Source of the DNA: Brevibacterium sp. S111 | Lineage (GTDB): Bacteria; Actinomycetota; Actinomycetes; Actinomycetales; Brevibacteriaceae | Assembly: GCF_004745075.1 (NCBI RefSeq) | Contig: NZ_RHFH01000007.1 | Coordinates: 62,001 to 126,000 of the forward strand | Direction of reading: 5' to 3' | DNA length: 64,000 nt | Shown here: one piece after another, positions 1 to 64,000 of the stretch | How the letters are laid out: each line of letters begins with the position of its first letter | How positions within the stretch are numbered: the stretch's first letter is position 1 | Notes under the pieces: generated by a model | Seen by the model: the letters and a program-made list of their open reading frames with translations, nothing else | Databases searched by the model: none | Told to the model about the DNA's origin: nothing | Program-made: the position numbers and the translations under genes

Positions 1-298
1 CGCTCAGCTCGGGAGGCGCCTCGGCGTGATCGCGCCTCTCCCAGTCGGAGCCACCGCCGTGCGGCAGGTCGAGGGCCGTAGCGATGGCTTCGATGATCGT
101 GGACTTGCCCGAACCGTTCTCGCCGACGAAGACGGTCGTGCGTTCGAACTCGAATCCCTCCAGAACGTTGCGGACGGCCGGCAGCTCGCGCAGCCAGGGA
201 CTCAGCTCCGGAGGCGACAGAGCGTGCTTGTTCACTGATCGCAGCGGCAGATCGATGCGGGGATCCATGTCGGTGAGGCTACCGGCCGGCCCTGACAT
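1..298 (-). CDS. AAA-family ATPase, N-terminal part (cut by window start)
   Basis: Only about the first 99 codons are present. The reading frame carries a clear Walker A motif, VGENGSGKST, around residue 60, preceded by a short basic segment and the phrase LEGFEFERTTVFVGENG. This arrangement is typical of small predicted ABC/SMC-like AAA ATPases (the COG3910-type group), in which a beta strand leads into the P-loop near the N-terminus. Two ATG starts are possible, at 298 and 268; neither has a strong ribosome binding site and the shorter form is equally plausible. It lies just downstream of the lysE gene on the same strand. The Walker B and signature motifs lie outside the window, so substrate and role cannot be judged. 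Confidence 0.7.
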   Translation of the reverse strand, partial: MSGPAGSLTDMDPRIDLPLRSVNKHALSPPELSPWLRELPAVRNVLEGFEFERTTVFVGENGSGKSTIIEAIATALDLPHGGGSDWERRDHAEAPPELS

Positions 299-310
299 GG
301 CCGGCCGTGC

Positions 311-910
311 CTACCCGAGTGCCAGCCGCAGCGCGAGGATGATGAGCACGATCGCGATGACGATGTCGAGGACCTGCCACACTCGCGGCCGGGCCAGGTA
401 CCGGGAGAGTCCGCGGGCGCCGTAGCCGATGGCGAGGAACCAGCTCATCGAACCGAGCATGGCCCCGAGCGTGAACGGCCAGACGTTGCCCTCGCCCTGC
501 TGATTGGCGAGATTGCCGAGCATGACGACGGTATCGATGTACACACCGGGATTGAGGAAGGTCAGCGCCAGCGTGGTGAGGATGACCGACTTGAGGCTGC
601 GCTGCTGGGTGTCCGCTTCGAGCCCGGTGGCAGCGCGTGCCGAGCGCAGGCTGGTCCACGCGAACCAGAGCAGATAGGCCACGCCCAGCCAGCGCAGGAT
701 CTCCAGAGCCCATGGCGCCAAGAGCACGATCGCGCCGATGCCCACCGTGCCCGCTCCGATGAGCAGGACGTCGGCGACGATGCAGATAGTGACGACGACG
801 CCGAGGTGCTCACGCCGGATGCCCTGCCGCAGCAGGAGAGCGTTCTGAGGTCCGACGGCGATGATGAGCGACCAGCCGGTGAGGAGTCCGGTGACGAGAT
901 GAGTGAGCAC
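311..910 (-). CDS. lysE: LysE/ArgO family amino-acid exporter
   Basis: Encodes a membrane protein of about 199 aa that should export basic amino acids such as lysine or arginine. The N-terminus shows the family hallmark IIAVGPQNALLLRQGIRREH, followed by hydrophobic segments consistent with five or six membrane helices, and a conserved LNPGVYIDT segment in the middle. I chose the GTG at 910 because it places the first helix about ten residues from the start, as in characterised LysE proteins; a TTG at 952 would add 14 non-hydrophobic residues and run towards the regulator's promoter. The gene is divergent from a LysG-type activator, the classical arrangement in which LysG senses intracellular lysine or arginine and switches on the exporter. 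Confidence 0.88.
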   Translation of the reverse strand: MLTHLVTGLLTGWSLIIAVGPQNALLLRQGIRREHLGVVVTICIVADVLLIGAGTVGIGAIVLLAPWALEILRWLGVAYLLWFAWTSLRSARAATGLEADTQQRSLKSVILTTLALTFLNPGVYIDTVVMLGNLANQQGEGNVWPFTLGAMLGSMSWFLAIGYGARGLSRYLARPRVWQVLDIVIAIVLIILALRLALG

Positions 911-980
911 GGACTCAAGATTAGAGTCCGCAGCCGGGTAAGAAAAACACAAGAATCTTCATCTGATGCACAATTGCTTC

Positions 981-1889
981 ATGAACATCGAGCACGTCAA
1001 GGCGCTCGCCGCGGCCGTCGACGAGGGCACGGTCGAAGGCGCGGCATTCGTCCTGGGGATCACGCCTTCGGCTGCGAGTCAGCGCATCCGCACCCTCGAG
1101 TCCCGCCTCGGACAGGTGCTCATCCGCCGCAGCAATCCGATCACCGTCACCGAGGCGGGGCAGGCGGTCCTCAGGTACGCCCGGGAGGTCGAGCTGCTCG
1201 AGGCCGAGACGATGGACCGTCTCATCGACATCGATGCACCCGGCCGGACCGACGCCGACCGGGCCGGGTCCGGCACCGCGGCCCGGATCCCCACAGTGCT
1301 GCGGATCGGGGTCAACGCCGATTCCATGGCGACGTGGTTTCGTCCGATCTTCGCCGAGGCGGCCGGCTGGGATGACATCGTCATCCGCATCGAGCTCGCC
1401 GACCAGGACAAGGCGCTCGGCCTCCTGACCTCGGGCGAAGTGTTGGGAACGATCACCTCGGCGCAGGTCGGCGGATACGGGACCGAGGTCGAATGGCTCG
1501 GGTCGATGCGCTATGTCGCCGTCGCCACCAGGCATCTGCTGGCCAGGCACAGCACCGGCGCCGAGGTGGACCTGGAGAGGATGCCCATGGTGAACTTCGG
1601 CAAGGACGACGATCTGCAGCTGTCATTCCTCCGCCGCGAGGGAGTCGAGGTGACCCCGCCGATGTCGGTGGTGCCGAGCTCCGCCGATTTCGCGACCGCA
1701 GTGGCAGCCGGTGTCGGCTGGGGGATGCTGCCCGTGCTCCAGCTCGACGAACTCGACGACGATCTCGTTCAGATCCCCGAGGCCCGGCCCATCGACGTGC
1801 CCCTGTACTGGCACCATTGGAAGCTGGCTTCGGAGAAGCTCGCACGGCTGACCGCGGCTCTCCGCCGTGCCGCAGCGACGATGCGGTGA
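981..1889 (+). CDS. lysG: LysR-type activator LysG/ArgP
   Basis: A 302-aa LysR-family regulator. Residues 1-60 form the winged helix-turn-helix (LAAAVDEGTVEGAAFVLGITPSAASQRIRTLESRLGQVLI), and residues from about 95 form the periplasmic-binding-protein-like effector domain. The TPSAASQRIRTLE stretch is the form seen in the LysG/ArgP subgroup. The ATG at 981 gives the usual family N-terminus (MNIEHVKAL); an ATG at 966 would add five residues. The start lacks a strong ribosome binding site. Divergent transcription from lysE with a 70-bp gap suggests that both promoters and the LysG site lie in 911-980. The C-terminus ends 1 bp before the stop of the convergent TetR gene. Confidence 0.87.
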   Translation: MNIEHVKALAAAVDEGTVEGAAFVLGITPSAASQRIRTLESRLGQVLIRRSNPITVTEAGQAVLRYAREVELLEAETMDRLIDIDAPGRTDADRAGSGTAARIPTVLRIGVNADSMATWFRPIFAEAAGWDDIVIRIELADQDKALGLLTSGEVLGTITSAQVGGYGTEVEWLGSMRYVAVATRHLLARHSTGAEVDLERMPMVNFGKDDDLQLSFLRREGVEVTPPMSVVPSSADFATAVAAGVGWGMLPVLQLDELDDDLVQIPEARPIDVPLYWHHWKLASEKLARLTAALRRAAATMR

Positions 1890-2474
1890 TCAGCCGTCGA
1901 GCAGCTTCGCGATCAGCCATCTGAGCTGATCGAGGGCGGCATCGACGGTGATGCGCTCGGGGGCGATGATCGCATGCAGACTCAGTCCGTCGAGCATCGT
2001 GAACAGGGCGGTCGCCGAGGGTGGCACCTCGGCGGGATCGATATGGCCCTCCTCGGCGAGGAGGCCCAGCCACCTGTGGAGACAGTCATAGGTGACCTGA
2101 TGGCCGTGTTCGATCAGCCGGCGGGCCCGCGTACGCTGCTCGGGCCCGAGGGCGCTGATGTGCATGGTCAGCCAGACATCGAGTTGGAGATCGCGATGCT
2201 CATGCGAGGGTAGGAACTGGGAGCAGCACTCGAAGAGACGCTGCCGTGGATCGCGGGCCGCGTCGTCGATCGAGAAGTCCTTGATCGCGACTTCCATGTA
2301 GCTCTGCGCGATCGCCTCGTGCAGAGCGGCCTGAGTGGGAAAGTAGTGCCGCAGAGTCGATGCTCCGATCCCGGCCTCCTTGGCCACGGCTCTCACACTG
2401 AGATTCGCCTGACCGGGGCTCGACCGTTCGGCCAGCCTGATCGCGGCCTCGATGATCTCTGCGCGACGAGCCAT
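1890..2474 (-). CDS. TetR/AcrR family repressor
   Basis: A 194-aa regulator. Residues 5-50 form a TetR DNA-binding domain (IIEAAIRLAE, then LSVRAVAKEAGIGASTLRHYFPTQAALHEAI); the rest is an alpha-helical ligand and dimerisation domain. The start at 2474 is supported by a GGAAGAGG ribosome binding site; the open frame extends further upstream but that part reads as non-coding. It is divergent from the small membrane exporter at 2608. The gap holds two interlocked palindromes that are very good operator candidates, so the protein probably represses both itself and the exporter. The ligand is unknown. Confidence 0.88.
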   Translation of the reverse strand: MARRAEIIEAAIRLAERSSPGQANLSVRAVAKEAGIGASTLRHYFPTQAALHEAIAQSYMEVAIKDFSIDDAARDPRQRLFECCSQFLPSHEHRDLQLDVWLTMHISALGPEQRTRARRLIEHGHQVTYDCLHRWLGLLAEEGHIDPAEVPPSATALFTMLDGLSLHAIIAPERITVDAALDQLRWLIAKLLDG

Positions 2475-2544
2475 GTTCCTCTTCCCTTGTGATCCCACCA
2501 TATGCCAGGCGACCGCCGAATCGCGGCGCGGCCATGCGCCAGTG

Positions 2545-2573
2545 TAGTACAGTGTACTAGTACGCCGTACTAG
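2545..2573. promoter_or_regulatory. Double palindromic operator for the TetR repressor
   Basis: Two perfect inverted repeats overlap by 3 bp. The first is TAGTACA-G-TGTACTA (2545-2559). The second is CTAGTAC-GCC-GTACTAG (2557-2573). They share the half-site TAGTAC/GTACTA and sit in the gap between the divergent TetR gene and the small exporter, 35 bp before the exporter start. The A/T- and GTAC-rich composition stands out from the GC-rich surroundings. Tandem overlapping sites suggest cooperative binding of two repressor dimers. Confidence 0.75.
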
Positions 2574-2607
2574 ACAGAGCATCGACCCTGTGGAAAGGGA
2601 GTCCGAA

Positions 2608-3081
2608 ATGATCGAGAGCCTCCAGGAATTCGCCGCGTCCATTCCCGACTGGCTGCAGTGGGCGGGCATCCTTCTCGTCTCCGCCATCCCCTTCGTCGAG
2701 TCCTACTTCGGCTCGGTCATCGGTGTGGCGATCGGCCTCCACCCGGTCGTCGCCATCCTCATGGCCGTCATCGGCAATGTGATCTCGATGCTCGCCTTCG
2801 TCTATGGAACCGGTGCCATTCGCGACAGGGCGACGAAGAACAAGGAACCTGATGAGTCGCCGAAACGGCAACGGCTCAAGCGCATGTTCGACAAGTTCGG
2901 CGTGCCGGGAGTCTCGCTGCTCGGCCAGACCTTCCTGCCCTCACAGATCACGTCCTCGGCGATGGTCGGCTTCGGTGCGAACCGCAATGTCGTCGCCTTC
3001 TGGCAGGTCATCTCGATCATCATGTGGGGAGTGCTCTTCGGCGTGCTCGCAACGCTCGGCATCGAACTCGCGCTGCGCTGA
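2608..3081 (+). CDS. Small multi-drug export-like membrane protein
   Basis: A 157-aa integral membrane protein resembling the small multidrug export family (PF06695 type, COG2426-like). About four hydrophobic segments are visible: residues 15-35 (WAGILLVSAIPFVESYFGSV), 40-65, 105-125 and 130-155. The PFVESYFGSVIG segment matches the conserved E-S-x-x-x-G motif, and FGVPGVSLLGQTFLPSQ matches the central amphipathic motif of the family. A GGAAAGGGAG ribosome binding site sits 8 bp upstream. The adjacent divergent TetR gene and double operator suggest inducible export or membrane stress. No substrate can be inferred from sequence alone. Confidence 0.72.
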   Translation: MIESLQEFAASIPDWLQWAGILLVSAIPFVESYFGSVIGVAIGLHPVVAILMAVIGNVISMLAFVYGTGAIRDRATKNKEPDESPKRQRLKRMFDKFGVPGVSLLGQTFLPSQITSSAMVGFGANRNVVAFWQVISIIMWGVLFGVLATLGIELALR

Positions 3082-3137
3082 GTCGAGGACGGGGCCTCCG
3101 GCCGGGTCGCGTCAGTGCCTCCACCTAGACTGGCCCC

Positions 3138-5267
3138 ATGACGGAAAGCATCCCGACGTCCCCGCCCGTTTCGGCAACTCCCGACGACTTCGCCGCCTCC
3201 GCTCAGCGGATCCTCGCCGAGCTGACCGCAGACCCGAGCGCGCAGTTCCGCGACGGTCAGCTCGAGTCGATCCGTGACCTCGTCCAGGGCAAGAAACGCG
3301 TGCTCGTCGTCCAGCGCACGGGGTGGGGCAAGTCGGCTGTGTACTTCGTCGCCACCCGCATGCTCCGGGCCTCCGGCACCGGACCCAGCCTCATCATCTC
3401 GCCGCTGTTGGCGCTCATGCGCGACCAGATCGCCGCTGCCGAGCGTGCCGGTGTCCGTGCCGCCAGTCTCAATTCCTCGAACGTCACCGAGTGGGACTCC
3501 GTGCTCGAGGACCTCAGAGCCGGCAGCCTCGATGTCCTCCTCGTCTCCCCGGAGCGGCTGAACAACCCGCAGTTCCGCGACGAGGTGCTGCCGCAGCTGC
3601 TGTCCTTCCTCGGCCTCATCGTCGTCGACGAAGCCCACTGCATCTCCGACTGGGGGCATGACTTCCGCCCCGACTACCGCCGCATCGGCCGGATCCTGTC
3701 CGAACTGCCGACGAACACCCCGGTGCTCGCGACGACCGCGACCGCGAACTCCCGGGTCGTCGCCGACGTCGCCGAACAGCTCGGCGACGACACCACCGTC
3801 GTCCGCGGCGAACTCGCCCGCGACTCGCTGCGGCTCGGGGTCCTGCCCGGACTCGACGCCAGTGCCCGCATCGCCTGGTTGGCCTCACACCTGGGTGACT
3901 TCACCGGCTCCGGCATCGTCTACACCCTCACCGTCTCCGCCGCCGAGGACATCACCCGGATGCTGCGCGAGCAGGGCCACGAGGTCCGCGCTTATACGGG
4001 CCGGACCGATGCCGAAGAACGTGCCGAACTCGAACAGCAGCTCAAGGACAACCGCCTCAAGGCGCTGGTGGCCACCTCGGCGCTGGGCATGGGCTTCGAC
4101 AAACCCGACCTCGGTTTCGTCATCCACATCGGGGCACCGTCCTCGGCCGTGGCCTATTACCAGCAGGTCGGTCGTGCCGGCCGCGCTACGGACTCCGCCG
4201 ATGTGCTCCTGCTGCCCGGTGCCGAAGACGAACAGATCTGGGAGTATTTCGCCACCGCATCGATGCCGAACCAGAACGACGCGAATGCTGTGCTCGCGGC
4301 CCTCGCCGAGGCGGACGGCCCCCTGTCCGTGGCCCGCTTGGAGACGCTGGTCGGAACCAAGAGGTCCCGTCTGAATCTGCTGCTCAAGACCCTCGAAGTC
4401 GAAGACGCCGTGTCCAAGGTCCGCGGTGGGTACGTCTCCACCGGGATGGGCTGGGCCTATGACCGGGAGCGATACGAAAAGGTCGCGGCCGTCCGCGCCG
4501 AAGAGGCCCGGGCCATGCTCGACTACGAAGCGACCGGTCAATGCCGGATGGAGTTCCTCATCCGGCAGCTCGACGATCCCGACCCGCAGCCATGCGGGCG
4601 CTGCGACAACTGCGCCGGTGTGTGGTTCTCCGCTGAGATCTCCGACGAGCAGCGTCAGGCTGCGGCCGGGAACCTCCACAAGATCGGCTTGCCCATCGAA
4701 CCGCGCAGTACGTGGCCCAGCGGGTTGGCCAATATCGGCGTGCCTCTCAAGGGCCGGATCCCCGCGGAAGAACTCGCCGAGGAAGGGCGTGCGATCGCCC
4801 GCCTGTCCGACCTCGGGCAGGGGCAGACGCTGCGGTCATTCCTCGCCTCCGATGCTCCCGATGTCGAGGTCCCCGGGCAGATCGGCAAGTGGTGCCTTGA
4901 AGTGCTTGCTCAGTGGGATTGGAATTCTCGCCCCGAGGTAGTCGTCTCGATTCCGAGCGGCCGTCGCCCCGTGACCGTTCGGTCCTTGGCTGAGAATCTC
5001 GCTGCGGCCGGTCGTCTCGCCGACGGGGGTGAACTGCTTCAGATCGGCGACCACGGCACCCCGGACGTCAACAGCGCCTTCCGAGTCAAAGACCTCTATG
5101 AGGCCTTCGTCGTCCCGCCCGAGGTCGAAGAGGCCGTGGCCGGGAAGTCGGTGCTGCTCGTCGATGACGAGGTCGTCTCTCGGTGGACGATGACGGTCTG
5201 CGCACGCTTGCTGCGCAGGGCGGGAGCCACCTCGGTGCTGCCATTCGCGCTCGCGCTGCGGGCCTGA
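3138..5267 (+). CDS. recQ: RecQ-family DNA helicase with C-terminal PRTase-like domain
   Basis: A 709-aa superfamily 2 helicase. Motif I (QRTGWGKSAVYF) lies near residue 60 and motif II (VVDEAHCISDWGHDFRPDYR) near 165; the latter includes the RecQ aromatic loop region. Motif VI (YYQQVGRAGR) is near residue 340. A RecQ zinc cluster is formed by C469 and the trio CGRCDNC near residues 486-492. There is no canonical HRDC domain. Instead the last 110 residues carry VLLVDDEVVSRWTMTVCARLL, which looks like the PRPP-binding loop of type I phosphoribosyltransferases (usually VLLVDDVxTTGxT), so it may be a ComF-like appendage. Likely role is DNA unwinding in recombination or repair. It ends at a convergent hairpin. 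Confidence 0.88.
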   Translation: MTESIPTSPPVSATPDDFAASAQRILAELTADPSAQFRDGQLESIRDLVQGKKRVLVVQRTGWGKSAVYFVATRMLRASGTGPSLIISPLLALMRDQIAAAERAGVRAASLNSSNVTEWDSVLEDLRAGSLDVLLVSPERLNNPQFRDEVLPQLLSFLGLIVVDEAHCISDWGHDFRPDYRRIGRILSELPTNTPVLATTATANSRVVADVAEQLGDDTTVVRGELARDSLRLGVLPGLDASARIAWLASHLGDFTGSGIVYTLTVSAAEDITRMLREQGHEVRAYTGRTDAEERAELEQQLKDNRLKALVATSALGMGFDKPDLGFVIHIGAPSSAVAYYQQVGRAGRATDSADVLLLPGAEDEQIWEYFATASMPNQNDANAVLAALAEADGPLSVARLETLVGTKRSRLNLLLKTLEVEDAVSKVRGGYVSTGMGWAYDRERYEKVAAVRAEEARAMLDYEATGQCRMEFLIRQLDDPDPQPCGRCDNCAGVWFSAEISDEQRQAAAGNLHKIGLPIEPRSTWPSGLANIGVPLKGRIPAEELAEEGRAIARLSDLGQGQTLRSFLASDAPDVEVPGQIGKWCLEVLAQWDWNSRPEVVVSIPSGRRPVTVRSLAENLAAAGRLADGGELLQIGDHGTPDVNSAFRVKDLYEAFVVPPEVEEAVAGKSVLLVDDEVVSRWTMTVCARLLRRAGATSVLPFALALRA

Positions 5268-5296
5268 TGCGGGTGGGTCTGCGGGGCTGACGGGGT

Positions 5297-5331
5297 GGTG
5301 CCGAGGTCCTGAGGACACTGGCTTCGGCACC
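5297..5331. terminator. Convergent hairpin between recQ and the 166-aa gene
   Basis: GGTGCCGA (5297-5304) pairs with TCGGCACC (5324-5331). The loop contains a second small palindrome, GTCCT-G-AGGAC. There is no run of T, so termination is inferred from position between two converging genes. Confidence 0.4.
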
Positions 5332-5339
5332 CTGCGGGC

Positions 5340-5840
5340 TCAGACCGCGCGGAGGTCCCTGACCAGCCTCGGCGTCGACCTGCGTCCGACCCGTCCGACC
5401 CATACCGGCCACGGATATGCCAGGCGGATGTGGAAGTAGTTGATGTACTCGGCCGCCGCGAACAGCCAGACGAACACGACGAGGACGGCACTGAGGCTGG
5501 GTCCGGGCCAGGTGGCAACGACGCCGATGCCGCAGCCGAGAATCACGATCGGATCGAGAACCCGCAGTCCTCGATAGATTCGAGCGAAATGGGGCGGAAT
5601 CGTGGCGGGCAGGTGTTTCCGGGCAAGCAACCAATAGACGCCGCCCTGAACGAGGACGGACAGCAGTGGAGCCACAGCGAACCACAGTGCCGCCTCGGCG
5701 CCGTCGGCGGCGACGAACGCGAGATTCGACGGCACTGCGGCAAAGACCGCCGCGGCGACGATCTCCCCGACCCCGAGGCTGAGGAGCCGTTTCCGCAGCG
5801 GCCCGAAACGTACTGCGACCGCGGTCTCGTGGCCGGTCAC
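5340..5840 (-). CDS. Unknown four-helix membrane protein
   Basis: A 166-aa hydrophobic protein with no family I can name. The GTG start at 5840 overlaps the stop codon of the upstream VOC gene by 4 bp (GTGA), a standard sign of translational coupling; the open frame continues upstream but is only a shadow of the VOC gene. Four hydrophobic segments are visible near residues 20-40 (GEIVAAAVFAAVPSNLAF), 45-70, 92-112 (PIVILGCGIGVVATW) and 118-140. The C-terminus is basic (VGRVGRRSTPRLVRDLRAV), consistent with a cytoplasmic tail. The tight linkage to the VOC gene suggests the two act in one process, but nothing in the sequence says which. Confidence 0.65.
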   Translation of the reverse strand: MTGHETAVAVRFGPLRKRLLSLGVGEIVAAAVFAAVPSNLAFVAADGAEAALWFAVAPLLSVLVQGGVYWLLARKHLPATIPPHFARIYRGLRVLDPIVILGCGIGVVATWPGPSLSAVLVVFVWLFAAAEYINYFHIRLAYPWPVWVGRVGRRSTPRLVRDLRAV

Positions 5841-6598
5841 GGGTTCTGCTGCAGCTGGAACGTCGCCCCTTCCGGATCCGTGACCGTGACGATGCGACCG
5901 TACGGGGAGTCTTCGGGACCGGCGAGCACCTTGCCGCCGAGCTCGGTCACCTTCGCTGCCGCCGCATCGGCGTCTTCGACGTTGAAGTAGGTGCGCCAGT
6001 GGGAATTCCGCGCCCACTCGCTGGCATCGCAGATTCCGGCCACGGCATCATCTCCGTCGCCGTGCGTTGAGTAGGGGAACCCCTCCATCGGGGTGATGTC
6101 GAAGGAGAAGACCGTGCCGTAGAACTCGTTCGCGGCCTGGTAGTTCGTCGTCATGAGCTCGAACCACACCGGCGTGCCCGGGGTGAGCGGAGTGTCGAAG
6201 CCGGAGAACTCGCCGGGCTGCCACATGCCGATGGGCGATCCCGTCGGGTCGACGACAACGGCCATCTCTCCGAGCGGGCCGACGGGCATCGGACCGACGA
6301 CATTCGCGGCACCGGCGGCCAGCGCGGCCTTGTGGACTCCGGCGATGTCGGCAGTATGCAGGTAGGTCGACCACGCGGTGGGCATCTCCGGGCTCGGGGT
6401 GCCGTCCATGTTCATCGCCTGCATGCCGCCGCCGACGGCATTGCCGTCCTTCGTGATCATGGTGTAATGCCCGAAGTCGGGGCCCTGGTCGGTGAATTCC
6501 CAGCCGAAGAGCTGGTTGTAGAAGTTCTGGGCGGCCTCGAAGTCCTGGCAGACATAGTCAATCCAGATCGGCTGGCCTTCACGGGGATTGAGCGGCAT
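5837..6598 (-). CDS. Two-domain VOC (glyoxalase-like) protein, CFP30B type
   Basis: A 253-aa protein made of two vicinal-oxygen-chelate halves. Residues 8-120 start with GQPIWIDYVCQDFEAAQNFYNQLFGWEF, and residues 138-250 start with GTPVWFELMTTNYQAANEFYGTVFSFD. Each half ends in the typical DPTGSPIGMWQ or DPEGATFQLQ strand. This tandem form resembles the mycobacterial 27-kDa/CFP30B group of unknown substrate. The ATG follows an AGGAGATGC-type ribosome binding site. It is the first gene of a two-gene operon, with a 4-bp overlap into the membrane protein at 5340-5840. Enzymatic activity such as lyase, dioxygenase or resistance function cannot be assigned. Confidence 0.85.
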   Translation of the reverse strand: MPLNPREGQPIWIDYVCQDFEAAQNFYNQLFGWEFTDQGPDFGHYTMITKDGNAVGGGMQAMNMDGTPSPEMPTAWSTYLHTADIAGVHKAALAAGAANVVGPMPVGPLGEMAVVVDPTGSPIGMWQPGEFSGFDTPLTPGTPVWFELMTTNYQAANEFYGTVFSFDITPMEGFPYSTHGDGDDAVAGICDASEWARNSHWRTYFNVEDADAAAAKVTELGGKVLAGPEDSPYGRIVTVTDPEGATFQLQQNP

Positions 6599-6674
6599 TG
6601 CATCTCCTCTATCGGGTGGATTCTCTTCAGGGGACGACAGCGGCCCGAGTGGACGAGGTGGGAGTGCGGGGATC

Positions 6675-7448
6675 CTATTGCCAGGAGCGGGTGAAATCGT
6701 CGAAGCAGTCGGTCAGCGCCGCTTGCAGCAGCGGACCGAAGGTCACGCGTCCCACCCCGAGTTCGGTGAGCTGGCCGAGGTCGAGCTCCTCGGGGACTGC
6801 TCCCTTGATCGGATGAGCGGTGACGTTCAACGGCAGAGTGACCTGGGCGAGGATCGATTTGAGGGTGCCGACATCGGGCAGGCGGACGGGGTAGACGGAG
6901 TCCGCGCCCGCCTCGGTGCACAGACGGAGACGACGGACAGCCTCGGCGGTGGGGTCATCGAAATCGCCGGGAAATTTGAACACGTCGGTCCGCGCGTTGA
7001 TGACGACGTGGACCCGCTGAGCTTCGGCGGCCTGCCGGAGGCTCCAGATGTAGGCAGCATGCTCGTCGGGACTGCGCATGCTGCCCCGACTGTGGATCGT
7101 GTCTTCGATATTCACCCCGACGGCACCGGCTTCGAGGAGCCCGGCGATGAGTTCGGGAGCCGGGGTGTCATAGCCGGATTCGAGATCCGCGGTGACGGGA
7201 ACGTCCACCGCCGAGGTGATCCTCGAGATTCCTTCGAGCGCCTGCTCGAGGGTCATGTTCTCCCCATCGGCATGGCCGAGAGAATCGGCCAGCGGGTGCG
7301 AACCGATGCTCAAGGCGTTGAAGCCGACGTCGACCATGGCGCGTGCCGACCAGGCATCCCAGACGGTCGGCAGTACGAGAGGCTCGTCCTGATGGTGTCC
7401 CTGCAGCAGGGTGAAGGCGCGTTCGGCAAGAACCGTGTAATCGACCAT
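6675..7448 (-). CDS. Isocitrate lyase / PEP mutase family enzyme
   Basis: A protein of about 257 aa with the TIM-barrel layout of the PEP mutase/isocitrate lyase superfamily (C-C bond lyases such as oxaloacetate decarboxylase or 2-methylisocitrate lyase). Diagnostic segments are LPTVWDAWSARAMVDVGFNA near the N-terminus, VPVTADLESGYD (metal-binding Asp region), AVGVNIEDT and VVINARTDVF. The KKCGH-type catalytic motif of true isocitrate lyases is absent, placing it in the smaller PEP mutase-like group. I chose the ATG at 7448; an alternative start at 7481 adds 11 residues. Substrate is unknown. Confidence 0.82.
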   Translation of the reverse strand: MVDYTVLAERAFTLLQGHHQDEPLVLPTVWDAWSARAMVDVGFNALSIGSHPLADSLGHADGENMTLEQALEGISRITSAVDVPVTADLESGYDTPAPELIAGLLEAGAVGVNIEDTIHSRGSMRSPDEHAAYIWSLRQAAEAQRVHVVINARTDVFKFPGDFDDPTAEAVRRLRLCTEAGADSVYPVRLPDVGTLKSILAQVTLPLNVTAHPIKGAVPEELDLGQLTELGVGRVTFGPLLQAALTDCFDDFTRSWQ

Positions 7449-7571
7449 GGACAATACTGTTCCACTTCGCGGGCCCGACACGCCAGGGTTCTCAGCGGTT
7501 CACCAGAAGGTTTCAGACTCGGGCGGTGATACCGTGAACGACATCTGAGGTTGTCTCACAGAGGGGCCGAG

Positions 7572-8282
7572 GTGGTCGGTTCGGGCATCATCCGCGTTTC
7601 GCCCAAACCTGAGCGGGTATGGGCGCTCCTCGCTGTGCTTGCCGGTCTGCTCGTCATCCTCATCGAAATCCCCGCGGCACTTCTGTCCGAGGGCACCTAT
7701 TCGTTCGTTCGGCAGTCGATCAGCCACCTGGGCGTGACAGGGTGCGGGGAATGGTCCGTCGCCGACGCCCCGATCGAGGTGTGTTCGCCTGCGCACCCGC
7801 TCGTCAACGGATCCTCCATCCTCGGCGGATCGATCCTCGCGGTCATCGCTTTGGTCTGGCACGACTGGATCGCGCCGACGGTCTGGGGCAGGTGCGGTTC
7901 CTTCCTCCTCGCCGGGGGCGGGATGCTGCTGGTCGGAACCGGGATGGTCCCCGCCGACATCGACCCCACCCTGCATGCGGTCTTCGGCTTCGGTGGTGCC
8001 GCGGTGCAGAACCTCGGGCTGCTGGCCGCCGGCATCGCGATGTCGAGGTGGCCGGAGAAGAGGTGGATCGGGCCTGCCGAATTCGGTGGACTCACCGTCG
8101 GCTTCGGCGCACTCGGGTTCGCCGGAACCCTGCTCATGGCCGCACCCGAGAGCTGGAATCTGCCGGTCGGCATCATCGAGAGGGTCGCTGCCTACCCGTT
8201 CTTCGTCTGGTTCGTCCTCACCGGGTGGAAGCAGCTGCGCGATGCCGCGAAGAGGCGACGTGAACTGGCAGAAGGACGCTGA
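7572..8282 (+). CDS. DUF998-type membrane protein
   Basis: A membrane protein of about 236 aa with six or seven hydrophobic segments. The motif YSFVRQSISHLGV after the first helix and the GTGMVPADIDPTLHAVFGFGGA segment match the DUF998 family (PF06197), whose biochemical role is unknown. The GTG at 7572 is preceded by an AGAGGGG ribosome binding site at good distance; a TTG at 7551 is possible but has no such site. Two cysteines lie in the extracytoplasmic loop near residue 60 (VTGCGEW...VCSP) and could form a disulfide. It stands alone, divergent from the PEP mutase-like gene and followed by the glycosyltransferase promoter. Confidence 0.78.
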   Translation: MVGSGIIRVSPKPERVWALLAVLAGLLVILIEIPAALLSEGTYSFVRQSISHLGVTGCGEWSVADAPIEVCSPAHPLVNGSSILGGSILAVIALVWHDWIAPTVWGRCGSFLLAGGGMLLVGTGMVPADIDPTLHAVFGFGGAAVQNLGLLAAGIAMSRWPEKRWIGPAEFGGLTVGFGALGFAGTLLMAAPESWNLPVGIIERVAAYPFFVWFVLTGWKQLRDAAKRRRELAEGR

Positions 8283-8353
8283 GAAGTCGAAGCACCGCGG
8301 CCCGTGGGTCCGAACCCGAAAACCTGTGCAGCGATCACTGAGCTATCCTTAGT

Positions 8354-8364
8354 GAACAATGTTC
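8354..8364. promoter_or_regulatory. Palindromic operator candidate upstream of glycosyltransferase-tetR
   Basis: GAAC-AAT-GTTC is a perfect 4-3-4 inverted repeat inside TAGTGAACAATGTTCGC. It lies just downstream of a TATCCT hexamer (8344-8349) that could serve as a -10 box, and 14 bp before the ATG of the glycosyltransferase. A TetR regulator is the second gene of this operon, so autoregulation is the natural reading. Confidence 0.5.
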
Positions 8365-8377
8365 GCAAAGGAGACTC

Positions 8378-9592
8378 ATGAAGATCCTTGTCCTCGCGCC
8401 TGGTTCCCGCGGCGACGTCGAGCCTGCTATCCGCATCGCCTCGGGACTCATCGCCGACGGGCACCGGGCAACGATCGTCACTCATGCCGACTACGAGCAG
8501 TCCGTGACTGCCGCCGGCTGCGAATCCGTATCGTTCACCGTTCCCCTCGAACCGCCGCGGCCGCCCGGTGGCAAAGCTCCGGGAGCCCGCGGTTACCTTG
8601 CCCACCTGCGGGACTACATGCTCGACCATGCCCGCGCTGCGCTCGCCGCCGCAGCGGGCGGTGGGTTCGGGGCTGTCATCGCGAACCCGATTTCGCCGTA
8701 TGGTCACGACATCGCCGAAGCGTTGGATGTGCCCTCGGCCGAGGCGCTGCTGCAACCGGCCGAGCCGAGTCGAGGCTACCCGCCGATGATCGCTTCGAAC
8801 CTCGATCTCGGGCCCGTCCTCAACCGCGGTTTCGGCCGCCTGGCCCGACGCTTCCCCGCTCCCGTCGACACAGCGGTCGCTCATGTGCGCAGGGAACTGG
8901 GACTGCCGGATGAGAGCCGCCGTGCAGGCGCCCATCGACGGCTGAGCGCCGGCCTGCCCATCCACCACGGCATCTCGCCTGCAGTCCTGCCGCGTCCCAA
9001 CGACTGGCCGAGCAACCTCAGCCTCGACGGATTCTGGTGGCCCGTCGAGGATGAGGACTGGACACCCGCGGTCGGACTCGTCGACTTCCTCGCTGCTGGG
9101 CCCGCACCCGTCCTCATCACTTTGGGCAGCGTCGATACCGGCGGAAGTTCGGCGGTGACTGACTTCGCGGAGGCCACCGACCGCCGAGTGATCGTGCAGG
9201 GGGCCTGCGGCAGCAACCTCGCCGAGGCGGCTCCGCACCGAGTCTTCGCCGCGGACCATGTGCCCCATTCCTGGCTGCTGCCGCAGGTCGCGGCGGTCGT
9301 GCATCAGGCCGGTGCCGGAATCACCGCGGCCTGTCTGCGTGCCCAAACCCCGAGTGTCCCGCTGCCGCAGCACACCGACCAATTCTTCTGGGCGCGACGC
9401 GCACACGAACTCGGCACCGCGGTCACCCCGCTCACCGGAAAGCGCGTGAGCGGAGAAGGGGTGTCTGCAGGTGTGGAGCAGGTTCTCGGCGACTCAGGGT
9501 ACCGGCAGCGCGCCTCTCAGGTCGCTGCCCGACTCGACGACGGCGACAGCACGGCACCGCTGCGCCGGTGGGCAGCGATGTGTGATGGCTGA
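8378..9592 (+). CDS. GT1-like (UGT/MGT family) glycosyltransferase
   Basis: A 404-aa cytosolic glycosyltransferase with the GT-B fold of macrolide and UDP-glycosyltransferases. The N-terminus MKILVLAPGSRGDVEPAIRIASGL is the typical acceptor-domain opening. The C-terminal nucleotide-sugar motif is present as HVPHSWLLPQVAAVVHQAGAGITAACLRAQTPSVPLPQHTDQFFWARR. The usual HHGGxGT is altered to HQAGAGI, but the PxxxDQ pair is kept. Such enzymes glycosylate lipids, sterols or small toxic molecules, and several confer resistance. An AAAGGAG ribosome binding site precedes the ATG. The stop overlaps the ATG of the TetR gene by 8 bp, so the two are translationally coupled; sensing and modification of the same small molecule is plausible but inferred. 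Confidence 0.85.
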   Translation: MKILVLAPGSRGDVEPAIRIASGLIADGHRATIVTHADYEQSVTAAGCESVSFTVPLEPPRPPGGKAPGARGYLAHLRDYMLDHARAALAAAAGGGFGAVIANPISPYGHDIAEALDVPSAEALLQPAEPSRGYPPMIASNLDLGPVLNRGFGRLARRFPAPVDTAVAHVRRELGLPDESRRAGAHRRLSAGLPIHHGISPAVLPRPNDWPSNLSLDGFWWPVEDEDWTPAVGLVDFLAAGPAPVLITLGSVDTGGSSAVTDFAEATDRRVIVQGACGSNLAEAAPHRVFAADHVPHSWLLPQVAAVVHQAGAGITAACLRAQTPSVPLPQHTDQFFWARRAHELGTAVTPLTGKRVSGEGVSAGVEQVLGDSGYRQRASQVAARLDDGDSTAPLRRWAAMCDG

Positions 9593-10283
9593 GGAGGGCG
9601 CAACGACGGACAGGCACGTCGGGCCGGCCATCAGGATCGGCCGGCGGGCGAAGTTGAACCGGACCGTGATCGTTCGAGCCGCGATCGCTCTGGCCGATCG
9701 CAGCGGACTCGAAGCCGTGACCATGCGCGCCGTGGCCGCTGAGCTCGACAGTGCTGCAGCGGCCCTGTACCGGCATGTGAGGAACCGAGAGGAACTCGTC
9801 AACCTCGTTCGCGACAGCGCACTGACCGAACGAGGCGAAGCCACGGCGACCGGAGACTGGCAGACCGATCTGCGGACTTTCACGCACGGCCTCCTCGAGC
9901 TGCACTTCGCACATCCGTGGCTCGCCGCGGGCGGCCTGCCGACGAAGCTCGGCCCACAGGCCGTGGACGTCGTCGAGACAGCCATGTCACTGCTCACGCC
10001 CCATCCGGCGGGCCGGGGCCAGAAGTATTCGGCGATCGCAGTGCTCTTCGAACTCGTCGCGGGGTTCGCCCGCAGCGCTGCGGCGACGCAGCCGCTGATC
10101 GCCGACTTGGCCCCGCGTCCGGGTGAACCAGACGCCGATCGCGACGAGGCCGCCGGCGATCACTCCGAGACGATCAATGGGCCGGACTTCGAGGCCCAGC
10201 GCGCGCATGCACTCACCGTCATCCTCGCGGCGACGTGTGGAGTTCTCGACAGCGAGCAGCTGCACACCCGAAGAGATCCCTGA
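9585..10283 (+). CDS. TetR/AcrR family regulator coupled to glycosyltransferase
   Basis: A 232-aa regulator. After a basic segment (GRRAKLNRTVIVRAAIALAD), residues 40-75 carry the TetR helix-turn-helix with the form AVTMRAVAAELDSAAAALYRHVRNREEL. This matches the subgroup related to classical TetR with a TetR_C-like ligand domain, often controlling drug or secondary-metabolite functions. The ATG at 9585 lies inside the 3' end of the glycosyltransferase gene; a GTG at 9582 is also possible. The candidate operator at 8354-8364 would allow control of its own operon. It converges on the amidase gene. Confidence 0.85.
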   Translation: MAEEGATTDRHVGPAIRIGRRAKLNRTVIVRAAIALADRSGLEAVTMRAVAAELDSAAAALYRHVRNREELVNLVRDSALTERGEATATGDWQTDLRTFTHGLLELHFAHPWLAAGGLPTKLGPQAVDVVETAMSLLTPHPAGRGQKYSAIAVLFELVAGFARSAAATQPLIADLAPRPGEPDADRDEAAGDHSETINGPDFEAQRAHALTVILAATCGVLDSEQLHTRRDP

Positions 10284-10349
10284 CGATCTGAGCGACCCGA
10301 TGCGCGTATGACCGGTCGCCGCAGGCACCCACGACCGTGCCATGATCGC

Positions 10350-12074
10350 TCACAGACGCGGGGTCCGCGGCGGCACCTCCCGGCGCGCTCCCGTGGCTTC
10401 GAACGCCGCGGCGATCTTGATGAGCGCGGTGTCGTCCCAGCCGCGGCCCGCGATCGTCAGACCCACCGGAATGCCGGTGTCGGCCATCGTGCCCATCGGC
10501 ACCGTCACCGAGGGGATGCCGAGATGACGCGGCACAAGGTTGCCGTTGGCCACCCATGTGCCGTTGCGCCACCCGAGATCAGCCGAGGCCTCATCGACGT
10601 CCATGTCCGCCGGTCCCACATCGGCCATCGCCGGGAAGACCACGGCATCGAGTCCGTTGGCATCCATCCACTCTTCGAGGTCGACACGGCGAGTCTCCTC
10701 GAGCCCGCGCACACCGGATTCGAGCTCCGGGATCTCCGTCAGCGACGCATAGCCATTGGCCCGCACCTGTTCCGGATAGGTCGCGATATCGTCGTCGAAG
10801 CCGAAATACCGGTCGGGCAGCGCACCCTCGGGCTGCGGGAAGATCAACGCCCCGTCGACCTCGGCGAGCGTGGGCAGATTCGGATCCCCATTTGCTGAGA
10901 GGAAATCGTCCCACGCCCACGAGGAGAGGTCGTTGATCTCCCGATCGAGATACTCAGGTGAGACGAGTCCGCGAGTCCTGATCGTCGGAGCGCCGAGGCG
11001 GTCGCCCTCGTAATTGCTCACGACCGGGAAATCCGTCTCGACAACCTCGGCGCCGGCGGCTTCGAAATCGGCCCGCGCGGCCTGCCACGCCTCGATCACC
11101 GAGGCACGAGTGACGACCCGCTGTCCCGTGGGCCCGCCGATCCCGCCGTCCGGATTCGTCCCGGCCTCGTCATCGGCGTTGATGTACATCCGCGGCACTC
11201 CGAGGCGGGCACCGGCGAGCACCGACCGGGCCTCCTCGGCTGACTCCGGCAGCAGCGAGGCATACGAGGCTGGGCGCACAGCGCTCGCCTTCGGAATGCT
11301 CACCCAGGGTTGGACGCGCCAGAAATCGCCGCGGGTCTCGGCATCATCGTCGACGATGACGTCGAGGACCTCGAGCAGATCAGCCATCGTTCGGGTGTGG
11401 GGGACCACGACGTCCATGGTCGGCACGAGCGGCCAGTTCCCGCGCACGCTGATGACCCCGCGCGAGGGCGTGTAGGCGATGAGCGCATTGTGCGAAGCCG
11501 GTGCCCGACCGGACGACCAGGTCTCTTCCCCGAGGCCGAAAGCCGCGAAGCTCGCGGTTGTGGCGGTGCCCGAGCCGTTCGAAGATCCCGAGGCGAATGC
11601 GCTGGTCAGCCAGTCCGCGCTGTACGGGCTCTCGGCGCGGCCGTAGAGCCCGCGCTGCATGCCGCCGTTGGCCATCGGCGGCATGTTCGTCAGGCCCAAG
11701 CAGATGGCACCGTCGGCGCGCAGGCGTTCGATCGTGAACGCATCCTTCTGCGCGATCAGATCGGCGAACGCCGGCGACCCGGACGCGACCGTGAGGCCGG
11801 CGACCATGTAGCTGTCCTTCGCCGTGTACGGAATCCCGTCGAGGGGGCCGAGCGTGGTCCCGGCGGTACGTCGTTCGTCGGAGGCGGCAGCCTCGGTCAG
11901 CGCTTGGGGGTTCGCAACGATCACGGAGTTGAGCTTCGTGCCGGTATCCCGGCCGTCGAATGCGGCGATCCGATCCTGATAGGCCTCGACGAGCTCCACC
12001 GAGGTGGTGCGGCCGTCCTCAAGGGCCGACCGCAGATCGGCGATGGACGCTTCGACGACGTCGAACTTCGACAT
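10350..12074 (-). CDS. Amidase-signature family hydrolase
   Basis: A 574-aa amidase-signature enzyme. The catalytic Lys lies in PLDGIPYTAKDSYMVAG and the Ser-cisSer-Ser part in SAFASGSSNGSGTATTASFAAFGLGEET, where the usual Gly-rich stretch is partly replaced. The C-terminal SVTVPMG...GIPVGLTIAGRGWDD is the standard family ending. It resembles the large allophanate hydrolase/glutamyl-tRNA amidase-like enzymes that hydrolyse small amides. The start at 12074 follows a CCGGAGG ribosome binding site at 6 bp; an ATG two codons earlier is less well placed. It is divergent from mobA with a 120-bp gap. The substrate is unknown and no operon partner is visible. Confidence 0.85.
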   Translation of the reverse strand: MSKFDVVEASIADLRSALEDGRTTSVELVEAYQDRIAAFDGRDTGTKLNSVIVANPQALTEAAASDERRTAGTTLGPLDGIPYTAKDSYMVAGLTVASGSPAFADLIAQKDAFTIERLRADGAICLGLTNMPPMANGGMQRGLYGRAESPYSADWLTSAFASGSSNGSGTATTASFAAFGLGEETWSSGRAPASHNALIAYTPSRGVISVRGNWPLVPTMDVVVPHTRTMADLLEVLDVIVDDDAETRGDFWRVQPWVSIPKASAVRPASYASLLPESAEEARSVLAGARLGVPRMYINADDEAGTNPDGGIGGPTGQRVVTRASVIEAWQAARADFEAAGAEVVETDFPVVSNYEGDRLGAPTIRTRGLVSPEYLDREINDLSSWAWDDFLSANGDPNLPTLAEVDGALIFPQPEGALPDRYFGFDDDIATYPEQVRANGYASLTEIPELESGVRGLEETRRVDLEEWMDANGLDAVVFPAMADVGPADMDVDEASADLGWRNGTWVANGNLVPRHLGIPSVTVPMGTMADTGIPVGLTIAGRGWDDTALIKIAAAFEATGARREVPPRTPRL

Positions 12075-12194
12075 GTTCATCCTCCGGGCACTCGACGGTG
12101 CGTGCGCGATGTGGGTGTGTTCCTGCCCAGGGTAGCGCCGATCCGGTCGTGATGGGCTGCGGATTCCGTTGCCGACGCTCGGTACGATCAAGGC

Positions 12195-12848
12195 ATGACG
12201 GTCAACGCAATCATTCTCACTGGGGGTCGTTCCCGCCGTTTCGGCGGCGAGTACAAACCCGGGGTCGACGTGGGCGGGAAGTCGACGATCTCACGGATCC
12301 TCAACAGTATCCGCAGGCTTGACACGGGGCATCTTGCAGAGGCCAGCGGCGATGCGGGTAGCGACGCCGATTCCGGTCAGGTTTCGATCACGTGCTCCGA
12401 GGTGTGGGTAGCCGGACCCGTGGGCGGTCTGTCGGCCGCAGAAAAGGCGACCGTTCACGAAGTGCGGGAGGAGCCCGCGTTTGCCGGGCCGCTGGCAGGA
12501 ATTGCGGCCGCCGTGGCTGCGATGTCGCCTTCCGAAATCATTCTCGTCCTCGCCGGGGATATGCCGATGATTACAGCGAGCCACCTCGGCAGACTCATCC
12601 ACGCCTGTCGAGAAACCGGACGGCTGGCCACTGCGAAAGATGATCGCGGGAAGACGCAGTTTTTGTGTGCGGCGTGGCCATCCGAACTGCTGCGCGGTCG
12701 CCTCAACGGCATCGGCGATCCCACCGACCGGGCGGTCAGACTCCTGTTCTCCGGTCTCGAACCGACCGTGGTCGACGTGGACCCGGACGTGGTGAGCGAT
12801 TTCGACACCGCGGCCGAGCTCGAAGCGATTCGAACTCGGCTGCAGTGA
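12195..12848 (+). CDS. mobA: MobA-like molybdenum cofactor nucleotidyltransferase
   Basis: A 217-aa NTP transferase. The N-terminal nucleotide loop is AIILTGGRSRRFGGEYKPGVDVGGKS, in which LTGGRSRRFG replaces the usual LAGGxSxRMG but keeps the GG and R positions. The metal/GTP-binding motif LVLAGDMPMI is near residue 115. A C-terminal FDTAAELEAI is typical of MobA and MoaA-linked fusions. The likely reaction is transfer of GMP or CMP to molybdopterin. No other molybdenum cofactor genes are in view, so assignment to MobA rather than MocA is inferred from family similarity. The segment between the P-loop and the fold core is longer than in E. coli MobA. Confidence 0.78.
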   Translation: MTVNAIILTGGRSRRFGGEYKPGVDVGGKSTISRILNSIRRLDTGHLAEASGDAGSDADSGQVSITCSEVWVAGPVGGLSAAEKATVHEVREEPAFAGPLAGIAAAVAAMSPSEIILVLAGDMPMITASHLGRLIHACRETGRLATAKDDRGKTQFLCAAWPSELLRGRLNGIGDPTDRAVRLLFSGLEPTVVDVDPDVVSDFDTAAELEAIRTRLQ

Positions 12849-12912
12849 ATGTTCCGGCGAACCGTGCGACGGCGGTCATCGTGACTCACGACGGTCGCCT
12901 CGGCGAGGGTCT

Positions 12913-14583
12913 TCAGCCGTCGATCTGCGTCTGTTCGACGGCCTCGACGGCTTCTTCGGGACTCAGGCGGCAGGCGATGCCGATGTAGAAGACGATGATC
13001 GAGAAGATCACGGTGACGATCTCGCCGACGATGAAGCCGAGGAGGTCGAGGCCGCCGCCGTAGTGACCGATGAAGCTGAGGACGACGAGCCCGACCATCC
13101 ACAGCAGCATCCACCAGCCCGAACGCATCTTCAGATCCGGCAGGCGGGACTTGTCCTTGGCGAAGATGTGGTGGGCGATCATCACGACATAGCCGATGGC
13201 CACGGCGAGGAACAGCTTCCAGTTCGTCTCCCACCCCGTCCAGTAGACGATGAGGTTCGCGCAGACGAACCCGATGATCGGCAGCGCATCACCGCCGGGC
13301 AGCTTGAAGGGGCGATCCTGCTCGGGTAGCTGACGGCGCAGTGCCGCCACCACGACGGGGCCGGTGGCGAACGAGAGCACCGTGCCCGAGGTGATGAAGC
13401 CGACGAGCTTCGCCCAGGACGGGAACGGCAGGAACATGATGCACGAGACGACGAAGACCATGAGCAGCGAGATCCACGGCACGCCGTTCTTGTTGAGCTT
13501 CGCCAGGGCGCGGGGTGCGTTGCCGACCTTCGCCTGCGAGTACGACAGGCGTGGAGCCAGAGCGGTGTAGATCAGACCGGTGTCGGCGGGGGAGATGATC
13601 GCATCACCGTAGAGGATGATGGCCAGCCACACCGCTCCCAGCAGCAGGGAGATCTCGGCCAGAGGGCCCGCATCGTTGGTGAACGCGAGGTTCGCCCAAC
13701 CGTCCTTGAGCAGGTCGGTCGGCAGAGCGCCGATGAAAGCGGCCTGCAGGAGGATGTAGATGGCTCCGGTGACGAGGATCGATCCGACGACGGCGAAAGG
13801 CACGTTCTTCTGTGGGTTCGTCGTCTCGCCTGCGAACTCCACGCCCTGCCGGAATCCGAGGTAGGAGAAGACGATGCCCGCGGCGGGTAGGGCGGCGAGG
13901 ATCGGGCTCACTCCGTTGGGCGCGAAGCCGCCGAACTGCTGTGAGGTGAAGTGGCCGGGGTTGAAGGCCAGTGCGAAGAACACGACGATGACGAGGACGA
14001 TGACGACGAGCTTCCACCACACGAGGATGTTGTTGAAGCGGGCGAACAGCGAGACGCCGTAGAGGTTGATGATGCTGAAGACGAGCATGAGCCCGATGCT
14101 CACCGCGATGCCGGGGCCGGTGAGGACGGCGACGTCATCGACGGTGTGCATGAGCCAGGGCAGATAGCTCGAAGCGTACTGCACGGCCGCCATGACCTCG
14201 ATCGGCACGGTCGCCGCGACGGAGAGCCAGGTGATCCAGCCTGAGGTGAAGCTGGCGAAGGATCCGAACGAGAAGTGCGGGAAGCGGATGACACCGCCGG
14301 CGACGGGGAACATCACGCCGAGTTCGGCGTAGTTGAGTGCCACGAAGATCATCATCACCGCGCCCAGGGCCCAGGAGATCAACGAGGCGGGTCCGACCAT
14401 CACCGAGGCGTTGAAGGCTCCGAAGAGCCAGCCGGAACCGATGATCGAGCCGACCCCTGTGAACAGCAGGCCGATCTTTCCGATATCTCTCTTCAGTCCC
14501 TTGTCGCTGCGGACGTCGACCTTCATCGGTCTGCCGGCACCGGAGGCCGCAGCTCCGGGTGTCGGGGGATTCATGGTGGACAT
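12913..14583 (-). CDS. APC-family amino-acid permease (AspT/YveA-like)
   Basis: A 556-aa transporter with about 12-14 membrane helices. The first helix carries the APC signature IGLLFTGVGSIIGSGWLFGAFNASVMVGPASLISW, with the substrate-binding GSG. The general layout and length (above 530 aa with an extended C-terminus) resemble aspartate:proton symporters such as B. subtilis YveA. The start at 14583 follows a GAAGGGG site; upstream codons are not supported. The neighbour at 15000 is a GntR repressor, and two matching palindromes lie in the gap, so repression by that protein is likely. The gene faces mobA tail to tail. Confidence 0.85.
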   Translation of the reverse strand: MSTMNPPTPGAAASGAGRPMKVDVRSDKGLKRDIGKIGLLFTGVGSIIGSGWLFGAFNASVMVGPASLISWALGAVMMIFVALNYAELGVMFPVAGGVIRFPHFSFGSFASFTSGWITWLSVAATVPIEVMAAVQYASSYLPWLMHTVDDVAVLTGPGIAVSIGLMLVFSIINLYGVSLFARFNNILVWWKLVVIVLVIVVFFALAFNPGHFTSQQFGGFAPNGVSPILAALPAAGIVFSYLGFRQGVEFAGETTNPQKNVPFAVVGSILVTGAIYILLQAAFIGALPTDLLKDGWANLAFTNDAGPLAEISLLLGAVWLAIILYGDAIISPADTGLIYTALAPRLSYSQAKVGNAPRALAKLNKNGVPWISLLMVFVVSCIMFLPFPSWAKLVGFITSGTVLSFATGPVVVAALRRQLPEQDRPFKLPGGDALPIIGFVCANLIVYWTGWETNWKLFLAVAIGYVVMIAHHIFAKDKSRLPDLKMRSGWWMLLWMVGLVVLSFIGHYGGGLDLLGFIVGEIVTVIFSIIVFYIGIACRLSPEEAVEAVEQTQIDG

Positions 14584-14750
14584 CTTTGCCCCTTCGTTTT
14601 CGAAACCATTTTCGACTGTTGAAGTCTGCGCCGCCCTGTGGGTGATGTCAATCACTGTCAGAGCGTTTGCGGCTCATTTGAGAGGGCACCTTTATACGCC
14701 AGATGACCAGCGACGATGCTCAGTTTTCCGAGTCGCGGAGTCGGCGATCT

Positions 14751-14768
14751 GCGATTGGATCCAATCGC
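14751..14768. promoter_or_regulatory. GntR operator candidate, copy 1 (perfect 18-bp palindrome)
   Basis: GCGATTGGA/TCCAATCGC is perfectly symmetric. It lies in the 416-bp gap between the APC permease and the GntR gene. The ATTGGATCCAAT core is the style of site used by FCD-type GntR repressors. A second near-copy is at 14827-14842. Confidence 0.7.
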
Positions 14769-14826
14769 GTGGGAAATGGCGGAATCGATGCCGGAATCGC
14801 GGATGGCAGTGACAAGGAGAAGGGGT

Positions 14827-14842
14827 CGATTGGATCCGATCG
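14827..14842. promoter_or_regulatory. GntR operator candidate, copy 2
   Basis: CGATTGGA/TCCGATCG repeats the palindrome at 14751-14768 with one mismatch between arms. The centres are 75 bp apart, close to seven helical turns, so both copies would face the same side of the DNA. Confidence 0.65.
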
Positions 14843-14999
14843 GCGGAAAGTCTCACAGATTTCCCTCAGCGCAGATCGGCGGCTGTGTAGGGTGATGGCG
14901 ACGGATTGCAATTGGGTTGCGATTTTTCGCCCGTTCGGCGCGTCGCGCCGAACGTCGGGGTCGAGCGCGAAGGATCTCATCCGCAGGAGGGAGTGCGCG

Positions 15000-15653
15000 A
15001 TGACCCACGATCCAGGTCGCAGTGCCGCGATCGCGGCAGAGCTGCGGGCGCGCATCATCGACGGTCAGCTGCCGCCGGGGGCGCGCATCCGGCAGGAGGA
15101 GATCGCCGATGAGTTCGGCGTCAGCCGGATCCCCATCCGTGAGGCCCTGCGCAGCCTCGCCGCCGCCGGACTGATCACGCTGGTGCCGTCGACGGGGGCG
15201 TGGGTGACCGAACTCAGCCTCGAGGAGTGCCGCGAGGTCTACCTCATGCGCGAACGCCTCGAGCCGCTGCTGCTGTCGATGGCGATCCCCCTGCATGCCC
15301 CGGAGGCGATGGCGGATTTCGTCCACCTCGCCGAGGCGGTCGAGTCCGCGACATCGGCCGGTGAGTTCCTCGAACGCGACCGCGACTTCCACCGCGCGAT
15401 CATGGCCGTGCCCGATGCGGCACGGCTGAGCGAGACCGTCGACCACCTGTGGAACCTCAGTCACTACTACCGCAGGCGGCTGCTGACCGCCGATGTGCAC
15501 CGACGCAAGACCGACATCTTCGCCGAGCATCGGATGATCCTGCGCGCGATCGAGATCGAAGATATCGAATCCGCCGAGGCGGCCATGGCTTCCCATATCC
15601 GCCACACCCGCCGACTCGTCGAAGCCGATCCGCAGCTGTTCGAGCGAGGCTGA
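15000..15653 (+). CDS. GntR-family (FCD) transcriptional regulator
   Basis: A 217-aa regulator. Residues 10-75 form the GntR winged helix (AAELRARIIDGQLPPGARIRQEEIADEFGVSRIPIREALRSLAAAGLI). Residues 85-210 are an all-helical FCD effector domain with the metal-coordinating pattern D...H...H (RDRDFHRAI, EHRMIL, SHIRHTRR). The start at 15000 has an AGGAGGG ribosome binding site; the open frame runs 300 bp further upstream but that stretch contains the operators and is not coding. FCD regulators usually sense carboxylic acids or amino acids, which fits the divergent APC permease. The protein likely represses that permease and perhaps itself. Confidence 0.9.
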   Translation: MTHDPGRSAAIAAELRARIIDGQLPPGARIRQEEIADEFGVSRIPIREALRSLAAAGLITLVPSTGAWVTELSLEECREVYLMRERLEPLLLSMAIPLHAPEAMADFVHLAEAVESATSAGEFLERDRDFHRAIMAVPDAARLSETVDHLWNLSHYYRRRLLTADVHRRKTDIFAEHRMILRAIEIEDIESAEAAMASHIRHTRRLVEADPQLFERG

Positions 15654-15678
15654 ACCGTCCGCTCGGGACGGGGCCGAC

Positions 15679-15801
15679 TCAGCCCTGTCGAGCTTTGAAT
15701 CGGGGATTCTTCTTGTTGATGACGTAGACGCGTCCGCGTCGACGGACGACCTGAGAGCCGGGCTGGGACTTCAGGGACCGCAGTGAACGTCGAACCTTCA
15801 T
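15679..15801 (-). CDS. ykgO: Ribosomal protein L36, zinc-free (C-minus) paralogue
   Basis: A 40-aa basic protein, [19 protein letters not shown] at the N-terminus and NPRFKARQG at the C-terminus. It has the L36/YkgO form with [18 protein letters not shown] but no cysteine at all, whereas the housekeeping L36 carries a CxxC...CxxxxH zinc knuckle. Such C-minus paralogues replace zinc-binding ribosomal proteins under zinc starvation and are normally repressed by Zur. A Zur-box candidate lies immediately upstream (15815-15835), and a zur gene lies 1.1 kb away. The ribosome binding site GGAGTGACACTC is weakly placed. Confidence 0.9.
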
Positions 15802-15814
15802 GAGTGTCACTCCT

Positions 15815-15835
15815 TAGTGAAAACGAGTATCATTA
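15815..15835. promoter_or_regulatory. Zur-box candidate 1 (ykgO / Mrf-like divergent promoter)
   Basis: The 21-mer begins TAGTGAAAAC and ends TATCATTA. It matches the second candidate at 17364 at 14 of 21 positions; the shared pattern is TARTGAAA-N5-TAYCATTA. It lies between the zinc-free L36 gene and the CobW-like gene, so one Zur dimer or dimer pair could repress both. Confidence 0.7.
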
Positions 15836-15870
15836 ACAGTAATACTATGGTCTCAGACGAAGGGAAGCGA

Positions 15871-16884
15871 ATGCAGGACTCATTCGAGAGTGCGCGAGCA
15901 CCGGTGGCCGGTGAGATCGAAGCGATCGCGGTCGTCGGTCTCTGCGCCGCGGAGCGACGGCGATATGCGATGGCGCTGGCGGGAGCGCGCGATTATGTGT
16001 TCGTTCCCGCGGAACAGACCGTGCAGGGCATCGAGGTCATCGACCGCCTCGTCGCCCTGGTTGCGATGACGCCGAGTGTGCGCGGCTTCGTGCTCGAGTA
16101 CGACGATGAGACGAGCTGTGCGGAGATCATCGGCGCCCTGAGTGCCCCGGAGTCCCGGGCCGTCCTGACCGATCTCGTGTGTGTGCTCGACCTCGTGTGC
16201 CTGCCTGCCGATCTGGGCTGCGAAGACCGTGCCGCGCTGCTCGTCGATCAGGTCGAATTCGCCTCCACGCTCGTCCTGCTCGAGCCCGGAGAGCGGATCG
16301 ACTTCGCCGGCTTCGCCGCCGCCCTCGGTCTGGTCGGGCACCTGGCGCCGGAGGCCAGGCAGTTCATCGCCGAGGCAGACGCCGTGCATGCCCCGGAGCG
16401 CTGGGACTTCGGCGGGCGACCTCCGGCGGCCGGGTGGACGGCGATCCTCAACGCGGAGTTTCGGCCGCCTGCCCATACGGGAGGCGTCGGGGCCTGCCGC
16501 TACGAGCAGGCGCGCCCGTTCCACCCGCAGCGCCTGCAGGCGGTGCTCACTGCCGCACTCGGCGAAGGCCGCTGGGGCCGAATCGTGCGCTCTGCCGGAT
16601 TCGCCAGACTGGCGTCCCGGCCCTATGTCAGCGCGCATTGGGACCAGGCCGGAAGCCTGCTGAGGCTGACGCCGCTGTCGGCGGGCCCGTTTGTCGGTGC
16701 TGGGGCTGAGCTGCTCGCGTGGGGACAGGAGCTTGCCGTCATCGGCTTCGACCTCGACGAGGCGGGGCTGTGCGAAGCGCTCGATCGTGCGGTGCTCACC
16801 GATGCCGAACTGCTGGCCGGACCGATGGCCTGGTTGGAGTACACGGACGAATTCCCCGCCTGGGACACCGCGCACCGGAGCTGA
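15871..16884 (+). CDS. P-loop-less CobW-like protein, Mrf-type (ribosome hibernation factor candidate)
   Basis: A 337-aa protein with the CobW/G3E GTPase outline but no Walker A: the strand IAVVGLCAAERRRYAMALA stands where GFLGAGKTTLL is expected, and the CxCC zinc motif is missing too. The LLVDQVEFASTLVLLEP stretch matches CobW LVDQIEFADVIVLNK, with the NK lost. The C-terminal CobW domain is preserved (ARPFHPQRLQAVL; LTDAELLAGPMAWLEYTDEFPAW). From memory this is the architecture of mycobacterial Mrf (Rv0106), which recruits the hibernation factor Mpy to zinc-starved ribosomes. Divergence from a zinc-free L36 gene across a Zur box supports that role. I chose the ATG at 15871 for its GAAGGGAAG site; an ATG at 15847 is possible. 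Confidence 0.75.
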   Translation: MQDSFESARAPVAGEIEAIAVVGLCAAERRRYAMALAGARDYVFVPAEQTVQGIEVIDRLVALVAMTPSVRGFVLEYDDETSCAEIIGALSAPESRAVLTDLVCVLDLVCLPADLGCEDRAALLVDQVEFASTLVLLEPGERIDFAGFAAALGLVGHLAPEARQFIAEADAVHAPERWDFGGRPPAAGWTAILNAEFRPPAHTGGVGACRYEQARPFHPQRLQAVLTAALGEGRWGRIVRSAGFARLASRPYVSAHWDQAGSLLRLTPLSAGPFVGAGAELLAWGQELAVIGFDLDEAGLCEALDRAVLTDAELLAGPMAWLEYTDEFPAWDTAHRS

Positions 16885-16890
16885 CGGCGT

Positions 16891-17298
16891 CTACACCGCG
16901 GCAGCCGCCCGGCACTCGGCGCACAGGCCGAAGATCTCGAAGACATGGTGTGTGATCTCGAATCCGTTCGAGGCCGCAGTCGTGCGCATCCAGTCCTCGC
17001 TCGGCGGGTCGATCTCGACGGCGGTGCCGCAGCGCTCGCAGACGAGATGATGGTGATGCTCGGTCTGCGTGCAGGCGCGGAAGAGCTGAGTCTCGGCGAC
17101 GGTGATCGTATCGGCCTCACCGCTGTGACCGAGCGCATTGAGCTGGCGGTACACCGTGGCCAGGCCGACGCTCGCGCCTTCGTCCTCGAGGCGGCGGTGC
17201 AGCTGCTTGGCCGAGACGAAGCGGGTTTCGGACTCCAGGGCTGCGCGGATGAGGGCCTTCTGCGCGGTGCTCCGCGGCTTCTTCGGTGGAGACGCCAT
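16891..17298 (-). CDS. zur: Fur-family regulator, probable zinc uptake regulator Zur
   Basis: A 135-aa Fur-family repressor. Residues 5-85 form the winged helix (STAQKALIRAALESETRFVSAKQLHRRLEDEGASVGLATVYRQLNAL). The regulatory metal region reads CTQTEHHHHLVCERCG, with a second pair CAEC near the C-terminus, giving the two CxxC structural zinc motifs. The assignment to Zur rather than Fur comes from context: flanking CobW-type zinc proteins, a zinc-free L36 gene and two similar AT-rich boxes. The start at 17298 follows an AGGAGGGTG site. It converges on the Mrf-like gene with a 6-bp gap and is divergent from the CobW GTPase. Confidence 0.88.
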   Translation of the reverse strand: MASPPKKPRSTAQKALIRAALESETRFVSAKQLHRRLEDEGASVGLATVYRQLNALGHSGEADTITVAETQLFRACTQTEHHHHLVCERCGTAVEIDPPSEDWMRTTAASNGFEITHHVFEIFGLCAECRAAAAV

Positions 17299-17330
17299 GG
17301 GACACCCTCCTCGGGCGGGTCGACGGTACA

Positions 17331-17356
17331 CGCATATGCACGCGCGTGCATATGCG
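17331..17356. repeat. Perfect 26-bp palindrome upstream of zur
   Basis: The half CGCATATGCACGC is followed directly by its exact reverse complement, with no spacer. It lies 33 bp before the zur start, so in the zur message it would form a 13-bp stem just ahead of the ribosome binding site. It contains TGCATATGC twice. It does not resemble the Zur-box candidates. Confidence 0.8.
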
Positions 17357-17363
17357 GAAGAAG

Positions 17364-17384
17364 TAATGAAACACGTTACCATTA
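17364..17384. promoter_or_regulatory. Zur-box candidate 2 (zur / cobW divergent promoter)
   Basis: A 21-mer beginning TAATGAAACACG and ending TTACCATTA, with outer arms TAATG/CATTA. It matches candidate 1 at 14 of 21 positions and sits between zur and the CobW GTPase, about 65 bp from zur and 124 bp from cobW. Confidence 0.65.
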
Positions 17385-17507
17385 ACGCTCGGAACTCTCG
17401 CGGGGTCGTCGTTCGGAACTCCCGCGGGGCCACCGGCCGGGCGCCGAGCGGGAAGAAGACGACCGGCGGCGACACCGAGACGAAGCGCCGCGAGAAGGGG
17501 AGGCGAA

Positions 17508-18722
17508 ATGGGCGGAGCCAAGCGCAGGCCGGCGATACCGGTCATCCTGCTCACCGGCTACCTCGGCGCCGGGAAGACGAGTCTGCTCAACCATCTGCTG
17601 CGCCACCCCGACGCCCGCATCGGAGTCATCGTCAATGACTTCGGCGATCTCAACATCGACGCCGGCCTCGTCGTCGGTCAGGTCGACGAACCGCTGTCGA
17701 TCGCCGGTGGATGCGTGTGCTGTCTGACCGACGACTCGGAGCTCGAGGACGCTCTCGTGGCGATGACGAACCCGAAGCTGCGCCTGGATGCGATCATCCT
17801 CGAAGCCAGCGGATTCGCCGAACCCCTGACCCTGGCCCGGATGATCACGCGCATGGGCCAACATCGGTTCCACCTCGGCGGGGTCATCGACGTCGTCGAC
17901 GCGACCATGCACTTCAAGACCGTCGACACCTCGAGCCTGCCGCCGCTGCGCTACGCGGCCACGACCCTGGTCGTGGTCAACAAACTCGACGAGATCCCCG
18001 GGAGCGACCGCGACCCCGCGGTTGCCGCCGTCCGCGATCGCGTCCACCAGCGCAACCCGCGCGTCATCGTCATCGGCACGAGTCATGCCCGCATCGATCC
18101 CACCCTGATCTTCGACCCGGGCGAGGGCGACCGCAGGTCTGCCGAATCCCGCCGAGGCGACGGCGAAGTGAGCACCGAAACGACTCAACCCGAACTGCCG
18201 ATCCGGGAGCTGCTGCGTCAGGCCTACGCCGAGGCCGCAGCCGAACAGGCCGGAGACGACGGAGCCTCCGAAGAGCTCATGCCCCACCGGCATGCGCGGT
18301 CGGTGACCGTCACGGGGCGCGGATGCGCCGATCCCGATGCTGTGATGGACTTCGTCGAGGACCTGCCTCCGGGCGTGTACCGCGTGAAGGGAACCGTGCA
18401 GGTGGCCGTGGGGTCCGGGCGGCGCCGCTTCGGAGTGCAGGCGGTCGGCCCGAACGTCTACGTCGCCGAGGCGGGCAGGCCCGTTGCCACGACTCGGGAT
18501 CCGGATGGGGCCGCGGGGGACGGTGACCGGCAGGACGCCGAAGCGCAGGACGCGGTCGCGCAGGATGCCGACAGCGTCCTCGTCGTCATCGGTGAGGACT
18601 TCGACGCCGAGGCGGCTCGCTCCTCTCTCGTCGCCGCGCTCAATCCCGGGGCCGACAACTCCGCGGTGCCGAGCCCGGAACGCGCCGAACGGCTCCTCCA
18701 CCACGTGCGTCTGCACAGCTGA
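17508..18722 (+). CDS. CobW-family GTPase / zinc metallochaperone
   Basis: A 404-aa G3E GTPase. The P-loop is TGYLGAGKTSLLNHLL (residues 17-32), the metal motif is GGCVCC near residue 67, and the base-recognition motif is VVNKLDE near 158. The C-terminal CobW domain begins around residue 275 after an acidic linker that contains two His-rich spots (MPHRHARS). Zinc-linked COG0523 proteins deliver zinc to client enzymes under limitation. The Zur-box candidate upstream and the neighbours zur and ykgO support a zinc role rather than cobalamin synthesis. The leader contains two copies of CGGAACTCYCGCGGGGYC (17391 and 17415). The start has an AAGGGGAGG site. Confidence 0.87.
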   Translation: MGGAKRRPAIPVILLTGYLGAGKTSLLNHLLRHPDARIGVIVNDFGDLNIDAGLVVGQVDEPLSIAGGCVCCLTDDSELEDALVAMTNPKLRLDAIILEASGFAEPLTLARMITRMGQHRFHLGGVIDVVDATMHFKTVDTSSLPPLRYAATTLVVVNKLDEIPGSDRDPAVAAVRDRVHQRNPRVIVIGTSHARIDPTLIFDPGEGDRRSAESRRGDGEVSTETTQPELPIRELLRQAYAEAAAEQAGDDGASEELMPHRHARSVTVTGRGCADPDAVMDFVEDLPPGVYRVKGTVQVAVGSGRRRFGVQAVGPNVYVAEAGRPVATTRDPDGAAGDGDRQDAEAQDAVAQDADSVLVVIGEDFDAEAARSSLVAALNPGADNSAVPSPERAERLLHHVRLHS

Positions 18723-19056
18723 GCCAGAGGCAATCCTCCGGTTCTCCTCCGTATTTCCTGAGGGCGGTCTGGAGGTCAACACCCGTGCCGAGAAGCATCC
18801 GTCGCCCCTAAGGTCGAAGTGTGCCCCACCGGGTCGTGCTGATCGGTCGACCGGAAACGACAGCGAGAAATCATCCCTTTGGGGGACACCGGTGAATACT
18901 TTCGGGCGATCCGCTCAGGCGTTTCGCTTGGTATACTGACTGCGTTGCCTTCGTCGGTGCTCGGCTCTGCCGCTGGGCACCATTGCCTCGGCAATGCCGC
19001 CACATGACGACTGTGTCCGAACCGTGCCTTCTCAACCCCCGAACCCGGAGGAACCC
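18723..19056. other. 334-bp gap upstream of the RND exporter
   Basis: No gene is visible. A TATACT hexamer at 18932-18937 could be the -10 box of the exporter promoter, but there is no convincing -35 at the right distance. No clear operator palindrome is seen. Confidence 0.4.
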
Positions 19057-22000
19057 GTGTCCCTGATCACCCGGATGAGTCTGAAGAACCGCCTCATCGT
19101 CGGACTGCTCACCCTCGTGATCGCCGTCTTCGGCATCGTCGCGACGACCTCGCTCAATCAGGAGACGATGCCCTCGGTCGATCTGCCCAGCACTTCGGTG
19201 CAGGCGACCGTCCCCGGTGCCTCCCCCGAGGTCGTCGAGGAGACCGTGACGAAACCTGTGGAGACCGCGCTCGAAGGGATAGGCGAACTCGAATCGGTCA
19301 CCACCTCCACCTCGTCGGGAATGATGACCGCCGAGGTGACCTGGCCCTTCGGCAAGGACTCCGAGAAGATGACCGACTCGATCCGCTCCGCCGTCGACGG
19401 GGCGAAGGCGAGCCTTCCCGACGACGCCGAGGTCGAGGTTCTGTCCTATCAGATGGACGACGTCCCGGTGTCGATGTTCGCCGTCTCCGGTGGAGATCCG
19501 AAGACGCTCGGCGACCGGCTCGAAGCCGACCTCGTCCCCGAACTGCGCGCCCTCGACGGTGTCTCGAACGTTGAGGTCACCGGCCAGGACGAGCAGCGGG
19601 TGAGCATCGCCTTCCGGCCCAGGGACGTGGCGGACAAGAACGTCGTCGAATCCTCGGTCCCCGATGAACTCGAAGCCGCCGGCACCGTCGTCCCCGCCGG
19701 TCGCAGCAGCCAGGGCGACACCTCGATAGCCGTCGAGGTCGGCACCGAGGTCGACGCCGTCAAACAGATCGAGAAGACGCCGCTGCGCACCCAAGACGGC
19801 ACCGTGCTGCTCGGCGATGTCGCCGACGTCGACCTCGACTCGATCGAGAAGACCTCCTTGTCCCGCGCCGACGGCAAGGACTCCGTGACCGTATCGGTGA
19901 CCAAGGACCAGGACGCCAATGTCGTCGACGTCTCCCATAAGGTCGCAGACACTCTGGATCGAGTGGGCCCGAAGCTCGGAGAAGATACGGAGTTCTCCAC
20001 GATCTTCGACCAGGCACCGGAGATCGAGAAGTCGATCCATGACCTTTCCGTCGAAGGCGGACTCGGCCTGATCTTCGCGATCTTCGTCATCCTCGCCTTC
20101 CTCGGCTCCTTCCGCTCGACCATCGTCGCCGCGATCTCGATCCCGATGTCGCTGCTCATCGCGATGATCGGGCTGATGGTCGGCGATTACACCCTCAACA
20201 TCCTCACCTTAGGCGCCCTGACGATCGCCGTCGGACGAGTCGTTGACGACTCCATTGTCGTCATCGAGAACATCAGGAGGCGCCAGGGAACGACCGACCT
20301 GACGATTGAGGACATCGTGGCCAGCGTCAGACAGGTCGCCGGAGCCATCACAGCCTCGACCCTGACCACCGTCGCGGTGTTCCTGCCCATCGCCTTCGTC
20401 GACGGCATCGCCGGACAGCTCTTCCGCCCTTTCTCCGTCACCGTCTCCCTGGCGCTGCTCGCCTCCCTCATCGTCGCGTTGACGATCGTCCCGGTCTTCA
20501 GCTACTGGGTGCTGCGCCGCAGCCCCAAACCGCTCTCACCCAAGCGTCAGGTCGCAACCGACCGCAGCTTTGAACTCTGGGCCGCCAGGCAGCACAGGCG
20601 CTCCGTGGCGCGTGCCGAACGCCGCCAGAGAACGATCCAGAAGAAGAACGCCAAACGAGCAGCCAAAGGCAAAGACCTCCTGCCGGATGTGAGCGTCGAA
20701 CCCGTTGTCTCCCCGGCACCAGGCGATGGAGAGGCTTCCGGCAGAGTCGACCGACTCCAGCAGCGCAGCCTGCCCGCGATTCTCTCCGCACTGCACCACC
20801 CCTGGCGGACCATCATCTTCTCTGTCGTCATCTTCATCGTCACGATGATGGGAGCGACTTTCCTCAAGACCGACCTTCTGGGTTCGGCCGGAGCCAACTC
20901 CCTCTACATCACTCAGACCCTGCCTGCGGGCGCTTCTCTCGAGGCTGGAGACAAGGCCGCGAAGCGCATCGAAGCCGTCCTCGCCGACGACCCGGACGTC
21001 GAGACGTACTCGACGACGGTCAACGGTCCGGAAGCCGGAGCCGAGAACCAGTTCAACATCACCCTTGTCGAGGATTCCGAGGCCGAGGTCGCGACGAACC
21101 GCATCCGGGCCCAGCTCGACGACCTCGGAGACGACGCCGGAGACATCGACGTCCAGGACGCCGGCGGATCCGTCAGCGAAGACGTCGAAGTCACACTCTC
21201 GGGCACCGACTTGCGTTCACTGCACAATGCCGCCGACGAGGTGACGAAGAGGATGGCGGACACGGACGGAGTCCAAACCGCCCGCAACGACCTCGCCGCC
21301 GAGCAGCCTGTCATTGAAATCGACGTCGACCGAGAGAAGGCCGCCGACTACGGTTACAATCAGGCCGAAGTCGGCCAGGCCATCGCCGCAGCCCTGCACG
21401 GCACCGATGCGGGAACGCTGACGCTGGAAGGCAAGGAACGCGACATCTTCCTCGCCCCGACCCACCCGGATGCGACCCCGGACGAGATCCGCGCCCTCGA
21501 ACTGCCCGTCACCGAGGTGCAGACGCAGAACGCGCAAGAAGAAGCCACCGACAGGGTCGAGGAGAAGACCGAAGCCCGCGCCGACGAGGCCAAACGTGAG
21601 GCCGCCGACGAATCGGCAGAGCAGCTCGAATCGGCCCGAACAGCCCGTGACGATGCCGCCGAGCAGCTCGAAGAGGCCCGCAAAGCGTTGCGAGATGCCG
21701 AGAATCCGCCTCCTGCGCCGAGCCCGGATGAAATGGCGGCCGACCAGGTGGAGCAGGCCCGTGAGGGCGTCGACCAGGCGGAGAAAGGGCTTAAGGAAGC
21801 CAACGACGCGATCGATGACCTCGTCGACGGCCAGCGTGAACAGGAGCAGAATCAGGATGAGGAAGAGCGCCTCGCCGATGAGCAGGCCGCCATTCCCGAC
21901 ATCAAGGGCGAATCGATCACCGTCGATGAGATCGCTAAAGTGAAGAGGGCCGAGACTCCGGCCACGATCGACCGCGCCGACGGGGATCGGAAGGTCACGG

Positions 22001-22734
22001 TGTTCGCGACCCCGGGCGACGGACAGTTGGAGACGGTCACCGCTGCGGCCGCCGAACTGACCGGGACCATGGATCTGCCCGACGGCGTCAGCTTCGACGT
22101 CGGCGGAGCCAGCCAGGAGCAGGCGGAGTCCTTCGGCCAGCTCGGGGCGGCCATGGCTGTGGCGATCGTGCTCGTGTTCCTCGTGATGATCGCGACCTTC
22201 CGCAGCTTCGTCCAGCCGCTCGTCCTGCTGGTGTCGATCCCATTCGCCGCGACCGGAGCCGTGCTGCTCCTGCTGGCGACCGGCACCCCCTTGGGAATTC
22301 CCTCGCTCATCGGTCTGCTCATGCTCATCGGCATCGTCGTGACGAATGCGATCGTGCTCATCGACCTCATCAACAAACTGCGTGAGGACGGCTTGGAGCT
22401 CATGGACGCGATCGTCCACGGCACCAGGCTGCGCCTGCGCCCGATCCTCATGACCGCTGCCGCGACGATCTTTGCCCTCGTGCCGATGTCGCTGGGTCTC
22501 ACCGGTGGGGGAGTCTTCATTTCGCAGCCGCTGGCCATCGTCGTCATCGGTGGCCTCACCTCATCGACGGTCCTCACCCTCATCCTCGTCCCCGCCCTCT
22601 ACCTCCTCGTCGAGCGACGCAAGGAGATCCGGGCGACGCGCCGCGAGGAGAAGCGTGCGAAAAAGCGGGCCGACGATGAGGCGAGGATCGAAGCGGAGGC
22701 AGCCGAGGTGGGCCTGCGTCCCGATGAGGAGTGA
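19057..22734 (+). CDS. RND-superfamily exporter (AcrB/SwrC-like) with coiled-coil insert
   Basis: A 1225-aa inner-membrane proton antiporter, larger than the usual 1020-1080 aa. The N-terminus (LKNRLIVGLLTLVIAVFGIVATTSLNQETMPSVDLPSTSVQATVPGASPEVVEETVTKPVE) is typical of the family. The proton-relay helix reads GRVVDDSIVVIENIRRR. Two insertions stand out: a basic cytoplasmic loop of about 90 residues between the two halves (residues 489-580), and a charged Glu/Ala/Arg-rich segment of about 125 residues (820-945) in the second porter domain with strong coiled-coil character. The GTG start follows GGAGG. It stands alone with no adaptor protein, as in Gram-positive SwrC-type exporters. Confidence 0.88.
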   Translation: MSLITRMSLKNRLIVGLLTLVIAVFGIVATTSLNQETMPSVDLPSTSVQATVPGASPEVVEETVTKPVETALEGIGELESVTTSTSSGMMTAEVTWPFGKDSEKMTDSIRSAVDGAKASLPDDAEVEVLSYQMDDVPVSMFAVSGGDPKTLGDRLEADLVPELRALDGVSNVEVTGQDEQRVSIAFRPRDVADKNVVESSVPDELEAAGTVVPAGRSSQGDTSIAVEVGTEVDAVKQIEKTPLRTQDGTVLLGDVADVDLDSIEKTSLSRADGKDSVTVSVTKDQDANVVDVSHKVADTLDRVGPKLGEDTEFSTIFDQAPEIEKSIHDLSVEGGLGLIFAIFVILAFLGSFRSTIVAAISIPMSLLIAMIGLMVGDYTLNILTLGALTIAVGRVVDDSIVVIENIRRRQGTTDLTIEDIVASVRQVAGAITASTLTTVAVFLPIAFVDGIAGQLFRPFSVTVSLALLASLIVALTIVPVFSYWVLRRSPKPLSPKRQVATDRSFELWAARQHRRSVARAERRQRTIQKKNAKRAAKGKDLLPDVSVEPVVSPAPGDGEASGRVDRLQQRSLPAILSALHHPWRTIIFSVVIFIVTMMGATFLKTDLLGSAGANSLYITQTLPAGASLEAGDKAAKRIEAVLADDPDVETYSTTVNGPEAGAENQFNITLVEDSEAEVATNRIRAQLDDLGDDAGDIDVQDAGGSVSEDVEVTLSGTDLRSLHNAADEVTKRMADTDGVQTARNDLAAEQPVIEIDVDREKAADYGYNQAEVGQAIAAALHGTDAGTLTLEGKERDIFLAPTHPDATPDEIRALELPVTEVQTQNAQEEATDRVEEKTEARADEAKREAADESAEQLESARTARDDAAEQLEEARKALRDAENPPPAPSPDEMAADQVEQAREGVDQAEKGLKEANDAIDDLVDGQREQEQNQDEEERLADEQAAIPDIKGESITVDEIAKVKRAETPATIDRADGDRKVTVFATPGDGQLETVTAAAAELTGTMDLPDGVSFDVGGASQEQAESFGQLGAAMAVAIVLVFLVMIATFRSFVQPLVLLVSIPFAATGAVLLLLATGTPLGIPSLIGLLMLIGIVVTNAIVLIDLINKLREDGLELMDAIVHGTRLRLRPILMTAAATIFALVPMSLGLTGGGVFISQPLAIVVIGGLTSSTVLTLILVPALYLLVERRKEIRATRREEKRAKKRADDEARIEAEAAEVGLRPDEE

Positions 22735-22741
22735 GCTTCGA

Positions 22742-23482
22742 TCAGGCCTCTGTGAGCCCGGGGAGCGCTGAGGCGGCGAAGCGGATGTGCTCCTCGGTCA
22801 CCCGTGCCGCCTCCTCCGTGTCGCCGGCGATGATGGCTTCCAGGATCTGATGGTGCTGTGCCTGCAGTCGGGACATGAGCGTCTGCGGTTCGGCGATTCG
22901 GTTGAAAGAGGCGAAGATCGACGTGCGCAGGGAGGTGCGGATCGCCCCCGTCAGATCGGAGAACAGCTGATTGCCGGCCGCCTGGGCGATGGCGACGTGA
23001 AACGCCGTGTCCGCGTCGTTGAAGACGTCGATGCTGATGCCGGGGGTGTCCATCATGGCGAGCTGGGCATTGATCGCAGCCAGCGAATCCTTGTCAGCAC
23101 GGGTGGCCGCGAGGATCGAGCTCGAGCGCTCGAGTTGGATGCGCGTCTCGGTTACATCGTCGATGCTGAAGTTCGCCAGAGCGACGTGGAGGCGGAGGAA
23201 GCGGGTGAGCGCAGCCGAGGGCATCGCGGCGATGAAGGTTCCCGCACCGCGGCCCGACCCGCCCGAGGAGCGGACGACCCCGAGGCTCTCGAGCACTCGC
23301 AGGGCCTCGCGGACGCTGGCCCGGCTGACTCCGAGCTTCGTCGCCAGATCGCGTTCGGCAGGCAGGGGGTCGCCGACAGTGAGCGAGCCGGCCATGATCC
23401 GCTCTTCGATGGCGTCGATGACGAGCTCATAGGTGCTCGGCCGGTTCACGGGCTTCCACGTTGCGCCCTTGTCCTCGCTCAT
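22742..23482 (-). CDS. lldR: FadR/GntR-type repressor LldR of lactate utilisation
   Basis: A 246-aa GntR regulator. Residues 15-80 hold the winged helix (VIDAIEERIMAGSLTVGDPLPAERDLATKLGVSRASVREALRVLESLGVV), followed by a FadR-C/FCD helical domain with the metal-binding D...H pattern (NDADTAFHVAIAQAAGNQL). It is divergent from the lactate permease, and a GGTC-T-GACC palindrome lies in the permease promoter. This is the standard LldR arrangement in actinobacteria, in which L-lactate releases the repressor. The start at 23482 follows GGAGGAG. It ends 7 bp past the stop of the convergent RND gene. Confidence 0.88.
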   Translation of the reverse strand: MSEDKGATWKPVNRPSTYELVIDAIEERIMAGSLTVGDPLPAERDLATKLGVSRASVREALRVLESLGVVRSSGGSGRGAGTFIAAMPSAALTRFLRLHVALANFSIDDVTETRIQLERSSSILAATRADKDSLAAINAQLAMMDTPGISIDVFNDADTAFHVAIAQAAGNQLFSDLTGAIRTSLRTSIFASFNRIAEPQTLMSRLQAQHHQILEAIIAGDTEEAARVTEEHIRFAASALPGLTEA

Positions 23483-23617
23483 GGTCTCCTCCTCCATCGG
23501 ATCATCATGTCATGTCTCTTCTTTTGTCAGTGTTCTGCTTGTGCCTGTGCCGTCGCCGCTCTGTATGAATCTGCGGCACCGCCCGGCAGCCTCGGCGAGG
23601 AACTCCGGAACGCGTGC

Positions 23618-23666
23618 TTGACGCAGATCACACCGCGGTTCTATGCTCAGATTAATGGTCTGACCT
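23618..23666 (+). promoter_or_regulatory. lldP promoter with LldR operator
   Basis: A -35 box TTGACG (23618-23623), an 18-bp spacer and a -10 box TATGCT (23642-23647) form a readable sigma-70 promoter. The palindrome TGGTC-T-GACCT (23656-23666) lies just past the -10, over the expected transcription start. That is where a repressor would block initiation. The motif fits the GGTnnnACC sites of FadR-type regulators. Confidence 0.72.
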
Positions 23667-23767
23667 CATAAAGGCCATACTGAACAATTCGATCACTCGA
23701 GTTCGGAGCGCGTTCACAGGGGAACGGTCCCGCCGTGGGCAAGCCCGGCTGTGTTGGAGAAGAAACC

Positions 23768-25453
23768 ATGTACACACCCGAAATCGCGCCGGTGGCCGAC
23801 AGTCTGCTGTGGTCGTCGCTGCTGGCGATCCTGCCGCTGCTGACGATCTTCGTCACCCTCGGCGCACTGAAGTGGAAGGCCCACTGGGCCGGACTCACGG
23901 CCGTCGGAGTCGCCCTCGTCGTCGCGATCGCGGCCTACGGAATGCCCGTCGGACTCGCTGCGCTGTCGGCGACGCAGGGATTCGCCTTCGGGCTGTTCCC
24001 GATCATGTGGATCGTCATCACCGCGATCTGGCTCTACGAGCTCACCGTGCGTTCAGGGCATTTCGAGGACCTGCGCCTGGTCATCAACGTCATCTCCGAT
24101 GATCCGCGCATCCAGGCCATCATCATCGCCTTCTGCTTCGGCGGCCTGCTCGAGGCGCTCGCCGGATTCGGCGCCCCGGTGGCGATCACCGGCGTCATGC
24201 TCGTGGCTGTGGGGTTCACCGCTATGCGCGCCGCCGTCGTCGTCCTCGTCGCCAACACCGCGCCGGTGGCCTTCGGAGCCATCGCCATTCCGATCATCAC
24301 CGCCGGTACGCTGACCGGCATCGACTACCAGGACATCGGTGCGATGGTCGGTCATCAGACTCCGTTCCTCGCCGCGATCGTCCCGCTCTTCCTCGTCATG
24401 CTCGTCGACGGCCGCCGCGGACTGCGCCAAATCTGGCCCCTGGCACTGGTCGTCGGAGTCGTGTTCGGCTTCGCCCAGTACATCTCCTCGAACTTCCTCT
24501 CGGTCGAACTCACCGACATCATTGCCTCCCTCCTCGGACTCGCCGCAGTGGTCGTCATGCTGCGGTTCTGGAAGCCGAAGGGCGGACAGGATGCGCTCGA
24601 TCGGATGGCCGACGAGCGTGAGCACGAAGACGCCGATGCCCCTGACGCCGGCGGTGCCGGCGGCGTGGCCACTGATTTGAAGAAGGAGACCGCGCCCCTG
24701 ACCGGGTCCCGAATCTTCCTTGCGCTCTTCCCCTACCTGCTCGTCATCGTGATCTTCTCCGTGGCCAAGCTCGTGCCTGCCCTCAACAACTGGCTGGCAT
24801 CGACGGACGTGGCGATTCCGTGGCCGGGGCTGGACGGAAACATCCTCGACTCGGCCGGTGAGGCCTCGACGAGCACGATCTACAACTTCCAATGGCTGTC
24901 TTCACCGGGAACGCTGCTGCTCATCTCCGGTGTCATCGTCGCCATCGTCTACAAGATGACGGCGAAGGAAGCCCTCGATGTCCTCGTCGTCAATGTCGTG
25001 AAGATGCGGTTCTCGATCCTCACTGTCGGCTCGGTGCTCGCACTGGCCTATGTCATGAACCTGTCCGGCCAGACGATCACCATCGGCACCTGGATCGCAG
25101 GCACCGGGGCCTTCTTCGCGTTCCTCTCACCGATCCTCGGTTGGCTCGGCACCGCTGTCACCGGTTCGGACACTTCGGCCAACGCGCTGTTCGCCACACT
25201 GCAGCAGACCGCCGCCCATGAAGCCGGCCTCAATCCGCTGTTGCTCGTCGGGGCCAACAGCTCCGGCGGTGTGCTGGGTAAGATGGTCAGTCCCCAGAAC
25301 CTCACGATCGCCGCAACGGCTGTCGGACTGCTCGGAAAGGAGGCCTCGATCTTCCGCCGCGTCATCGGATGGTCGCTGGGCATGCTTGTCCTCATGTGCC
25401 TGCTCGTCGGACTCCAGTCGACGGTTCTGTCCTGGATGGTCCCCTCGGCCTGA
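23768..25453 (+). CDS. lldP: L-lactate permease (LctP family)
   Basis: A 561-aa lactate:proton symporter with about 13 membrane helices. Family hallmarks are the [21 protein letters not shown] stretch near residue 125 and [18 protein letters not shown]. The C-terminal [39 protein letters not shown] is the conserved ending. A central hydrophilic loop around residues 280-315 is acidic and His-containing. The start at 23768 has a GGAGAAG site. It is the first gene of the operon lldP-lldD, with 61 bp between them, and is divergent from lldR. Confidence 0.92.
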
Positions 25454-25514
25454 GTCAACACTGCCCACCCTGCATTCCACCACTCACCCCAACGCACAGC
25501 AAGGAGCGAAAGAC

Positions 25515-26783
25515 ATGGTCAAGAGACGGATACCCCAGCCGGCCGAGATCTTCGATCTCATGAAGTTCAAGAAGTTCGAACTCGACCCGAAGAAGCGCCG
25601 CCTGGAGAATGCGCTGACGATCGAGGATCTGCGCAAGATTGCGAAACGCCGGACCCCGGCCGCGGCGTTCGACTACACCGACGGGGCCGCCGAGGGCGAG
25701 ATCTCGATGGAACGCTCGGTCCAGTCCTTCCGCGACATCGAGTTCCACCCCTCGATCCTCAAGGACGTCACGAACGTCGACACCTCCACTCAGATCATGG
25801 GCGGCAGCTCGGCGATGCCCTTCGGCATCGCTCCGACCGGCTTCACCCGGCTGATGCAGACCGAGGGTGAGACCGCCGGTGCCGGGGCTGCCGGAGCCGC
25901 AGGCATTCCGTTCACCCTTTCGACCCTGGGGACGACCTCGATCGAGGACGTGAAGAAGGTCAATCCACACGGCCGCAACTGGTTCCAGCTCTATGTGATG
26001 AAGCAGCGCGAGATCTCCTACGGTCTTGTCGAGAGGGCGAAGAACGCCGGATTCGACACCCTGTTCTTCACAGTCGACGCTCCTGTGGCCGGGGCTCGGC
26101 TGCGCGATACGCGCAACGGATTCTCCATTCCGCCGCAGCTGACTCCGCAGACGATCCTCAACGCGATCCCACGTCCCTGGTGGTGGTGGGACTTCCTGAC
26201 CACTCCGAAGCTCGAATTCGCCTCTTTGTCGCAGACCGGCGGCACCGTCGGAGAGCTGCTCGACTCGGCGATGGATCCCTCGATCGACTTCGATGATCTC
26301 GCCGAGATCCGCGCCATGTGGCCGGGCAAATTCTCCGTCAAGGGCGTGCAGACGCTCGAGGACGCGAAGAAGCTCGCCGACCTCGGCGTCGACTCGATCG
26401 TCCTGTCCAACCACGGCGGACGCCAGCTCGACCGGGCTCCCGTTCCCTTCGAACTCCTCCCCGAGGTGGCCCGGGAGATCGGCAAGGACGTGGAGATCAT
26501 CGTCGACACCGGTATCCGCAACGGTGCCGATATCGTCGCCTCGCTCGCACTCGGCGCGGACTTCACGCTCATCGGCCGTGCCTACCTCTTCGGTCTGATG
26601 GCCGGCGGCCGGGAAGGTGTAGACCGCACGATCGAGATCCTCGGCGAGCAGGTCGAACGCACCATGCGGCTGCTGCAGGTGGCCGATGTCTCCGAGCTCA
26701 ACCCCAGTCATGTGACTCAGCTGCGTCAGTTCAACCGCGACGACCGGGCTGAGATCGTCTCATCGTGCCCCGCAAAGGGCTGA
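25515..26783 (+). CDS. lldD: FMN-dependent L-lactate dehydrogenase (LldD/LutD family)
   Basis: A 422-aa alpha-hydroxyacid dehydrogenase of the FMN family. It oxidises L-lactate to pyruvate at the membrane, feeding electrons to quinone. The active-site segment [12 protein letters not shown] contains the catalytic His and the substrate-binding Arg. FMN-binding parts are visible as [23 protein letters not shown] and [35 protein letters not shown]. The N-terminal extension ([21 protein letters not shown]) is typical of the actinobacterial LldD2 type. An AAGGAG ribosome binding site lies 9 bp upstream of the ATG. Operon with lldP; ends at a strong hairpin. Confidence 0.92.
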
Positions 26784-26813
26784 TCACCGAGCGGTCCGGA
26801 GCGCAGAAGCGGG

Positions 26814-26854
26814 CGGTCGGCGGCGAAGGTGTCTGAACCTTTCGTCGCCGACCG
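26814..26854 (+). terminator. Terminator after lldD
   Basis: CGGTCGGCGGCGAAGGT pairs with ACCTTTCGTCGCCGACCG around a 6-nt loop, followed by TCCGTTT. The stem is long and nearly perfect. Confidence 0.75.
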
Positions 26855-26935
26855 TCCGTTTCGCTGTGCCGAATTCTCACTGTGCGAGCCGCGCGGACCC
26901 GGGGCTGGTCGGGAACGATCGCATGGCTGGGTCGA

Positions 26936-27973
26936 TCACTTCCCGAATTCGTCCTCAAGGCGATCGAGTACGTTCGTCGCCGAGTAGTAGTCGAGGCGGA
27001 AGGAATCGAGTCCCATTGCGTAGACAGCATCGTTCTTCACCGCCGGGGTGCTCTTGACCAGCGAGTTCTTCTTGTACGACTCGGCGGTCTTCTCGTTCGC
27101 GTTGAAGAGGAACACGGACTCGCCGGTCACGGCCTTCGAGAGGTTCTCTCCGGTCACCTCGAAGATATCGGAGCGCTTGCCCATCTCGCCTTGGCTGGTC
27201 GTGCCTTCGGGGACCTCGGCGAGCTCGAACCCGACCTTTTCGAGCAGCTTGGCCTGAGCGGATTCCGGCGTCCAAACGTTGGCGCTGGCACCGGAACCGC
27301 CGCCCTTGGCCTTCTCATTGAAGACCATGCCGGTCACCGGCTGTGCGGGGGCGTCGATCGAGTCCTTGACCTCCTCGGCGCGGGCATCGAATTCCTCGTT
27401 GACCTTCTTCGAGTTGTCCTCGTGGCCGGTGATCTTGCCGAGCTGGGTGGTCACTTCCTGCCAGTCCTTGTCGCCGTAGTCGATGACCACGGTCGGTGCG
27501 ATATCGCTGAGCTGATCGTAGATCGCATTCGCCGAGTCCTGACCGGTCTTCGACACGATGATGAGGTCAGGTTCCTCGGCCAGTACGGCCTCGACGTCGG
27601 GGTCGCCCTGGTAGAGGGCTTCGACGTCCTCCTCTTTCGCGACGTCGCTCCACTGGGTGAAGAAGCCCTGATCGTCGGCGACGGGGGAGTTGGGCATGGT
27701 GGCACCGGACGCGGTGACCGGGGCGTCGATCGCCAGCAGGCTGCCGGTGAGGGTGACGGCGGTGGAGACAATCGTCTCGGGCTGCTTCTCGATTGTGACC
27801 TCGTGGTCGGCGTCGTCCGTGATGGTCAGCGGCCAGGCGCCGTCGTCGGCATCGGCGGTCGTCTCAGTGTCCGCGGAGCCCGACCCGCTGCAGGCGGAGA
27901 GTCCAAGGGCGGTGACGAGGGCGATCGAGGCGACCGCAAGTCGGCGATCGGTTCTTTTGGCGAGGCGGGACAT
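26936..27973 (-). CDS. Iron-siderophore ABC transporter substrate-binding lipoprotein
   Basis: A 345-aa lipoprotein. The signal peptide (RRLAVASIALVTALGL) ends in the lipobox LSAC with Cys28, so the protein is anchored on the outer face of the membrane. The mature part has the class III periplasmic-binding fold of FepB/FecB proteins (EKQPETIVSTAVTLTGSLLAID; AEEPDLIIVSKTG; APTVVIDYGD). It should capture a ferric siderophore. An IdeR/DtxR-type box lies 31 bp upstream of the start, so it is likely repressed by iron. The membrane and ATPase parts of the transporter are not adjacent. The ribosome binding site is AAAGGACC. Confidence 0.87.
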   Translation of the reverse strand: MSRLAKRTDRRLAVASIALVTALGLSACSGSGSADTETTADADDGAWPLTITDDADHEVTIEKQPETIVSTAVTLTGSLLAIDAPVTASGATMPNSPVADDQGFFTQWSDVAKEEDVEALYQGDPDVEAVLAEEPDLIIVSKTGQDSANAIYDQLSDIAPTVVIDYGDKDWQEVTTQLGKITGHEDNSKKVNEEFDARAEEVKDSIDAPAQPVTGMVFNEKAKGGGSGASANVWTPESAQAKLLEKVGFELAEVPEGTTSQGEMGKRSDIFEVTGENLSKAVTGESVFLFNANEKTAESYKKNSLVKSTPAVKNDAVYAMGLDSFRLDYYSATNVLDRLEDEFGK

Positions 27974-28003
27974 GAGGTCCTTTCGTCGAAACGGAATAGT
28001 CGC

Positions 28004-28022
28004 ATAGCTGAGCCTAACCTAA
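28004..28022 (-). promoter_or_regulatory. IdeR/DtxR iron box upstream of siderophore-binding protein
   Basis: Read on the minus strand, TTAGGTTAGGCTCAGCTAT matches the classical 19-bp consensus TTAGGTTAGGCTAACCTAA at 15 positions, with one arm perfect. It lies 31 bp upstream of the lipoprotein start, where a repressor would overlap the promoter. Confidence 0.8.
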
Positions 28023-28229
28023 CCAGTCGCGAAAACTGCATGCGTGGTGACTTGTTTCTCGATTCGGCCCGGGTCCGGCGCACGGAAGAAGTGCTTCGGT
28101 GTTGCCGATGGGCCCCGCCTGATCGGTACCGCAGGAGGGTCCTTCATTCGATGCCCGGATGTGAGCTATGCTTCCAACACCTGAGTGTGGGCGAAGCTGC
28201 CTGCGGCGATCGATTTCGGTGGAAGAGCT

Positions 28230-29159
28230 GTGAGGGCATATACATCGCAGACGATGACGACGGCGGAAACCTCGCCGCATGAGGCTGTTGCCGTCTGGAC
28301 AGAGCTCATCTGCGAGACCTTCGTCAAGCTCGAGGCCCGCTGCTCATCGGTGGACTCCTTCCGCGGTGAGATCAGGCGGGAGACCATCGGCGAACTCGAG
28401 TTCTCCACGGTCAGTGCCTCACAGCAGGACGTGCTGCGGACGCGACGGTTCGCTGCCTCCGCCGATGACGAATTCCTGCTGTTCTCGATCCAGCGCCGTG
28501 GCGAAGGGTTCGTCGAGCAGGACGGAAGAATCGCACAGCTGCGTCCCGGCGGAATTGCGCTCTATGACAGTGGCCGACCCTACCGTCTGCATTTTCCTGC
28601 AGGCTTCCGGCAGCTCGTTGTCCAGTTGCCGAAGTCCGCGATCGGGGTCGACGATACCCGCGCGATCACTGCTGTCACCCACGGCCCGGGCTCTCCCGGC
28701 GGCGTCGTCTCGCAGTTGCTGCTGGCGATGAGCGATCAGCTGCAGAGCGGCGGTTCGGCCCTGGCGCCCATGGTTGATCACATCCTCGGGGCGCTGAGCG
28801 AGGTGCTGCGAGAGCGCGAGGTCTCACGGCCTGGACGGTTGCCGGACGAGTTCATGCGGCAGCGCGTCGAGTCCATGATGCGACGAGACCTCCACGACTC
28901 GACTTGGACGGTGGAGCGCTTGGCTGCGCGCTGCAGCGTCTCGGTCCGCACGCTCTACCGACTGTTCCCCGACGGCGGCGTGTCATCGGCCATGCGCCGA
29001 ATGCGCATCAGTGCGGCCGCGGCTTTCCTCTGCCTGAATCCGCAGGCGACCGTCGGCGCCGTGGCCGGCCGGTTCGGGTTCGACAGCGAATCCGGATTCA
29101 TCCGTGCCTTCCGCGCGGAGAATGGAGTGACGCCGAGGCGGTTCGTTTCCGGGCTGTGA
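28230..29159 (+). CDS. AraC-family regulator, probable activator of the nitrilase
   Basis: A protein of about 309 aa. The C-terminal third carries the double helix-turn-helix of AraC/XylS proteins (WTVERLAARCSVSVRTLYRLFPDGGVSSAMRRMRI, then GAVAGRFGFDSESGFIRAFRAENGVTPRRFV). The N-terminal half fits the AraC_binding_2 cupin-like sensor (QQDVLRTRRFAASADDEFLLFSIQRRGEGFVEQDGRIAQLRPGGIALYDSGRPYRL). A GTG at 28230 has a GGAAGAG site; an ATG at 28254 has none, so I prefer the former. It is followed by a nitrilase gene on the same strand, recalling the nitR-nitA pair of Rhodococcus, where the regulator responds to nitrile or lactam inducers. Confidence 0.85.
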   Translation: MRAYTSQTMTTAETSPHEAVAVWTELICETFVKLEARCSSVDSFRGEIRRETIGELEFSTVSASQQDVLRTRRFAASADDEFLLFSIQRRGEGFVEQDGRIAQLRPGGIALYDSGRPYRLHFPAGFRQLVVQLPKSAIGVDDTRAITAVTHGPGSPGGVVSQLLLAMSDQLQSGGSALAPMVDHILGALSEVLREREVSRPGRLPDEFMRQRVESMMRRDLHDSTWTVERLAARCSVSVRTLYRLFPDGGVSSAMRRMRISAAAAFLCLNPQATVGAVAGRFGFDSESGFIRAFRAENGVTPRRFVSGL

Positions 29160-29241
29160 TGCAGCATCTGCGGCAGCTGCCATGCCATTGCCGGCGTTCC
29201 TGCAGTCGCTGTCCGGTTCCTATGGCTTTCGAGATCAGGCG

Positions 29242-29273
29242 GATCTGGTCAGTGGCTCTGGCAGATCTGGTCA
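29242..29273 (+). promoter_or_regulatory. Direct-repeat AraC-type operator upstream of the nitrilase
   Basis: GATCTGGTCA occurs exactly twice, at 29242-29251 and 29264-29273, with a 22-bp period (two helical turns). A GATACT hexamer at 29296-29301 could be the -10 box, putting the second repeat next to the -35 region. This is the geometry of XylS/AraC activator sites. Confidence 0.65.
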
Positions 29274-29336
29274 ACACGAACGTGACGAAGACTCCGATAC
29301 TGATATGACGCAAGTCCCATCTGCAAAGGAGCAATC

Positions 29337-30335
29337 ATGGACCGTACGATCACCGCCGCCGCTGTACAAGCCGAACCCGCTTGGCTCGACCTCGATGCCG
29401 CAGTGGACAAGACGATCTCACTCATCCGCGAAGCCGCAGACAACGGGGCCGATCTCGTAGCGTTCCCGGAGACCTTCCTCCCCGGCTACCCATGGTGGAT
29501 CTGGCTCGACTCTCCCGCCGATGGGATGCGCTTCGTCCCCCAGTACGCACAGAATTCAATGACATCCGACGGCCCGGAGATGGTCCGCATCCGTGCCGCG
29601 GCGCGAGACGTAGGAATCTATGTGGTCGTCGGCTACAGCGCGAAGGTCGCCGGCAGCTTGTACATGGCCCAGGCGTTCATCGACGCCGACGGCGAACTGC
29701 AGGGTGTGAGGCATAAGCTCAAGCCCACCCACGTCGAGCGCACGGTCTTCGGAGAAGGCGACGGCTCCGACCTGCAGATCCATCAGACCGAGCTCGGACG
29801 CATCGGCGGACTCAACTGTTGGGAGCACTTCCAGCCGCTGTCGAAATACGCGCTGTTTGCGGAGAACGAAGAGATCCATGTCGGAGCCTGGCCGTCGTTC
29901 TCGATCTACGAAGGAGCCGCTCAAGCGCTCAGTCCGGAGGTCAATACCGCAGCAAGCCGCGTCTACGCCGTTGAAGGTCAGGCTTTCGTCCTCGCCCCGT
30001 GCGCCCTCGTCGGTCAGGCCGCGATGGACACCTTCTGCGACACAGAGACGAAGAAGAATCTCCTCAAGCTCAGCGGCGGGCACGCCCGGATATTCGGGCC
30101 AGAAGGCTCGGAGCTCGCGACACCGCTCGCGCCCGATCAAGAGGGAATCCTCTACGCGACCCTTGATCCCGCGATGATCGCGATCGCGAAATCGGCAGCC
30201 GACCCGGTCGGGCACTATTCTCGCCCCGACGTGTTCCGACTCCTCATCAACCGCAACCGCACCCCGAAGACCGTAGACGTGGCGACCCTGGCCGATGTGG
30301 AACCGGCCGCGGATCTCTATGCCGTGGAAGACTGA
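29337..30335 (+). CDS. Nitrilase
   Basis: A 332-aa nitrilase-superfamily hydrolase, branch 1. The catalytic triad is readable: Glu45 in FPETFLPGYPWW, Lys129 in RHKLKPTHVER and Cys161 in GGLNCWEHFQPL. The CWEH form with EHFQPLSKYAL is characteristic of true nitrilases that convert nitriles to carboxylic acids and ammonia, including aliphatic and arylacetonitrilases. The protein is slightly shorter than the usual 350-370 aa at the C-terminus, where the tail needed for spiral assembly is variable. The ribosome binding site AAAGGAG is strong. An AraC regulator and a direct-repeat operator lie upstream. Confidence 0.9.
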   Translation: MDRTITAAAVQAEPAWLDLDAAVDKTISLIREAADNGADLVAFPETFLPGYPWWIWLDSPADGMRFVPQYAQNSMTSDGPEMVRIRAAARDVGIYVVVGYSAKVAGSLYMAQAFIDADGELQGVRHKLKPTHVERTVFGEGDGSDLQIHQTELGRIGGLNCWEHFQPLSKYALFAENEEIHVGAWPSFSIYEGAAQALSPEVNTAASRVYAVEGQAFVLAPCALVGQAAMDTFCDTETKKNLLKLSGGHARIFGPEGSELATPLAPDQEGILYATLDPAMIAIAKSAADPVGHYSRPDVFRLLINRNRTPKTVDVATLADVEPAADLYAVED

Positions 30336-30336
30336 A

Positions 30337-30465
30337 ATGTCCGCGCGCGAATCCGCAATTCCTGTGTATCTCGGGCAGGAGCGAACCCGCCCGATGGCGA
30401 TGAAGGACGGCTGCCGTCCGGCAACGGGTCTGCTTGGATTCTCGCAGCACAGCCAGTTCGGATAG
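30337..30465 (+). CDS. Possible 42-aa small protein after the nitrilase
   Basis: The frame begins 1 bp after the nitrilase stop (TGAAATG), with a GGAAG element 7 bp before the ATG. It encodes 42 residues starting MSARESAIPVYLGQERTRP and ending GLLGFSQHSQFG. I recognise no family. The close spacing suggests coupling to the nitrilase, but the frame could be chance. Codon usage is mixed, and no second example is in view. Confidence 0.3.
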   Translation: MSARESAIPVYLGQERTRPMAMKDGCRPATGLLGFSQHSQFG

Positions 30466-30524
30466 AGCCCGGCGGACAAGAATCTCCTAACGCTCCGCCT
30501 GCGGAAGATCGGCTTCCGAAAGCA

Positions 30525-30553
30525 CTGACGGTCCCGGAAAACGGGGCCGTCAG
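30525..30553 (+). terminator. Hairpin after the nitrilase region
   Basis: CTGACGGTCCC pairs with GGGGCCGTCAG around GGAAAAC. There is no T tract, so termination is likely but not certain. Confidence 0.45.
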
Positions 30554-30601
30554 GTGCGTGAAAAGGAATTCTTCAGTGCGGAGGAATAAAAGCAACCTCA
30601 C

Positions 30602-30630
30602 CAAAGTTGAGTCTAGTGTACGCAACTTTG
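30602..30630. repeat. Inverted repeat upstream of dnaK
   Basis: CAAAGTTG and CAACTTTG are separated by 13 bp. The repeat lies 13 bp before the dnaK -35 box. It could be an additional regulator site; it does not match HAIR or CIRCE. Confidence 0.4.
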
Positions 30631-30642
30631 ATGAGGTTCGAC

Positions 30643-30671
30643 TTGACGGCCGAAACCTCGAAGAGAATACT
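30643..30671 (+). promoter_or_regulatory. dnaK promoter
   Basis: TTGACG (30643-30648), a 17-bp spacer and AATACT (30666-30671). The HAIR element starts at the last bases of the -10 box. The distance to the dnaK ATG is about 105 bp. Confidence 0.75.
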
Positions 30672-30690
30672 TGAGTCAGGTTGGCTCAAT
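30670..30690 (+). promoter_or_regulatory. HAIR element (HspR binding site) of the dnaK operon
   Basis: CTTGAGT-N7-GCTCAAT, compared with the actinobacterial consensus CTTGAGT-N7-ACTCAAG. The left arm is perfect and the right arm matches five of seven. It overlaps the -10 box and start point, so HspR binding should block transcription. The cognate hspR gene is the last gene of the operon. Confidence 0.85.
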
Positions 30691-30783
30691 GTGTGCGGTC
30701 GAGTGGTTCTGCTGAGGAATCGGAGCCGCCCGATCGCACACATTCGAGTCGCAGGAACTCACAATCTGTTAGGAGAGAACACT

Positions 30784-32646
30784 ATGGCACGTGCAGTCGG
30801 AATCGACCTCGGAACCACGAACTCCGTCGTCACCGTCCTCGAGGGCGGCGACCCGAAGGTCATCGCGAACGCAGAGGGCGGTCGCACGACCCCGTCCGTC
30901 GTTGCGGTCAACAAGAACGGCGACTCCCTTGTCGGTGAGATCGCCAAGCGCCAGGCTGTCACCAACATCAAGAACACGGTCGCTTCGGTCAAGCGCCACA
31001 TGGGCACCGATTGGTCCACCGAGATCGGCGGCAAGAAGATGACCGCTCCGGAGGTCTCGGCCCGCATCCTCCAGAAGCTCAAGCACGACGCTGAGGAATA
31101 CCTGCAGGAGAAGGTCACCGACGCGGTGATCACCGTTCCCGCATACTTCAACGACGCCGAGCGTCAGGCTACGAAGGACGCCGGTGAGATCGCCGGACTC
31201 AACGTCTCGCGCATCATCAACGAGCCGACCGCTGCTGCTCTGGCCTACGGCCTCGAGCGCGGCAAGGAAGATGAGACCATCCTCGTCTTCGACCTCGGCG
31301 GCGGCACCTTCGACGTGTCCCTGCTGGAAGTCGGCAAGGATGAAGACGACTTCTCCACCATTCAGGTCCGTGCGACCTCGGGTGACAACCGCCTCGGCGG
31401 TGACGACTGGGATCAGCGGATCGTCGACTGGCTCGTCGAGCAGGTCAAGAACAACTACGGTGTCGACCTGACCAAGGACGCCACTGCTCTGCAGCGCCTC
31501 AAAGAAGCCGCTGAGCAGGCGAAGAAGGAACTGTCCTCGGCCACCAGCACGAACATCTCGCTGCAGTACCTGTCGATGAGCGAGAACGGACCCATCCACC
31601 TCGACGAGTCGCTGACTCGCGCGAAGTTCGAGGATCTCACCAAGGACCTCCTCGAGCGCACCAAGGCTCCGTTCCACGCAGTCATGAAGGACGCAGGCGT
31701 GTCTGTGTCTGACATCGACCACGTCGTCCTCGTCGGCGGTTCGACCCGTATGCCCGGCGTCTCCGCCGTCGTCACCGAACTCACCGGAGGCAAGGAGCCC
31801 AACAAGGGCGTCAACCCCGATGAAGTCGTCGCGATCGGTGCGGCAGTCCAGGCCGGTGTCCTCGTGGGAGAGCGCAAGGACGTTCTGCTCATCGACGTCA
31901 CCCCGCTCTCGCTCGGTCTCGAGACCAAGGGCGGCGTGATGACGAAGCTCATCGAGCGCAACACCCCGATCCCGACCAAGCGTTCGGAGACCTTCACCAC
32001 GGCTGAGGACAACCAGCCCTCCGTGTCGATCCAGGTCTTCCAGGGTGAGCGCGAGTTCACTCGCGACAACAAGAACCTCGGCACCTTCGAGCTGACCGGC
32101 ATCGCTCCGGCTCCGCGTGGTGTGCCGCAGATCGAGGTCGCCTTCGACATCGACGCCAACGGCATCGTCCACGTGTCGGCCACCGACAAGGGCACCGGCA
32201 CCGAGCAGTCGATGACGATCACCGGCGGTTCCGCACTGCCGGAGGAAGACATCGAGCGCATGGTCCGCGAGGCCGAGGAGCACGCAGAAGAGGACAAGAA
32301 GCGCCGTGAGGCCGCCGATGTCCGCAACAATGCTGAGAACCTCGCCTACCAGACCGAGAAGCTGCTCACCGACAATGCCGACAAACTCCCTGAAGAGATC
32401 AAGACTGAGATGCAGGGCGACGTCGACGCTGTCAAGGAAGCGCTCAAGGGCGAAGACGAGGACGCAGTGAAGACCGCCTACGACAAGCTGATGGAAAACC
32501 AGCAGAAGATCGGCGAAGCCATCTACAACCAGCAGGGTGGTGCCGAAGGCGCCGCAGCTGCCGGTGAGGGTGCAGCCGAGTCCGGTGCCGATGACGACGT
32601 CGTCGACGCCGAGGTTGTCGACGAAGAGGATGAGGAGAAGAAGTAA
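30784..32646 (+). CDS. dnaK: Hsp70 chaperone DnaK
   Basis: A 620-aa Hsp70. The nucleotide-binding domain opens with [19 protein letters not shown], and the phosphate loops [17 protein letters not shown] and [16 protein letters not shown] are intact. The substrate domain begins after the linker [19 protein letters not shown]. The C-terminus is Ala/Gly-rich and acidic ([17 protein letters not shown]). The length is slightly below that of E. coli DnaK, as usual for actinobacteria, which lack a stretch in the ATPase domain. It is the first gene of the operon dnaK-grpE-dnaJ-hspR, under the HAIR-controlled promoter; the TAA stop overlaps the grpE start (TAATG). Confidence 0.97.
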
Positions 32647-33329
32647 TGACTGCCGAGGGCAACGACGAGTCGTCCGAGGAGCCAGGCTTCACTTTCAGTG
32701 ACAAGCGCCGGGTCGATCCGAACACCGGTGAGGTCCGTCCCGAGGCCGACGCGCAGTCGGCCTCGGCCGAGGCCGGCGAGGAGCCGACCGCGGATCCGAA
32801 CGCCGAGCAGGCCGAGACCGCGTCCGCGGCCGATGCCAGCGACCTCGGTGTCGACATCCCCACCGATGCCTCCGGCCTCGAGGACACGGAGCCGGCGGAC
32901 GAACCCGAGCCGGGATCGGAGGCCGCAGCGCACCTCGCTGACCTCAAGCGCATCAACGCTGAGTACGCCGCCTACCGGATGCGTGCCGAACGCGAACGCG
33001 AACGTGCGGCGCTAGGCGGCACGATCAAGGTCGTCGAGGCGCTCATCCCCGTGCTCGATGAGGTCAAGCTCGCCCGCGAGAACGGCGATGTCACCGGGCC
33101 TTTCGAGACCCACGTGGACAAGCTCGTCGACTCGCTGGCGAAGCTCGGCGTCGAACAATACGGCGAGGTCGGCGAGGAGTTCGACCCGAACGTCCACGAG
33201 GCGCTCATGCAGCAACCCTCGGACGAGGTGGAGAGCCCGACGATCTTCCTGGTCATGCAGCCCGGATACCGGATCGGGGAGCGCATCATCCGCGCCGCCC
33301 GGGTCGGTGTCCAGCAGCCGGAGGACTGA
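32646..33329 (+). CDS. grpE: Nucleotide exchange factor GrpE
   Basis: A 227-aa GrpE. The first 100 residues are acidic and Ala/Glu-rich with low complexity; the conserved part begins near [27 protein letters not shown], a coiled-coil helix. The C-terminal beta domain is recognisable in [51 protein letters not shown]. The ATG overlaps the dnaK stop by 1 bp, indicating translational coupling. The long acidic N-terminus is longer than in E. coli GrpE (197 aa). It triggers ADP release from DnaK. Confidence 0.95.
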
Positions 33330-33344
33330 AACGACCACGATCGC

Positions 33345-33406
33345 CGAGGCGGCCCCCGGTCCCGTTCGTCAGTTCACTGACGTACGGGGTCGGGGACCAC
33401 CTCGGC
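33345..33406 (+). other. Stem-loop between grpE and dnaJ
   Basis: CCGAGGCGGCCCCCGGTCCC can pair with GGGGTCGGGGACCACCTCGG with a few mismatches. The apex contains a second perfect repeat, GTCAGT-TC-ACTGAC (33369-33382). The 179-bp gap between two otherwise tightly packed genes is mostly occupied by this structure. It could attenuate or stabilise the downstream message. Confidence 0.5.
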
Positions 33407-33508
33407 GGCGGTCCGGATCTTCGGGGCAGCGTCCCCGGGGATGCGGATTGTGAGGAGACAAGTGAATACAGTGCTGACAGGATTGATGGGAAGGAAAGGA
33501 GGTGCCAG

Positions 33509-34528
33509 GTGAATACCGGACCTCAGAATGATTGGTTCGACAAGGACTTCTACAAAACCCTCGGCGTCTCCAAGGATGCTTCCGACGCCGAGATCAAGAA
33601 GGCCTATCGCAAACTCGCGCGCAAGTATCACCCGGATGCGAATCCCGGTGATGAGAAGGCCGAGGAGAAGTTCAAGGAGATCGGGCAGGCCCACCAGGTG
33701 CTGTCCGACAAGGAATCGCGTGCCCAGTACGACCAGGTCCGCGCTATGGGCGGCGGTGCCCGGTTCAGCGCCGGATCCGGTGGGCCCGGCGGTGCCGGTG
33801 CTGGCGGATTCGAGGACGTATTCTCCGATCTCTTCGGAGGTGGCGGACGCACCCGGACCCGCACGACATACGGAGGCGGAGGCGATGTGCCTCCGGATCT
33901 GGCCGATCTGCTCGGCGGATTCGGCGGCGGTGGCGGCTACGGCGGCGGATTCGGTGGGGGCTACTCGCCCCCGGTCAAGGGTGGCGACATCAAGTCGACC
34001 ACGACGCTGTCGTTCACCGAAGCGATCGACGGTGCCTCGGTGAAGCTGAACATGCCAGGCGGCAGACCGCTGACCGTGCGGACTCCGATCGGTGTCAAGG
34101 ACGGGCAGAAGATCCGCCTGGCCGGCAAGGGCAAAGCCAGCCCGAACGGCGGCGAGGCCGGTGACGTGATCCTCACGGCGAACGTCAAGCCGCACCCCGT
34201 GTTCACCCGTGACGGCGACAACCTGCGCATAGATCTGCCGGTCAGCTTCGACGAGGCGACCCTCGGCGCCGAGGTCAAGGTGCCAACTTTGGGCGGGATG
34301 CCGGTCAAGGTCAAGGTCGCACCGGGGACACCCTCGGGCCGAACCCTGCGTGTGCGCGGCAAGGGCGTGAAGACGAAGAAGGGCACCGGCGATCTCCTCG
34401 CGACGGTCGAGATCGTGGCGCCGAAGAATCTGTCCGATGAGGCCAAGGCGGCTGTCGAAACGTTCAAGGCCGCCACCGAGGGCGAGGATCCTCGGGCTGG
34501 CCTGCTGGATCGGGCTAAGGCCAGTTGA
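33509..34528 (+). CDS. dnaJ: DnaJ-type co-chaperone lacking the zinc finger
   Basis: A 339-aa J-domain protein. Residues 10-75 form the J domain with the HPD motif ([40 protein letters not shown]). A Gly-rich, Phe-rich linker follows (residues 80-150). The C-terminal substrate domains I and II are present ([46 protein letters not shown]), but the four CxxCxGxG zinc repeats of canonical DnaJ are entirely missing, as in CbpA/type II J proteins. The GTG start follows AAAGGAGG. As third gene of the dnaK operon it should stimulate DnaK ATPase. Confidence 0.93.
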
Positions 34529-34542
34529 GGTGGTGAATCACA

Positions 34543-34983
34543 ATGCACATTTCATCGAGTGCTGCGGTGTATGTCATCTCGGTGGCCGCGGATCTGGCGG
34601 GGATGCACCCGCAGACACTGCGGCAGTATGACCGCTTGGGCCTCGTCACTCCGGAACGCACCGCGGGCCGCGGGCGGCGCTACTCGGGTCAGGACATCGC
34701 CAAGCTGCGACTGATCCAGCAGCTGTCCCAGGACGAGGGAGTCAATCTCGTCGGGATCAAGAAGATCATCGATCTGCAGAATCAGGTCGATGCTCTCAAA
34801 CACCGCAATGAGGAGCTCGAGGCCGAGGTCCGTTCGCGGATGACGGCGCAGGAACGCGAGGCTCGCGTCTTCGCCGCCGGCACGGTGGGTGGAGATGTCG
34901 TCTCGATCTCGCGGGGGCGTCGCCCGCGGGGCCGCCCCGAACCGGGTGCTCTGGTGCTGTACAACCGGTATCGACGCGGCTGA
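34543..34983 (+). CDS. hspR: Heat shock repressor HspR
   Basis: A 146-aa MerR-family repressor. The N-terminal helix-turn-helix reads VYVISVAADLAGMHPQTLRQYDRLGLVTPERTAGRGRRYSGQDIAKLRLIQQLSQDEGVNLVGIKKII, which is diagnostic for HspR. A coiled-coil helix follows (QNQVDALKHRNEELEAEV). The C-terminus is basic and hydrophobic (GRRPRGRPEPGALVLYNRYRRG). It binds the HAIR element upstream of dnaK, with DnaK acting as co-repressor, giving a feedback loop. The gene starts 14 bp after dnaJ and the operon ends in a strong terminator. Confidence 0.95.
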   Translation: MHISSSAAVYVISVAADLAGMHPQTLRQYDRLGLVTPERTAGRGRRYSGQDIAKLRLIQQLSQDEGVNLVGIKKIIDLQNQVDALKHRNEELEAEVRSRMTAQEREARVFAAGTVGGDVVSISRGRRPRGRPEPGALVLYNRYRRG

Positions 34984-35049
34984 GCCGGCGGCAGCCGGAC
35001 AGAGACACGACGACACACAGAGACACTGCGACACTGAGAACTGCGTCGA

Positions 35050-35091
35050 GGCGGAGCGCGAACCTTTGATCGGGTTCGCGCTCCGCCTTTT
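35050..35091 (+). terminator. Terminator of the dnaK operon
   Basis: GGCGGAGCGCGAACC pairs perfectly with GGTTCGCGCTCCGCC around an 8-nt loop, followed by TTTT. The core GCGCGAACC/GGTTCGCGC also occurs in the terminator at 36070. Confidence 0.9.
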
Positions 35092-35160
35092 CGCAGGTGC
35101 TCAAAGATTCCGGCTCTTAGCGGCCCAGAACAGTATGGGCGCTGTGCGACACTGATCTCT

Positions 35161-36036
35161 GTGAACGAGAAAGAGAAGGTCCGTCAGGTCGCCGACAGCG
35201 CTGATACGGCGGCCCAGGAAGCCGCTGACAGCCGCTGGTTCGAGCGGGTGGCTCGTGCCGGCTTCCTTGCCAACGGATTGGTCCATGCCATCCTCGGTGC
35301 GACTGCTATAACGATCGGGCTCGGTCAGGGCGGGGGAGACGCCGATCAAGCCGGGGCCGTCGGCCAGATCGCTTCACAGCCGTTCGGCATGGTGCTGATC
35401 GTCATCTGCTTCCTCGGCTGTGCGCTGATGGCGTTGTGGTGTCTGGTCAATGCGTTCTTCGGCTCGGCATCGCTGCGTGGCGCAGGCACTCGAGACCCGC
35501 AGCAGAAGCAGGGGAGGAAGCAGTGGATCGACTTCTTCACAATGGTCGCTTCTGCCGTTGCCTATGTGGTGGTTGCCGCGACCTTCTCCCAGTTCGTCTT
35601 CGGAGGGGGAGCGGACTCGGGCAAGACGAGCTCACAGGCCTCGACGACCGTGGCGAAAGCACCGGGTGGACTGTATGTCCTCATGGCCGTCGGCGCCGTG
35701 ATTGCGATCATCGGCATCGTGTTCAGTATCAACGGACTGCGACGGAAGTGGAAAGAGGAGCTGCGTCGGCCGCGCAGCACGATCACTCGTTTCCTGGTCG
35801 GATTCACCGGCGTCGTCGGTTATCTGGGCAAAGGTGTGACGCTGCTGTCGGTGGGCATCCTCGTTGCGGCCTCGGCGGCCACCGGTGATCCGGAGGAGTT
35901 CACTGGAATCGACGGTGCGCTCAAGGGGATGCGCGACCAGCCCTTCGGGCCGTACCTGCTGCTGGCCGTGGGGCTCGGTCTGATCCTCTACGGAGCCTTC
36001 CTCGCTCTGCGCTCGAGGTACGACCGCATGAAGTGA
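35161..36036 (+). CDS. DUF1206 membrane protein
   Basis: A 291-aa protein with six hydrophobic segments arranged as three repeated pairs, which is the DUF1206 pattern (PF06724). The first repeat reads FERVARAGFLANGLVHAILGATAITIGLG, and similar R-x-G-F/Y-x-x-x-G phrases recur at FFTMVASAVAYVVVAATF and RFLVGFTGVVGYLGKGVTLLSVGILVAAS. Function is unknown. The GTG start at 35161 has no ribosome binding site within 15 bp, so a leaderless transcript is possible. It is monocistronic and closed by a terminator. Confidence 0.85.
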   Translation: MNEKEKVRQVADSADTAAQEAADSRWFERVARAGFLANGLVHAILGATAITIGLGQGGGDADQAGAVGQIASQPFGMVLIVICFLGCALMALWCLVNAFFGSASLRGAGTRDPQQKQGRKQWIDFFTMVASAVAYVVVAATFSQFVFGGGADSGKTSSQASTTVAKAPGGLYVLMAVGAVIAIIGIVFSINGLRRKWKEELRRPRSTITRFLVGFTGVVGYLGKGVTLLSVGILVAASAATGDPEEFTGIDGALKGMRDQPFGPYLLLAVGLGLILYGAFLALRSRYDRMK

Positions 36037-36069
36037 GCTGTCTGCTGCCTCCCCTTCTGACGACTACAA

Positions 36070-36107
36070 GAAGAGCGCGAACCCGGTCGGGTTCGCGCTC
36101 TTCTTTG
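36070..36107 (+). terminator. Terminator after the DUF1206 gene
   Basis: GAAGAGCGCGAACCC pairs perfectly with GGGTTCGCGCTCTTC around a 4-nt loop, followed by TTTG. It shares the GCGCGAACC core with the dnaK-operon terminator. Confidence 0.88.
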
Positions 36108-36158
36108 TCTCACGCCCAGCTCAGTCGAGTTCGGGCAATTGTTCTCAGTTCGTCGCTA

Positions 36159-37514
36159 TCAGATCTCAGCGGGATCCTGGGCGACCTTCTTGCGGCGCAT
36201 GGTCAGTGCGACTGCGACTCCACCGATGAGGAGGAGACCTGCACCGCCGACGAGGCCGGTCAGCTCGGTACCGGTGCGGGGCAGGTCGCCGCTGTTGCCG
36301 GCATCTCCATTGTCGCCATCGTCGTTTCCGTCGGCGTTGCCGTCTTCGCCGCCGTCGCTGCCGCCTGCATTGGCATCGTCGCTGACGGAGAACTCACCGG
36401 TCAGTTCGTCATCGCCACAGGTGACGGTCACATCGTAGTCGCCGATGTAGGCCGAGGCGTTGGAGGCGCTGGTGCCGTAGACGTTGACGCTGGCCTTGCC
36501 CTCGTCGTCAGCCTTGACGGTCTTGTCGAAGGCGGTGACGTTCGACTCGCCCTTGGGGTTGACGAGGAAGCGGATGTCTTCGCCGGGCTCGCAGTTTTCG
36601 ACGGCGAGGGTGACGCCCTTGTCTTCCTTGACGAAGTCAGCGGGGGAGATGGTCTCGGGGGAGACGGCCAGCTTGGCTTCGGCAGCAGGAGTGGTGGGCT
36701 CGTCGGTTTCGTCTTCGGTGATGGTGAAGGTCTGAGCATCGGAGCTGGTCTCGGTTTCCTGGTCGACGCCCCAGACGGAGTAGTCGCCGGCCGGGAGGTT
36801 GTCGTCGCCGTCGAACTTCAGGGTTGCGGAGATCTTTCCTTCTTCGTCGGCGTCGACTTCGACGGTGGCGAAGGGCGACTGGGCGGTTCCGCCGACGACG
36901 GTGACCTTTCCGTCGGGGGTGAAGCCCTCACCGGTGACCTTGATGCCGTTCTTCGCGAAGTCGCTCTCCGAGATCTTGTCGGTGCTGAGCGAGACCTTCT
37001 GGTCGGCAGCGGGGGCCTCGGGCTCGTCGGTGTCTTCGCCGGTTACCTCGAAGGTCATCTGGAAGGAGATATTGCTATCCGCGCTGTCGTTGACAACAAC
37101 GGAGTAGGTGCCGACGAACGCGGGGTCATCGGTGCCGTAGACCTTGTGCGAGAAGGCGCCATCAGCATTCGTTGTGGCAGTTGTATTCAGCTCGTTGACG
37201 TTCTGTCCACTCGCCGGAGCCACAGTGATGTCGTAATCGTGGTCAGTCTCAAGACCGGCACCAACGACGTCGACACCCTTCTCCAAGTCCCCGAAGTCAG
37301 CCTGGGAAACAATCTCGGTCGAGAGCGTCACAGAAGCTTCTTCGGCCTGCTTGTCGATCGAGCCAGCCTGAGCCTTGAGGGCCCCGGGCTTGGCGGTAGG
37401 TTGGGTGTCGGCAGAGGCCGCTGGGGCGGGTGCTTCGGGTGCGGCAATAACTGGGGATGCGGCCAGGCCGGTGATGGCGATAGCCACCGCGGGGGCGAGG
37501 GCGAGCTTCTTCAT
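36159..37514 (-). CDS. LPXTG-type cell-wall-anchored surface protein
   Basis: A 451-aa secreted protein. The signal peptide (KKLALAPAVAIAITGLAASPVIAAP) is cleaved near residue 26. Three or four immunoglobulin-like beta modules follow, for example VSLSTDKISESDFAKNGIKVTGEGFTPDGKVTV and LAVSPETISPADFVKEDKGVTLAVENCEPGEDIRFLVNPKG. The last module has a Cys pair (ENCEPG...VTCGDDE) that could form a disulfide. After an Asp/Gly/Asn-rich spacer comes the sorting signal LPRTG, a hydrophobic helix and MRRKK. Sortase should link it to peptidoglycan. It is a paralogue of the next gene. The start at 37514 has a GAAGGAA site. Confidence 0.88.
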   Translation of the reverse strand: MKKLALAPAVAIAITGLAASPVIAAPEAPAPAASADTQPTAKPGALKAQAGSIDKQAEEASVTLSTEIVSQADFGDLEKGVDVVGAGLETDHDYDITVAPASGQNVNELNTTATTNADGAFSHKVYGTDDPAFVGTYSVVVNDSADSNISFQMTFEVTGEDTDEPEAPAADQKVSLSTDKISESDFAKNGIKVTGEGFTPDGKVTVVGGTAQSPFATVEVDADEEGKISATLKFDGDDNLPAGDYSVWGVDQETETSSDAQTFTITEDETDEPTTPAAEAKLAVSPETISPADFVKEDKGVTLAVENCEPGEDIRFLVNPKGESNVTAFDKTVKADDEGKASVNVYGTSASNASAYIGDYDVTVTCGDDELTGEFSVSDDANAGGSDGGEDGNADGNDDGDNGDAGNSGDLPRTGTELTGLVGGAGLLLIGGVAVALTMRRKKVAQDPAEI

Positions 37515-37658
37515 GTATTTCCTTCGAAAATTACAGCTGGGTGTGAAGTAGTGCGAATGTAACAGTAATGCAACAATCACCACACGCATAGTTGTGGTCG
37601 TTTTGTTCACTACGGAAGTCGGATCGCCGTCAGGGTTCAGCGTCCGTTCACGATGAAT

Positions 37659-37702
37659 AGATTGAGGGGTGGTCCGGCGCGCGCCGGACCACCCCTCAAT
37701 CT
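37659..37702. repeat. Perfect 44-bp palindrome between the two surface-protein genes
   Basis: AGATTGAGGGGTGGTCCGGC begins the left half; the two 22-bp halves are exact reverse complements with no spacer. It starts 28 bp past the stop of the 720-aa gene. A smaller hairpin CGGCCG-CTTT-CGGCCG lies between the stop and the palindrome. It may terminate the upstream gene but is far more perfect than needed. Confidence 0.85.
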
Positions 37703-37730
37703 GCGGCCGAAAGCGGCCGTCTGACTCAGA

Positions 37731-39893
37731 TCAGAAGCTCGTCGGAGTCTGACCGAACTTGTTCTTGCGACCGGTCAGCGCGATCGCGGCGCCGCCGACG
37801 AGGACGAGCAGGGCCCCCGTCGTCAGTCCGCCGAGGTCGGCGCCGGTACGCGGCAGCTGGCTGCCGGCGTTGCCGGCGTTGCCGTTGTCGCCGCCGTTGC
37901 CGTCGTCTCCACCGCCGTTGGCGCCCTGGGTGACCTTGAAGGCGTCCTTCATGGTGTCATCGCCGCAGGTTGCTGTCGCGGTGTAGGAGCCGACGTAGGC
38001 CGAAGTGTTCGTCGAGGTGCCGAAGACGTTGACGGAAGCATTGCCTTCGTCGTCGGCCTTGACGGTGTTCTCGTAGGCCGTGACGTTGATGCCCTTCGGG
38101 GCGACCTCGAAGTGGACATCGGCGCCGGGCTCGCAGTTCTCGACGGCGAGGGTGACGCCCTTCTTCTCGTTGGCGAAGTCTGCGGCTTCGATCGTCTTCG
38201 GCGAGACCTTGAAGGTCGCCTCGGCGGGGGCCTCGGTTTCATCCTCGACGACGTTGATGTTGCCGTTGAGGGTCTCCGATTCGGTGCCTTCGCGGTCGAT
38301 GGTGACGGTGAACGGGACCTTTCCGGCCTCAAGGTTCTTCGGGTTGCCTTCGTACCAGAGGTGGAGCTTGTAGTCACCGTCGGCTTCAGCCGTCTCGGTC
38401 TTCCCGGTGAGGGAGTCCTTGATCTTGTCGCCCTTCTTCACGCCCGAGACGGTGACGGTCACACCCTTGTCCTTGTTGGCGAGGTCCTCGGCGGTGATCT
38501 CCTTGGGATCGACCTTGAGGGACGCGTCGATCGGGTCGACGGCGTCCTCGTCGTCGGTCACAGTGATCTCGACCGGGTCGCTCGTCTCTTCGGTCTCGTC
38601 GTCGACGAAGGTCAAAGCGTATGTACCGGCTTCGAGTGACTCGGGCGCAATCACGGCACCTTCGACGTTGCCGTCCTCGTCCGCGCGGAGCTCTTCGGCC
38701 TGAGGTGCGGCGGCACGCTGGGGTGTCACGGTTTCGCCCTGGACGGTGATGGTTCCGTTCGATGAGAACCCGGATCCGCTGAACTTCAGTCCGTCCTTCT
38801 TGAAGTCCTCGAGGGAGATCTTCTTCGAATCGATCTTGACGGTCGGGTCGACGTCGCTGGTCTCGTCGGCGACGTTGATGTTGCCGTTGAGGGTCTCCGA
38901 TTCGGTGCCTTCGCGGTCGATGGTGACGGTGAACGGGACCTTTCCGGCCTCAAGGTTCTTCGGGTTGCCTTCGTACCAGAGGTGGAGCTTGTAGTCACCG
39001 TCGGCCTCAGCGGTCTCGGTCTCCGCGGTGAGGGAGTCCTTGATCTTGTCACCCTTCTTCACGCCCGAGACGGTGACGGTCACGCCCTTGTCCTTGTTGG
39101 CGAGATCCTCGGCGGTGATCTTCTTGGGATCGACCTTGAGCGACGCATCGATCGGGTCGACGCCATCACTGTCTGCAAAGGGTGTGTACGAGAAGCTGGT
39201 GGCTTCCGTGGCGGTCTGTGCCTCTGGGCGCTCGATCTGAACGGCGAGGTTCTGCTTGCCGGAAGTGAGTGCCTCTGCACTCTTCGCGGAGTGCAGCTTG
39301 AGAGTGGCGGTCGAACCCTGAGCAGTTGTTGCCGGGCCGGTCAGTCCCGACTTGACGGAGACCTTGTCACCCTTCTCGAGTCCGGTGACCTTGACGGTCA
39401 CGCCATCCTCGTGGAGTTCTTCGGCGGTGACATCATTCGAGACGACCTGCACCGAAGCATTGATCGGGTTGACCGTGTCCTCAGCCTTGTCATCGTCCTT
39501 GGCGTCCTTGTCCTCGTCCTTGGGGGCAGGAGCGGGCTTTGGGTCGACCTTCTTCGGGGGCTTCTTGGCGTCGTTCTTCTTGTCCGCCTTGTCTTTATCA
39601 GCCTTGTCTTCGGCAGCCTTCTTCTTTTCTTCGGCCTTCTTGGCGTCTTTGGCCTTCTTTTCGGCGGCCGCCTTCTCCTCGGCCTTCTCCTCGGCCTTCT
39701 TCTCGGCCGCTTCCTTTTCGGCCGCAGCCTTCTTGGCCTCTTCCTTCTTGGCCTGCTCGGCCTCGTCCTGCTTCTGCTGCTCGGCCTTGGTGGATGCCGA
39801 CTGCGTGGAGGGGGATTCCGCGGCGGCGACCGGACTGGCGACGAGGCCGGTGAATGCGAGGGCGACTGCCGGCGCGAGGATGATCTTCTTCAT
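37731..39893 (-). CDS. LPXTG surface protein with Lys/Glu-rich coil and duplicated modules
   Basis: A 720-aa secreted protein. After the signal peptide (to about residue 25) there is a segment of about 110 residues of Lys/Glu/Ala (KKAEEKAEEKAAAEKKAKDAKKAEEKKK-type), likely a long charged helix that spans the wall, then a Pro/Lys/Asp linker. Five or six Ig-like modules follow. Two, DPIDASLKVDPKKITAEDLA and DPIDASLKVDPKEITAEDLA, are near-identical over about 95 residues because of a 292-bp duplication. The final module carries the Cys pair seen in the paralogue. It ends with LPRTG, a hydrophobic helix and GRKNK. The C-terminus is exposed to sortase. The role is likely adhesion or wall structure. 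Confidence 0.88.
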   Translation of the reverse strand: MKKIILAPAVALAFTGLVASPVAAAESPSTQSASTKAEQQKQDEAEQAKKEEAKKAAAEKEAAEKKAEEKAEEKAAAEKKAKDAKKAEEKKKAAEDKADKDKADKKNDAKKPPKKVDPKPAPAPKDEDKDAKDDDKAEDTVNPINASVQVVSNDVTAEELHEDGVTVKVTGLEKGDKVSVKSGLTGPATTAQGSTATLKLHSAKSAEALTSGKQNLAVQIERPEAQTATEATSFSYTPFADSDGVDPIDASLKVDPKKITAEDLANKDKGVTVTVSGVKKGDKIKDSLTAETETAEADGDYKLHLWYEGNPKNLEAGKVPFTVTIDREGTESETLNGNINVADETSDVDPTVKIDSKKISLEDFKKDGLKFSGSGFSSNGTITVQGETVTPQRAAAPQAEELRADEDGNVEGAVIAPESLEAGTYALTFVDDETEETSDPVEITVTDDEDAVDPIDASLKVDPKEITAEDLANKDKGVTVTVSGVKKGDKIKDSLTGKTETAEADGDYKLHLWYEGNPKNLEAGKVPFTVTIDREGTESETLNGNINVVEDETEAPAEATFKVSPKTIEAADFANEKKGVTLAVENCEPGADVHFEVAPKGINVTAYENTVKADDEGNASVNVFGTSTNTSAYVGSYTATATCGDDTMKDAFKVTQGANGGGDDGNGGDNGNAGNAGSQLPRTGADLGGLTTGALLVLVGGAAIALTGRKNKFGQTPTSF
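38250..38541 (-). repeat. Internal duplication, copy A
   Basis: About 292 bp nearly identical to 38871-39162, offset by 621 bp. The few differences cluster around 38387-38415. Because even silent positions are identical, the duplication is recent or is being homogenised. Confidence 0.85.
38871..39162 (-). repeat. Internal duplication, copy B
   Basis: Second copy of the module at 38250-38541. It encodes the DASLKVDPK...NGNINV domain. The unit between the copies encodes a different Ig-like module. Confidence 0.85.
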
Positions 39894-40083
39894 TGGAGTG
39901 CCTTCAATCTCTGTGACGAGGGGTGTGATACGGCACTCATCCTAGGTTCCAAGGATTCCCTAAACTATTTCTGTACATTTTGTTCAGGTTTAATTGCTGT
40001 AACGCTTCGGTGAATTTCTGTAATCGCTCCGTGACCTACTAATTGGTAATTGCTGAAGGGCTGAGGAGAGTTCAGTGCAAACC

Positions 40084-41199
40084 TCAGACCGGCCAGGCTT
40101 CGGCTCGGATCTGCTTGCGCTGTTCGACGGTGGGCACGCGGACTGTCAGGGCCGAGGGCCTGACCTCCATCTCGAGGTACGACGACTGCCCGAGCGGATC
40201 CCCGTCGAGCTGAATGTTGAGGTCCTCACCTGCCTCGATGACGACCTTCTGACACTTGCGGATATTCGTGTGCAGACCGCGTGAGGCCCGACGTCCCGCG
40301 ATCGAGGCAAGGACGCCGAGCCACTGGCCGAGGTTCTTCGGGCTGACGATGAGCACATCGAGCATGCCGTCGTCGATGACCGCCTGCGGCAGCAGCTGGA
40401 TCCCGCCCTGCAGGCGCCCGCAGTTGCCGCCGAGGACCGACCGCACTCGTGCCGAGATCCGATAGTCATCATCGAATGTGACCTTGACCTGACTCGGTTT
40501 GCCCGCGAGCTTCCGCGATCCGGCCTCGACATAGGCCAACCAGCCCAGTCGACTCTTGAGCTCATCGCTGGTGTCGGCCATGACCGCGGCATCGAAGCCG
40601 AGCCCGGTCATCACGGTGAAGATATGGCTCTCGCCATCCTCGGCGGTCTTCGCCGTTCCCACATCGATCTCCCGATTGCGCCCCCACAGAGCGATTCGCA
40701 GCGCCCACTCGGTCTTGTCGAGGACGAGATCGATGTTTCGGGCGAGCAGGTTCCCTGTCCCCAGAGGCACGATCCCCATCGGCGTGGAGGTGCCCGCCAG
40801 CGCCGAGGCGACCGCGCGGATGGTTCCGTCCCCGCCGGCGGCGATGACGACGTCGACCCCTTCGTCGAGCGCGCGGATCGTGGCCCCTTCGCCGGAGTCT
40901 TCGAGCGCGGTCTCAAGCACGAGGGGAGGGTTCCACCCCTCGAAGCGGCAGATCGCTTCGGCGGTTGAAGCCAGACGGCGCACATCGGTCTTCGTCGGAT
41001 TGACGATGAGGGCGGCGCGGTATCGGGCGGCATCGTCGACTTCGGTGTCCTCGAGGTTCGCGGGGTGGGCGTAGCGCCTGACCCTGGCGAGGACGCGCCG
41101 TGCGCCCATCCGTCGACCGAGGAGGAACGCGGCGCCGAGCACAACGAGGGCACCGGCGACGACGACCCAGGTCATCAGGGGGTCCAGCTCGATGATCAT
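40084..41199 (-). CDS. Diacylglycerol kinase-family lipid kinase
   Basis: A 371-aa protein with an N-terminal membrane anchor (residues 10-28, WVVVAGALVVLGAAFLLG) and a DAGK catalytic domain. The nucleotide loop AAGGDGTIRAVASALAG and the following PLGTGNLLARNI are intact, as are the C-terminal DGMLDVLIVSPKNL and QLDGDPLG. These enzymes phosphorylate diacylglycerol, sphingosine or similar lipids (YegS/DgkB type). The N-terminal anchor is unusual for soluble DgkB but common in actinobacteria. It is divergent from serS with an 81-bp gap. Confidence 0.87.
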   Translation of the reverse strand: MIIELDPLMTWVVVAGALVVLGAAFLLGRRMGARRVLARVRRYAHPANLEDTEVDDAARYRAALIVNPTKTDVRRLASTAEAICRFEGWNPPLVLETALEDSGEGATIRALDEGVDVVIAAGGDGTIRAVASALAGTSTPMGIVPLGTGNLLARNIDLVLDKTEWALRIALWGRNREIDVGTAKTAEDGESHIFTVMTGLGFDAAVMADTSDELKSRLGWLAYVEAGSRKLAGKPSQVKVTFDDDYRISARVRSVLGGNCGRLQGGIQLLPQAVIDDGMLDVLIVSPKNLGQWLGVLASIAGRRASRGLHTNIRKCQKVVIEAGEDLNIQLDGDPLGQSSYLEMEVRPSALTVRVPTVEQRKQIRAEAWPV

Positions 41200-41280
41200 G
41201 TGCCAAATCTACCGTGTCGAACTCGGGTACAGGCTGAGCGCCGAATGTCGGAAACGGGCCCGGCCCGTTAAGCTGAGAGG

Positions 41281-42561
41281 GTGATCGATCTAGCGCTTCT
41301 CAGAGACAACCCGGCCCTGTTCAAGGCATCACAGGAGGCTCGCGGGGCATCCGTCGAGCTCATCGACGAGGTCCTCGCCGCTGATTCCGCACGTCGTGCA
41401 GCCATCACGGCCTACGAAGACGCTCGCGCGGACCAGAAGGCTTTCTCCTCCCAGATCGCCAAGGCGGCGAAGGAAGACAAGCCTGCGCTCATCGCCGAGG
41501 GCAAGCAGAAATCCGAGGCCGTGAAGTCGCTGTCGGCGGAGTCCGAAGAGGCGAGCTTCGCTTTCGACCAGCTCGTGTCGAAGGTTCCGAACCTCATCAT
41601 CGACGGCATCCCCTCCGGCGGCGAAGAGAACTTCGCGACGCTCAAGACCGTCGGCGAGCCCCGCGACTTCGGCACCGACGGCTTCGAACCGCTCGACCAC
41701 CTCGAGATCGGTGAGAAGCTCAAGGCCATCGACACGCAGCGTGGCACGAAGGTCTCCGGATCCCGTTTCCACTACCTCACCGGTTTCGGCGCCAAGCTCG
41801 AGATGGCGCTGCTCAACCTCGCTCGAGACGTCGCCGAGGAGGCCGGGTTCAACCCGACCATCACCCCGACGCTGGTTCGCCCCGAGGTCATGCGCGGCAC
41901 CGGATTCCTCGGCGAGCACGCCGATGAGGTCTACCGTCTCGAAGCTGACGACCTGTTCCTCGTCGGCACCTCTGAGGTCCCGCTGGCCGGGTACCACATG
42001 GATGAGATCATCGACCTCTCCGACGGTCCGCTGCGCTACGCCGGAATCTCGTCCTGCTACCGCCGTGAGGCCGGCTCCTACGGCAAGGACACCCGCGGCA
42101 TCATCCGCGTCCACCAGTTCCAGAAGGTCGAGATGTTCGCCTACGTCCCGGTCGAGGACGCCGCGGCCGAACACGAGCGGATGCTGTCCCTGCAGGAGAA
42201 GATGCTCGGTCTCTGCGAGCTGCCCTACCGGGTCATCGACACCGCCGCCGGCGACCTCGGCGATTCGGCTGCCAGGAAGTTCGACTGCGAGGCCTGGGTG
42301 CCGACGCAGGGCACCTACCGAGAGCTGACGTCGACGTCGAACTGCACGACTTTCCAGGCCCGCCGTCTGCACATCCGCGAACGTCACGATGGAGCGACCC
42401 GCCCGGTTGCGACCCTCAACGGCACCATGGCCAATACGCGCTGGCTGGTGCCGATCCTGGAGAACCACCAGCAGGCAGACGGCTCGGTCACGGTGCCGGC
42501 GGCACTGCGGCCCTACCTCGGCGGGATGACCGCGCAGGGGCCGGAGGGTCCGCGCTACTGA
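41281..42561 (+). CDS. serS: Seryl-tRNA synthetase
   Basis: A 426-aa class II synthetase. Residues 1-105 form the antiparallel coiled-coil arm that grips the long variable arm of tRNA-Ser. Motif 2 is [33 protein letters not shown] and motif 3 is [39 protein letters not shown]. The serine pocket residues near [14 protein letters not shown] are present. The GTG start follows CTGAGAGG. Only one tRNA-Ser (UGA) occurs in the window, 8 kb away. Confidence 0.96.
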
Positions 42562-42670
42562 GCCTGCGCCGCTGAGCGCAGGCCGGTCGGCGGGACTCGG
42601 CTGGCCCAAGCTGCTCGGCTGGTTGAAAGCGAACGTCCACAGAAAACTCAAGCTCACGTTGGGAGACACA

Positions 42671-43519
42671 TTGGCCCCGCACCTCATCGCCCTCGATGTC
42701 GACGGCACGATCGTCGACTACGACGGATCCCTGTCGGAGCCGGTGAGGCAGGTGCTCGATCGGCTCGCCGAGGAGGGTCATCATCTCGTGATCTCCACCG
42801 GCCGTGCCCTGCCGGGTGCGCTCGAGGTCGTCCGTGCGCTCGGCCTCAAGCACGGTTTCGTCGTGTGCTCGAACGGGTCGGTCGTCGCCCGTCTCGACCC
42901 GGAGCTGCCGCTGGGGTGGGAGTTGCACCACGTGGTGTCCTTCGACCCGCGCGATGCCCTGGAGAAGATGTACGAGGCCCTGCCGACGGCGCTGTTCCTC
43001 GTCGAGGACCCCGACCTGCACCGGTGGGCGTCGGGGGAGTTCCCGGTCGGGGAGCTCGCCGAATCCGACACTCTCGACATCGTCGACTTCGAGGAGCTGC
43101 TGACCAAGCGGGCCACACGCATCGTCATGCGCGAGGTCAACGGCACCGCCGAAGAGTTCGCCGCCGCCGTGGATTCGCTCGGACTCCATGAGGTCAGCTA
43201 TTCGGTGGGGTGGAGCAACTGGCTCGACATCGCCCCGGACGGGATCTCGAAGGCCAGCGGATTGGCGCTCGTCGAATCCGAGCTCGGTGTCGACCATGAA
43301 CACACCGTAGGCGCTGGGGACGGGCTCAATGACCTCGAGATGATCGAATGGGTCGAACATTCCATCGTCATGGGCCAGGCCAAGGACGAGCTCAAGGTGC
43401 TCGCCAGCGTCGTCACCGATCCGATCGAGGACGACGGCCTGGCCGTGGCCCTCATCGACTACTTCGGCCTCGACGATTCTCTGCTGGACGCGACCGGCAC
43501 CACCGACACCCGCCCCTAA
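42671..43519 (+). CDS. HAD-superfamily Cof-type phosphatase
   Basis: A protein of about 282 aa. The nucleophile motif is LIALDVDGTIVDYDG, motif II is HLVISTGRALPGA, and the C-terminal motif IV is VGAGDGLNDLEMIEWVEHSIVMGQA. The C2 cap between them is of the Cof type seen in sugar- and flavin-phosphate phosphatases. The start at TTG 42671 has a GGGAGA element; a TTG at 42623 would add 16 basic residues. The stop codon lies inside the left arm of the 76-bp palindrome shared with the converging HAD gene. Substrate unknown. Confidence 0.85.
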   Translation: MAPHLIALDVDGTIVDYDGSLSEPVRQVLDRLAEEGHHLVISTGRALPGALEVVRALGLKHGFVVCSNGSVVARLDPELPLGWELHHVVSFDPRDALEKMYEALPTALFLVEDPDLHRWASGEFPVGELAESDTLDIVDFEELLTKRATRIVMREVNGTAEEFAAAVDSLGLHEVSYSVGWSNWLDIAPDGISKASGLALVESELGVDHEHTVGAGDGLNDLEMIEWVEHSIVMGQAKDELKVLASVVTDPIEDDGLAVALIDYFGLDDSLLDATGTTDTRP

Positions 43520-43588
43520 TTGCTACGTGACGGCGGCCCAGCAACCTCGCGCGAGGTTGCTGGGCCGCCGTCACGTAGCAATTAGGGG
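43513..43588. repeat. Perfect 76-bp palindrome at converging gene ends (bidirectional terminator)
   Basis: The left half (43513-43550, opening CCCCTAATTGCTACGTGACG) is followed directly by its exact reverse complement (43551-43588), with the centre at CTCGC|GCGAG. Both HAD genes end inside it, each using the TAA in CCCCTAA. It is followed by TATTTTTTG on the plus strand. As RNA it would form a 36-38-bp hairpin on either strand. Confidence 0.92.
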
Positions 43589-44430
43589 TATTTTTTGTGG
43601 GTGTCGAGGACCGCGTCGAGGTAGCGGGCGACGCCGTCGTCGTCGACGGCCTCGGTGACGGCCGCGGCGATCGCCTTGACCGAGCCCAGAGCATTGCCCA
43701 TCGCCACACCGTGCCCGGCCCACGAGAGCATCTCGATGTCATTGGGCATATCCCCGAACGCCATCACCTGTGACTGCGCCACGCCGAGGTGGTCGCACAG
43801 ATCCGACAGCGTCTTCGCCTTCGTGATTCCGGCCGGCGCGAGCTCGACGAGCCCATTGTCCGGTTCGGAGAACGACGCATGGCAGGTGCCCTCGAGCAGG
43901 GGGTCGATGAGATCGTGCATCGCCTGCGAATCGCTCGTATCCAGACGCACAAGCACCTTGACGACGTCCTGACCGGCCAGTTCGGAGACATCGTCGATGA
44001 TCCGGGCCTCACGCGGCCGGTGCGCGACGAACTCGCGATCGATGAAACCGCCGTTGAGAGTCTCATAGGCGAACCTGGCCTCGGGATGGTCGGCCCGCAC
44101 CGCCGCGGTGATCTCCGCAATCGTCTGCGCATCGATGCTGTGGGCATCGACGACGGACTGGGAGGCGATGTCGTAGACGACGGCACCGTTGAGGCACACG
44201 ACCCGACCGAGATCGGGAATCTGCTCGGCGATCGGCGCGAGCCAGCGGATCGGTCTCCCCGTGACGAGGACGAAGGGAATGCCTACATCCTGACAACGGT
44301 GGATCGCGTCGATCGTGGCCTTCGAGATCGGCTTCCAGTTCAGCAGCAGAGTTCCGTCGATGTCGCTGGCCACGAGCCCGAGTTCGAAGTCGGCCGGAGG
44401 CAGGCGGTCCGGACTGAGTGGAGGAATCAT
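43582..44430 (-). CDS. HAD-superfamily Cof-type phosphatase, second copy
   Basis: A 282-aa paralogue of the phosphatase at 42671. Motif I is GLVASDIDGTLLLNWKP, motif II is PFVLVTGRPIRWLAP, and motif IV is VMAFGDMPNDIEMLSWAGHGVAMGNA. The C2B-type cap lies between residues 85 and 195. The gene ends in the palindrome with VLDTHKKYP and starts with an ATG overlapping the previous gene's stop by 4 bp, so it is the last member of a four-gene coupled chain that begins with the quinone oxidoreductase. Substrate unknown. Confidence 0.87.
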   Translation of the reverse strand: MIPPLSPDRLPPADFELGLVASDIDGTLLLNWKPISKATIDAIHRCQDVGIPFVLVTGRPIRWLAPIAEQIPDLGRVVCLNGAVVYDIASQSVVDAHSIDAQTIAEITAAVRADHPEARFAYETLNGGFIDREFVAHRPREARIIDDVSELAGQDVVKVLVRLDTSDSQAMHDLIDPLLEGTCHASFSEPDNGLVELAPAGITKAKTLSDLCDHLGVAQSQVMAFGDMPNDIEMLSWAGHGVAMGNALGSVKAIAAAVTEAVDDDGVARYLDAVLDTHKKYP

Positions 44431-44984
44431 GATGGCCCCAGCCTAGCGAGGTTCTCCCGCGCCCGCCCCAGCAGCTCCTCGGCATCGGCGATGAATCGCG
44501 CGGTCGCCTGTGCGCTCGAGTCGATCGGTCGCCCGGCCGGGGCTTCCGTCCGCGCCATCGACGCCGCGAGCACCGCCTCGCCGACCTTCGATGAGGCCTT
44601 CGTCAGCAGTTCGGGAACATCGCCGACCGCGTTGCGGTCCGGTCCGGGCACCACCTGACCGGTCACGGGACAGCAGGCGTGGAGGTCCGCGGTGATGCCG
44701 TCGACGACGTCGACGAGGGCATTGAGCCGGTGGGTGCCGTCGACGATGACGTCGACCGGATCCCTACCGGCCCCGGTGACCTCATCCCTCGCCGAGGCGG
44801 CCCCGGAGGCGGCGCTGTCACCCGAGGGGCGTGCCTCGTGGAGGGCGAGGGCCGTGGTGTAGTAGCGGTCGACGACGCGGATGAAGCGGTCGCGGTTGTG
44901 CCGCCACAGCCCGGTGCCGAATCGCTCATCGTCGCCACCGGTCCTGTGCGTCTTCTTGACCAGGCCGGAGAGGAGGCGCTTCAC
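44427..44984 (-). CDS. Unknown 185-aa protein downstream of bpa
   Basis: I do not recognise a family. The sequence is soluble and helical, with a basic N-terminus (MKRLLSGLVKKTHRTGG), a central Asp/Gly-rich part (DPVDVIVDGTHRLNALVDVVDGITADL), and a CCPVTGQVVPG segment with two adjacent cysteines. The GTG start overlaps the bpa stop by 4 bp (GTGA), and its own stop overlaps the next ATG by 4 bp. Such strict coupling suggests a functional link with Bpa or the HAD enzyme, but the sequence gives no direct clue. Confidence 0.7.
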   Translation of the reverse strand: MKRLLSGLVKKTHRTGGDDERFGTGLWRHNRDRFIRVVDRYYTTALALHEARPSGDSAASGAASARDEVTGAGRDPVDVIVDGTHRLNALVDVVDGITADLHACCPVTGQVVPGPDRNAVGDVPELLTKASSKVGEAVLAASMARTEAPAGRPIDSSAQATARFIADAEELLGRARENLARLGPS

Positions 44985-45505
44985 AGGTAGTTGCCGGTGC
45001 CGCGATCGTCACGGTCCGTCGCCGACTTCTCCGCCGACGGTCCTTCGGCGCCGGGCTGGGCCCTACCGGGGGCGACCATTCCGGGCGACAGCTGACCGCG
45101 CCCACCGAGCTGCTGAGCCATCGCCTGCTGAGCCATGATGGCGGTCTGGATGCCGTGGAAGAGCCCCTCGAGCCAGCCGACGAGCTGTGCCTGGGCGATG
45201 CGCAGTTCGGAGGTCGTCGGCGGGCCGTCACCGGAGTCGAAGGGCAGATCGAGGCGTTCGAGCTCCTCGATGAGGTCTTTCGACAGGCCCTCTTCGAGTT
45301 CTTCGATGGAGCGGCGGTGGATCTCGGCGAGTCGTTCACGGCCCTTCTCATCGAGCTCGGTGCCGCGGACCTCCTCGAGCAGCTGTTTGACCATGGTGCC
45401 GATGCGCATCACCTTCGCCGGCGAGGAGACATCGGCCTGGTCCTTCTCCGCTCGGGCCAGGCCATCGGTGCCGCCGTTGTCTTCGCGGTCGGGCGTCTCG
45501 GTCAT
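44981..45505 (-). CDS. bpa: Bacterial proteasome activator Bpa (DUF2587)
   Basis: A 174-aa protein matching the Bpa/PafE family. Residues 30-125 hold the conserved helical core (RIGTMVKQLLEEVRGTELDEKGRERLAEIHRRSIEELEEGL, then TSELRIAQAQLVGWLEGLFHGIQTAIMAQQAM), which in mycobacteria forms a 12-mer ring. The C-terminus ends in GNYL, close to the GQYL proteasome-docking motif of the mycobacterial protein. Bpa opens the 20S gate without ATP, so its presence implies a 20S proteasome elsewhere in the genome. The N-terminal 28 residues are disordered. It overlaps neighbours by 4 bp on both sides. Confidence 0.92.
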   Translation of the reverse strand: MTETPDREDNGGTDGLARAEKDQADVSSPAKVMRIGTMVKQLLEEVRGTELDEKGRERLAEIHRRSIEELEEGLSKDLIEELERLDLPFDSGDGPPTTSELRIAQAQLVGWLEGLFHGIQTAIMAQQAMAQQLGGRGQLSPGMVAPGRAQPGAEGPSAEKSATDRDDRGTGNYL

Positions 45506-46512
45506 GCCCGGTCACCGTCCGGGTCGACGATGAGCAGAACCTTGCCGATGTTCGCCCCGTCCTCGAGCGCTTGATGGGCCTGGGCCGCCTCGGCGATCGG
45601 GAGGGTCTCGTGGATGATCGGGCGGATGTCGCCGGCGGTCACGGCCGGCCACAGGCGCTCGGACACCTCGGAGACGATGGCGATCTTCTGTTCCTTCGGC
45701 CTGGCCCGCAGGGTCGTGGCCGAGACCGACTTGCGCGGCTGCATGAGCCAGCCGAGGTTGATCTCGGTCTTCGTTCCGCCCTGCATGCCGATGATGACGA
45801 GGCGACCGTCGGTGGCCAGAGCCTTGATATTGCGTTCGAGGTACTTCGCGCCGATGATGTCGAGGATGACGTCGGCGCCGGTCGAACCGTCCTCATGGGT
45901 GCAGATCTCGTGGACGCGTTCGACGAAGTCCTCGTCGCGGTAGTTGATGACGGCGTCGGCGCCGAGTTCGCGGCAGAATTCGGCCTTCCGCTCGGATCCG
46001 ACGGTGACGGCGATCTTCACGCCGAGGTGGTTCGCGATCTGGATCGCGGCCGTGCCGATTCCCGATCCTCCGCCGTGGACGAGCAGCCATTCGCCGGCCT
46101 CGATCCGTGCCCGGCCGACGATGTTCGACCACACGGTCGACAGCACCTCGGGCAGGGCAGCCGCCTCGGTGAGGTCGAAGCCTTCGGGCACGGGAAGCAG
46201 CTGACCTGCGGGGACGGGGACGAACTCCGCGTATCCGCCGCCGGACAGGAGGGCCGCGACCCGGTCGCCGACGGTCCAGCCGGTGACTTCGGCGCCGAGC
46301 TTCTCAATCGTGCCGGACACTTCGAGGCCGGGGATCAGCGTCGCGCCGGGTGGGGGATCGTAGAAGCCGCGACGCTGGAGCAGGTCGGCGCGGTTGACGC
46401 CGGCGGCATGGACGCGGATGAGCACCTCATCGGCGGCGATGTCAGGTGTCGGCTCGTCGGTGAGCTGCAGAACCTCGGGCTCACCGGGGGAGGAGATCGT
46501 GATTGCGCGCAT
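45502..46512 (-). CDS. NADPH:quinone oxidoreductase (zinc-less MDR family)
   Basis: A 336-aa medium-chain reductase of the quinone oxidoreductase/PIG3 group. The N-terminal GroES-like domain has HAAGVNRADLLQRRGFYDPPPGA, the form that lacks the catalytic-zinc cysteine. The Rossmann loop reads LLVHGGGSGIGTAAIQIAN, and substrate-side residues occur at ADVILDIIGAKYLERNIKAL. It probably reduces quinones or enones with NADPH. It is the first gene of the coupled chain with bpa, the unknown protein and HAD; the stop overlaps the bpa ATG by 4 bp. Its start lies about 115 bp from the palindrome at 46628. Confidence 0.88.
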   Translation of the reverse strand: MRAITISSPGEPEVLQLTDEPTPDIAADEVLIRVHAAGVNRADLLQRRGFYDPPPGATLIPGLEVSGTIEKLGAEVTGWTVGDRVAALLSGGGYAEFVPVPAGQLLPVPEGFDLTEAAALPEVLSTVWSNIVGRARIEAGEWLLVHGGGSGIGTAAIQIANHLGVKIAVTVGSERKAEFCRELGADAVINYRDEDFVERVHEICTHEDGSTGADVILDIIGAKYLERNIKALATDGRLVIIGMQGGTKTEINLGWLMQPRKSVSATTLRARPKEQKIAIVSEVSERLWPAVTAGDIRPIIHETLPIAEAAQAHQALEDGANIGKVLLIVDPDGDRA

Positions 46513-46627
46513 GCTCCCACTCTAGTGCGTGGGCCGACAGGAGGGCAGGGGCGTTCGGGCAACGGTACGCGGGCCGTTCGGGTCGCGGTATGCAGGCCGT
46601 CTGGGTGGTGGCTGAGAATACTTCTGC

Positions 46628-46692
46628 CCAAATCTAGGTCGCTATCGGATACTTCTGGAGCTCAGAAGTATCCGATAGCGACCTAGATTTGG
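46628..46692. repeat. Long inverted repeat (30-bp arms, 5-nt loop) between ilvA and the quinone oxidoreductase gene
   Basis: The left arm, opening CCAAATCTAGGTCGC, and the right arm, ending GACCTAGATTTGG, are perfect reverse complements around GAGCT. A third, partial copy of the unit follows as TCCGATTGCGACCACTGTTT (from 46702), compared with TCCGATAGCGACCTAGATTT in the right arm. There is no T tract, and the gene order here is same-strand, not convergent. Confidence 0.88.
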
Positions 46693-46806
46693 CGAAATGT
46701 CCGATTGCGACCACTGTTTGGCAGAGTTTCCTCCTGCCTCAGGCGCAATCGCCACCCGCGGCGGCTCTTGCGCCAGAAGGGATCGCCTTCCGTGGCAGCG
46801 AGCGGA

Positions 46807-48078
46807 CTAGGCGAAGAGGCGGAACATCGGCGAGTTCTGGTGCACCCGCTCGACCTCGATCGACGAGGCCTCCATCCGTTCGAGCAGGTTCGGCAGATCT
46901 TCGGCGTATCCGAGCTGGATGCCGACGAAGGCGGGTCCGGTCTCACGGTCGGAGCGTTTGACGTACTCGAACATCGCAATGTCGTCCTCGGGTCCGAGCA
47001 CCTCGTTGAGGAACCGGCGCAGGGCACCGGGCTCCTGCGGGAAGTCGACGATGAAATAGTGCTTGAGGCCCTCGTGGACGAGGGAGCGTTCGAGGATCTC
47101 CGGGTAGCGGGAGATGTCGTTGTTGCCTCCGGAGACCAGGCACACCACGGTCGAACCGGGTTCGATGGTGATCGGTTTGTCCGAATCCGGCCCGCCGATC
47201 CCGGCCGAGGCCAGGGCGCCGGAGGGTTCGGCGATGATGCCGTCGACCTGGTACATGTCGAGCATCTCGGTGGCCACCGCGCCCTCGGCGACGGGGCGGA
47301 TGTCGAGACCGTGTTCGGACACCACGTCGAAGGTCAGTGCGCCGGCGCGTTTGACGGCGGTGCCGTCGGCGAAGCGGTCGATGTTCTCCAATGTCACGGG
47401 GTGGCCGGCCTTGAGTGCGGCGATCATCGAGGCGGCCCCAGCGGGTTCGGCGCCGATGATCTTCGTGTTCGGCATCCTCTCGGCCGCATAGGCGGCGACA
47501 CCGGCGATGACTCCACCGCCGCCGACGGGCACGATGATGTAGTCGGGGTCGGCCTCGAGCTGGGCCTGGATCTCGGCGGCCACGGTGCCCTGTCCGGCGA
47601 TCGTCCGACGGTCGTCGAAGGCCGAGACGAGGAGGGCGTCATTGCGGTCGGCGAACCGGTAGGCCAGGGCGGAGGCGTCATCGTAGGTGGAGCCGGCGAT
47701 CTCGATCGTCACCTGCTCTCCGCCGAAGTGGCGGACCCGTTCGATCTTCTGCTTCGGGGTGGTCTTGGGCACGAAGATCGTGCCCTGGATGCCGAGTTCC
47801 TTGCAGGCGCGGGCGAAGCCCTGCGCATGGTTTCCGGCCGAGGCGCACACGACGCCGCGCTCTCGTTCGTCCGAGTCGAGTTGGAGCATGAAGTTGAAGG
47901 CCCCACGGATCTTGTACGACCGCACCAGCTGCAGGTCCTCACGTTTGAGGTAGACGGTCGAACCGGTCGCGGCCGTCAGCCGCTCGCAGATCTGAAGTGG
48001 CGACAGGATGACGGAATCGGAAATGCGCAGCGCGGCCGCCTCGACCTCGTCGGCGAGTGTGAGCTTCTGGGGTGCCAT
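46807..48078 (-). CDS. ilvA: Threonine ammonia-lyase (biosynthetic-type, with ACT tail)
   Basis: A protein of about 423 aa. The PLP lysine lies in LVRSYKIRGAFNFM, and the phosphate-binding Gly loop in YIIVPVGGGGVIAG. It converts threonine to 2-oxobutanoate for isoleucine synthesis. The C-terminal 90 residues form a single ACT-like domain (HYFIVDFPQEPGALRRFLNEVLGPEDDIAMFEYVKRSDRETGPAFVGIQL), giving the short IlvA form typical of actinobacteria. Several starts are possible: ATG 48078, GTG 48093 and ATG 48123; none has a strong ribosome binding site and I chose the one closest to the family N-terminus. Confidence 0.92.
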   Translation of the reverse strand: MAPQKLTLADEVEAAALRISDSVILSPLQICERLTAATGSTVYLKREDLQLVRSYKIRGAFNFMLQLDSDERERGVVCASAGNHAQGFARACKELGIQGTIFVPKTTPKQKIERVRHFGGEQVTIEIAGSTYDDASALAYRFADRNDALLVSAFDDRRTIAGQGTVAAEIQAQLEADPDYIIVPVGGGGVIAGVAAYAAERMPNTKIIGAEPAGAASMIAALKAGHPVTLENIDRFADGTAVKRAGALTFDVVSEHGLDIRPVAEGAVATEMLDMYQVDGIIAEPSGALASAGIGGPDSDKPITIEPGSTVVCLVSGGNNDISRYPEILERSLVHEGLKHYFIVDFPQEPGALRRFLNEVLGPEDDIAMFEYVKRSDRETGPAFVGIQLGYAEDLPNLLERMEASSIEVERVHQNSPMFRLFA

Positions 48079-48319
48079 GTCTGTTTCAACCACCAGACTA
48101 TTGTGCGCCTTCAGTCTTGCCATTTGGCAACTCGTATCGGTATGAGGACACCGAGCGGGTCCCCGCGCGGCCCCGCGCACTCCCGCACGGCCGCCCGATA
48201 ACGGCGGAGTTCTGCCGCAGATCTGCCACGGACTTCACGGTTTCGGGTGCGCCCTGATCCGCGAATGCCGCCTAACATGATTGGATGGAAGGTGCCCGTA
48301 TTCCCGCCTAGGAGTCGTC

Positions 48320-50620
48320 ATGGCCATCAGCAGTGAGCTCGAACAACTGTTAGCCAGCTGGATACCTCGTCAGCCGTGGTTCCCCAAGCTCGCTGCAGAC
48401 TTCGGCTCCGACCCCGACATCACCCCCATGTCGGTGGCTCGCGCGTTCACCTACACCGCCGAGGAGCTCGGTGGATTCGTCGGCCTCGTCACCGTCATCT
48501 CCGTCGGCGACGGCCCGACCCTGCGCCGCCTCAACATTCCCCTGACCCTGCGCGGCGCCGAGGACATCCACCTGCGTCATGCCCTCATCGGCCGCGTCGA
48601 CGACCTCGCGCTCGGCACCGTCCATGTCTACGACGGCGCCGCCGACCCCGTGTTCGTCAACCTCATGGCCGATGCCATCACGAAACGCAAGGTCTTCGAC
48701 GGCGGGCAGCTCTCGACGGAGTCCCTGCGCCATTCCCAGGAGAAGGCCGACGCCCGGGACCGAGCGTCGACGCCGTTCCCGGTGACCGCGAACGGGGCGG
48801 CCGCCTCGGCGAATCCCGCATCGGACACCGGCACCGAGGCGGTCCCGCCGAAGCCGGCCAAGGGTGACCTTGAGGTAGGGGCGAACGATGTTCTGCCGGT
48901 GGAGATCCGACCGATCGAGGTCGCGGACTCCGGTGCGCACAAGTCGACGGTCATCATCCATGACGAATACGAACCGTTGGAGCTGTCATTCTTCCGAGTG
49001 CTGGAGAACGGGATGCCGTCGTCGCTGACGATTCCCGTGCTGCTCACCGAGGCGGGGTCGCGCAGCGTGCCTGAGGTCATCGGATGGGGGTCCGGCCGCT
49101 GGTACGACATGTTCGAGGTGCAGGAGATGGAGGCGCCGATGGCTCTGCTCTCCCACGTCGACGTCGAGGCCGAACCGGCTTGGCGGGAAGCCGTGAACAC
49201 CGTGTGTGCCGTGGATTCGGGATCGATCGGTGCGTACAACGCCCATGCCGCGGAGATGGGCCGGCGCATCGGAGAACTCCACACGGACATGGCCGCCGAG
49301 TTCGGCGTCGTCGAAGGCGCCGGCGAGCCGACGAAGCAGCTGGTTGCGAAGTGGGTCGAACGCATCGACTGGGCGCTCGGCCGGGCACCTTTGGCCTTGG
49401 ATTCGCTGGTGCCGGAGCTGCGCGCCCACCGGGTGAAGGTGCAGGGCCTGGAGACCATCGGGACTCTGCAGAAGATTCATGGTGAGCTCACGCTCGACCA
49501 TGTGGTCAGCTCACCGTCGGACGGCTATTCGGTGGTGAAGTTCACGGATTCGACGAATTCGGATCCGAAGCCTGCCGCCTTCGACCTCGTGGCGCTGCTG
49601 CGCAGCATCGACTATGCGGCCGGGTTCGCTCGGCTGCAGCGCACGGATGCGCTCGATTCCGAGGACGGATCCCTGGTGGTCAGCGGGTTCGGCAACGATC
49701 CGACGGCCCTGCGCGCGATCTTCGATTCGCCCGAATACCTGTGGGCCTCGCAGGTGCAGAATTCGCTGCTGTCCGGGTACTCCCGCGCCCGTGGCGAGAG
49801 CATCGGCCTGGGCGACCCCGTGCTGCGGGCAGCACTCATCGACCGCCTCCTCGTGGAGACCGTGACCGAGCTGCGCAACCGCCCGAACTGGCTGTCCGTG
49901 CCGTTGGCCACGCTCACCCTCGTGCTCAAGGGCAAGCCGTCCCGCGCCGAGGAGGCACCCACCGACAGGACACCCATCGACGAAGAGCGCACCCCTGACA
50001 CCCTCGCCGACGTCGCTCCCGCCGGCGACGCTGCGCCCGCCGACGCCGAGCCGAGTGCTGCATTCACCGCGGCGGCACCTGTCGACGATACGACCACTGC
50101 CGATTCGGAGTCGGCCGCTGCCGCGCCCCGGGGAACGTCTGGTGCCGTAGCGGCGGCGATCGCGAGCTCGGGCGCTGATGATGCCGAGGCGGATGCCGCT
50201 CCGGTCGCGGACACCGCCGAGAACACTGTTGATGCCACAGCCGACTCGGACATCGACGATGTCGAGGACCACGCCGTCGTCCCGCCCGCGGACGACGCCG
50301 ACGAGGAATTCGTCGACGAGGAAGAGTCGGAGGTTCCCGTCCAGCGGGTGCCCGCAACCTTCGCGGCTCGCGGAGCCACCTCCGAGGACGCGGACAGCAC
50401 CGGCCACGAGTCGCCCCCGGCCAAGCCGACGAATGCCCCGAAGCTCGGCAAGACCTGGAACGAACGCGCGCACGATTCCGGCGACGGCAGCCGCACACCC
50501 GGCGACCGAGCCTCAGAGGAGCCGGACGAGGATTCGAACTCGGCCGGCAGTTCGGTGTTCGATGAGCTGCTCGGCACCGAGCGCAAACGGAACCGGATGA
50601 AGAAGCGGAAGAAGAACTGA
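48320..50620 (+). CDS. Maltokinase-like protein with degenerate motifs and acidic tail
   Basis: A 766-aa protein. Residues 1-90 resemble the N-terminal cap of maltokinase (LEQLLASWIPRQPWFPKLAADFG), and 200-540 its kinase fold (FDLVALLRSIDYAAGFARL). The catalytic HGD appears as HGELTLDHVV and the metal-binding DFEG as VKFTDS, so phosphotransfer activity is doubtful. Beyond residue 540 about 220 residues are low-complexity Asp/Ala/Glu, ending in a basic KRNRMKKRKKN. The ATG at 48320 has a TAGGAG site. A role in trehalose/glycogen metabolism, as a regulatory or scaffold pseudokinase, is possible but unproven. Confidence 0.65.
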   Translation: MAISSELEQLLASWIPRQPWFPKLAADFGSDPDITPMSVARAFTYTAEELGGFVGLVTVISVGDGPTLRRLNIPLTLRGAEDIHLRHALIGRVDDLALGTVHVYDGAADPVFVNLMADAITKRKVFDGGQLSTESLRHSQEKADARDRASTPFPVTANGAAASANPASDTGTEAVPPKPAKGDLEVGANDVLPVEIRPIEVADSGAHKSTVIIHDEYEPLELSFFRVLENGMPSSLTIPVLLTEAGSRSVPEVIGWGSGRWYDMFEVQEMEAPMALLSHVDVEAEPAWREAVNTVCAVDSGSIGAYNAHAAEMGRRIGELHTDMAAEFGVVEGAGEPTKQLVAKWVERIDWALGRAPLALDSLVPELRAHRVKVQGLETIGTLQKIHGELTLDHVVSSPSDGYSVVKFTDSTNSDPKPAAFDLVALLRSIDYAAGFARLQRTDALDSEDGSLVVSGFGNDPTALRAIFDSPEYLWASQVQNSLLSGYSRARGESIGLGDPVLRAALIDRLLVETVTELRNRPNWLSVPLATLTLVLKGKPSRAEEAPTDRTPIDEERTPDTLADVAPAGDAAPADAEPSAAFTAAAPVDDTTTADSESAAAAPRGTSGAVAAAIASSGADDAEADAAPVADTAENTVDATADSDIDDVEDHAVVPPADDADEEFVDEEESEVPVQRVPATFAARGATSEDADSTGHESPPAKPTNAPKLGKTWNERAHDSGDGSRTPGDRASEEPDEDSNSAGSSVFDELLGTERKRNRMKKRKKN

Positions 50621-50772
50621 CCAGGTCGAATACTGTCGCGCCATGACTGCGACCCAGCGCTGCCCGGTCAATTGGCAGATGCTGTTGCGGTTGTGAGAAA
50701 CTGTTCTGGCTCGGCCTCGCGCCGAGCAGGCCGGGTTCACTCCGGTGCTGTCACCGGCATCAGAGAACCGAG

Positions 50773-50860
50773 GGAAGCGTGTCCGAGCGGCCGAAGGAGA
50801 CGGTCTTGAAAACCGTTGTGCGGCAACCCCGCACCGTGGGTTCGAATCCCACCGCTTCCG
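50773..50860 (+). tRNA. serT: tRNA-Ser (UGA anticodon)
   Basis: An 88-nt tRNA. The acceptor arms GGAAGCG (50773-50779) and CGCTTCC (50853-50859) pair, with discriminator G at 50860. The anticodon loop is CTTGAAA, giving anticodon TGA. A long variable arm typical of class II serine tRNAs follows the anticodon stem. The T arm is GTGGG-TTCGAAT-CCCAC. The CCA end is not fully encoded at the expected position (the sequence continues CCCA). Confidence 0.95.
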
Positions 50861-50867
50861 CCCAGTG

Positions 50868-50913
50868 AGAAGCCCCCGAGCACCTCGCATCAGCGAAGTG
50901 CTCGGGGGCTTCT
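50868..50913 (+). terminator. Terminator after tRNA-Ser
   Basis: AGAAGCCCCCGAGCAC pairs perfectly with GTGCTCGGGGGCTTCT around a 14-nt loop. It lies 8 bp after the tRNA. Confidence 0.85.
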
Positions 50914-50935
50914 GCATCCGGCGGCAGTGGGCCCG

Positions 50936-51003
50936 CTCGTTCAACAGGGAATCAGGTTATCGGTAGGTCCTCGCATCGATAACCTGATTCCCTGTTGAAC
51001 GAG
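50936..51003. repeat. Long inverted repeat (27-bp arms, 14-nt loop)
   Basis: CTCGTTCAACAGGGAATCAG opens the left arm (50936-50962), and the right arm (50977-51003) is its exact reverse complement. It lies between the tRNA terminator and the 3' end of the APC permease. It is AT-richer than its surroundings. Confidence 0.88.
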
Positions 51004-51009
51004 GAGGCC

Positions 51010-51090
51010 AGGCGCCGGCCCCGAGGCGCCGGCCCCCAGGCGCCGGCCCCGAGGCGCCGGCCCCCAGGCGCCGGCCCCGAGGCGCCGGCA
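51010..51090. repeat. GC-rich 14-bp tandem repeat, about 5.8 copies
   Basis: AGGCGCCGGCCCCS is repeated head to tail, with the last base alternating G and C, so the true period is 28 bp. Each unit contains the palindromes GGCGCC and GCCGGC. The array lies in the 3' region of the APC permease message, right beside the inverted repeat at 50936. It is likely to be length-variable between strains. Confidence 0.85.
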
Positions 51091-51100
51091 CCTGGCGGCT

Positions 51101-52510
51101 TCAGTCCTCGACCGGCACCTCGGGCTGGGGCGTCCCGGAAGGCTCGGGCTCCTCGGGCTCGGACATCTGGGCATCGGCCTCGGGGTCGTCGAAGCTGCGC
51201 ACCGAGCGCCTGAAGCCGCGAGTCATCACAGCCAGGTAGATGATGCCGATCGTCAGCCAGATGATGCCGCCGATGAGCGCCGTCTTGTGCAGACTCACCC
51301 ACAGCACACCGGTGAGGATCGCGCCGATGGACGGCATGATGACGAAGTTGAACGTTGTCTTGAAATCCACGACCTGCTTGGTTCGGAACGCGTAGTGGGC
51401 GATGACCGTGAGATTGACGAAGGTGAACGCGATGAGCGCACCGAAGTTGATGAGCGCGGAGATGAGCTCGAGGCTGAACGACATTGCTAGCAGGCACACG
51501 GCTCCGACGAGGACGATGTTGAACACCGGGGTGTGGGTCTTCGGGTTGATGTAGCCGAAGGCCTTCCGCGGCAGCACACCATTGCGGCCCATGACCAGCA
51601 GCATGCGAGACACGGAGGCATGCGAGGCCAGTCCCGAGGCGATCGTGGCCGCGAACGCAGCGGCGAGGAAGAATCCCTGGAAGACGTGGCCGCCGGTGAG
51701 GAAGCCGATCTCCGGCAGCGGGTCATCGACGATGGTGAACTGCGAATTGTCGGGAAACAGCAGCTGCGCGAAGTAGCTGGCGACGAGGAAGATCGCACCG
51801 CCGGCGATGACGGTGAGCATGATCGCCTTGGGCATGAGGTTCACGTGCTTGGCCTCGTTCGTGTACATCGTCACGGCGTCGAAGCCGATGAACGAGAAGC
51901 ATACGACGGTCGCTCCGGTGAGCAGGGCGGAGAGTCTCACACCCTCATGGACGAAGGGCTCGGGGCTGAAGACGACTCCGGCACCGTCACCGTTGGTGAG
52001 ATTGACGATCGCGAAGATGCAGAAGAGCGTGACCATGGTGACGGCGAAGGTGAGCAGAACGGCGTTGAAGTTCGCCGTGCCGCGCATCGACGAGGTGACG
52101 ATGCCGGTCATGACGACCGTGTAGACGACGACCCACACCCACGGTGGGGCGTCGGGGACGAGCGACTCCATATACAGGCGCGCGATGAGGCAGTTGACCA
52201 TCGGCAGCAGCAGATAGTCCATGAGCGAGGTCCACCCGACGAGGAAGCCGAGGCCCGGATTCATCGTCTCGCGGGTGTAGGTGTACGCCGACCCTGCGGT
52301 CGGGAAGATCTTGACCATCTTGCCGTAGCTGAAGGCCGTGAAGATCATGACGATGAGAGCGATGAGGTACGCCGAGGGTACTGCTCCCTTGGTCTCGCCG
52401 GACACGATTCCGAACGTATCGAAGACCACCGTCGGGGTCATGTATCCGAGTCCGAGCCCGACGATGGACCACAGCCCGAGGTTGCGCTTCAGTGAGCCGG
52501 AAGCAGCCAT
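51101..52510 (-). CDS. APC-family amino-acid/polyamine permease (PuuP-like)
   Basis: A 469-aa transporter with 12 predicted membrane helices. The first helix carries the substrate loop (LWSIVGLGLGYMTPTVVFDTFGIVSGETKGAVPSAYL), the form seen in putrescine importer-like members. The C-terminus is a short acidic cytoplasmic tail (DDPEADAQMSEPEEPEPSG). The start at 52510 has a GGGGAGGATT site. No regulator is adjacent. Its 3' flank contains the tandem and inverted repeats. Substrate cannot be fixed beyond amino acids or polyamines. Confidence 0.85.
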   Translation of the reverse strand: MAASGSLKRNLGLWSIVGLGLGYMTPTVVFDTFGIVSGETKGAVPSAYLIALIVMIFTAFSYGKMVKIFPTAGSAYTYTRETMNPGLGFLVGWTSLMDYLLLPMVNCLIARLYMESLVPDAPPWVWVVVYTVVMTGIVTSSMRGTANFNAVLLTFAVTMVTLFCIFAIVNLTNGDGAGVVFSPEPFVHEGVRLSALLTGATVVCFSFIGFDAVTMYTNEAKHVNLMPKAIMLTVIAGGAIFLVASYFAQLLFPDNSQFTIVDDPLPEIGFLTGGHVFQGFFLAAAFAATIASGLASHASVSRMLLVMGRNGVLPRKAFGYINPKTHTPVFNIVLVGAVCLLAMSFSLELISALINFGALIAFTFVNLTVIAHYAFRTKQVVDFKTTFNFVIMPSIGAILTGVLWVSLHKTALIGGIIWLTIGIIYLAVMTRGFRRSVRSFDDPEADAQMSEPEEPEPSGTPQPEVPVED

Positions 52511-52911
52511 ATCAATCCTCCCCAATGAGTCTTGCCGCTGCCGGTGCGCGCCTGTCGTCCTCGACGCCGCCCCGGCAGTGATGTGCGTCATGATCTTAAC
52601 GTCTTCGGTACTGATTGCGAAACCGTCGACGATGAATATGCGAATAATAAGTGCCCGATTGAGATGGAATCAGTGACTTTCAGCAAAGATCACAACGATA
52701 TCGGTAGTCTCACGGGGTTGTTCTGCACCGTTCCGGCCGCCTGCCGCAGACGGCGTCACAATCCCAGGGCGCCCGACACTCGCCCGGTCGTCACGGCCAC
52801 CGCCTCGGCCTCGAACCGCCCAGTTATCGAACGAACCTTCAGGCCGAGATGGAAACAGAGTAGATTGCAGTCATAGGACTTAACGGACCCACAGTGAGGT
52901 GTGAGAGAAGT
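52511..52911. other. 401-bp gap between divergent APC permease and MBL hydrolase
   Basis: No gene and no convincing palindrome are visible. An AT-rich stretch (about 52640-52660, ATGAATATGCGAATAATAAG) probably contains promoter elements for one or both genes. Confidence 0.4.
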
Positions 52912-54039
52912 ATGGCGATCGAAACGCTCAGTTCCCGACAGTCGGCAGCGTGGAAGGACCGGGTTCTGCCCCCGGTCGAAAAGGTCGCCGAAGGAGTCTG
53001 GGCCGTCCCCGTCCCGATCCCGGACAACCCGCTCGTCTACACCTACTGCTATGCGATCGCCGACGGCTCCGGGGTTGTCCTCATCGACCCGGGCTGGGAC
53101 GGCAAGGACCAGTACCTGGCGCTCACCTCGGCGCTGGCGGACCTCGGCTTCAAGGTCAGCGACATCCACGGCATCGCAATCACGCACTACCACCGCGACC
53201 ACATCGGTCTCGTGCCCGCGCTGCTGGCGAAGAATCCCAGCGCCTGGGTCGCCATGCACGGTGAGGACCTGCGCTCGATCAAACGCTTCTACACCAACGC
53301 CGTCGACCTCGGTACCGGGATCAACCCGAACCTCAACATCGCCCGCGCCTACGGGGTCCCCGAGGACCGCTGGGCCGAGGTCGAAAGCCTCCAGGTCGGC
53401 TCGAGCGGCACGAAGGCCGCACACAGCTCGACAGGCTCGACAGGCTCGACCCATGCGGATCGCACAGGCGAATCGATGAGTTTCTACCAGCAGGCCCTGC
53501 GGCAGCTGCCGGACACGGTCCACGTCCTCGACGACGGCACCGAACTGCCCCTGTCCGACGGCACCGTCCGGGCCATGTGGACACCCGGGCACACCTACGG
53601 GCACTCGGTATTCGTCCGTGAGGACGACGATCTGCTGTTCTCCGGCGACCATGTGCTGCCGACGATCACCCCGAACATCGGCCTCGACAGCGGGGCGATC
53701 ACGCACAGCCTCGGCGATTATCTGCGCTCGCTGGAGAAGATCGGCCAACTCGACGAGGAGGTGGCGGTGCTGCCGGCCCACGGGTTCCGCTTCAGCGGAC
53801 TCCACGACCGCAAGGCAGAGCTCGTCGACCACCACCACGCACGCCTCGACGAGATCCGCGCCCGGATGGAGGCCACCGATGACCACAGCGTCTTCTCGAT
53901 CGCACAGGGCCTGCACTGGTCGCGCGGATTCGACAGTCTGCACAACTTCAACCTCTTCGCCGCCCTTGCCGAAACCGCCGCACACATGCATTATCTCGGT
54001 ATCGACCTCGGCATCGGCTCGCTCGTCGGCCAGGACTGA
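52912..54039 (+). CDS. MBL-fold metallo-hydrolase
   Basis: A 375-aa metallo-beta-lactamase-fold hydrolase. The metal motif is ITHYHRDHIG (HxHxDH), with the further ligands in TPGHTYGHSVF and LFSGDHVLPTITPNI, and the last His in VLPAHGFRF. A low-complexity Ser/Thr/Gly insert (HSSTGSTGSTHADRTGES, residues 172-190) interrupts the middle. The C-terminal helices after residue 310 are typical of the LACTB2/RNase-Z-unrelated group. The ATG at 52912 is preceded by AGAGAAG. It is followed by a peptidase of the C45 group at 72 bp. Substrate unknown. Confidence 0.87.
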   Translation: MAIETLSSRQSAAWKDRVLPPVEKVAEGVWAVPVPIPDNPLVYTYCYAIADGSGVVLIDPGWDGKDQYLALTSALADLGFKVSDIHGIAITHYHRDHIGLVPALLAKNPSAWVAMHGEDLRSIKRFYTNAVDLGTGINPNLNIARAYGVPEDRWAEVESLQVGSSGTKAAHSSTGSTGSTHADRTGESMSFYQQALRQLPDTVHVLDDGTELPLSDGTVRAMWTPGHTYGHSVFVREDDDLLFSGDHVLPTITPNIGLDSGAITHSLGDYLRSLEKIGQLDEEVAVLPAHGFRFSGLHDRKAELVDHHHARLDEIRARMEATDDHSVFSIAQGLHWSRGFDSLHNFNLFAALAETAAHMHYLGIDLGIGSLVGQD

Positions 54040-54110
54040 CCGGGTCCGACAGGAACCGACATGAGCGCACATCCCGTGCCCGGGTCGAAGGAACCGAAGG
54101 AGGATCCGTC

Positions 54111-55337
54111 ATGAGCACCCAGTTCGTCCCCGCCGCCGACGTGCGGCCCGAGACCTTCACCGTCCGCGCGGCCGATCATATCGACCGCGGTCGCCGACGC
54201 GGACAGACGCTGCGCACCGGGATCGCCTCCACGCTCGCCGCGTATCGGCGGTACTTCGCTCACCTCTCCATCGCCGAGGCGGACGTGCGCTCCGCGGCGA
54301 TGTCGAGTTTCGCTCGCCTGCAGGAATGGTCACCGACCGACGCCGAGGAGGTCGCCGCCGCGGCCGAGGGCGCCGGCGTCGAGGTCGCCGAGCTCATGGA
54401 GATCATCGCCCGCACCGAGATCATGACCCTGGCCGCGGCTGCTCCGACCGAATGTTCGACCGTGAGCTTCACCAGCCCGGGCGCCTCGGTGGCGGCGCAG
54501 AACTGGGACTGGGCCGCGGACTTCTCCACGCTGTGGCATATCAACGATGTCGGTTCCGTGCCTGGTCAGCACCGTCATGTGGGCATTGCGGAGTTCGGGA
54601 TGCTCGGCAAGATCGGCCTCAACGAGGCCGGCGTCGGGGTCCTGCTCAACATCCTCAAACACACCGGCGACGGGCCCGGGGGAGTGCCCATCCATATGAT
54701 CCTCAACCGGGTGCTCAGCCGGGCGAGCACCCTCGCCGAGGCGCTGGAGATCATCCACTCGAGCCCGACCTCATCGTCATCGATCATCACCGTCATCACC
54801 GCCGAGGCGGCCGTCCAGGTCGAGATCGCCGGCGAGACCAAACGCGAACGTCGAGCAGATGGTCGCGGATTCCTCATCCACACGAACCATTTCCTCCACC
54901 CCGATCTGCTCGACGGGGCGCTCGAGCTGCGCCCGGACTCGACCTCACAGGAGCGCGGCCGGCACCTCGAGCAGGTCGTTGCACGATTCGAAGCCGACCG
55001 CGCCGCGACTGGCGAGGCCGAGCCCGCCGTCGAGCCGCCCGAGCCCGCGGTAGGCGAGTCTGAGCCCGCTGCCGGTGACGCCGAGAACGCTGAAGCCGAA
55101 AACGCTGAAAGCGGGACGGCGGCCGATGCGCCTGTGAGCGTCGCCGACCTCACGAGACTGCTGACGACGGGTCCCGGCGAAGCGCCGGTGTGCTGCACCC
55201 CGGCCCCCGACGCCGCCTACGGCAATCGCTCGGCGACCCTGGTGAGCGTGCGCATCGACCCGGCGCGCAGACAGATCGACCTCGCCCCCGGATCGCCGGC
55301 CGATGGGATGCGCGGAAATCGTCGCTTTCAGCTCTGA
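54111..55337 (+). CDS. C45-family (penicillin acyltransferase-like) autoproteolytic peptidase
   Basis: A 408-aa protein resembling acyl-CoA:6-aminopenicillanic acid acyltransferase. The probable self-cleavage site is before Cys115 in APTECSTVSF, followed by the oxyanion strand AAQNWDWAADF and NEAGVGVLLNILKHTG. Unlike most family members it carries a low-complexity Glu/Pro/Ala insert of about 50 residues (EPAVEPPEPAVGESEPAAGDAENAEAENAES) near the C-terminal third. An AAGGAGGAT site precedes the ATG. The pairing with the MBL hydrolase suggests a shared amide-hydrolysis pathway, but the substrate is unknown. Confidence 0.83.
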   Translation: MSTQFVPAADVRPETFTVRAADHIDRGRRRGQTLRTGIASTLAAYRRYFAHLSIAEADVRSAAMSSFARLQEWSPTDAEEVAAAAEGAGVEVAELMEIIARTEIMTLAAAAPTECSTVSFTSPGASVAAQNWDWAADFSTLWHINDVGSVPGQHRHVGIAEFGMLGKIGLNEAGVGVLLNILKHTGDGPGGVPIHMILNRVLSRASTLAEALEIIHSSPTSSSSIITVITAEAAVQVEIAGETKRERRADGRGFLIHTNHFLHPDLLDGALELRPDSTSQERGRHLEQVVARFEADRAATGEAEPAVEPPEPAVGESEPAAGDAENAEAENAESGTAADAPVSVADLTRLLTTGPGEAPVCCTPAPDAAYGNRSATLVSVRIDPARRQIDLAPGSPADGMRGNRRFQL

Positions 55338-55358
55338 TCCGGCGGTCGATGCGGCGGC

Positions 55359-56369
55359 TCAGTCCTCGCCGTCGCCTGCGCCGTCGGTCTCGGACTTCGC
55401 CTCGGCGGCTTCGTTCTCGCGCATCTCGATGACCGCCTCGAGCGCGGAGGCGATTGCGTCCGCATCGTCCAGGGCCGCCTGGATGAGGCGCCAGGGCACG
55501 AGGTCGAGGTTCTGGTCGCCGATGACGAAGCGGACATAGGGCTGGCGGCTGCGCGGATCGTCGGCTTCGAGGTCGGTGCCGTAGCGCCACTGGCCGAAGC
55601 ATGTCCGGCGGATGGTCTCGCCGATGAAGCGCATGGCACCGGCGGTGAACGGGGCCTCCTCCTCGTCCATCATGTCCTCGGGGGAGTCGTAGCGGACCGC
55701 GATCTGCTTGCCCAGCCGGGCCAGGCTCTCACGATCGAAGCCCCACGACGCGGGATCGGCCTGCTCCTGCGTCCACGCGGCGATGCCCGGTTCGACGGTG
55801 CCGATGAAGCGGGAGAGGAACTCGACCTCCTCCTCGCTCGAGTTCTCGGCCGTGAGCATGCCCAGGGACAGTCCCGTGCACTTGCGGCGCGGCAGTCCGT
55901 CCCCTCCGAGGAGCTCTCGGGCCTTGTTCAGCACCGCGGTGAACACCTCGGCGCTGCGCTGATCGACGGCCGTGAGCACGATGCCCACGAGCGGGATCGG
56001 CTCACCGGCGGCCGGGCCCTCCTCGGTGTCGGGGCGGATGAACGGCATCCCGCTGCCGGTGGTCTCGTCGTGGTCCCAGACCCCGCCGATCGCCCGCAGA
56101 TAAGTCTCGCCGAGGTAGCGGATGAGGCCCTCGAAGAACCGCCGGTTCTCCGCTTCGAGGATCGCCTCGGTGCTGGGGAACTTCGAGAGCACGAAGAGTT
56201 CGAGCATCGGCAACGACTTCGGGCCGAAGTCCTTCGGGAACTTCACCGTCTCCCCGTCCTCCTTCTCGAAGGTCCCGGGCAGGTCGGCGAGGACGAACGC
56301 GCCGAGGCGGACGTCCATATTGTTGATGAAGGCAGTAAATTCGCGCTGAAGTTCATTCACGGGAACCAC
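55359..56369 (-). CDS. Unknown 336-aa protein
   Basis: I recognise no family. The protein is soluble, acidic and probably all-alpha/beta, with conserved-looking phrases such as DVRLGAFVLADLPGTFEKEDGE, RFFEGLIRYLGETYLRAIGGVWD and FGQWRYGTDLEADDPRSRQPYVRFVIGD. The last 30 residues are low-complexity (EMRENEAAEAKSETDGAGDGED). The GTG start at 56369 has a GAGG element 7 bp upstream. It converges on the C45 peptidase and is followed upstream by the TetR gene of the MMPL locus, with no obvious operon partner. Confidence 0.6.
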   Translation of the reverse strand: MVPVNELQREFTAFINNMDVRLGAFVLADLPGTFEKEDGETVKFPKDFGPKSLPMLELFVLSKFPSTEAILEAENRRFFEGLIRYLGETYLRAIGGVWDHDETTGSGMPFIRPDTEEGPAAGEPIPLVGIVLTAVDQRSAEVFTAVLNKARELLGGDGLPRRKCTGLSLGMLTAENSSEEEVEFLSRFIGTVEPGIAAWTQEQADPASWGFDRESLARLGKQIAVRYDSPEDMMDEEEAPFTAGAMRFIGETIRRTCFGQWRYGTDLEADDPRSRQPYVRFVIGDQNLDLVPWRLIQAALDDADAIASALEAVIEMRENEAAEAKSETDGAGDGED

Positions 56370-56529
56370 CTTAGTGCCTCAGGCCACGGAGTTGAGTCCG
56401 TGCGCAGTCAGACTTCGACCGTCACTCTGCCCGTCACTCTGCCCGTCGAGGCCGTCCGGCCGGCTCGCCGTGGCCGACCGGTTCGCCGTGGCCGACCGCC
56501 CCGTCTCGGCTGCCCGGCCGGTGTCGCGC

Positions 56530-57192
56530 TCAGTCGGTTTCGCAGGGCCTGAAGTCGATGAGGTGGATGAGGACCTCGACGATGAGGCTCGGGTCGATGT
56601 CGACGTGTTCGTCCATCTCCTTGCCGGCCGCGGCCGAGAGTGCGATCCGGTTGAACACGGAGATGATGACGGTGAGGAATTCCCCGATCGGCTGCTTCGT
56701 CGTGGCCCCGGCGACCTCGAGGGCCGTGGTCACGAGTGCGGCGAGCCGGTCGAGCTGAGTGGCGTTGAGCTCGAGGTAGCGGGCGTAGAGGTGGGGGACC
56801 CGCAGGCAGTAGAGCTCGATCTCCTGCTCGGTGATGGTCTCGGCCACCGTCTGCTTCTTCTCGTTGAAGACGTCGTCGATGAACTGTGTCATCAGCGCCT
56901 TGATCTCGGGCACCTCGGTGGTGGCAGTCAGCTGTTCGGTCCACCGTCGGATCGTCGCATCGAGACGGTCGAGGTTCTCCGAGGTGCGCATCTCGATGAT
57001 GGCGAGCACGAGGTCGTCACGGCTGGAGAAGTTCGAGTAGAAGGCGCCACGGGTCAGTCCGCCCGCCTCGCAGATCTCCTCGATCGAGGCGCCGTCGATG
57101 CCGCGCACGGCGAACACCGAGGTCCCGGCCTGGACGAGGGTCGACCGGGTCTGGCGTCTGCGGGGGCTGAGTTCGTCTGTTGTCATCGTCAT
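56530..57192 (-). CDS. TetR/AcrR repressor of the MMPL-YhgE locus
   Basis: A 220-aa regulator. Residues 10-60 carry the helix-turn-helix (TRSTLVQAGTSVFAVRGIDGASIEEICEAGGLTRGAFYSNFSSRDDLVLAI), with the aromatic YSNF typical of the family. The start at 57192 or the ATG two codons later is plausible; upstream frame sequence is Arg-rich and unlike a protein. It is divergent from the MMPL gene, and overlapping palindromes lie in the gap, so it most likely represses that operon. Confidence 0.87.
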   Translation of the reverse strand: MTMTTDELSPRRRQTRSTLVQAGTSVFAVRGIDGASIEEICEAGGLTRGAFYSNFSSRDDLVLAIIEMRTSENLDRLDATIRRWTEQLTATTEVPEIKALMTQFIDDVFNEKKQTVAETITEQEIELYCLRVPHLYARYLELNATQLDRLAALVTTALEVAGATTKQPIGEFLTVIISVFNRIALSAAAGKEMDEHVDIDPSLIVEVLIHLIDFRPCETD

Positions 57193-57342
57193 CTCGGGGC
57201 GGGGGTCGGGTCTGCCGATGCGGTCGCGGCGTCGTCGTCGACGACTGTGCGACCGCCTCGGCGGCTGAACATCTGATGGGAATCTTCGCGATTCCTGGAA
57301 TCCATTTGCGTGGACGGTGAGGATTGCACAACAATGCAATAC

Positions 57343-57364
57343 TGTATCCAATACACTTTTGTAT
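57343..57364. promoter_or_regulatory. Overlapping palindromic operator of the MMPL locus
   Basis: TGTAT-CCA-ATACA (57343-57355) and ATACA-CTTT-TGTAT (57351-57364) share the ATACA half-site. The pair lies 11 bp before the MMPL start and on the far side of the gap from the TetR gene. The AT-rich composition contrasts with the flanks. Confidence 0.7.
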
Positions 57365-57374
57365 CGAGGTTTCC

Positions 57375-60302
57375 GTGTCAACTTTCCTCTACGCCCTGGG
57401 CCGCCGTGCGTACCAGACCCCGTGGCGATTCATCGCCGCATGGCTGCTCATCTTCGTCCTCGTCGGAGCCGGGGTCGCCGCCTTCGCCAAGGACTTCGAC
57501 GACGACTTCACCCTGCCGGGTTCCGAAGCGCAGACCGCGCTCGACTCGATGCAGTCGACCTTCCCCGAGGCGGCCGGAGTCTCCGCCTCGGTCATCGTCG
57601 TCGCGGACGAAGGCGATTCCGTCACGGATGCGAAGTACAAGGACGCGATCGGCGACGAGGTCAAGCGGCTCGAAGATCTCCCGCACGTCGACACGGTGAC
57701 CTCCCCGTTCTCCGACCTCGTCGAGGGCGCCATCAGCAAGGACGACTCGGCGGCGATGATCTCCGTCCAATACGACGGCACCCAGCAGGAAGTCGGCGAA
57801 GACGCCGGGGACAACCTCATCGACGCCCTCGAACCGCTGCGCGACGACCTGCCCGGGGCACAGGTCGACGGCGGCGGCGAACTCTTCCAGATCACCGGCG
57901 TCGAGATCTCCTGGGTCGAAGGCGTCGGCGTGGTCATCGCCTTCATCGTCCTCCTGCTCACCCTCGGCTCCTTCCGCGCCGCCGGAATGCCGCTGGTCAC
58001 CGCGCTCATCGGCGTCGGCATCTCCGTGCTGCTCATCGTCGGGGCCACGGCATTCGCGACGATCAACTCCTCGTCGATCATGCTCGCGCTCATGCTCGGC
58101 CTGGCCGTGGGCATCGACTATGCCCTATTCATCGTCTCCCGCGCCCGTGACCTGCTGGCCGAGGGACACGCACCCCTCGAGGCGACCGGCCGTGCCGTCG
58201 CCACCGCCGGTTCCGCCGTCGTCTTCGCCGGCATGACCGTGATGATCGCGCTCTTCGGACTGTCCCTGGCCGGCATCCCCTTCCTCACCATCATGGGCGT
58301 CGGTGCCTCCGGGTCCGTGGCCGTGGCCGTGCTCATCTCCCTGACGATGATCCCGGCCTTCCTCGGTCTCGCGAAGTCCCGAATCACGCCGAAGCCGACG
58401 AAGCGCTACCGGAAGGCCTTCGCCGCCGCCTCGGCGCGGGCAGACGAACGCAGCGCCGCCTCGGCGGGGAACTCCTCCACCGAGGCGGGGCCGAGCGATT
58501 CCGCCACCCGCGAGGAGATCGCCGACGAAGCCCGCGCCGAGGCGGGGGAACCGTACCCGAAGACGATCATGAACCGGTTCTTCGAACGGTGGCTGGCCGT
58601 CGTGACGAAGATTCCGCTGCTGACGATCGTCGTCATCGTCGGCGGTCTCGCGCTCTTCGCGATCCCCGCCACCCAGCTCCAGCTGTCACTGCCCACCGCG
58701 GGCGACCAGGAGCAGGGAACGCCCGCCCGGGCGACGTACGACCTCATCGACGAACACTTCGGGCCCGGCTACAACGGGCCGTTGGTGATGACCAGCGAGA
58801 TCGTGACCAGCGATGACCCGCTCGACGATGTCGAGGACATCGAGAAGCGCATCGAGAAGGTCGACGGGGTCGAAGAGGTCATCATGGCCACCCCGAACCG
58901 GGATGCCACGACCGCGCTGTTCCAGATCATCCCGACCACCGCCTCCGACGATCCGGCCACGCTCGAAACCGTCGACCGGCTGCGGGACCTGAGCACGGAG
59001 ATCGAGGACGACTACGACTTCGACACCGCCGTGACCGGCGCCACCGCGATCCAGATCGACGTCTCCGATCAGCTCGGAAAGGCGCTGCTGCCCTTCGGCA
59101 TCTTCGTCGTCGGCCTGTCCATCATCCTGCTCATGATGGTCTTCCGGTCGATCGCAGTGCCGATCAAGGCCACAGGCGGGTTCCTCCTGTCCGTCTTCGC
59201 CTCCTTCGGAACGGTCGTCCTCGTCTTTCACGACGGACTCTTCGCCGCACCGCTGGGCATCGACTCGACAGGACCGGTCATCAGCTTCCTGCCGATCATC
59301 GTCATGGGCATCCTCTTCGGCCTGGCCATGGACTACGAGGTCTTCCTCGTGTCCGGGATGCGCGAGGCCTACGTCCACGGCGCTTCGGCCAAGGACGCCA
59401 TCAAAGCCGGCTTCACCTCCTCGGCGCGGGTCGTCGCTGCGGCGGCGGTCATCATGTTCTCCGTCTTCGCGGCCTTCGTGCCCGCCGGTGAGCCGATCAT
59501 CAAATCCATCGCCCTGGCCCTGGCCTCGGGAATCTTCGTCGACGCGTTCCTCGTGCGCATGTCGCTGGTGCCCGCGATCATGCAGCTCCTCGGCGACAAA
59601 GCCTGGTGGCTGCCGAAGTGGCTCGATCGGATCCTGCCGCGCCTCGACGTCGAAGGTGAGGGACTGGCCCACGAGGTGGCGCTGCGCGATTGGCCGGAGC
59701 CGAACTCGGACTACCGGGTCTACGGTCGCGGAATCGGCGTGTATTCGGGGGAGCGCGGCTTCGCCCGCGTCGACATCTCGCTGAGGCCCGGACAGATCCT
59801 CGTCGCCAGCGGCGCCGCGCGCAGGGCCCTGCTGCTGGCCGTCTCCGGCCGCGTCGGGCTCACGGCCGGAGAGATGAAGATCGGCGAGAACGTCCTGCCC
59901 GAACACTCCGGACGGGTCCGCCGCCAGGTGCCGTACTTCGACCTCACTTCAGGCGGAGCCGACCAGGCGATCAGCCCGCGCGACATCTCTCGGATGGCCG
60001 CCTCGGCGCCGGACCTGCTCATCATCGACGGTGCCGAGCACCTGAGCGAAGGAGCACGGGACGCGGCCGGACCCGGACGCGACCTGCGCGACCTCCTGCC
60101 GCAGCTCGTCGCAGACGGCACCACCGTCGTCCTCGGCCTGCCCGACGGCGATGTGACCGGGATCTTCAGCCCCGACACGAACTACTTTCACCTCGACCTC
60201 GACGAAGCTCGGCCCGATGGACGAGGCGAAACCGACAGCGAATCAGGCGGCGAACACACCCACGCCGCTGACAGCACCAACATGGAAGGCGTGCAGTCGT
60301 GA
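57375..60302 (+). CDS. MMPL-family transporter fused to a degenerate ABC-ATPase-like domain
   Basis: A 975-aa protein. Residues 1-770 form an MMPL transporter with twelve membrane helices and two extracytoplasmic porter domains; the repeat marker LGLAVGIDYALFIVSR and its second-half counterpart FGLAMDYEVFLVSGM carry the proton-relay positions. Residues 775-940 are not membrane: they read like an ABC nucleotide-binding domain with RPGQILVASGAARRALLLAVSGRVGLTAGEMKIGENVLP (Walker A without the Lys) and APDLLIIDGAEHLSEGARD (Walker B-like), then TVVLGLPDGDVTGIF. The domain therefore looks inactive. The GTG start has GAGG upstream. It overlaps the YhgE-type gene by 4 bp. Confidence 0.85.
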   Translation: MSTFLYALGRRAYQTPWRFIAAWLLIFVLVGAGVAAFAKDFDDDFTLPGSEAQTALDSMQSTFPEAAGVSASVIVVADEGDSVTDAKYKDAIGDEVKRLEDLPHVDTVTSPFSDLVEGAISKDDSAAMISVQYDGTQQEVGEDAGDNLIDALEPLRDDLPGAQVDGGGELFQITGVEISWVEGVGVVIAFIVLLLTLGSFRAAGMPLVTALIGVGISVLLIVGATAFATINSSSIMLALMLGLAVGIDYALFIVSRARDLLAEGHAPLEATGRAVATAGSAVVFAGMTVMIALFGLSLAGIPFLTIMGVGASGSVAVAVLISLTMIPAFLGLAKSRITPKPTKRYRKAFAAASARADERSAASAGNSSTEAGPSDSATREEIADEARAEAGEPYPKTIMNRFFERWLAVVTKIPLLTIVVIVGGLALFAIPATQLQLSLPTAGDQEQGTPARATYDLIDEHFGPGYNGPLVMTSEIVTSDDPLDDVEDIEKRIEKVDGVEEVIMATPNRDATTALFQIIPTTASDDPATLETVDRLRDLSTEIEDDYDFDTAVTGATAIQIDVSDQLGKALLPFGIFVVGLSIILLMMVFRSIAVPIKATGGFLLSVFASFGTVVLVFHDGLFAAPLGIDSTGPVISFLPIIVMGILFGLAMDYEVFLVSGMREAYVHGASAKDAIKAGFTSSARVVAAAAVIMFSVFAAFVPAGEPIIKSIALALASGIFVDAFLVRMSLVPAIMQLLGDKAWWLPKWLDRILPRLDVEGEGLAHEVALRDWPEPNSDYRVYGRGIGVYSGERGFARVDISLRPGQILVASGAARRALLLAVSGRVGLTAGEMKIGENVLPEHSGRVRRQVPYFDLTSGGADQAISPRDISRMAASAPDLLIIDGAEHLSEGARDAAGPGRDLRDLLPQLVADGTTVVLGLPDGDVTGIFSPDTNYFHLDLDEARPDGRGETDSESGGEHTHAADSTNMEGVQS

Positions 60303-62689
60303 GACTCGAACGTGCGAACTCGAAGCGACCGGTGAACTGGCTCTCCCTCCTCGGCCTGGTCCTCATCCCCATCATCGTGGCGGCCGGATTCATCCTCGCC
60401 ACCTGGAAGAGCGGCGACCGCCTCGACACCATCGAGGCGGCCGTCGTCAACAACGACGACGGCGCGAAGGTCGACGGCAAGACCGTGCCGATCGGGCGAC
60501 AGCTCACCAGCGGCCTCGTGGGCGAGGATGAGAACAACATCCACTGGGTCATCACCGACGAAGACGAGGCTGAGAAGGGGCTGTCCGACGGCAAGTACGC
60601 CGCGCAGCTGACGATCCCCGAAGGCTTCTCCCGCGCAGTGACCTCGGTCGACGACGCGAAATCGGCGACCCAGACGCAGATCGACGTCGATGTCTCGGGC
60701 ACAGTACCGGCTTTGGACACGCAGATCTCCCGTTCCGTCGCCGAGGTGGCCCGCACGACCTTCAATACGAAGATGACCGAGACCTACCTCGACAACATCT
60801 ACGTCGGCTTCAACGAGATGGGCGAGCAGATGAAGGACCTCGGCGACGCCGCCGGGGAACTCGACAAGGGCGCCGAAGGACTCAAGGAAGGCACGGACAA
60901 GTCCGCGAGCGGCGCGGGTGAACTGGCTGCGGGGATGGAACAGCTGGGCAAGTCCGGCGGCGAACTCAAGACCGGTGCCTCGGACCTCTCTGACGGTGCC
61001 GGAGAGCTGTCGAAGGGCGCTTCCCAGTTGTCCGGAGGCCTGAACGAACTCGACAAGAAGACAGCGAAACTTCCCGACAGCACCCAGAAGCTCGCCGACG
61101 GTTCCGGCGAACTCTCCGACGGAGTCGACGAATACACGAAGTCGATCGACGAGATCATCAAGGGCTTCGCCGGATCCGGTGACTCCGGCGAAGGCGGACT
61201 CGACGACCTCGTTGACGGGGGAAAGAAACTCGACAAGGGCGCGCAGGGCGTGTCCAAGGGGGCCTCCGGCCTCTCCGATGGTCTGCACCAGTACCGTGAC
61301 GGTCTCAAGAAGGGCGCTGACCAGGCCGATCAGCTGGCCGGTGCGAAGCCGGATCTCGACGGGCTCGTGAAGGAGGACATCATGACCGCGGCCGAGGCGA
61401 AGCAGGCGCGGGCCGAGATGTGCCCGACCGGCACCCCCGATCAGGTCTGCAAGGGCATCGAACAGGCCTACGCGCAGGGCCTGCTCAACGGCACGTCGGG
61501 TGGACTCAACACCGCCGTCGACGGGCTCGAGCAGGAGAAGGACGGCGCCTCTCTCCTCGGCGGGTCCGATGAACTCGCTGACGGCGCATCGGAGCTCTCC
61601 GACGGTGTGAGCAAGTTCGTCAAGGGACTCGAGGACGGCCTCGGGAAGCTGACGAAGGGCATGGCGGACATCTCGAAGAACGCTCCGAAGCTGCTCAAGG
61701 CCTCTCAGGGTCTGCGGGACGGTGCCGCCGGTGTCGCCGACGGCAACCAGCAGCTCGCCGACGGGATGCCGGCCCTGTCAAAGGGCGTCGGGCAGCTCGC
61801 GGACGGTTCTTCAGAGCTCTCCGACGGAGCCGGGCAGCTCTCCGCGGGGCTCGACGAGTACAGCACCGGTGTCGGCAAGTACACCGACGGTGTCTCCGAG
61901 GCCGCGACAGGCACCTCCGATCTGGCGGCCGGACTCGACGAACTCGACAAGGGCACCGGCAAATACGCGAAGGGTGTCAGCAAGTTCGCGGACGGAGTCA
62001 AGGACGGAGCGGACGATGTGCCCTCCTACACGGCTCCGGAACGCGACCAGCTGTCGAAGGTCGCCTCGGCGAACATCAAGGCCCCGAGCCCGGATGGTCT
62101 GACGAACGTCCTGGCAGGATCGACGATCGCGCTGCTGATCATGCTCGCCCTGTGGATCGGCGGGCTCGTCACGTACACGGTGCTCAAACCGATTCCGGCC
62201 TGGGCCCTGCTGTCGACGAAGCCCTCGCTCGCCGTGTGGGCCCGAGGTCTGCTGCCCGGCGTGGTCGTCGGTGTGCTGCAGGCGCTCGTGCTCTCGATCC
62301 TCGCGGTGACCGTGATGGACATCGATGCGGTCCAAGGCTTCGACATCGCGGTGCTCACCTTCGCCTCGGCGATCGTGTTCATGATCCTCAACTTCGCCCT
62401 CGTGGCGTGGTTCGGCGGAGTGGGGCGGTTCCTGTCGGTGATCGCCGTGGTCCTGGCCGTGGCCGGGCGGACGATCGGCGCGGTGCCGCAGTTCTTCGAC
62501 TTTGTGGCACCGATCCTGCCGCTGACCCCGTCGATGAACGGCTTCGCCGCGATCGCCGCCGGCACCACCGGACAGGCCGCAGCCTACGGCGGACTGCTGG
62601 CCTGGGCGGTCATCGGCATCGTGATGTCGCTGCTCGCGATCGTCCGGGCCCGGACCACGAAGCCCGAAGCCGCCCTGGAAATGGCGTAG
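60299..62689 (+). CDS. YhgE/Pip-type membrane protein
   Basis: A 796-aa protein. A single N-terminal helix (WLSLLGLVLIPIIVAAGFILATW) leads to a large extracytoplasmic region of about 560 residues, dominated by repeats of the form L-x-D/K-G-x-x-x-L-S (for example GAGELSKGASQLSGGLNELDKKTAKL), which should form long helical bundles. Five membrane helices follow from residue 600 (VLAGSTIALLIMLALWIGGLVTY). This is the YhgE/Pip arrangement, related to phage-infection proteins and to EsaA of type VII secretion. The GTG start overlaps the MMPL stop by 4 bp, so the two are co-translated. Confidence 0.9.
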   Translation: MRLERANSKRPVNWLSLLGLVLIPIIVAAGFILATWKSGDRLDTIEAAVVNNDDGAKVDGKTVPIGRQLTSGLVGEDENNIHWVITDEDEAEKGLSDGKYAAQLTIPEGFSRAVTSVDDAKSATQTQIDVDVSGTVPALDTQISRSVAEVARTTFNTKMTETYLDNIYVGFNEMGEQMKDLGDAAGELDKGAEGLKEGTDKSASGAGELAAGMEQLGKSGGELKTGASDLSDGAGELSKGASQLSGGLNELDKKTAKLPDSTQKLADGSGELSDGVDEYTKSIDEIIKGFAGSGDSGEGGLDDLVDGGKKLDKGAQGVSKGASGLSDGLHQYRDGLKKGADQADQLAGAKPDLDGLVKEDIMTAAEAKQARAEMCPTGTPDQVCKGIEQAYAQGLLNGTSGGLNTAVDGLEQEKDGASLLGGSDELADGASELSDGVSKFVKGLEDGLGKLTKGMADISKNAPKLLKASQGLRDGAAGVADGNQQLADGMPALSKGVGQLADGSSELSDGAGQLSAGLDEYSTGVGKYTDGVSEAATGTSDLAAGLDELDKGTGKYAKGVSKFADGVKDGADDVPSYTAPERDQLSKVASANIKAPSPDGLTNVLAGSTIALLIMLALWIGGLVTYTVLKPIPAWALLSTKPSLAVWARGLLPGVVVGVLQALVLSILAVTVMDIDAVQGFDIAVLTFASAIVFMILNFALVAWFGGVGRFLSVIAVVLAVAGRTIGAVPQFFDFVAPILPLTPSMNGFAAIAAGTTGQAAAYGGLLAWAVIGIVMSLLAIVRARTTKPEAALEMA

Positions 62690-62695
62690 CCGCCA

Positions 62696-62736
62696 TGGCG
62701 CGGGGCGTCGGTGGCGCGGGGCGTCGGTGGCGCGGG
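62696..62736. repeat. 16-bp tandem repeat, 2.6 copies
   Basis: TGGCGCGGGGCGTCGG repeats at 62696, 62712 and, partly, 62728. It begins a few bases after the YhgE stop and ends just before the inverted repeat at 62740, the same pairing of tandem and inverted repeat as at 50936-51090. Confidence 0.75.
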
Positions 62737-62739
62737 TCT

Positions 62740-62811
62740 GCGAATAGCCCAGTCTGAGTTGGATAGCCCACGTTTGAAGCTGGGCTGTGCACCTTAAACT
62801 GGGCTGTTCGC
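62740..62811. repeat. Nested inverted repeat built from four AYAGCCCA units
   Basis: Outer arms GCGAATAGCCCAGT (62740-62753) and ACTGGGCTGTTCGC (62798-62811) pair with one G-T. Inner arms ATAGCCCA (62763-62770) and TGGGCTGT (62781-62788) pair as well. The structure contains four copies of AYAGCCCA, two per strand. It lies between the converging YhgE gene and the FAD-type gene. Confidence 0.78.
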
Positions 62812-62855
62812 GTTCAGTGCTCGGCGTCTGGCGTCTGGCGAGAGCCCGCGGGGCT

Positions 62856-64000
62856 TCAGAGGAGGTCGAGGATCGCCTCTGCAACGGCGTGTGAGTCGTT
62901 GAGTGTGGCCGCATCGGTGCCGGGGTTCGCGGCGATCGCCAGACCCCACTGCTTCGACGACAGCTGAATGGACAATGCGAATCGGCGCGGGTTGACGTTT
63001 CCTTCGACATCGATCGTGCGATAGGGGCGAGGGGTGAGCGCGAGTCCGTTGAGGAACTTCTCCCGACCGTCGTCCAAGGTCAAGCGTGCTGCGGTGAGCT
63101 GACCGCGCTCGAGCATCCCGTACAGCAGGACATCGGCTGCGCGCGAGACGGAATTCGTCGGGGATGCGGCATCGATGACGACACTGCCCGTGATCTCACC
63201 GGCGGCCTGCGCCGAGGTGACCGTGAAGAGCTCCGGTCGCGGCCCCGGCGTTTTCGCCCCGGACGCCACATCGGCGGCCGTCCCGGATACCGCAGCGGCG
63301 TTCGCCTCACGCGCTTCGAGTGCGTCCGGGTTCTCCTCAATGCGCATATCGGGGCCGATGAAGGACACGATTCCCGCCTCGGCGAGGGCAAGGAGTTCGG
63401 CGATCCGCTGTGGGGGAGGCCCATCGCAGATGCCGGAGACGAAGCCCTCGAACCAGCCGAGGATCTCCATGTCGATGCTCACCCGATCGATGTGACCGGC
63501 GACGATGAGGTCCTTGAGCAGCAGGCGGGACTGCCACAGCACAGTGAACAATGCTTTCTCCGGGCTGCCGGTCGGACCGGCCAGGGAGCTGTGCAGGTCG
63601 GTGCGCAGGAAGTCGAGCATCCACTCGTGCAGGGAACCGGGCTCGCCGGGTTCGCGACTGGTGAACAGCTCGCCTTCGAGCGGGTTGAGCAGAGTGTGCA
63701 GAGACATGCGATCGGCAGGATCGGGCACGAGTGCCTCTTCGATCTCCGACCAGGCGAAGGCTTCGCGAGTGACGCGGCCCTGGCGGGCGGTCTCCTCGGT
63801 GGTCTCGGCGGCACCGGCATCGCCCGCCGCCTGCGGGTGGGTCTCCTGCCAGGTGCGTCGGGTCAGGTGGCGTGACACGGCCTCGCCGATGGCCTCACGC
63901 AGCTGACCGGGGTCATCGGCGAACGCTTCGGGACGGACCTGGGAGAGCGTGTGATAGTACGCCAAACGCAGATCGGCGAGGATGAGCGGCCACAGCTGGT
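62856..64000 (-). CDS. Probable FAD/NAD(P)-binding protein, C-terminal part (runs off window end)
   Basis: About 381 codons are present and the frame continues beyond the window. The C-terminus reads LALTPRPYRTIDVEGNVNPRRFALSIQLSSKQWGLAIAANPGTDAATLNDSHAVAEAILDLL, which resembles the end of large actinobacterial FAD/NAD(P)-binding proteins (PF13454-like), where a similar PYR..D..G..HPRRFA..I...W..A.....N....D..A.A segment occurs. The Rossmann FAD motif would be upstream, outside the window. A low-complexity insert (AGDAGAAETTEETARQG) is visible. The assignment rests on this tail only. Confidence 0.5.
   Translation of the reverse strand, partial: QLWPLILADLRLAYYHTLSQVRPEAFADDPGQLREAIGEAVSRHLTRRTWQETHPQAAGDAGAAETTEETARQGRVTREAFAWSEIEEALVPDPADRMSLHTLLNPLEGELFTSREPGEPGSLHEWMLDFLRTDLHSSLAGPTGSPEKALFTVLWQSRLLLKDLIVAGHIDRVSIDMEILGWFEGFVSGICDGPPPQRIAELLALAEAGIVSFIGPDMRIEENPDALEAREANAAAVSGTAADVASGAKTPGPRPELFTVTSAQAAGEITGSVVIDAASPTNSVSRAADVLLYGMLERGQLTAARLTLDDGREKFLNGLALTPRPYRTIDVEGNVNPRRFALSIQLSSKQWGLAIAANPGTDAATLNDSHAVAEAILDLL

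Follow-up and report, generated by a model that had tools for sequence, protein, structure and literature searches.

An MMPL transporter of Brevibacterium carrying a degenerate ABC nucleotide-binding domain, a possible adaptor to the neighbouring YhgE/Pip permease

Introduction

Textbooks treat RND/MMPL pumps and ABC exporters as separate classes of transporters, told apart by their energy source. A gene of Brevibacterium sp. S111 raises the question of why an MMPL pump should end in a domain resembling an ABC ATPase. It lies in the window analysed here, a stretch of 64,000 nucleotides of contig NZ_RHFH01000007.1. A sequence-only reading of this DNA had described the gene product as an MMPL protein with a dead, ABC-like C-terminal domain without the Walker A lysine, overlapping the gene for a YhgE/Pip protein. 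Proteins of the YhgE/Pip type are known mainly as phage receptors and as relatives of EsaA. We favour, with a rough probability of 0.6, the interpretation that the MMPL protein ends in the nucleotide-binding domain (NBD) of a YhgE-type (ABC-2/type V) exporter, a domain that was fused to the pump, stripped of its ATP chemistry and retained as an adaptor to YhgE.

Results

The features of the locus are compiled in Table 1. The 4-nt overlap between the MMPL and YhgE genes was confirmed. A TTG-started open reading frame of the divergent TetR-family gene extends to 57381, the probable start being the internal ATG. Within the window, TGTATN3ATACA is matched by the palindrome TGTATCCAATACA alone, which is found at -32 in 14 of the 16 Brevibacterium loci examined, a variant being located at -55 in L052 and none in L038. 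It is a candidate operator, and the MMPL-YhgE operon would be under the control of the TetR-family regulator.

Table 1. Features of the MMPL-YhgE locus (positions in the window)
Feature	Position	Strand	Basis or remark
TetR-family regulator gene, divergent from operon	56530..57192	-	TetR_N 2.2e-10; probable ATG at 57192
Candidate TetR operator, palindrome	57343..57355		putative function
MMPL-family transporter with C-terminal pseudo-NBD, 975 aa, GTG start	57375..60302	+	Pfam MMPL 9.7e-85
Asp-Tyr pair, first membrane half, residues 248-249	58116..58121	+	sequence
Asp-Tyr pair, second membrane half, residues 653-654	59331..59336	+	sequence
Pseudo-NBD, residues ~781-935	59715..60179	+	fold, alignments, trees
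P-loop remnant GAARRALLL, residues 813-821	59811..59837	+	alignment
Walker B-like strand DLLIIDGAEHL, residues 880-890	60012..60044	+	alignment
C-terminal tail of MMPL protein, largely disordered in model	60180..60299	+	pLDDT <50, model residues 207-226
GTGA stop/start overlap, MMPL-YhgE	60299..60302	+	sequence
YhgE/Pip protein, 796 aa	60299..62689	+	ABC2_membrane_3 2.2e-17; TIGR03061 147 bits

The pump part of the window protein obtained 284.9 bits with Pfam MMPL, compared to a gathering score of 20.5. By analogy with MmpL3, the Asp-Tyr pairs of both membrane halves would form the proton relay, and both pairs are kept in all 115 fused MMPL cores that were long enough to test.

Pfam, NCBIfam and phmmer searches with the isolated C-terminal domain gave no significant match, presumably because its P-loop and signature are gone; its nature was revealed by the family alignment, the fold and intermediate sequences. 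An AlphaFold model of the C-terminal extension, built on a 24-row alignment, had a mean pLDDT of 82.0 and a pTM of 0.78. With this model, Foldseek returned FtsE as the best match (E 6.5e-9) and 503 matches at E <= 0.001, and VIA aligned 152 residues to ABC NBDs (Z 15.2, rmsd 2.9), the 50 matches listed all being ABC-type proteins as far as their titles tell. The extension was thus predicted to adopt an ABC NBD fold and not an unrelated one. Less degenerate fused relatives pass the Pfam ABC_tran cut-off (L189, 3.1e-16; L186, 1.4e-9), while the domain of L107, which has kept the helical region, matched no Pfam family at 0.1. By predicted fold and by the descent inferred from alignments and trees, residues ~781-935 are confirmed as an ABC NBD, in accordance with the sequence-only reading.

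The sequence of this NBD is far from that of a working ATPase. Its P-loop (GAA, a gap, RRALLL) is 3 residues shorter than in intact relatives and has Arg at the Lys position, so the absence of the Walker A lysine was correctly noted, and the pattern GxxxxGK[ST] expected of a working ATPase is not found. The Walker B Asp is present (DLLIIDG), Gly replaces the catalytic Glu that follows it, and the region of the helical subdomain with its LSGGQ-type signature is missing. To call the domain a pseudo-ATPase was therefore justified with regard to the lost motifs, but understated the loss, as the helical/signature region is also gone, both in the window and in 100 of the 112 non-redundant fusions. 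Judged from these residues, the domain would not bind nucleotides and is probably ATP-blind.

The C-terminal extension, neither absent from homologues nor merely disordered, was recovered from all 57 Brevibacterium genomes, and on this ground an isolated oddity as well as a mobile or very recent insert were set aside. From all fused matches, a part (118 loci) was fetched, 112 of them non-redundant. Two proteins of more than 1000 aa initially taken for fusions contained no MMPL by Pfam; of these, L203 proved to be a free-standing NBD (GR[S]) with YhgE as its neighbour, and L204 is an ordinary ABC protein. The family alignment was made without L204, L205 and L214. In 68 of the 112 fusions the lysine is replaced by Arg, and in 25 the Walker B Asp column is occupied by another residue (Glu in 11 of these); the glycine loop is 3 residues short in the window and in every aligned Brevibacterium row. 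The earlier term 'dead' does not hold for every lineage, since 7 of the 112 fusions keep GK[ST] and 5 of these possess a complete P-loop together with the helical region; in these five, ATP use may persist. On a tree of MMPL cores, parsimony required 3 unordered changes for the Walker A state and 3 for the helical region, or 4 and 3 if only losses are counted, which is an assumption. This was a quick tree with long branches flagged, from which L074, L125 and L193 (too short) and 14 further Brevibacterium rows (thinned) were left out.

The selection acting on the fused NBD was estimated with a simple counting method in 11 chosen pairs. In six close Brevibacterium pairs dN/dS amounted to 0.21-0.29 for the NBD and 0.14-0.16 for the core, and in five more distant pairs to 0.28-0.60 and 0.16-0.31, respectively. 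In all 11 pairs the NBD value is below 1 and above that of the core; the fused NBD is under purifying selection.

The fused loci had been found without use of YhgE, and in 117 of the 118 a YhgE gene follows directly downstream, its start located between -40 and +80 nt from the MMPL stop; the sole exception sits at a contig end. In the flanks (up to ~6 kb downstream) of 40 related MMPLs without the NBD domain, all from Streptomyces, YhgE was found in 0 of 40 cases. The linkage of fused MMPLs to YhgE is therefore well supported.

The partner protein matches the N-terminal YhgE/Pip model TIGR03061 (147 bits, cut-off 96.15) and ABC2_membrane_3 of Pfam (63.7 bits versus 31.6, E 2.2e-17), and stays below the cut-off of the C-terminal model TIGR03062 (73.9 versus 102.2 bits, E 1.3e-20). 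Although its structural model is weak overall (pLDDT 63.2, pTM 0.36) and plain Foldseek mainly retrieved coiled coils, the membrane part models like ABCG/ABCA permeases, with VIA aligning 220 residues to ABCG5/ABCG8 (Z 17.6, rmsd 4.1) at low model confidence; the likeness to ABC-2 proteins rests on VIA and Pfam together. That PIP proteins are related to ABC-2 proteins has been published (PMC3924187). The protein also has a long helical insert of heptad repeats (xxxLxxG) that is probably extracytoplasmic by topology. The proposed kinship with EsaA was retained only as a distant match: T7_esaA_Nterm scored 64.7 bits, below its cut-off of 122, ABC-2/type V permeases are closer, and type VII secretion was set aside. 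In a published RNA-seq table, two genes of Saccharopolyspora hirsuta with neighbouring locus tags, one for a YhgE and one for an MMPL protein, are reported to be raised 3.82-fold and 3.33-fold, respectively, by cholesterol (PMC9782250). This MMPL protein may be a further carrier of the NBD domain.

Where does the fused NBD come from? On the same contig, just upstream of the window, a second YhgE gene is accompanied by a free-standing NBD with an intact Walker A (GPAGSGKT) and without the catalytic Glu, and at this second locus a separate gene thus takes the place of the fused domain. When L111, a relative of this free-standing NBD, was used as query against the own genome, the best match was the free-standing NBD (1.5e-114); the MMPL domain came second (8.2e-7), and nine further matches followed (2.1e-6 and weaker). 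In a tree, YhgE-linked NBDs (21 fused and 24 free) were split from 10 ordinary ABC NBDs with a support of 100, and trimmed domains (24 fused and 24 free) gave the same split (100/100). An origin of the fused domain from the YhgE-linked NBD family is well supported by these sequence comparisons. A single fusion event was not retained: the 21 fused NBDs formed one clade at 97, which linker columns could have caused, and trimmed domains gave only 42/87. At 1e-10 or better, the NBD profiles matched 59 free frames, 38 next to YhgE and 21 elsewhere; 16 of the latter are from flanks of Streptomyces MMPLs that lack YhgE, so that some matches must be ABC proteins with no relation to YhgE. The 35 free-standing partners tallied, after removal of two L215 frame fragments, were selected by YhgE adjacency, which is thus a criterion and not a result; 13 have GK[ST], 22 have GR[ST] and none has the catalytic Glu.

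Discussion

Building on the computed fold, descent, neighbourhood, loss of ATPase motifs, purifying selection and Asp-Tyr retention, we propose that the NBD of a YhgE exporter became fused to a proton-driven MMPL pump and then lost its ATP chemistry repeatedly, while the domain itself would have been kept by purifying selection as a docking or coupling module between the pump and an ABC-2-like permease. As a built-in adaptor, the pseudo-NBD would have kept its ability to dock on the YhgE permease encoded next to it, making a single envelope-export unit of MMPL and YhgE. The energy would come from the proton gradient via the MMPL Asp-Tyr relay instead of ATP, and the cargo would probably be lipids or other hydrophobic compounds. 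The arrangement suggests that two machines, an MMPL pump and a YhgE exporter, were joined into one. Canonical coupling helices lie between the RecA-like and helical subdomains, and since those 100 fusions have lost the helical region, docking would have to be non-canonical. As the catalytic Glu is absent from all 35 free-standing relatives, ATPase activity may have been poor even before the fusion, and the story of an engine swap is weakened accordingly. We are more doubtful about an energy-swapped hybrid, in which the YhgE ATPase captured by MMPL no longer hydrolyses and serves as a transmission part, proton flow through MMPL drives YhgE, and a lipid or hydrophobic cargo crosses the Gram-positive wall along the coiled-coil stalk of YhgE. 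The faster evolution of the NBD compared to the pump core was counted against the adaptor interpretation.

That same rate difference, seen in every pair, would be expected if the domain were vestigial, decaying since the fusion and at most holding two co-expressed, independent transporters close together, or doing nothing; the changes of P-loop and helical region on the MMPL tree and the variable Walker B column point the same way. We nevertheless consider this rather unlikely, given a confidently predicted fold from only 24 aligned rows, the presence of the domain throughout the genus, dN/dS values below 1 in every pair, and a linkage to YhgE that persists across deep divergence. Still less probable is a sensor role, in which the domain would still bind a nucleotide or another ligand, not hydrolyse it, and gate either the MMPL pump or YhgE. 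Phosphate binding of this kind is conceivable where Arg occupies the lysine position, as in most fusions, and in the 22 free-standing loops that are otherwise intact and end in GR[ST], but the shortened glycine loop of the window and its Brevibacterium relatives leaves no recognisable phosphate clamp. We regard as improbable, and as the least credible of these alternatives, a mixed dimer, in which the dead fused NBD pairs with a free-standing NBD encoded elsewhere and YhgE is still driven by ATP. Pairs of degenerate and canonical NBDs are known from heterodimeric ABC exporters, and the GPAGSGKT protein of the own genome could be such a partner; however, it has its own adjacent YhgE and lacks the catalytic Glu, and the signature motif, which the degenerate member of an NBD pair would supply, is absent from the window domain.

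If the adaptor interpretation is true, this conserved family would be a natural case of a change in the power supply of a transporter: MMPL pumps carrying a decayed ABC engine, with the permease of that engine encoded by the next gene. One could test directly on it if an NBD is able to work as a purely mechanical coupler. YhgE/Pip proteins could also be assigned to the ABC-2-type permeases, served by an NBD family of their own whose members are mostly atypical. Among the matches listed from the open-access literature, no description of an MMPL-NBD fusion was found.

With MMPL/HAE2 RND transporters such as MmpL3, the window protein shares two MMPL stretches and both Asp-Tyr pairs, matching the MmpL3 model in part (197.2 bits, far below the 1400-bit cut-off); it differs from them by the NBD-derived domain, short of which related Streptomyces MMPLs stop, and by the adjacent YhgE gene. 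Its partner resembles the YhgE/Pip family (phage infection protein; TC 9.B.74) in the N-terminal model and the heptad repeats, whereas the C-terminal model stays under its cut-off and the partner NBD is fused to the MMPL pump. Free-standing YhgE-partner NBDs of actinobacteria belong to the same NBD family and also neighbour YhgE, but they are encoded by separate genes and keep the helical region and an intact P-loop with Lys or Arg. ABC exporters with degenerate nucleotide sites likewise keep an NBD without working catalytic residues; they pair a degenerate with an active NBD in one ABC exporter, whereas here an NBD without P-loop and signature region rides on a proton-driven pump.

Fold and Descent of the C-Terminal Extension

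The C-terminal extension of the window MMPL transporter had no significant match in the Pfam and NCBIfam profile libraries, and a phmmer search against solved structures gave no convincing relative (best E 0.032). A model predicted from the window sequence and 23 related sequences was confident (pLDDT 82.0, pTM 0.78), with a disordered tail, and it matches ABC nucleotide-binding domains (NBDs): Foldseek gave E 6.5e-9 for FtsE and 503 matches in all at or below 0.001. VIA comparison of the model with ABC NBDs yielded Z 15.2 and rmsd 2.9 over 152 aligned residues; the model's first helix (residues 5-29) precedes the aligned part in nearly all matches listed. By its predicted fold, the extension is an ABC domain.

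Judged from sequence comparisons, the extension also derives from an ABC domain, namely one of the kind linked to YhgE. The MMPL-domain profile found free-standing frames, mostly of 240-390 aa, in other families (E 6.6e-20 to about 1e-13). When the own genome was searched with the NBD of L111, a relative, from another genome of the genus, of the own-contig free-standing NBD (L147), the top match was the latter (1.5e-114) and the second was the MMPL domain (8.2e-7), followed by nine further matches of 2.1e-6 and weaker. BLASTP of the window domain against the own free-standing NBD gave E 1e-4 over 53 residues, with a three-residue gap within the P-loop. Pfam ABC_tran scored above cut-off in 5/5 free-standing NBDs tested (<= 9.9e-8, but 5.8e-7 for L147) and in two complete fused NBDs (3.1e-16 and 1.4e-9). 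In a tree of 21 fused and 24 free YhgE-linked NBDs together with 10 ordinary ABC NBDs, the YhgE-linked set was separated from the ordinary one with support 100. With linkers trimmed (24 YhgE-linked NBDs of each type, the 10 ordinary ones unchanged) support was 100/100; in the trimmed tree a putative single clade of the fused NBDs had support 42/87.

Linkage to YhgE and Operon Layout

We gathered 118 fused loci by MMPL sequence or domain profile, with YhgE not used as a criterion. A YhgE match started between -40 and +80 nt from the MMPL stop in 117 of them, and in the remaining locus (L235) the contig ends 88 nt past this stop. In 40 Streptomyces MMPLs whose sequence stops short of the domain, the flanks (up to about 6 kb) contained no YhgE. 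Among the free-standing profile matches from an order-wide search (L258-L277), 19/20 are immediately followed by a YhgE gene; the 20th runs off its contig. In this order-wide draw, 113/297 genomes had a domain-profile match at 1e-18; fusions, taken as frames of at least 880 aa whose match starts at profile position 1 and counted row by row, occurred in 90 of these (24 of the window's genus), and 23 had free-standing matches only. An even draw of the phylum gave matches at 1e-22 in 6/296 genomes, one of the six being a free-standing frame. From a separate search, one fusion (L067) belongs to an Acidimicrobiaceae MAG.

Features of the MMPL-YhgE locus, its surroundings and the own-contig free-standing NBD
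Feature	Position	Remark
MMPL transporter gene	57375-60302	upstream partner of YhgE/Pip gene, overlap GTGA
Pump-NBD stretch	59607-59714	MMPL residues 745-780
YhgE/Pip gene	60299-62689	starts inside MMPL end
TetR gene	from about 57192	opposite strand, divergent from MMPL gene
Palindrome TGTATCCAATACA	57343-57355	between TetR and MMPL genes
AAT gene	54111-55337	acyl-coenzyme A:6-aminopenicillanic acid acyltransferase-like; Pfam AAT 9.8e-17
Sizeable frame	52756-54072 (-)	no Pfam match at 0.001
Sizeable frame	55359-56369 (-)	no Pfam match at 0.001
Sizeable frame	62856-63965 (-)	no Pfam match at 0.001
Free-standing NBD	L147:4346-5221	291 aa, GPAGSGKT; just upstream of second YhgE gene
Second YhgE gene	L147:5337-7514	own contig, about 490 nt between its end and the window start

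The nearest named relatives of the window are Brevibacterium species, with at most 89% identity in the best segment. The palindrome kept equal spacing to the MMPL start in 14/16 Brevibacterium loci examined; among the same 16, L052 has a related palindrome at -55 and L038 has none. A loose profile search placed a TetR-like frame upstream in 90/117 fused loci with enough room, 80 of the 90 being divergent. An AAT gene and frames lacking a Pfam match lie near the operon. On the same contig, the second YhgE gene and the free-standing NBD adjoining it are separated from the MMPL-YhgE pair by about 60 kb.

Degeneracy of Fused and Free-Standing NBDs

In the window domain the P-loop reads GAA---RRALLL when aligned with GPAGSGKTSFLL, Walker B keeps its Asp with Gly replacing the catalytic Glu, and nothing is left of the region for helical subdomain and signature. 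Among 112 non-redundant fusions, GK[ST] was found in 7 and Arg at the lysine position in 68. Five fusions (L186, L189, L190, L194, L195) retain the helical region along with a complete P-loop, two (L179, L232) have GK[ST] without the helical region, and seven (L107, L196, L197, L199, L200, L201, L256) have the helical region without the P-loop; since intermediates of either type exist, this suggests that the two losses occurred in both orders.

Free-standing partners (n = 35) carry GK[ST] in 13 cases and GR[ST] in 22, and all retain the Walker B Asp. The catalytic Glu is present in none, its position being occupied by Asp (26), Asn (8) or Gln (1); the own-contig partner (L147) has GPAGSGKT and, at the Glu position, Asn. 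Because GR[ST] is frequent and the catalytic Glu absent in these partners, the YhgE-linked NBDs look like a family of weak or non-canonical ATPases, possibly atypical throughout, of which the fused branch appears to be the extreme. The free-standing NBDs of L203, L206-L213, L215-L217, L258, L264-L266, L268, L270, L272, L275 and L276 have a P-loop that is intact except for Arg instead of the Walker A lysine.

By a simple counting method, partly saturated, dN/dS in six close Brevibacterium pairs was 0.21-0.29 for the NBD and 0.14-0.16 for the pump core, and in five more distant pairs 0.28-0.60 and 0.16-0.31, respectively. On these estimates the NBD is constrained, yet less so than the pump. The stretch between pump and NBD (residues 745-780) is more strongly conserved than the NBD (dN/dS 0-0.16 in the six close pairs), and its first part is common to Streptomyces MMPLs without NBD.

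The YhgE Partner and a Possible Role of the Fused NBD

YhgE matched the ABC-2 profile at 2.2e-17, and the PIP family is described in print as having ABC-2 kin (PMC3924187). The membrane part of the weak YhgE model aligned to ABCG5/ABCG8 over 220 residues (Z 17.6). So far as titles tell, the 50 matches listed for it are exporters of ABCG, Pdr/Cdr, ABCA or ABCH type. Both MMPL Asp-Tyr pairs are present in the window and in 115/115 testable fusions, so that, by these residues, the fusions have kept the proton machinery and mostly lost the ATP machinery.

The simplest account would be that the NBD of a YhgE exporter was joined to an adjacent MMPL pump. On this view, the pump's proton drive removed the need for ATP hydrolysis, and the NBD was retained for a putative contact with YhgE. 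Such a coupler would predict fusion of two putative partners via the NBD, which normally binds a permease, together with strict gene adjacency, as found. In a published Saccharopolyspora hirsuta transcriptome (PMC9782250), YhgE and MMPL genes whose locus tags are neighbours are listed as raised about 3-4 fold by cholesterol; this response would fit a hydrophobic substrate or inducer, provided that this MMPL bears the domain. Among the open-access papers listed by literature searches, none was seen to describe MMPL-NBD fusions or a YhgE-linked NBD family. Every part of the fusion system comes from a known superfamily, and the combination, together with its reading, is apparently new.
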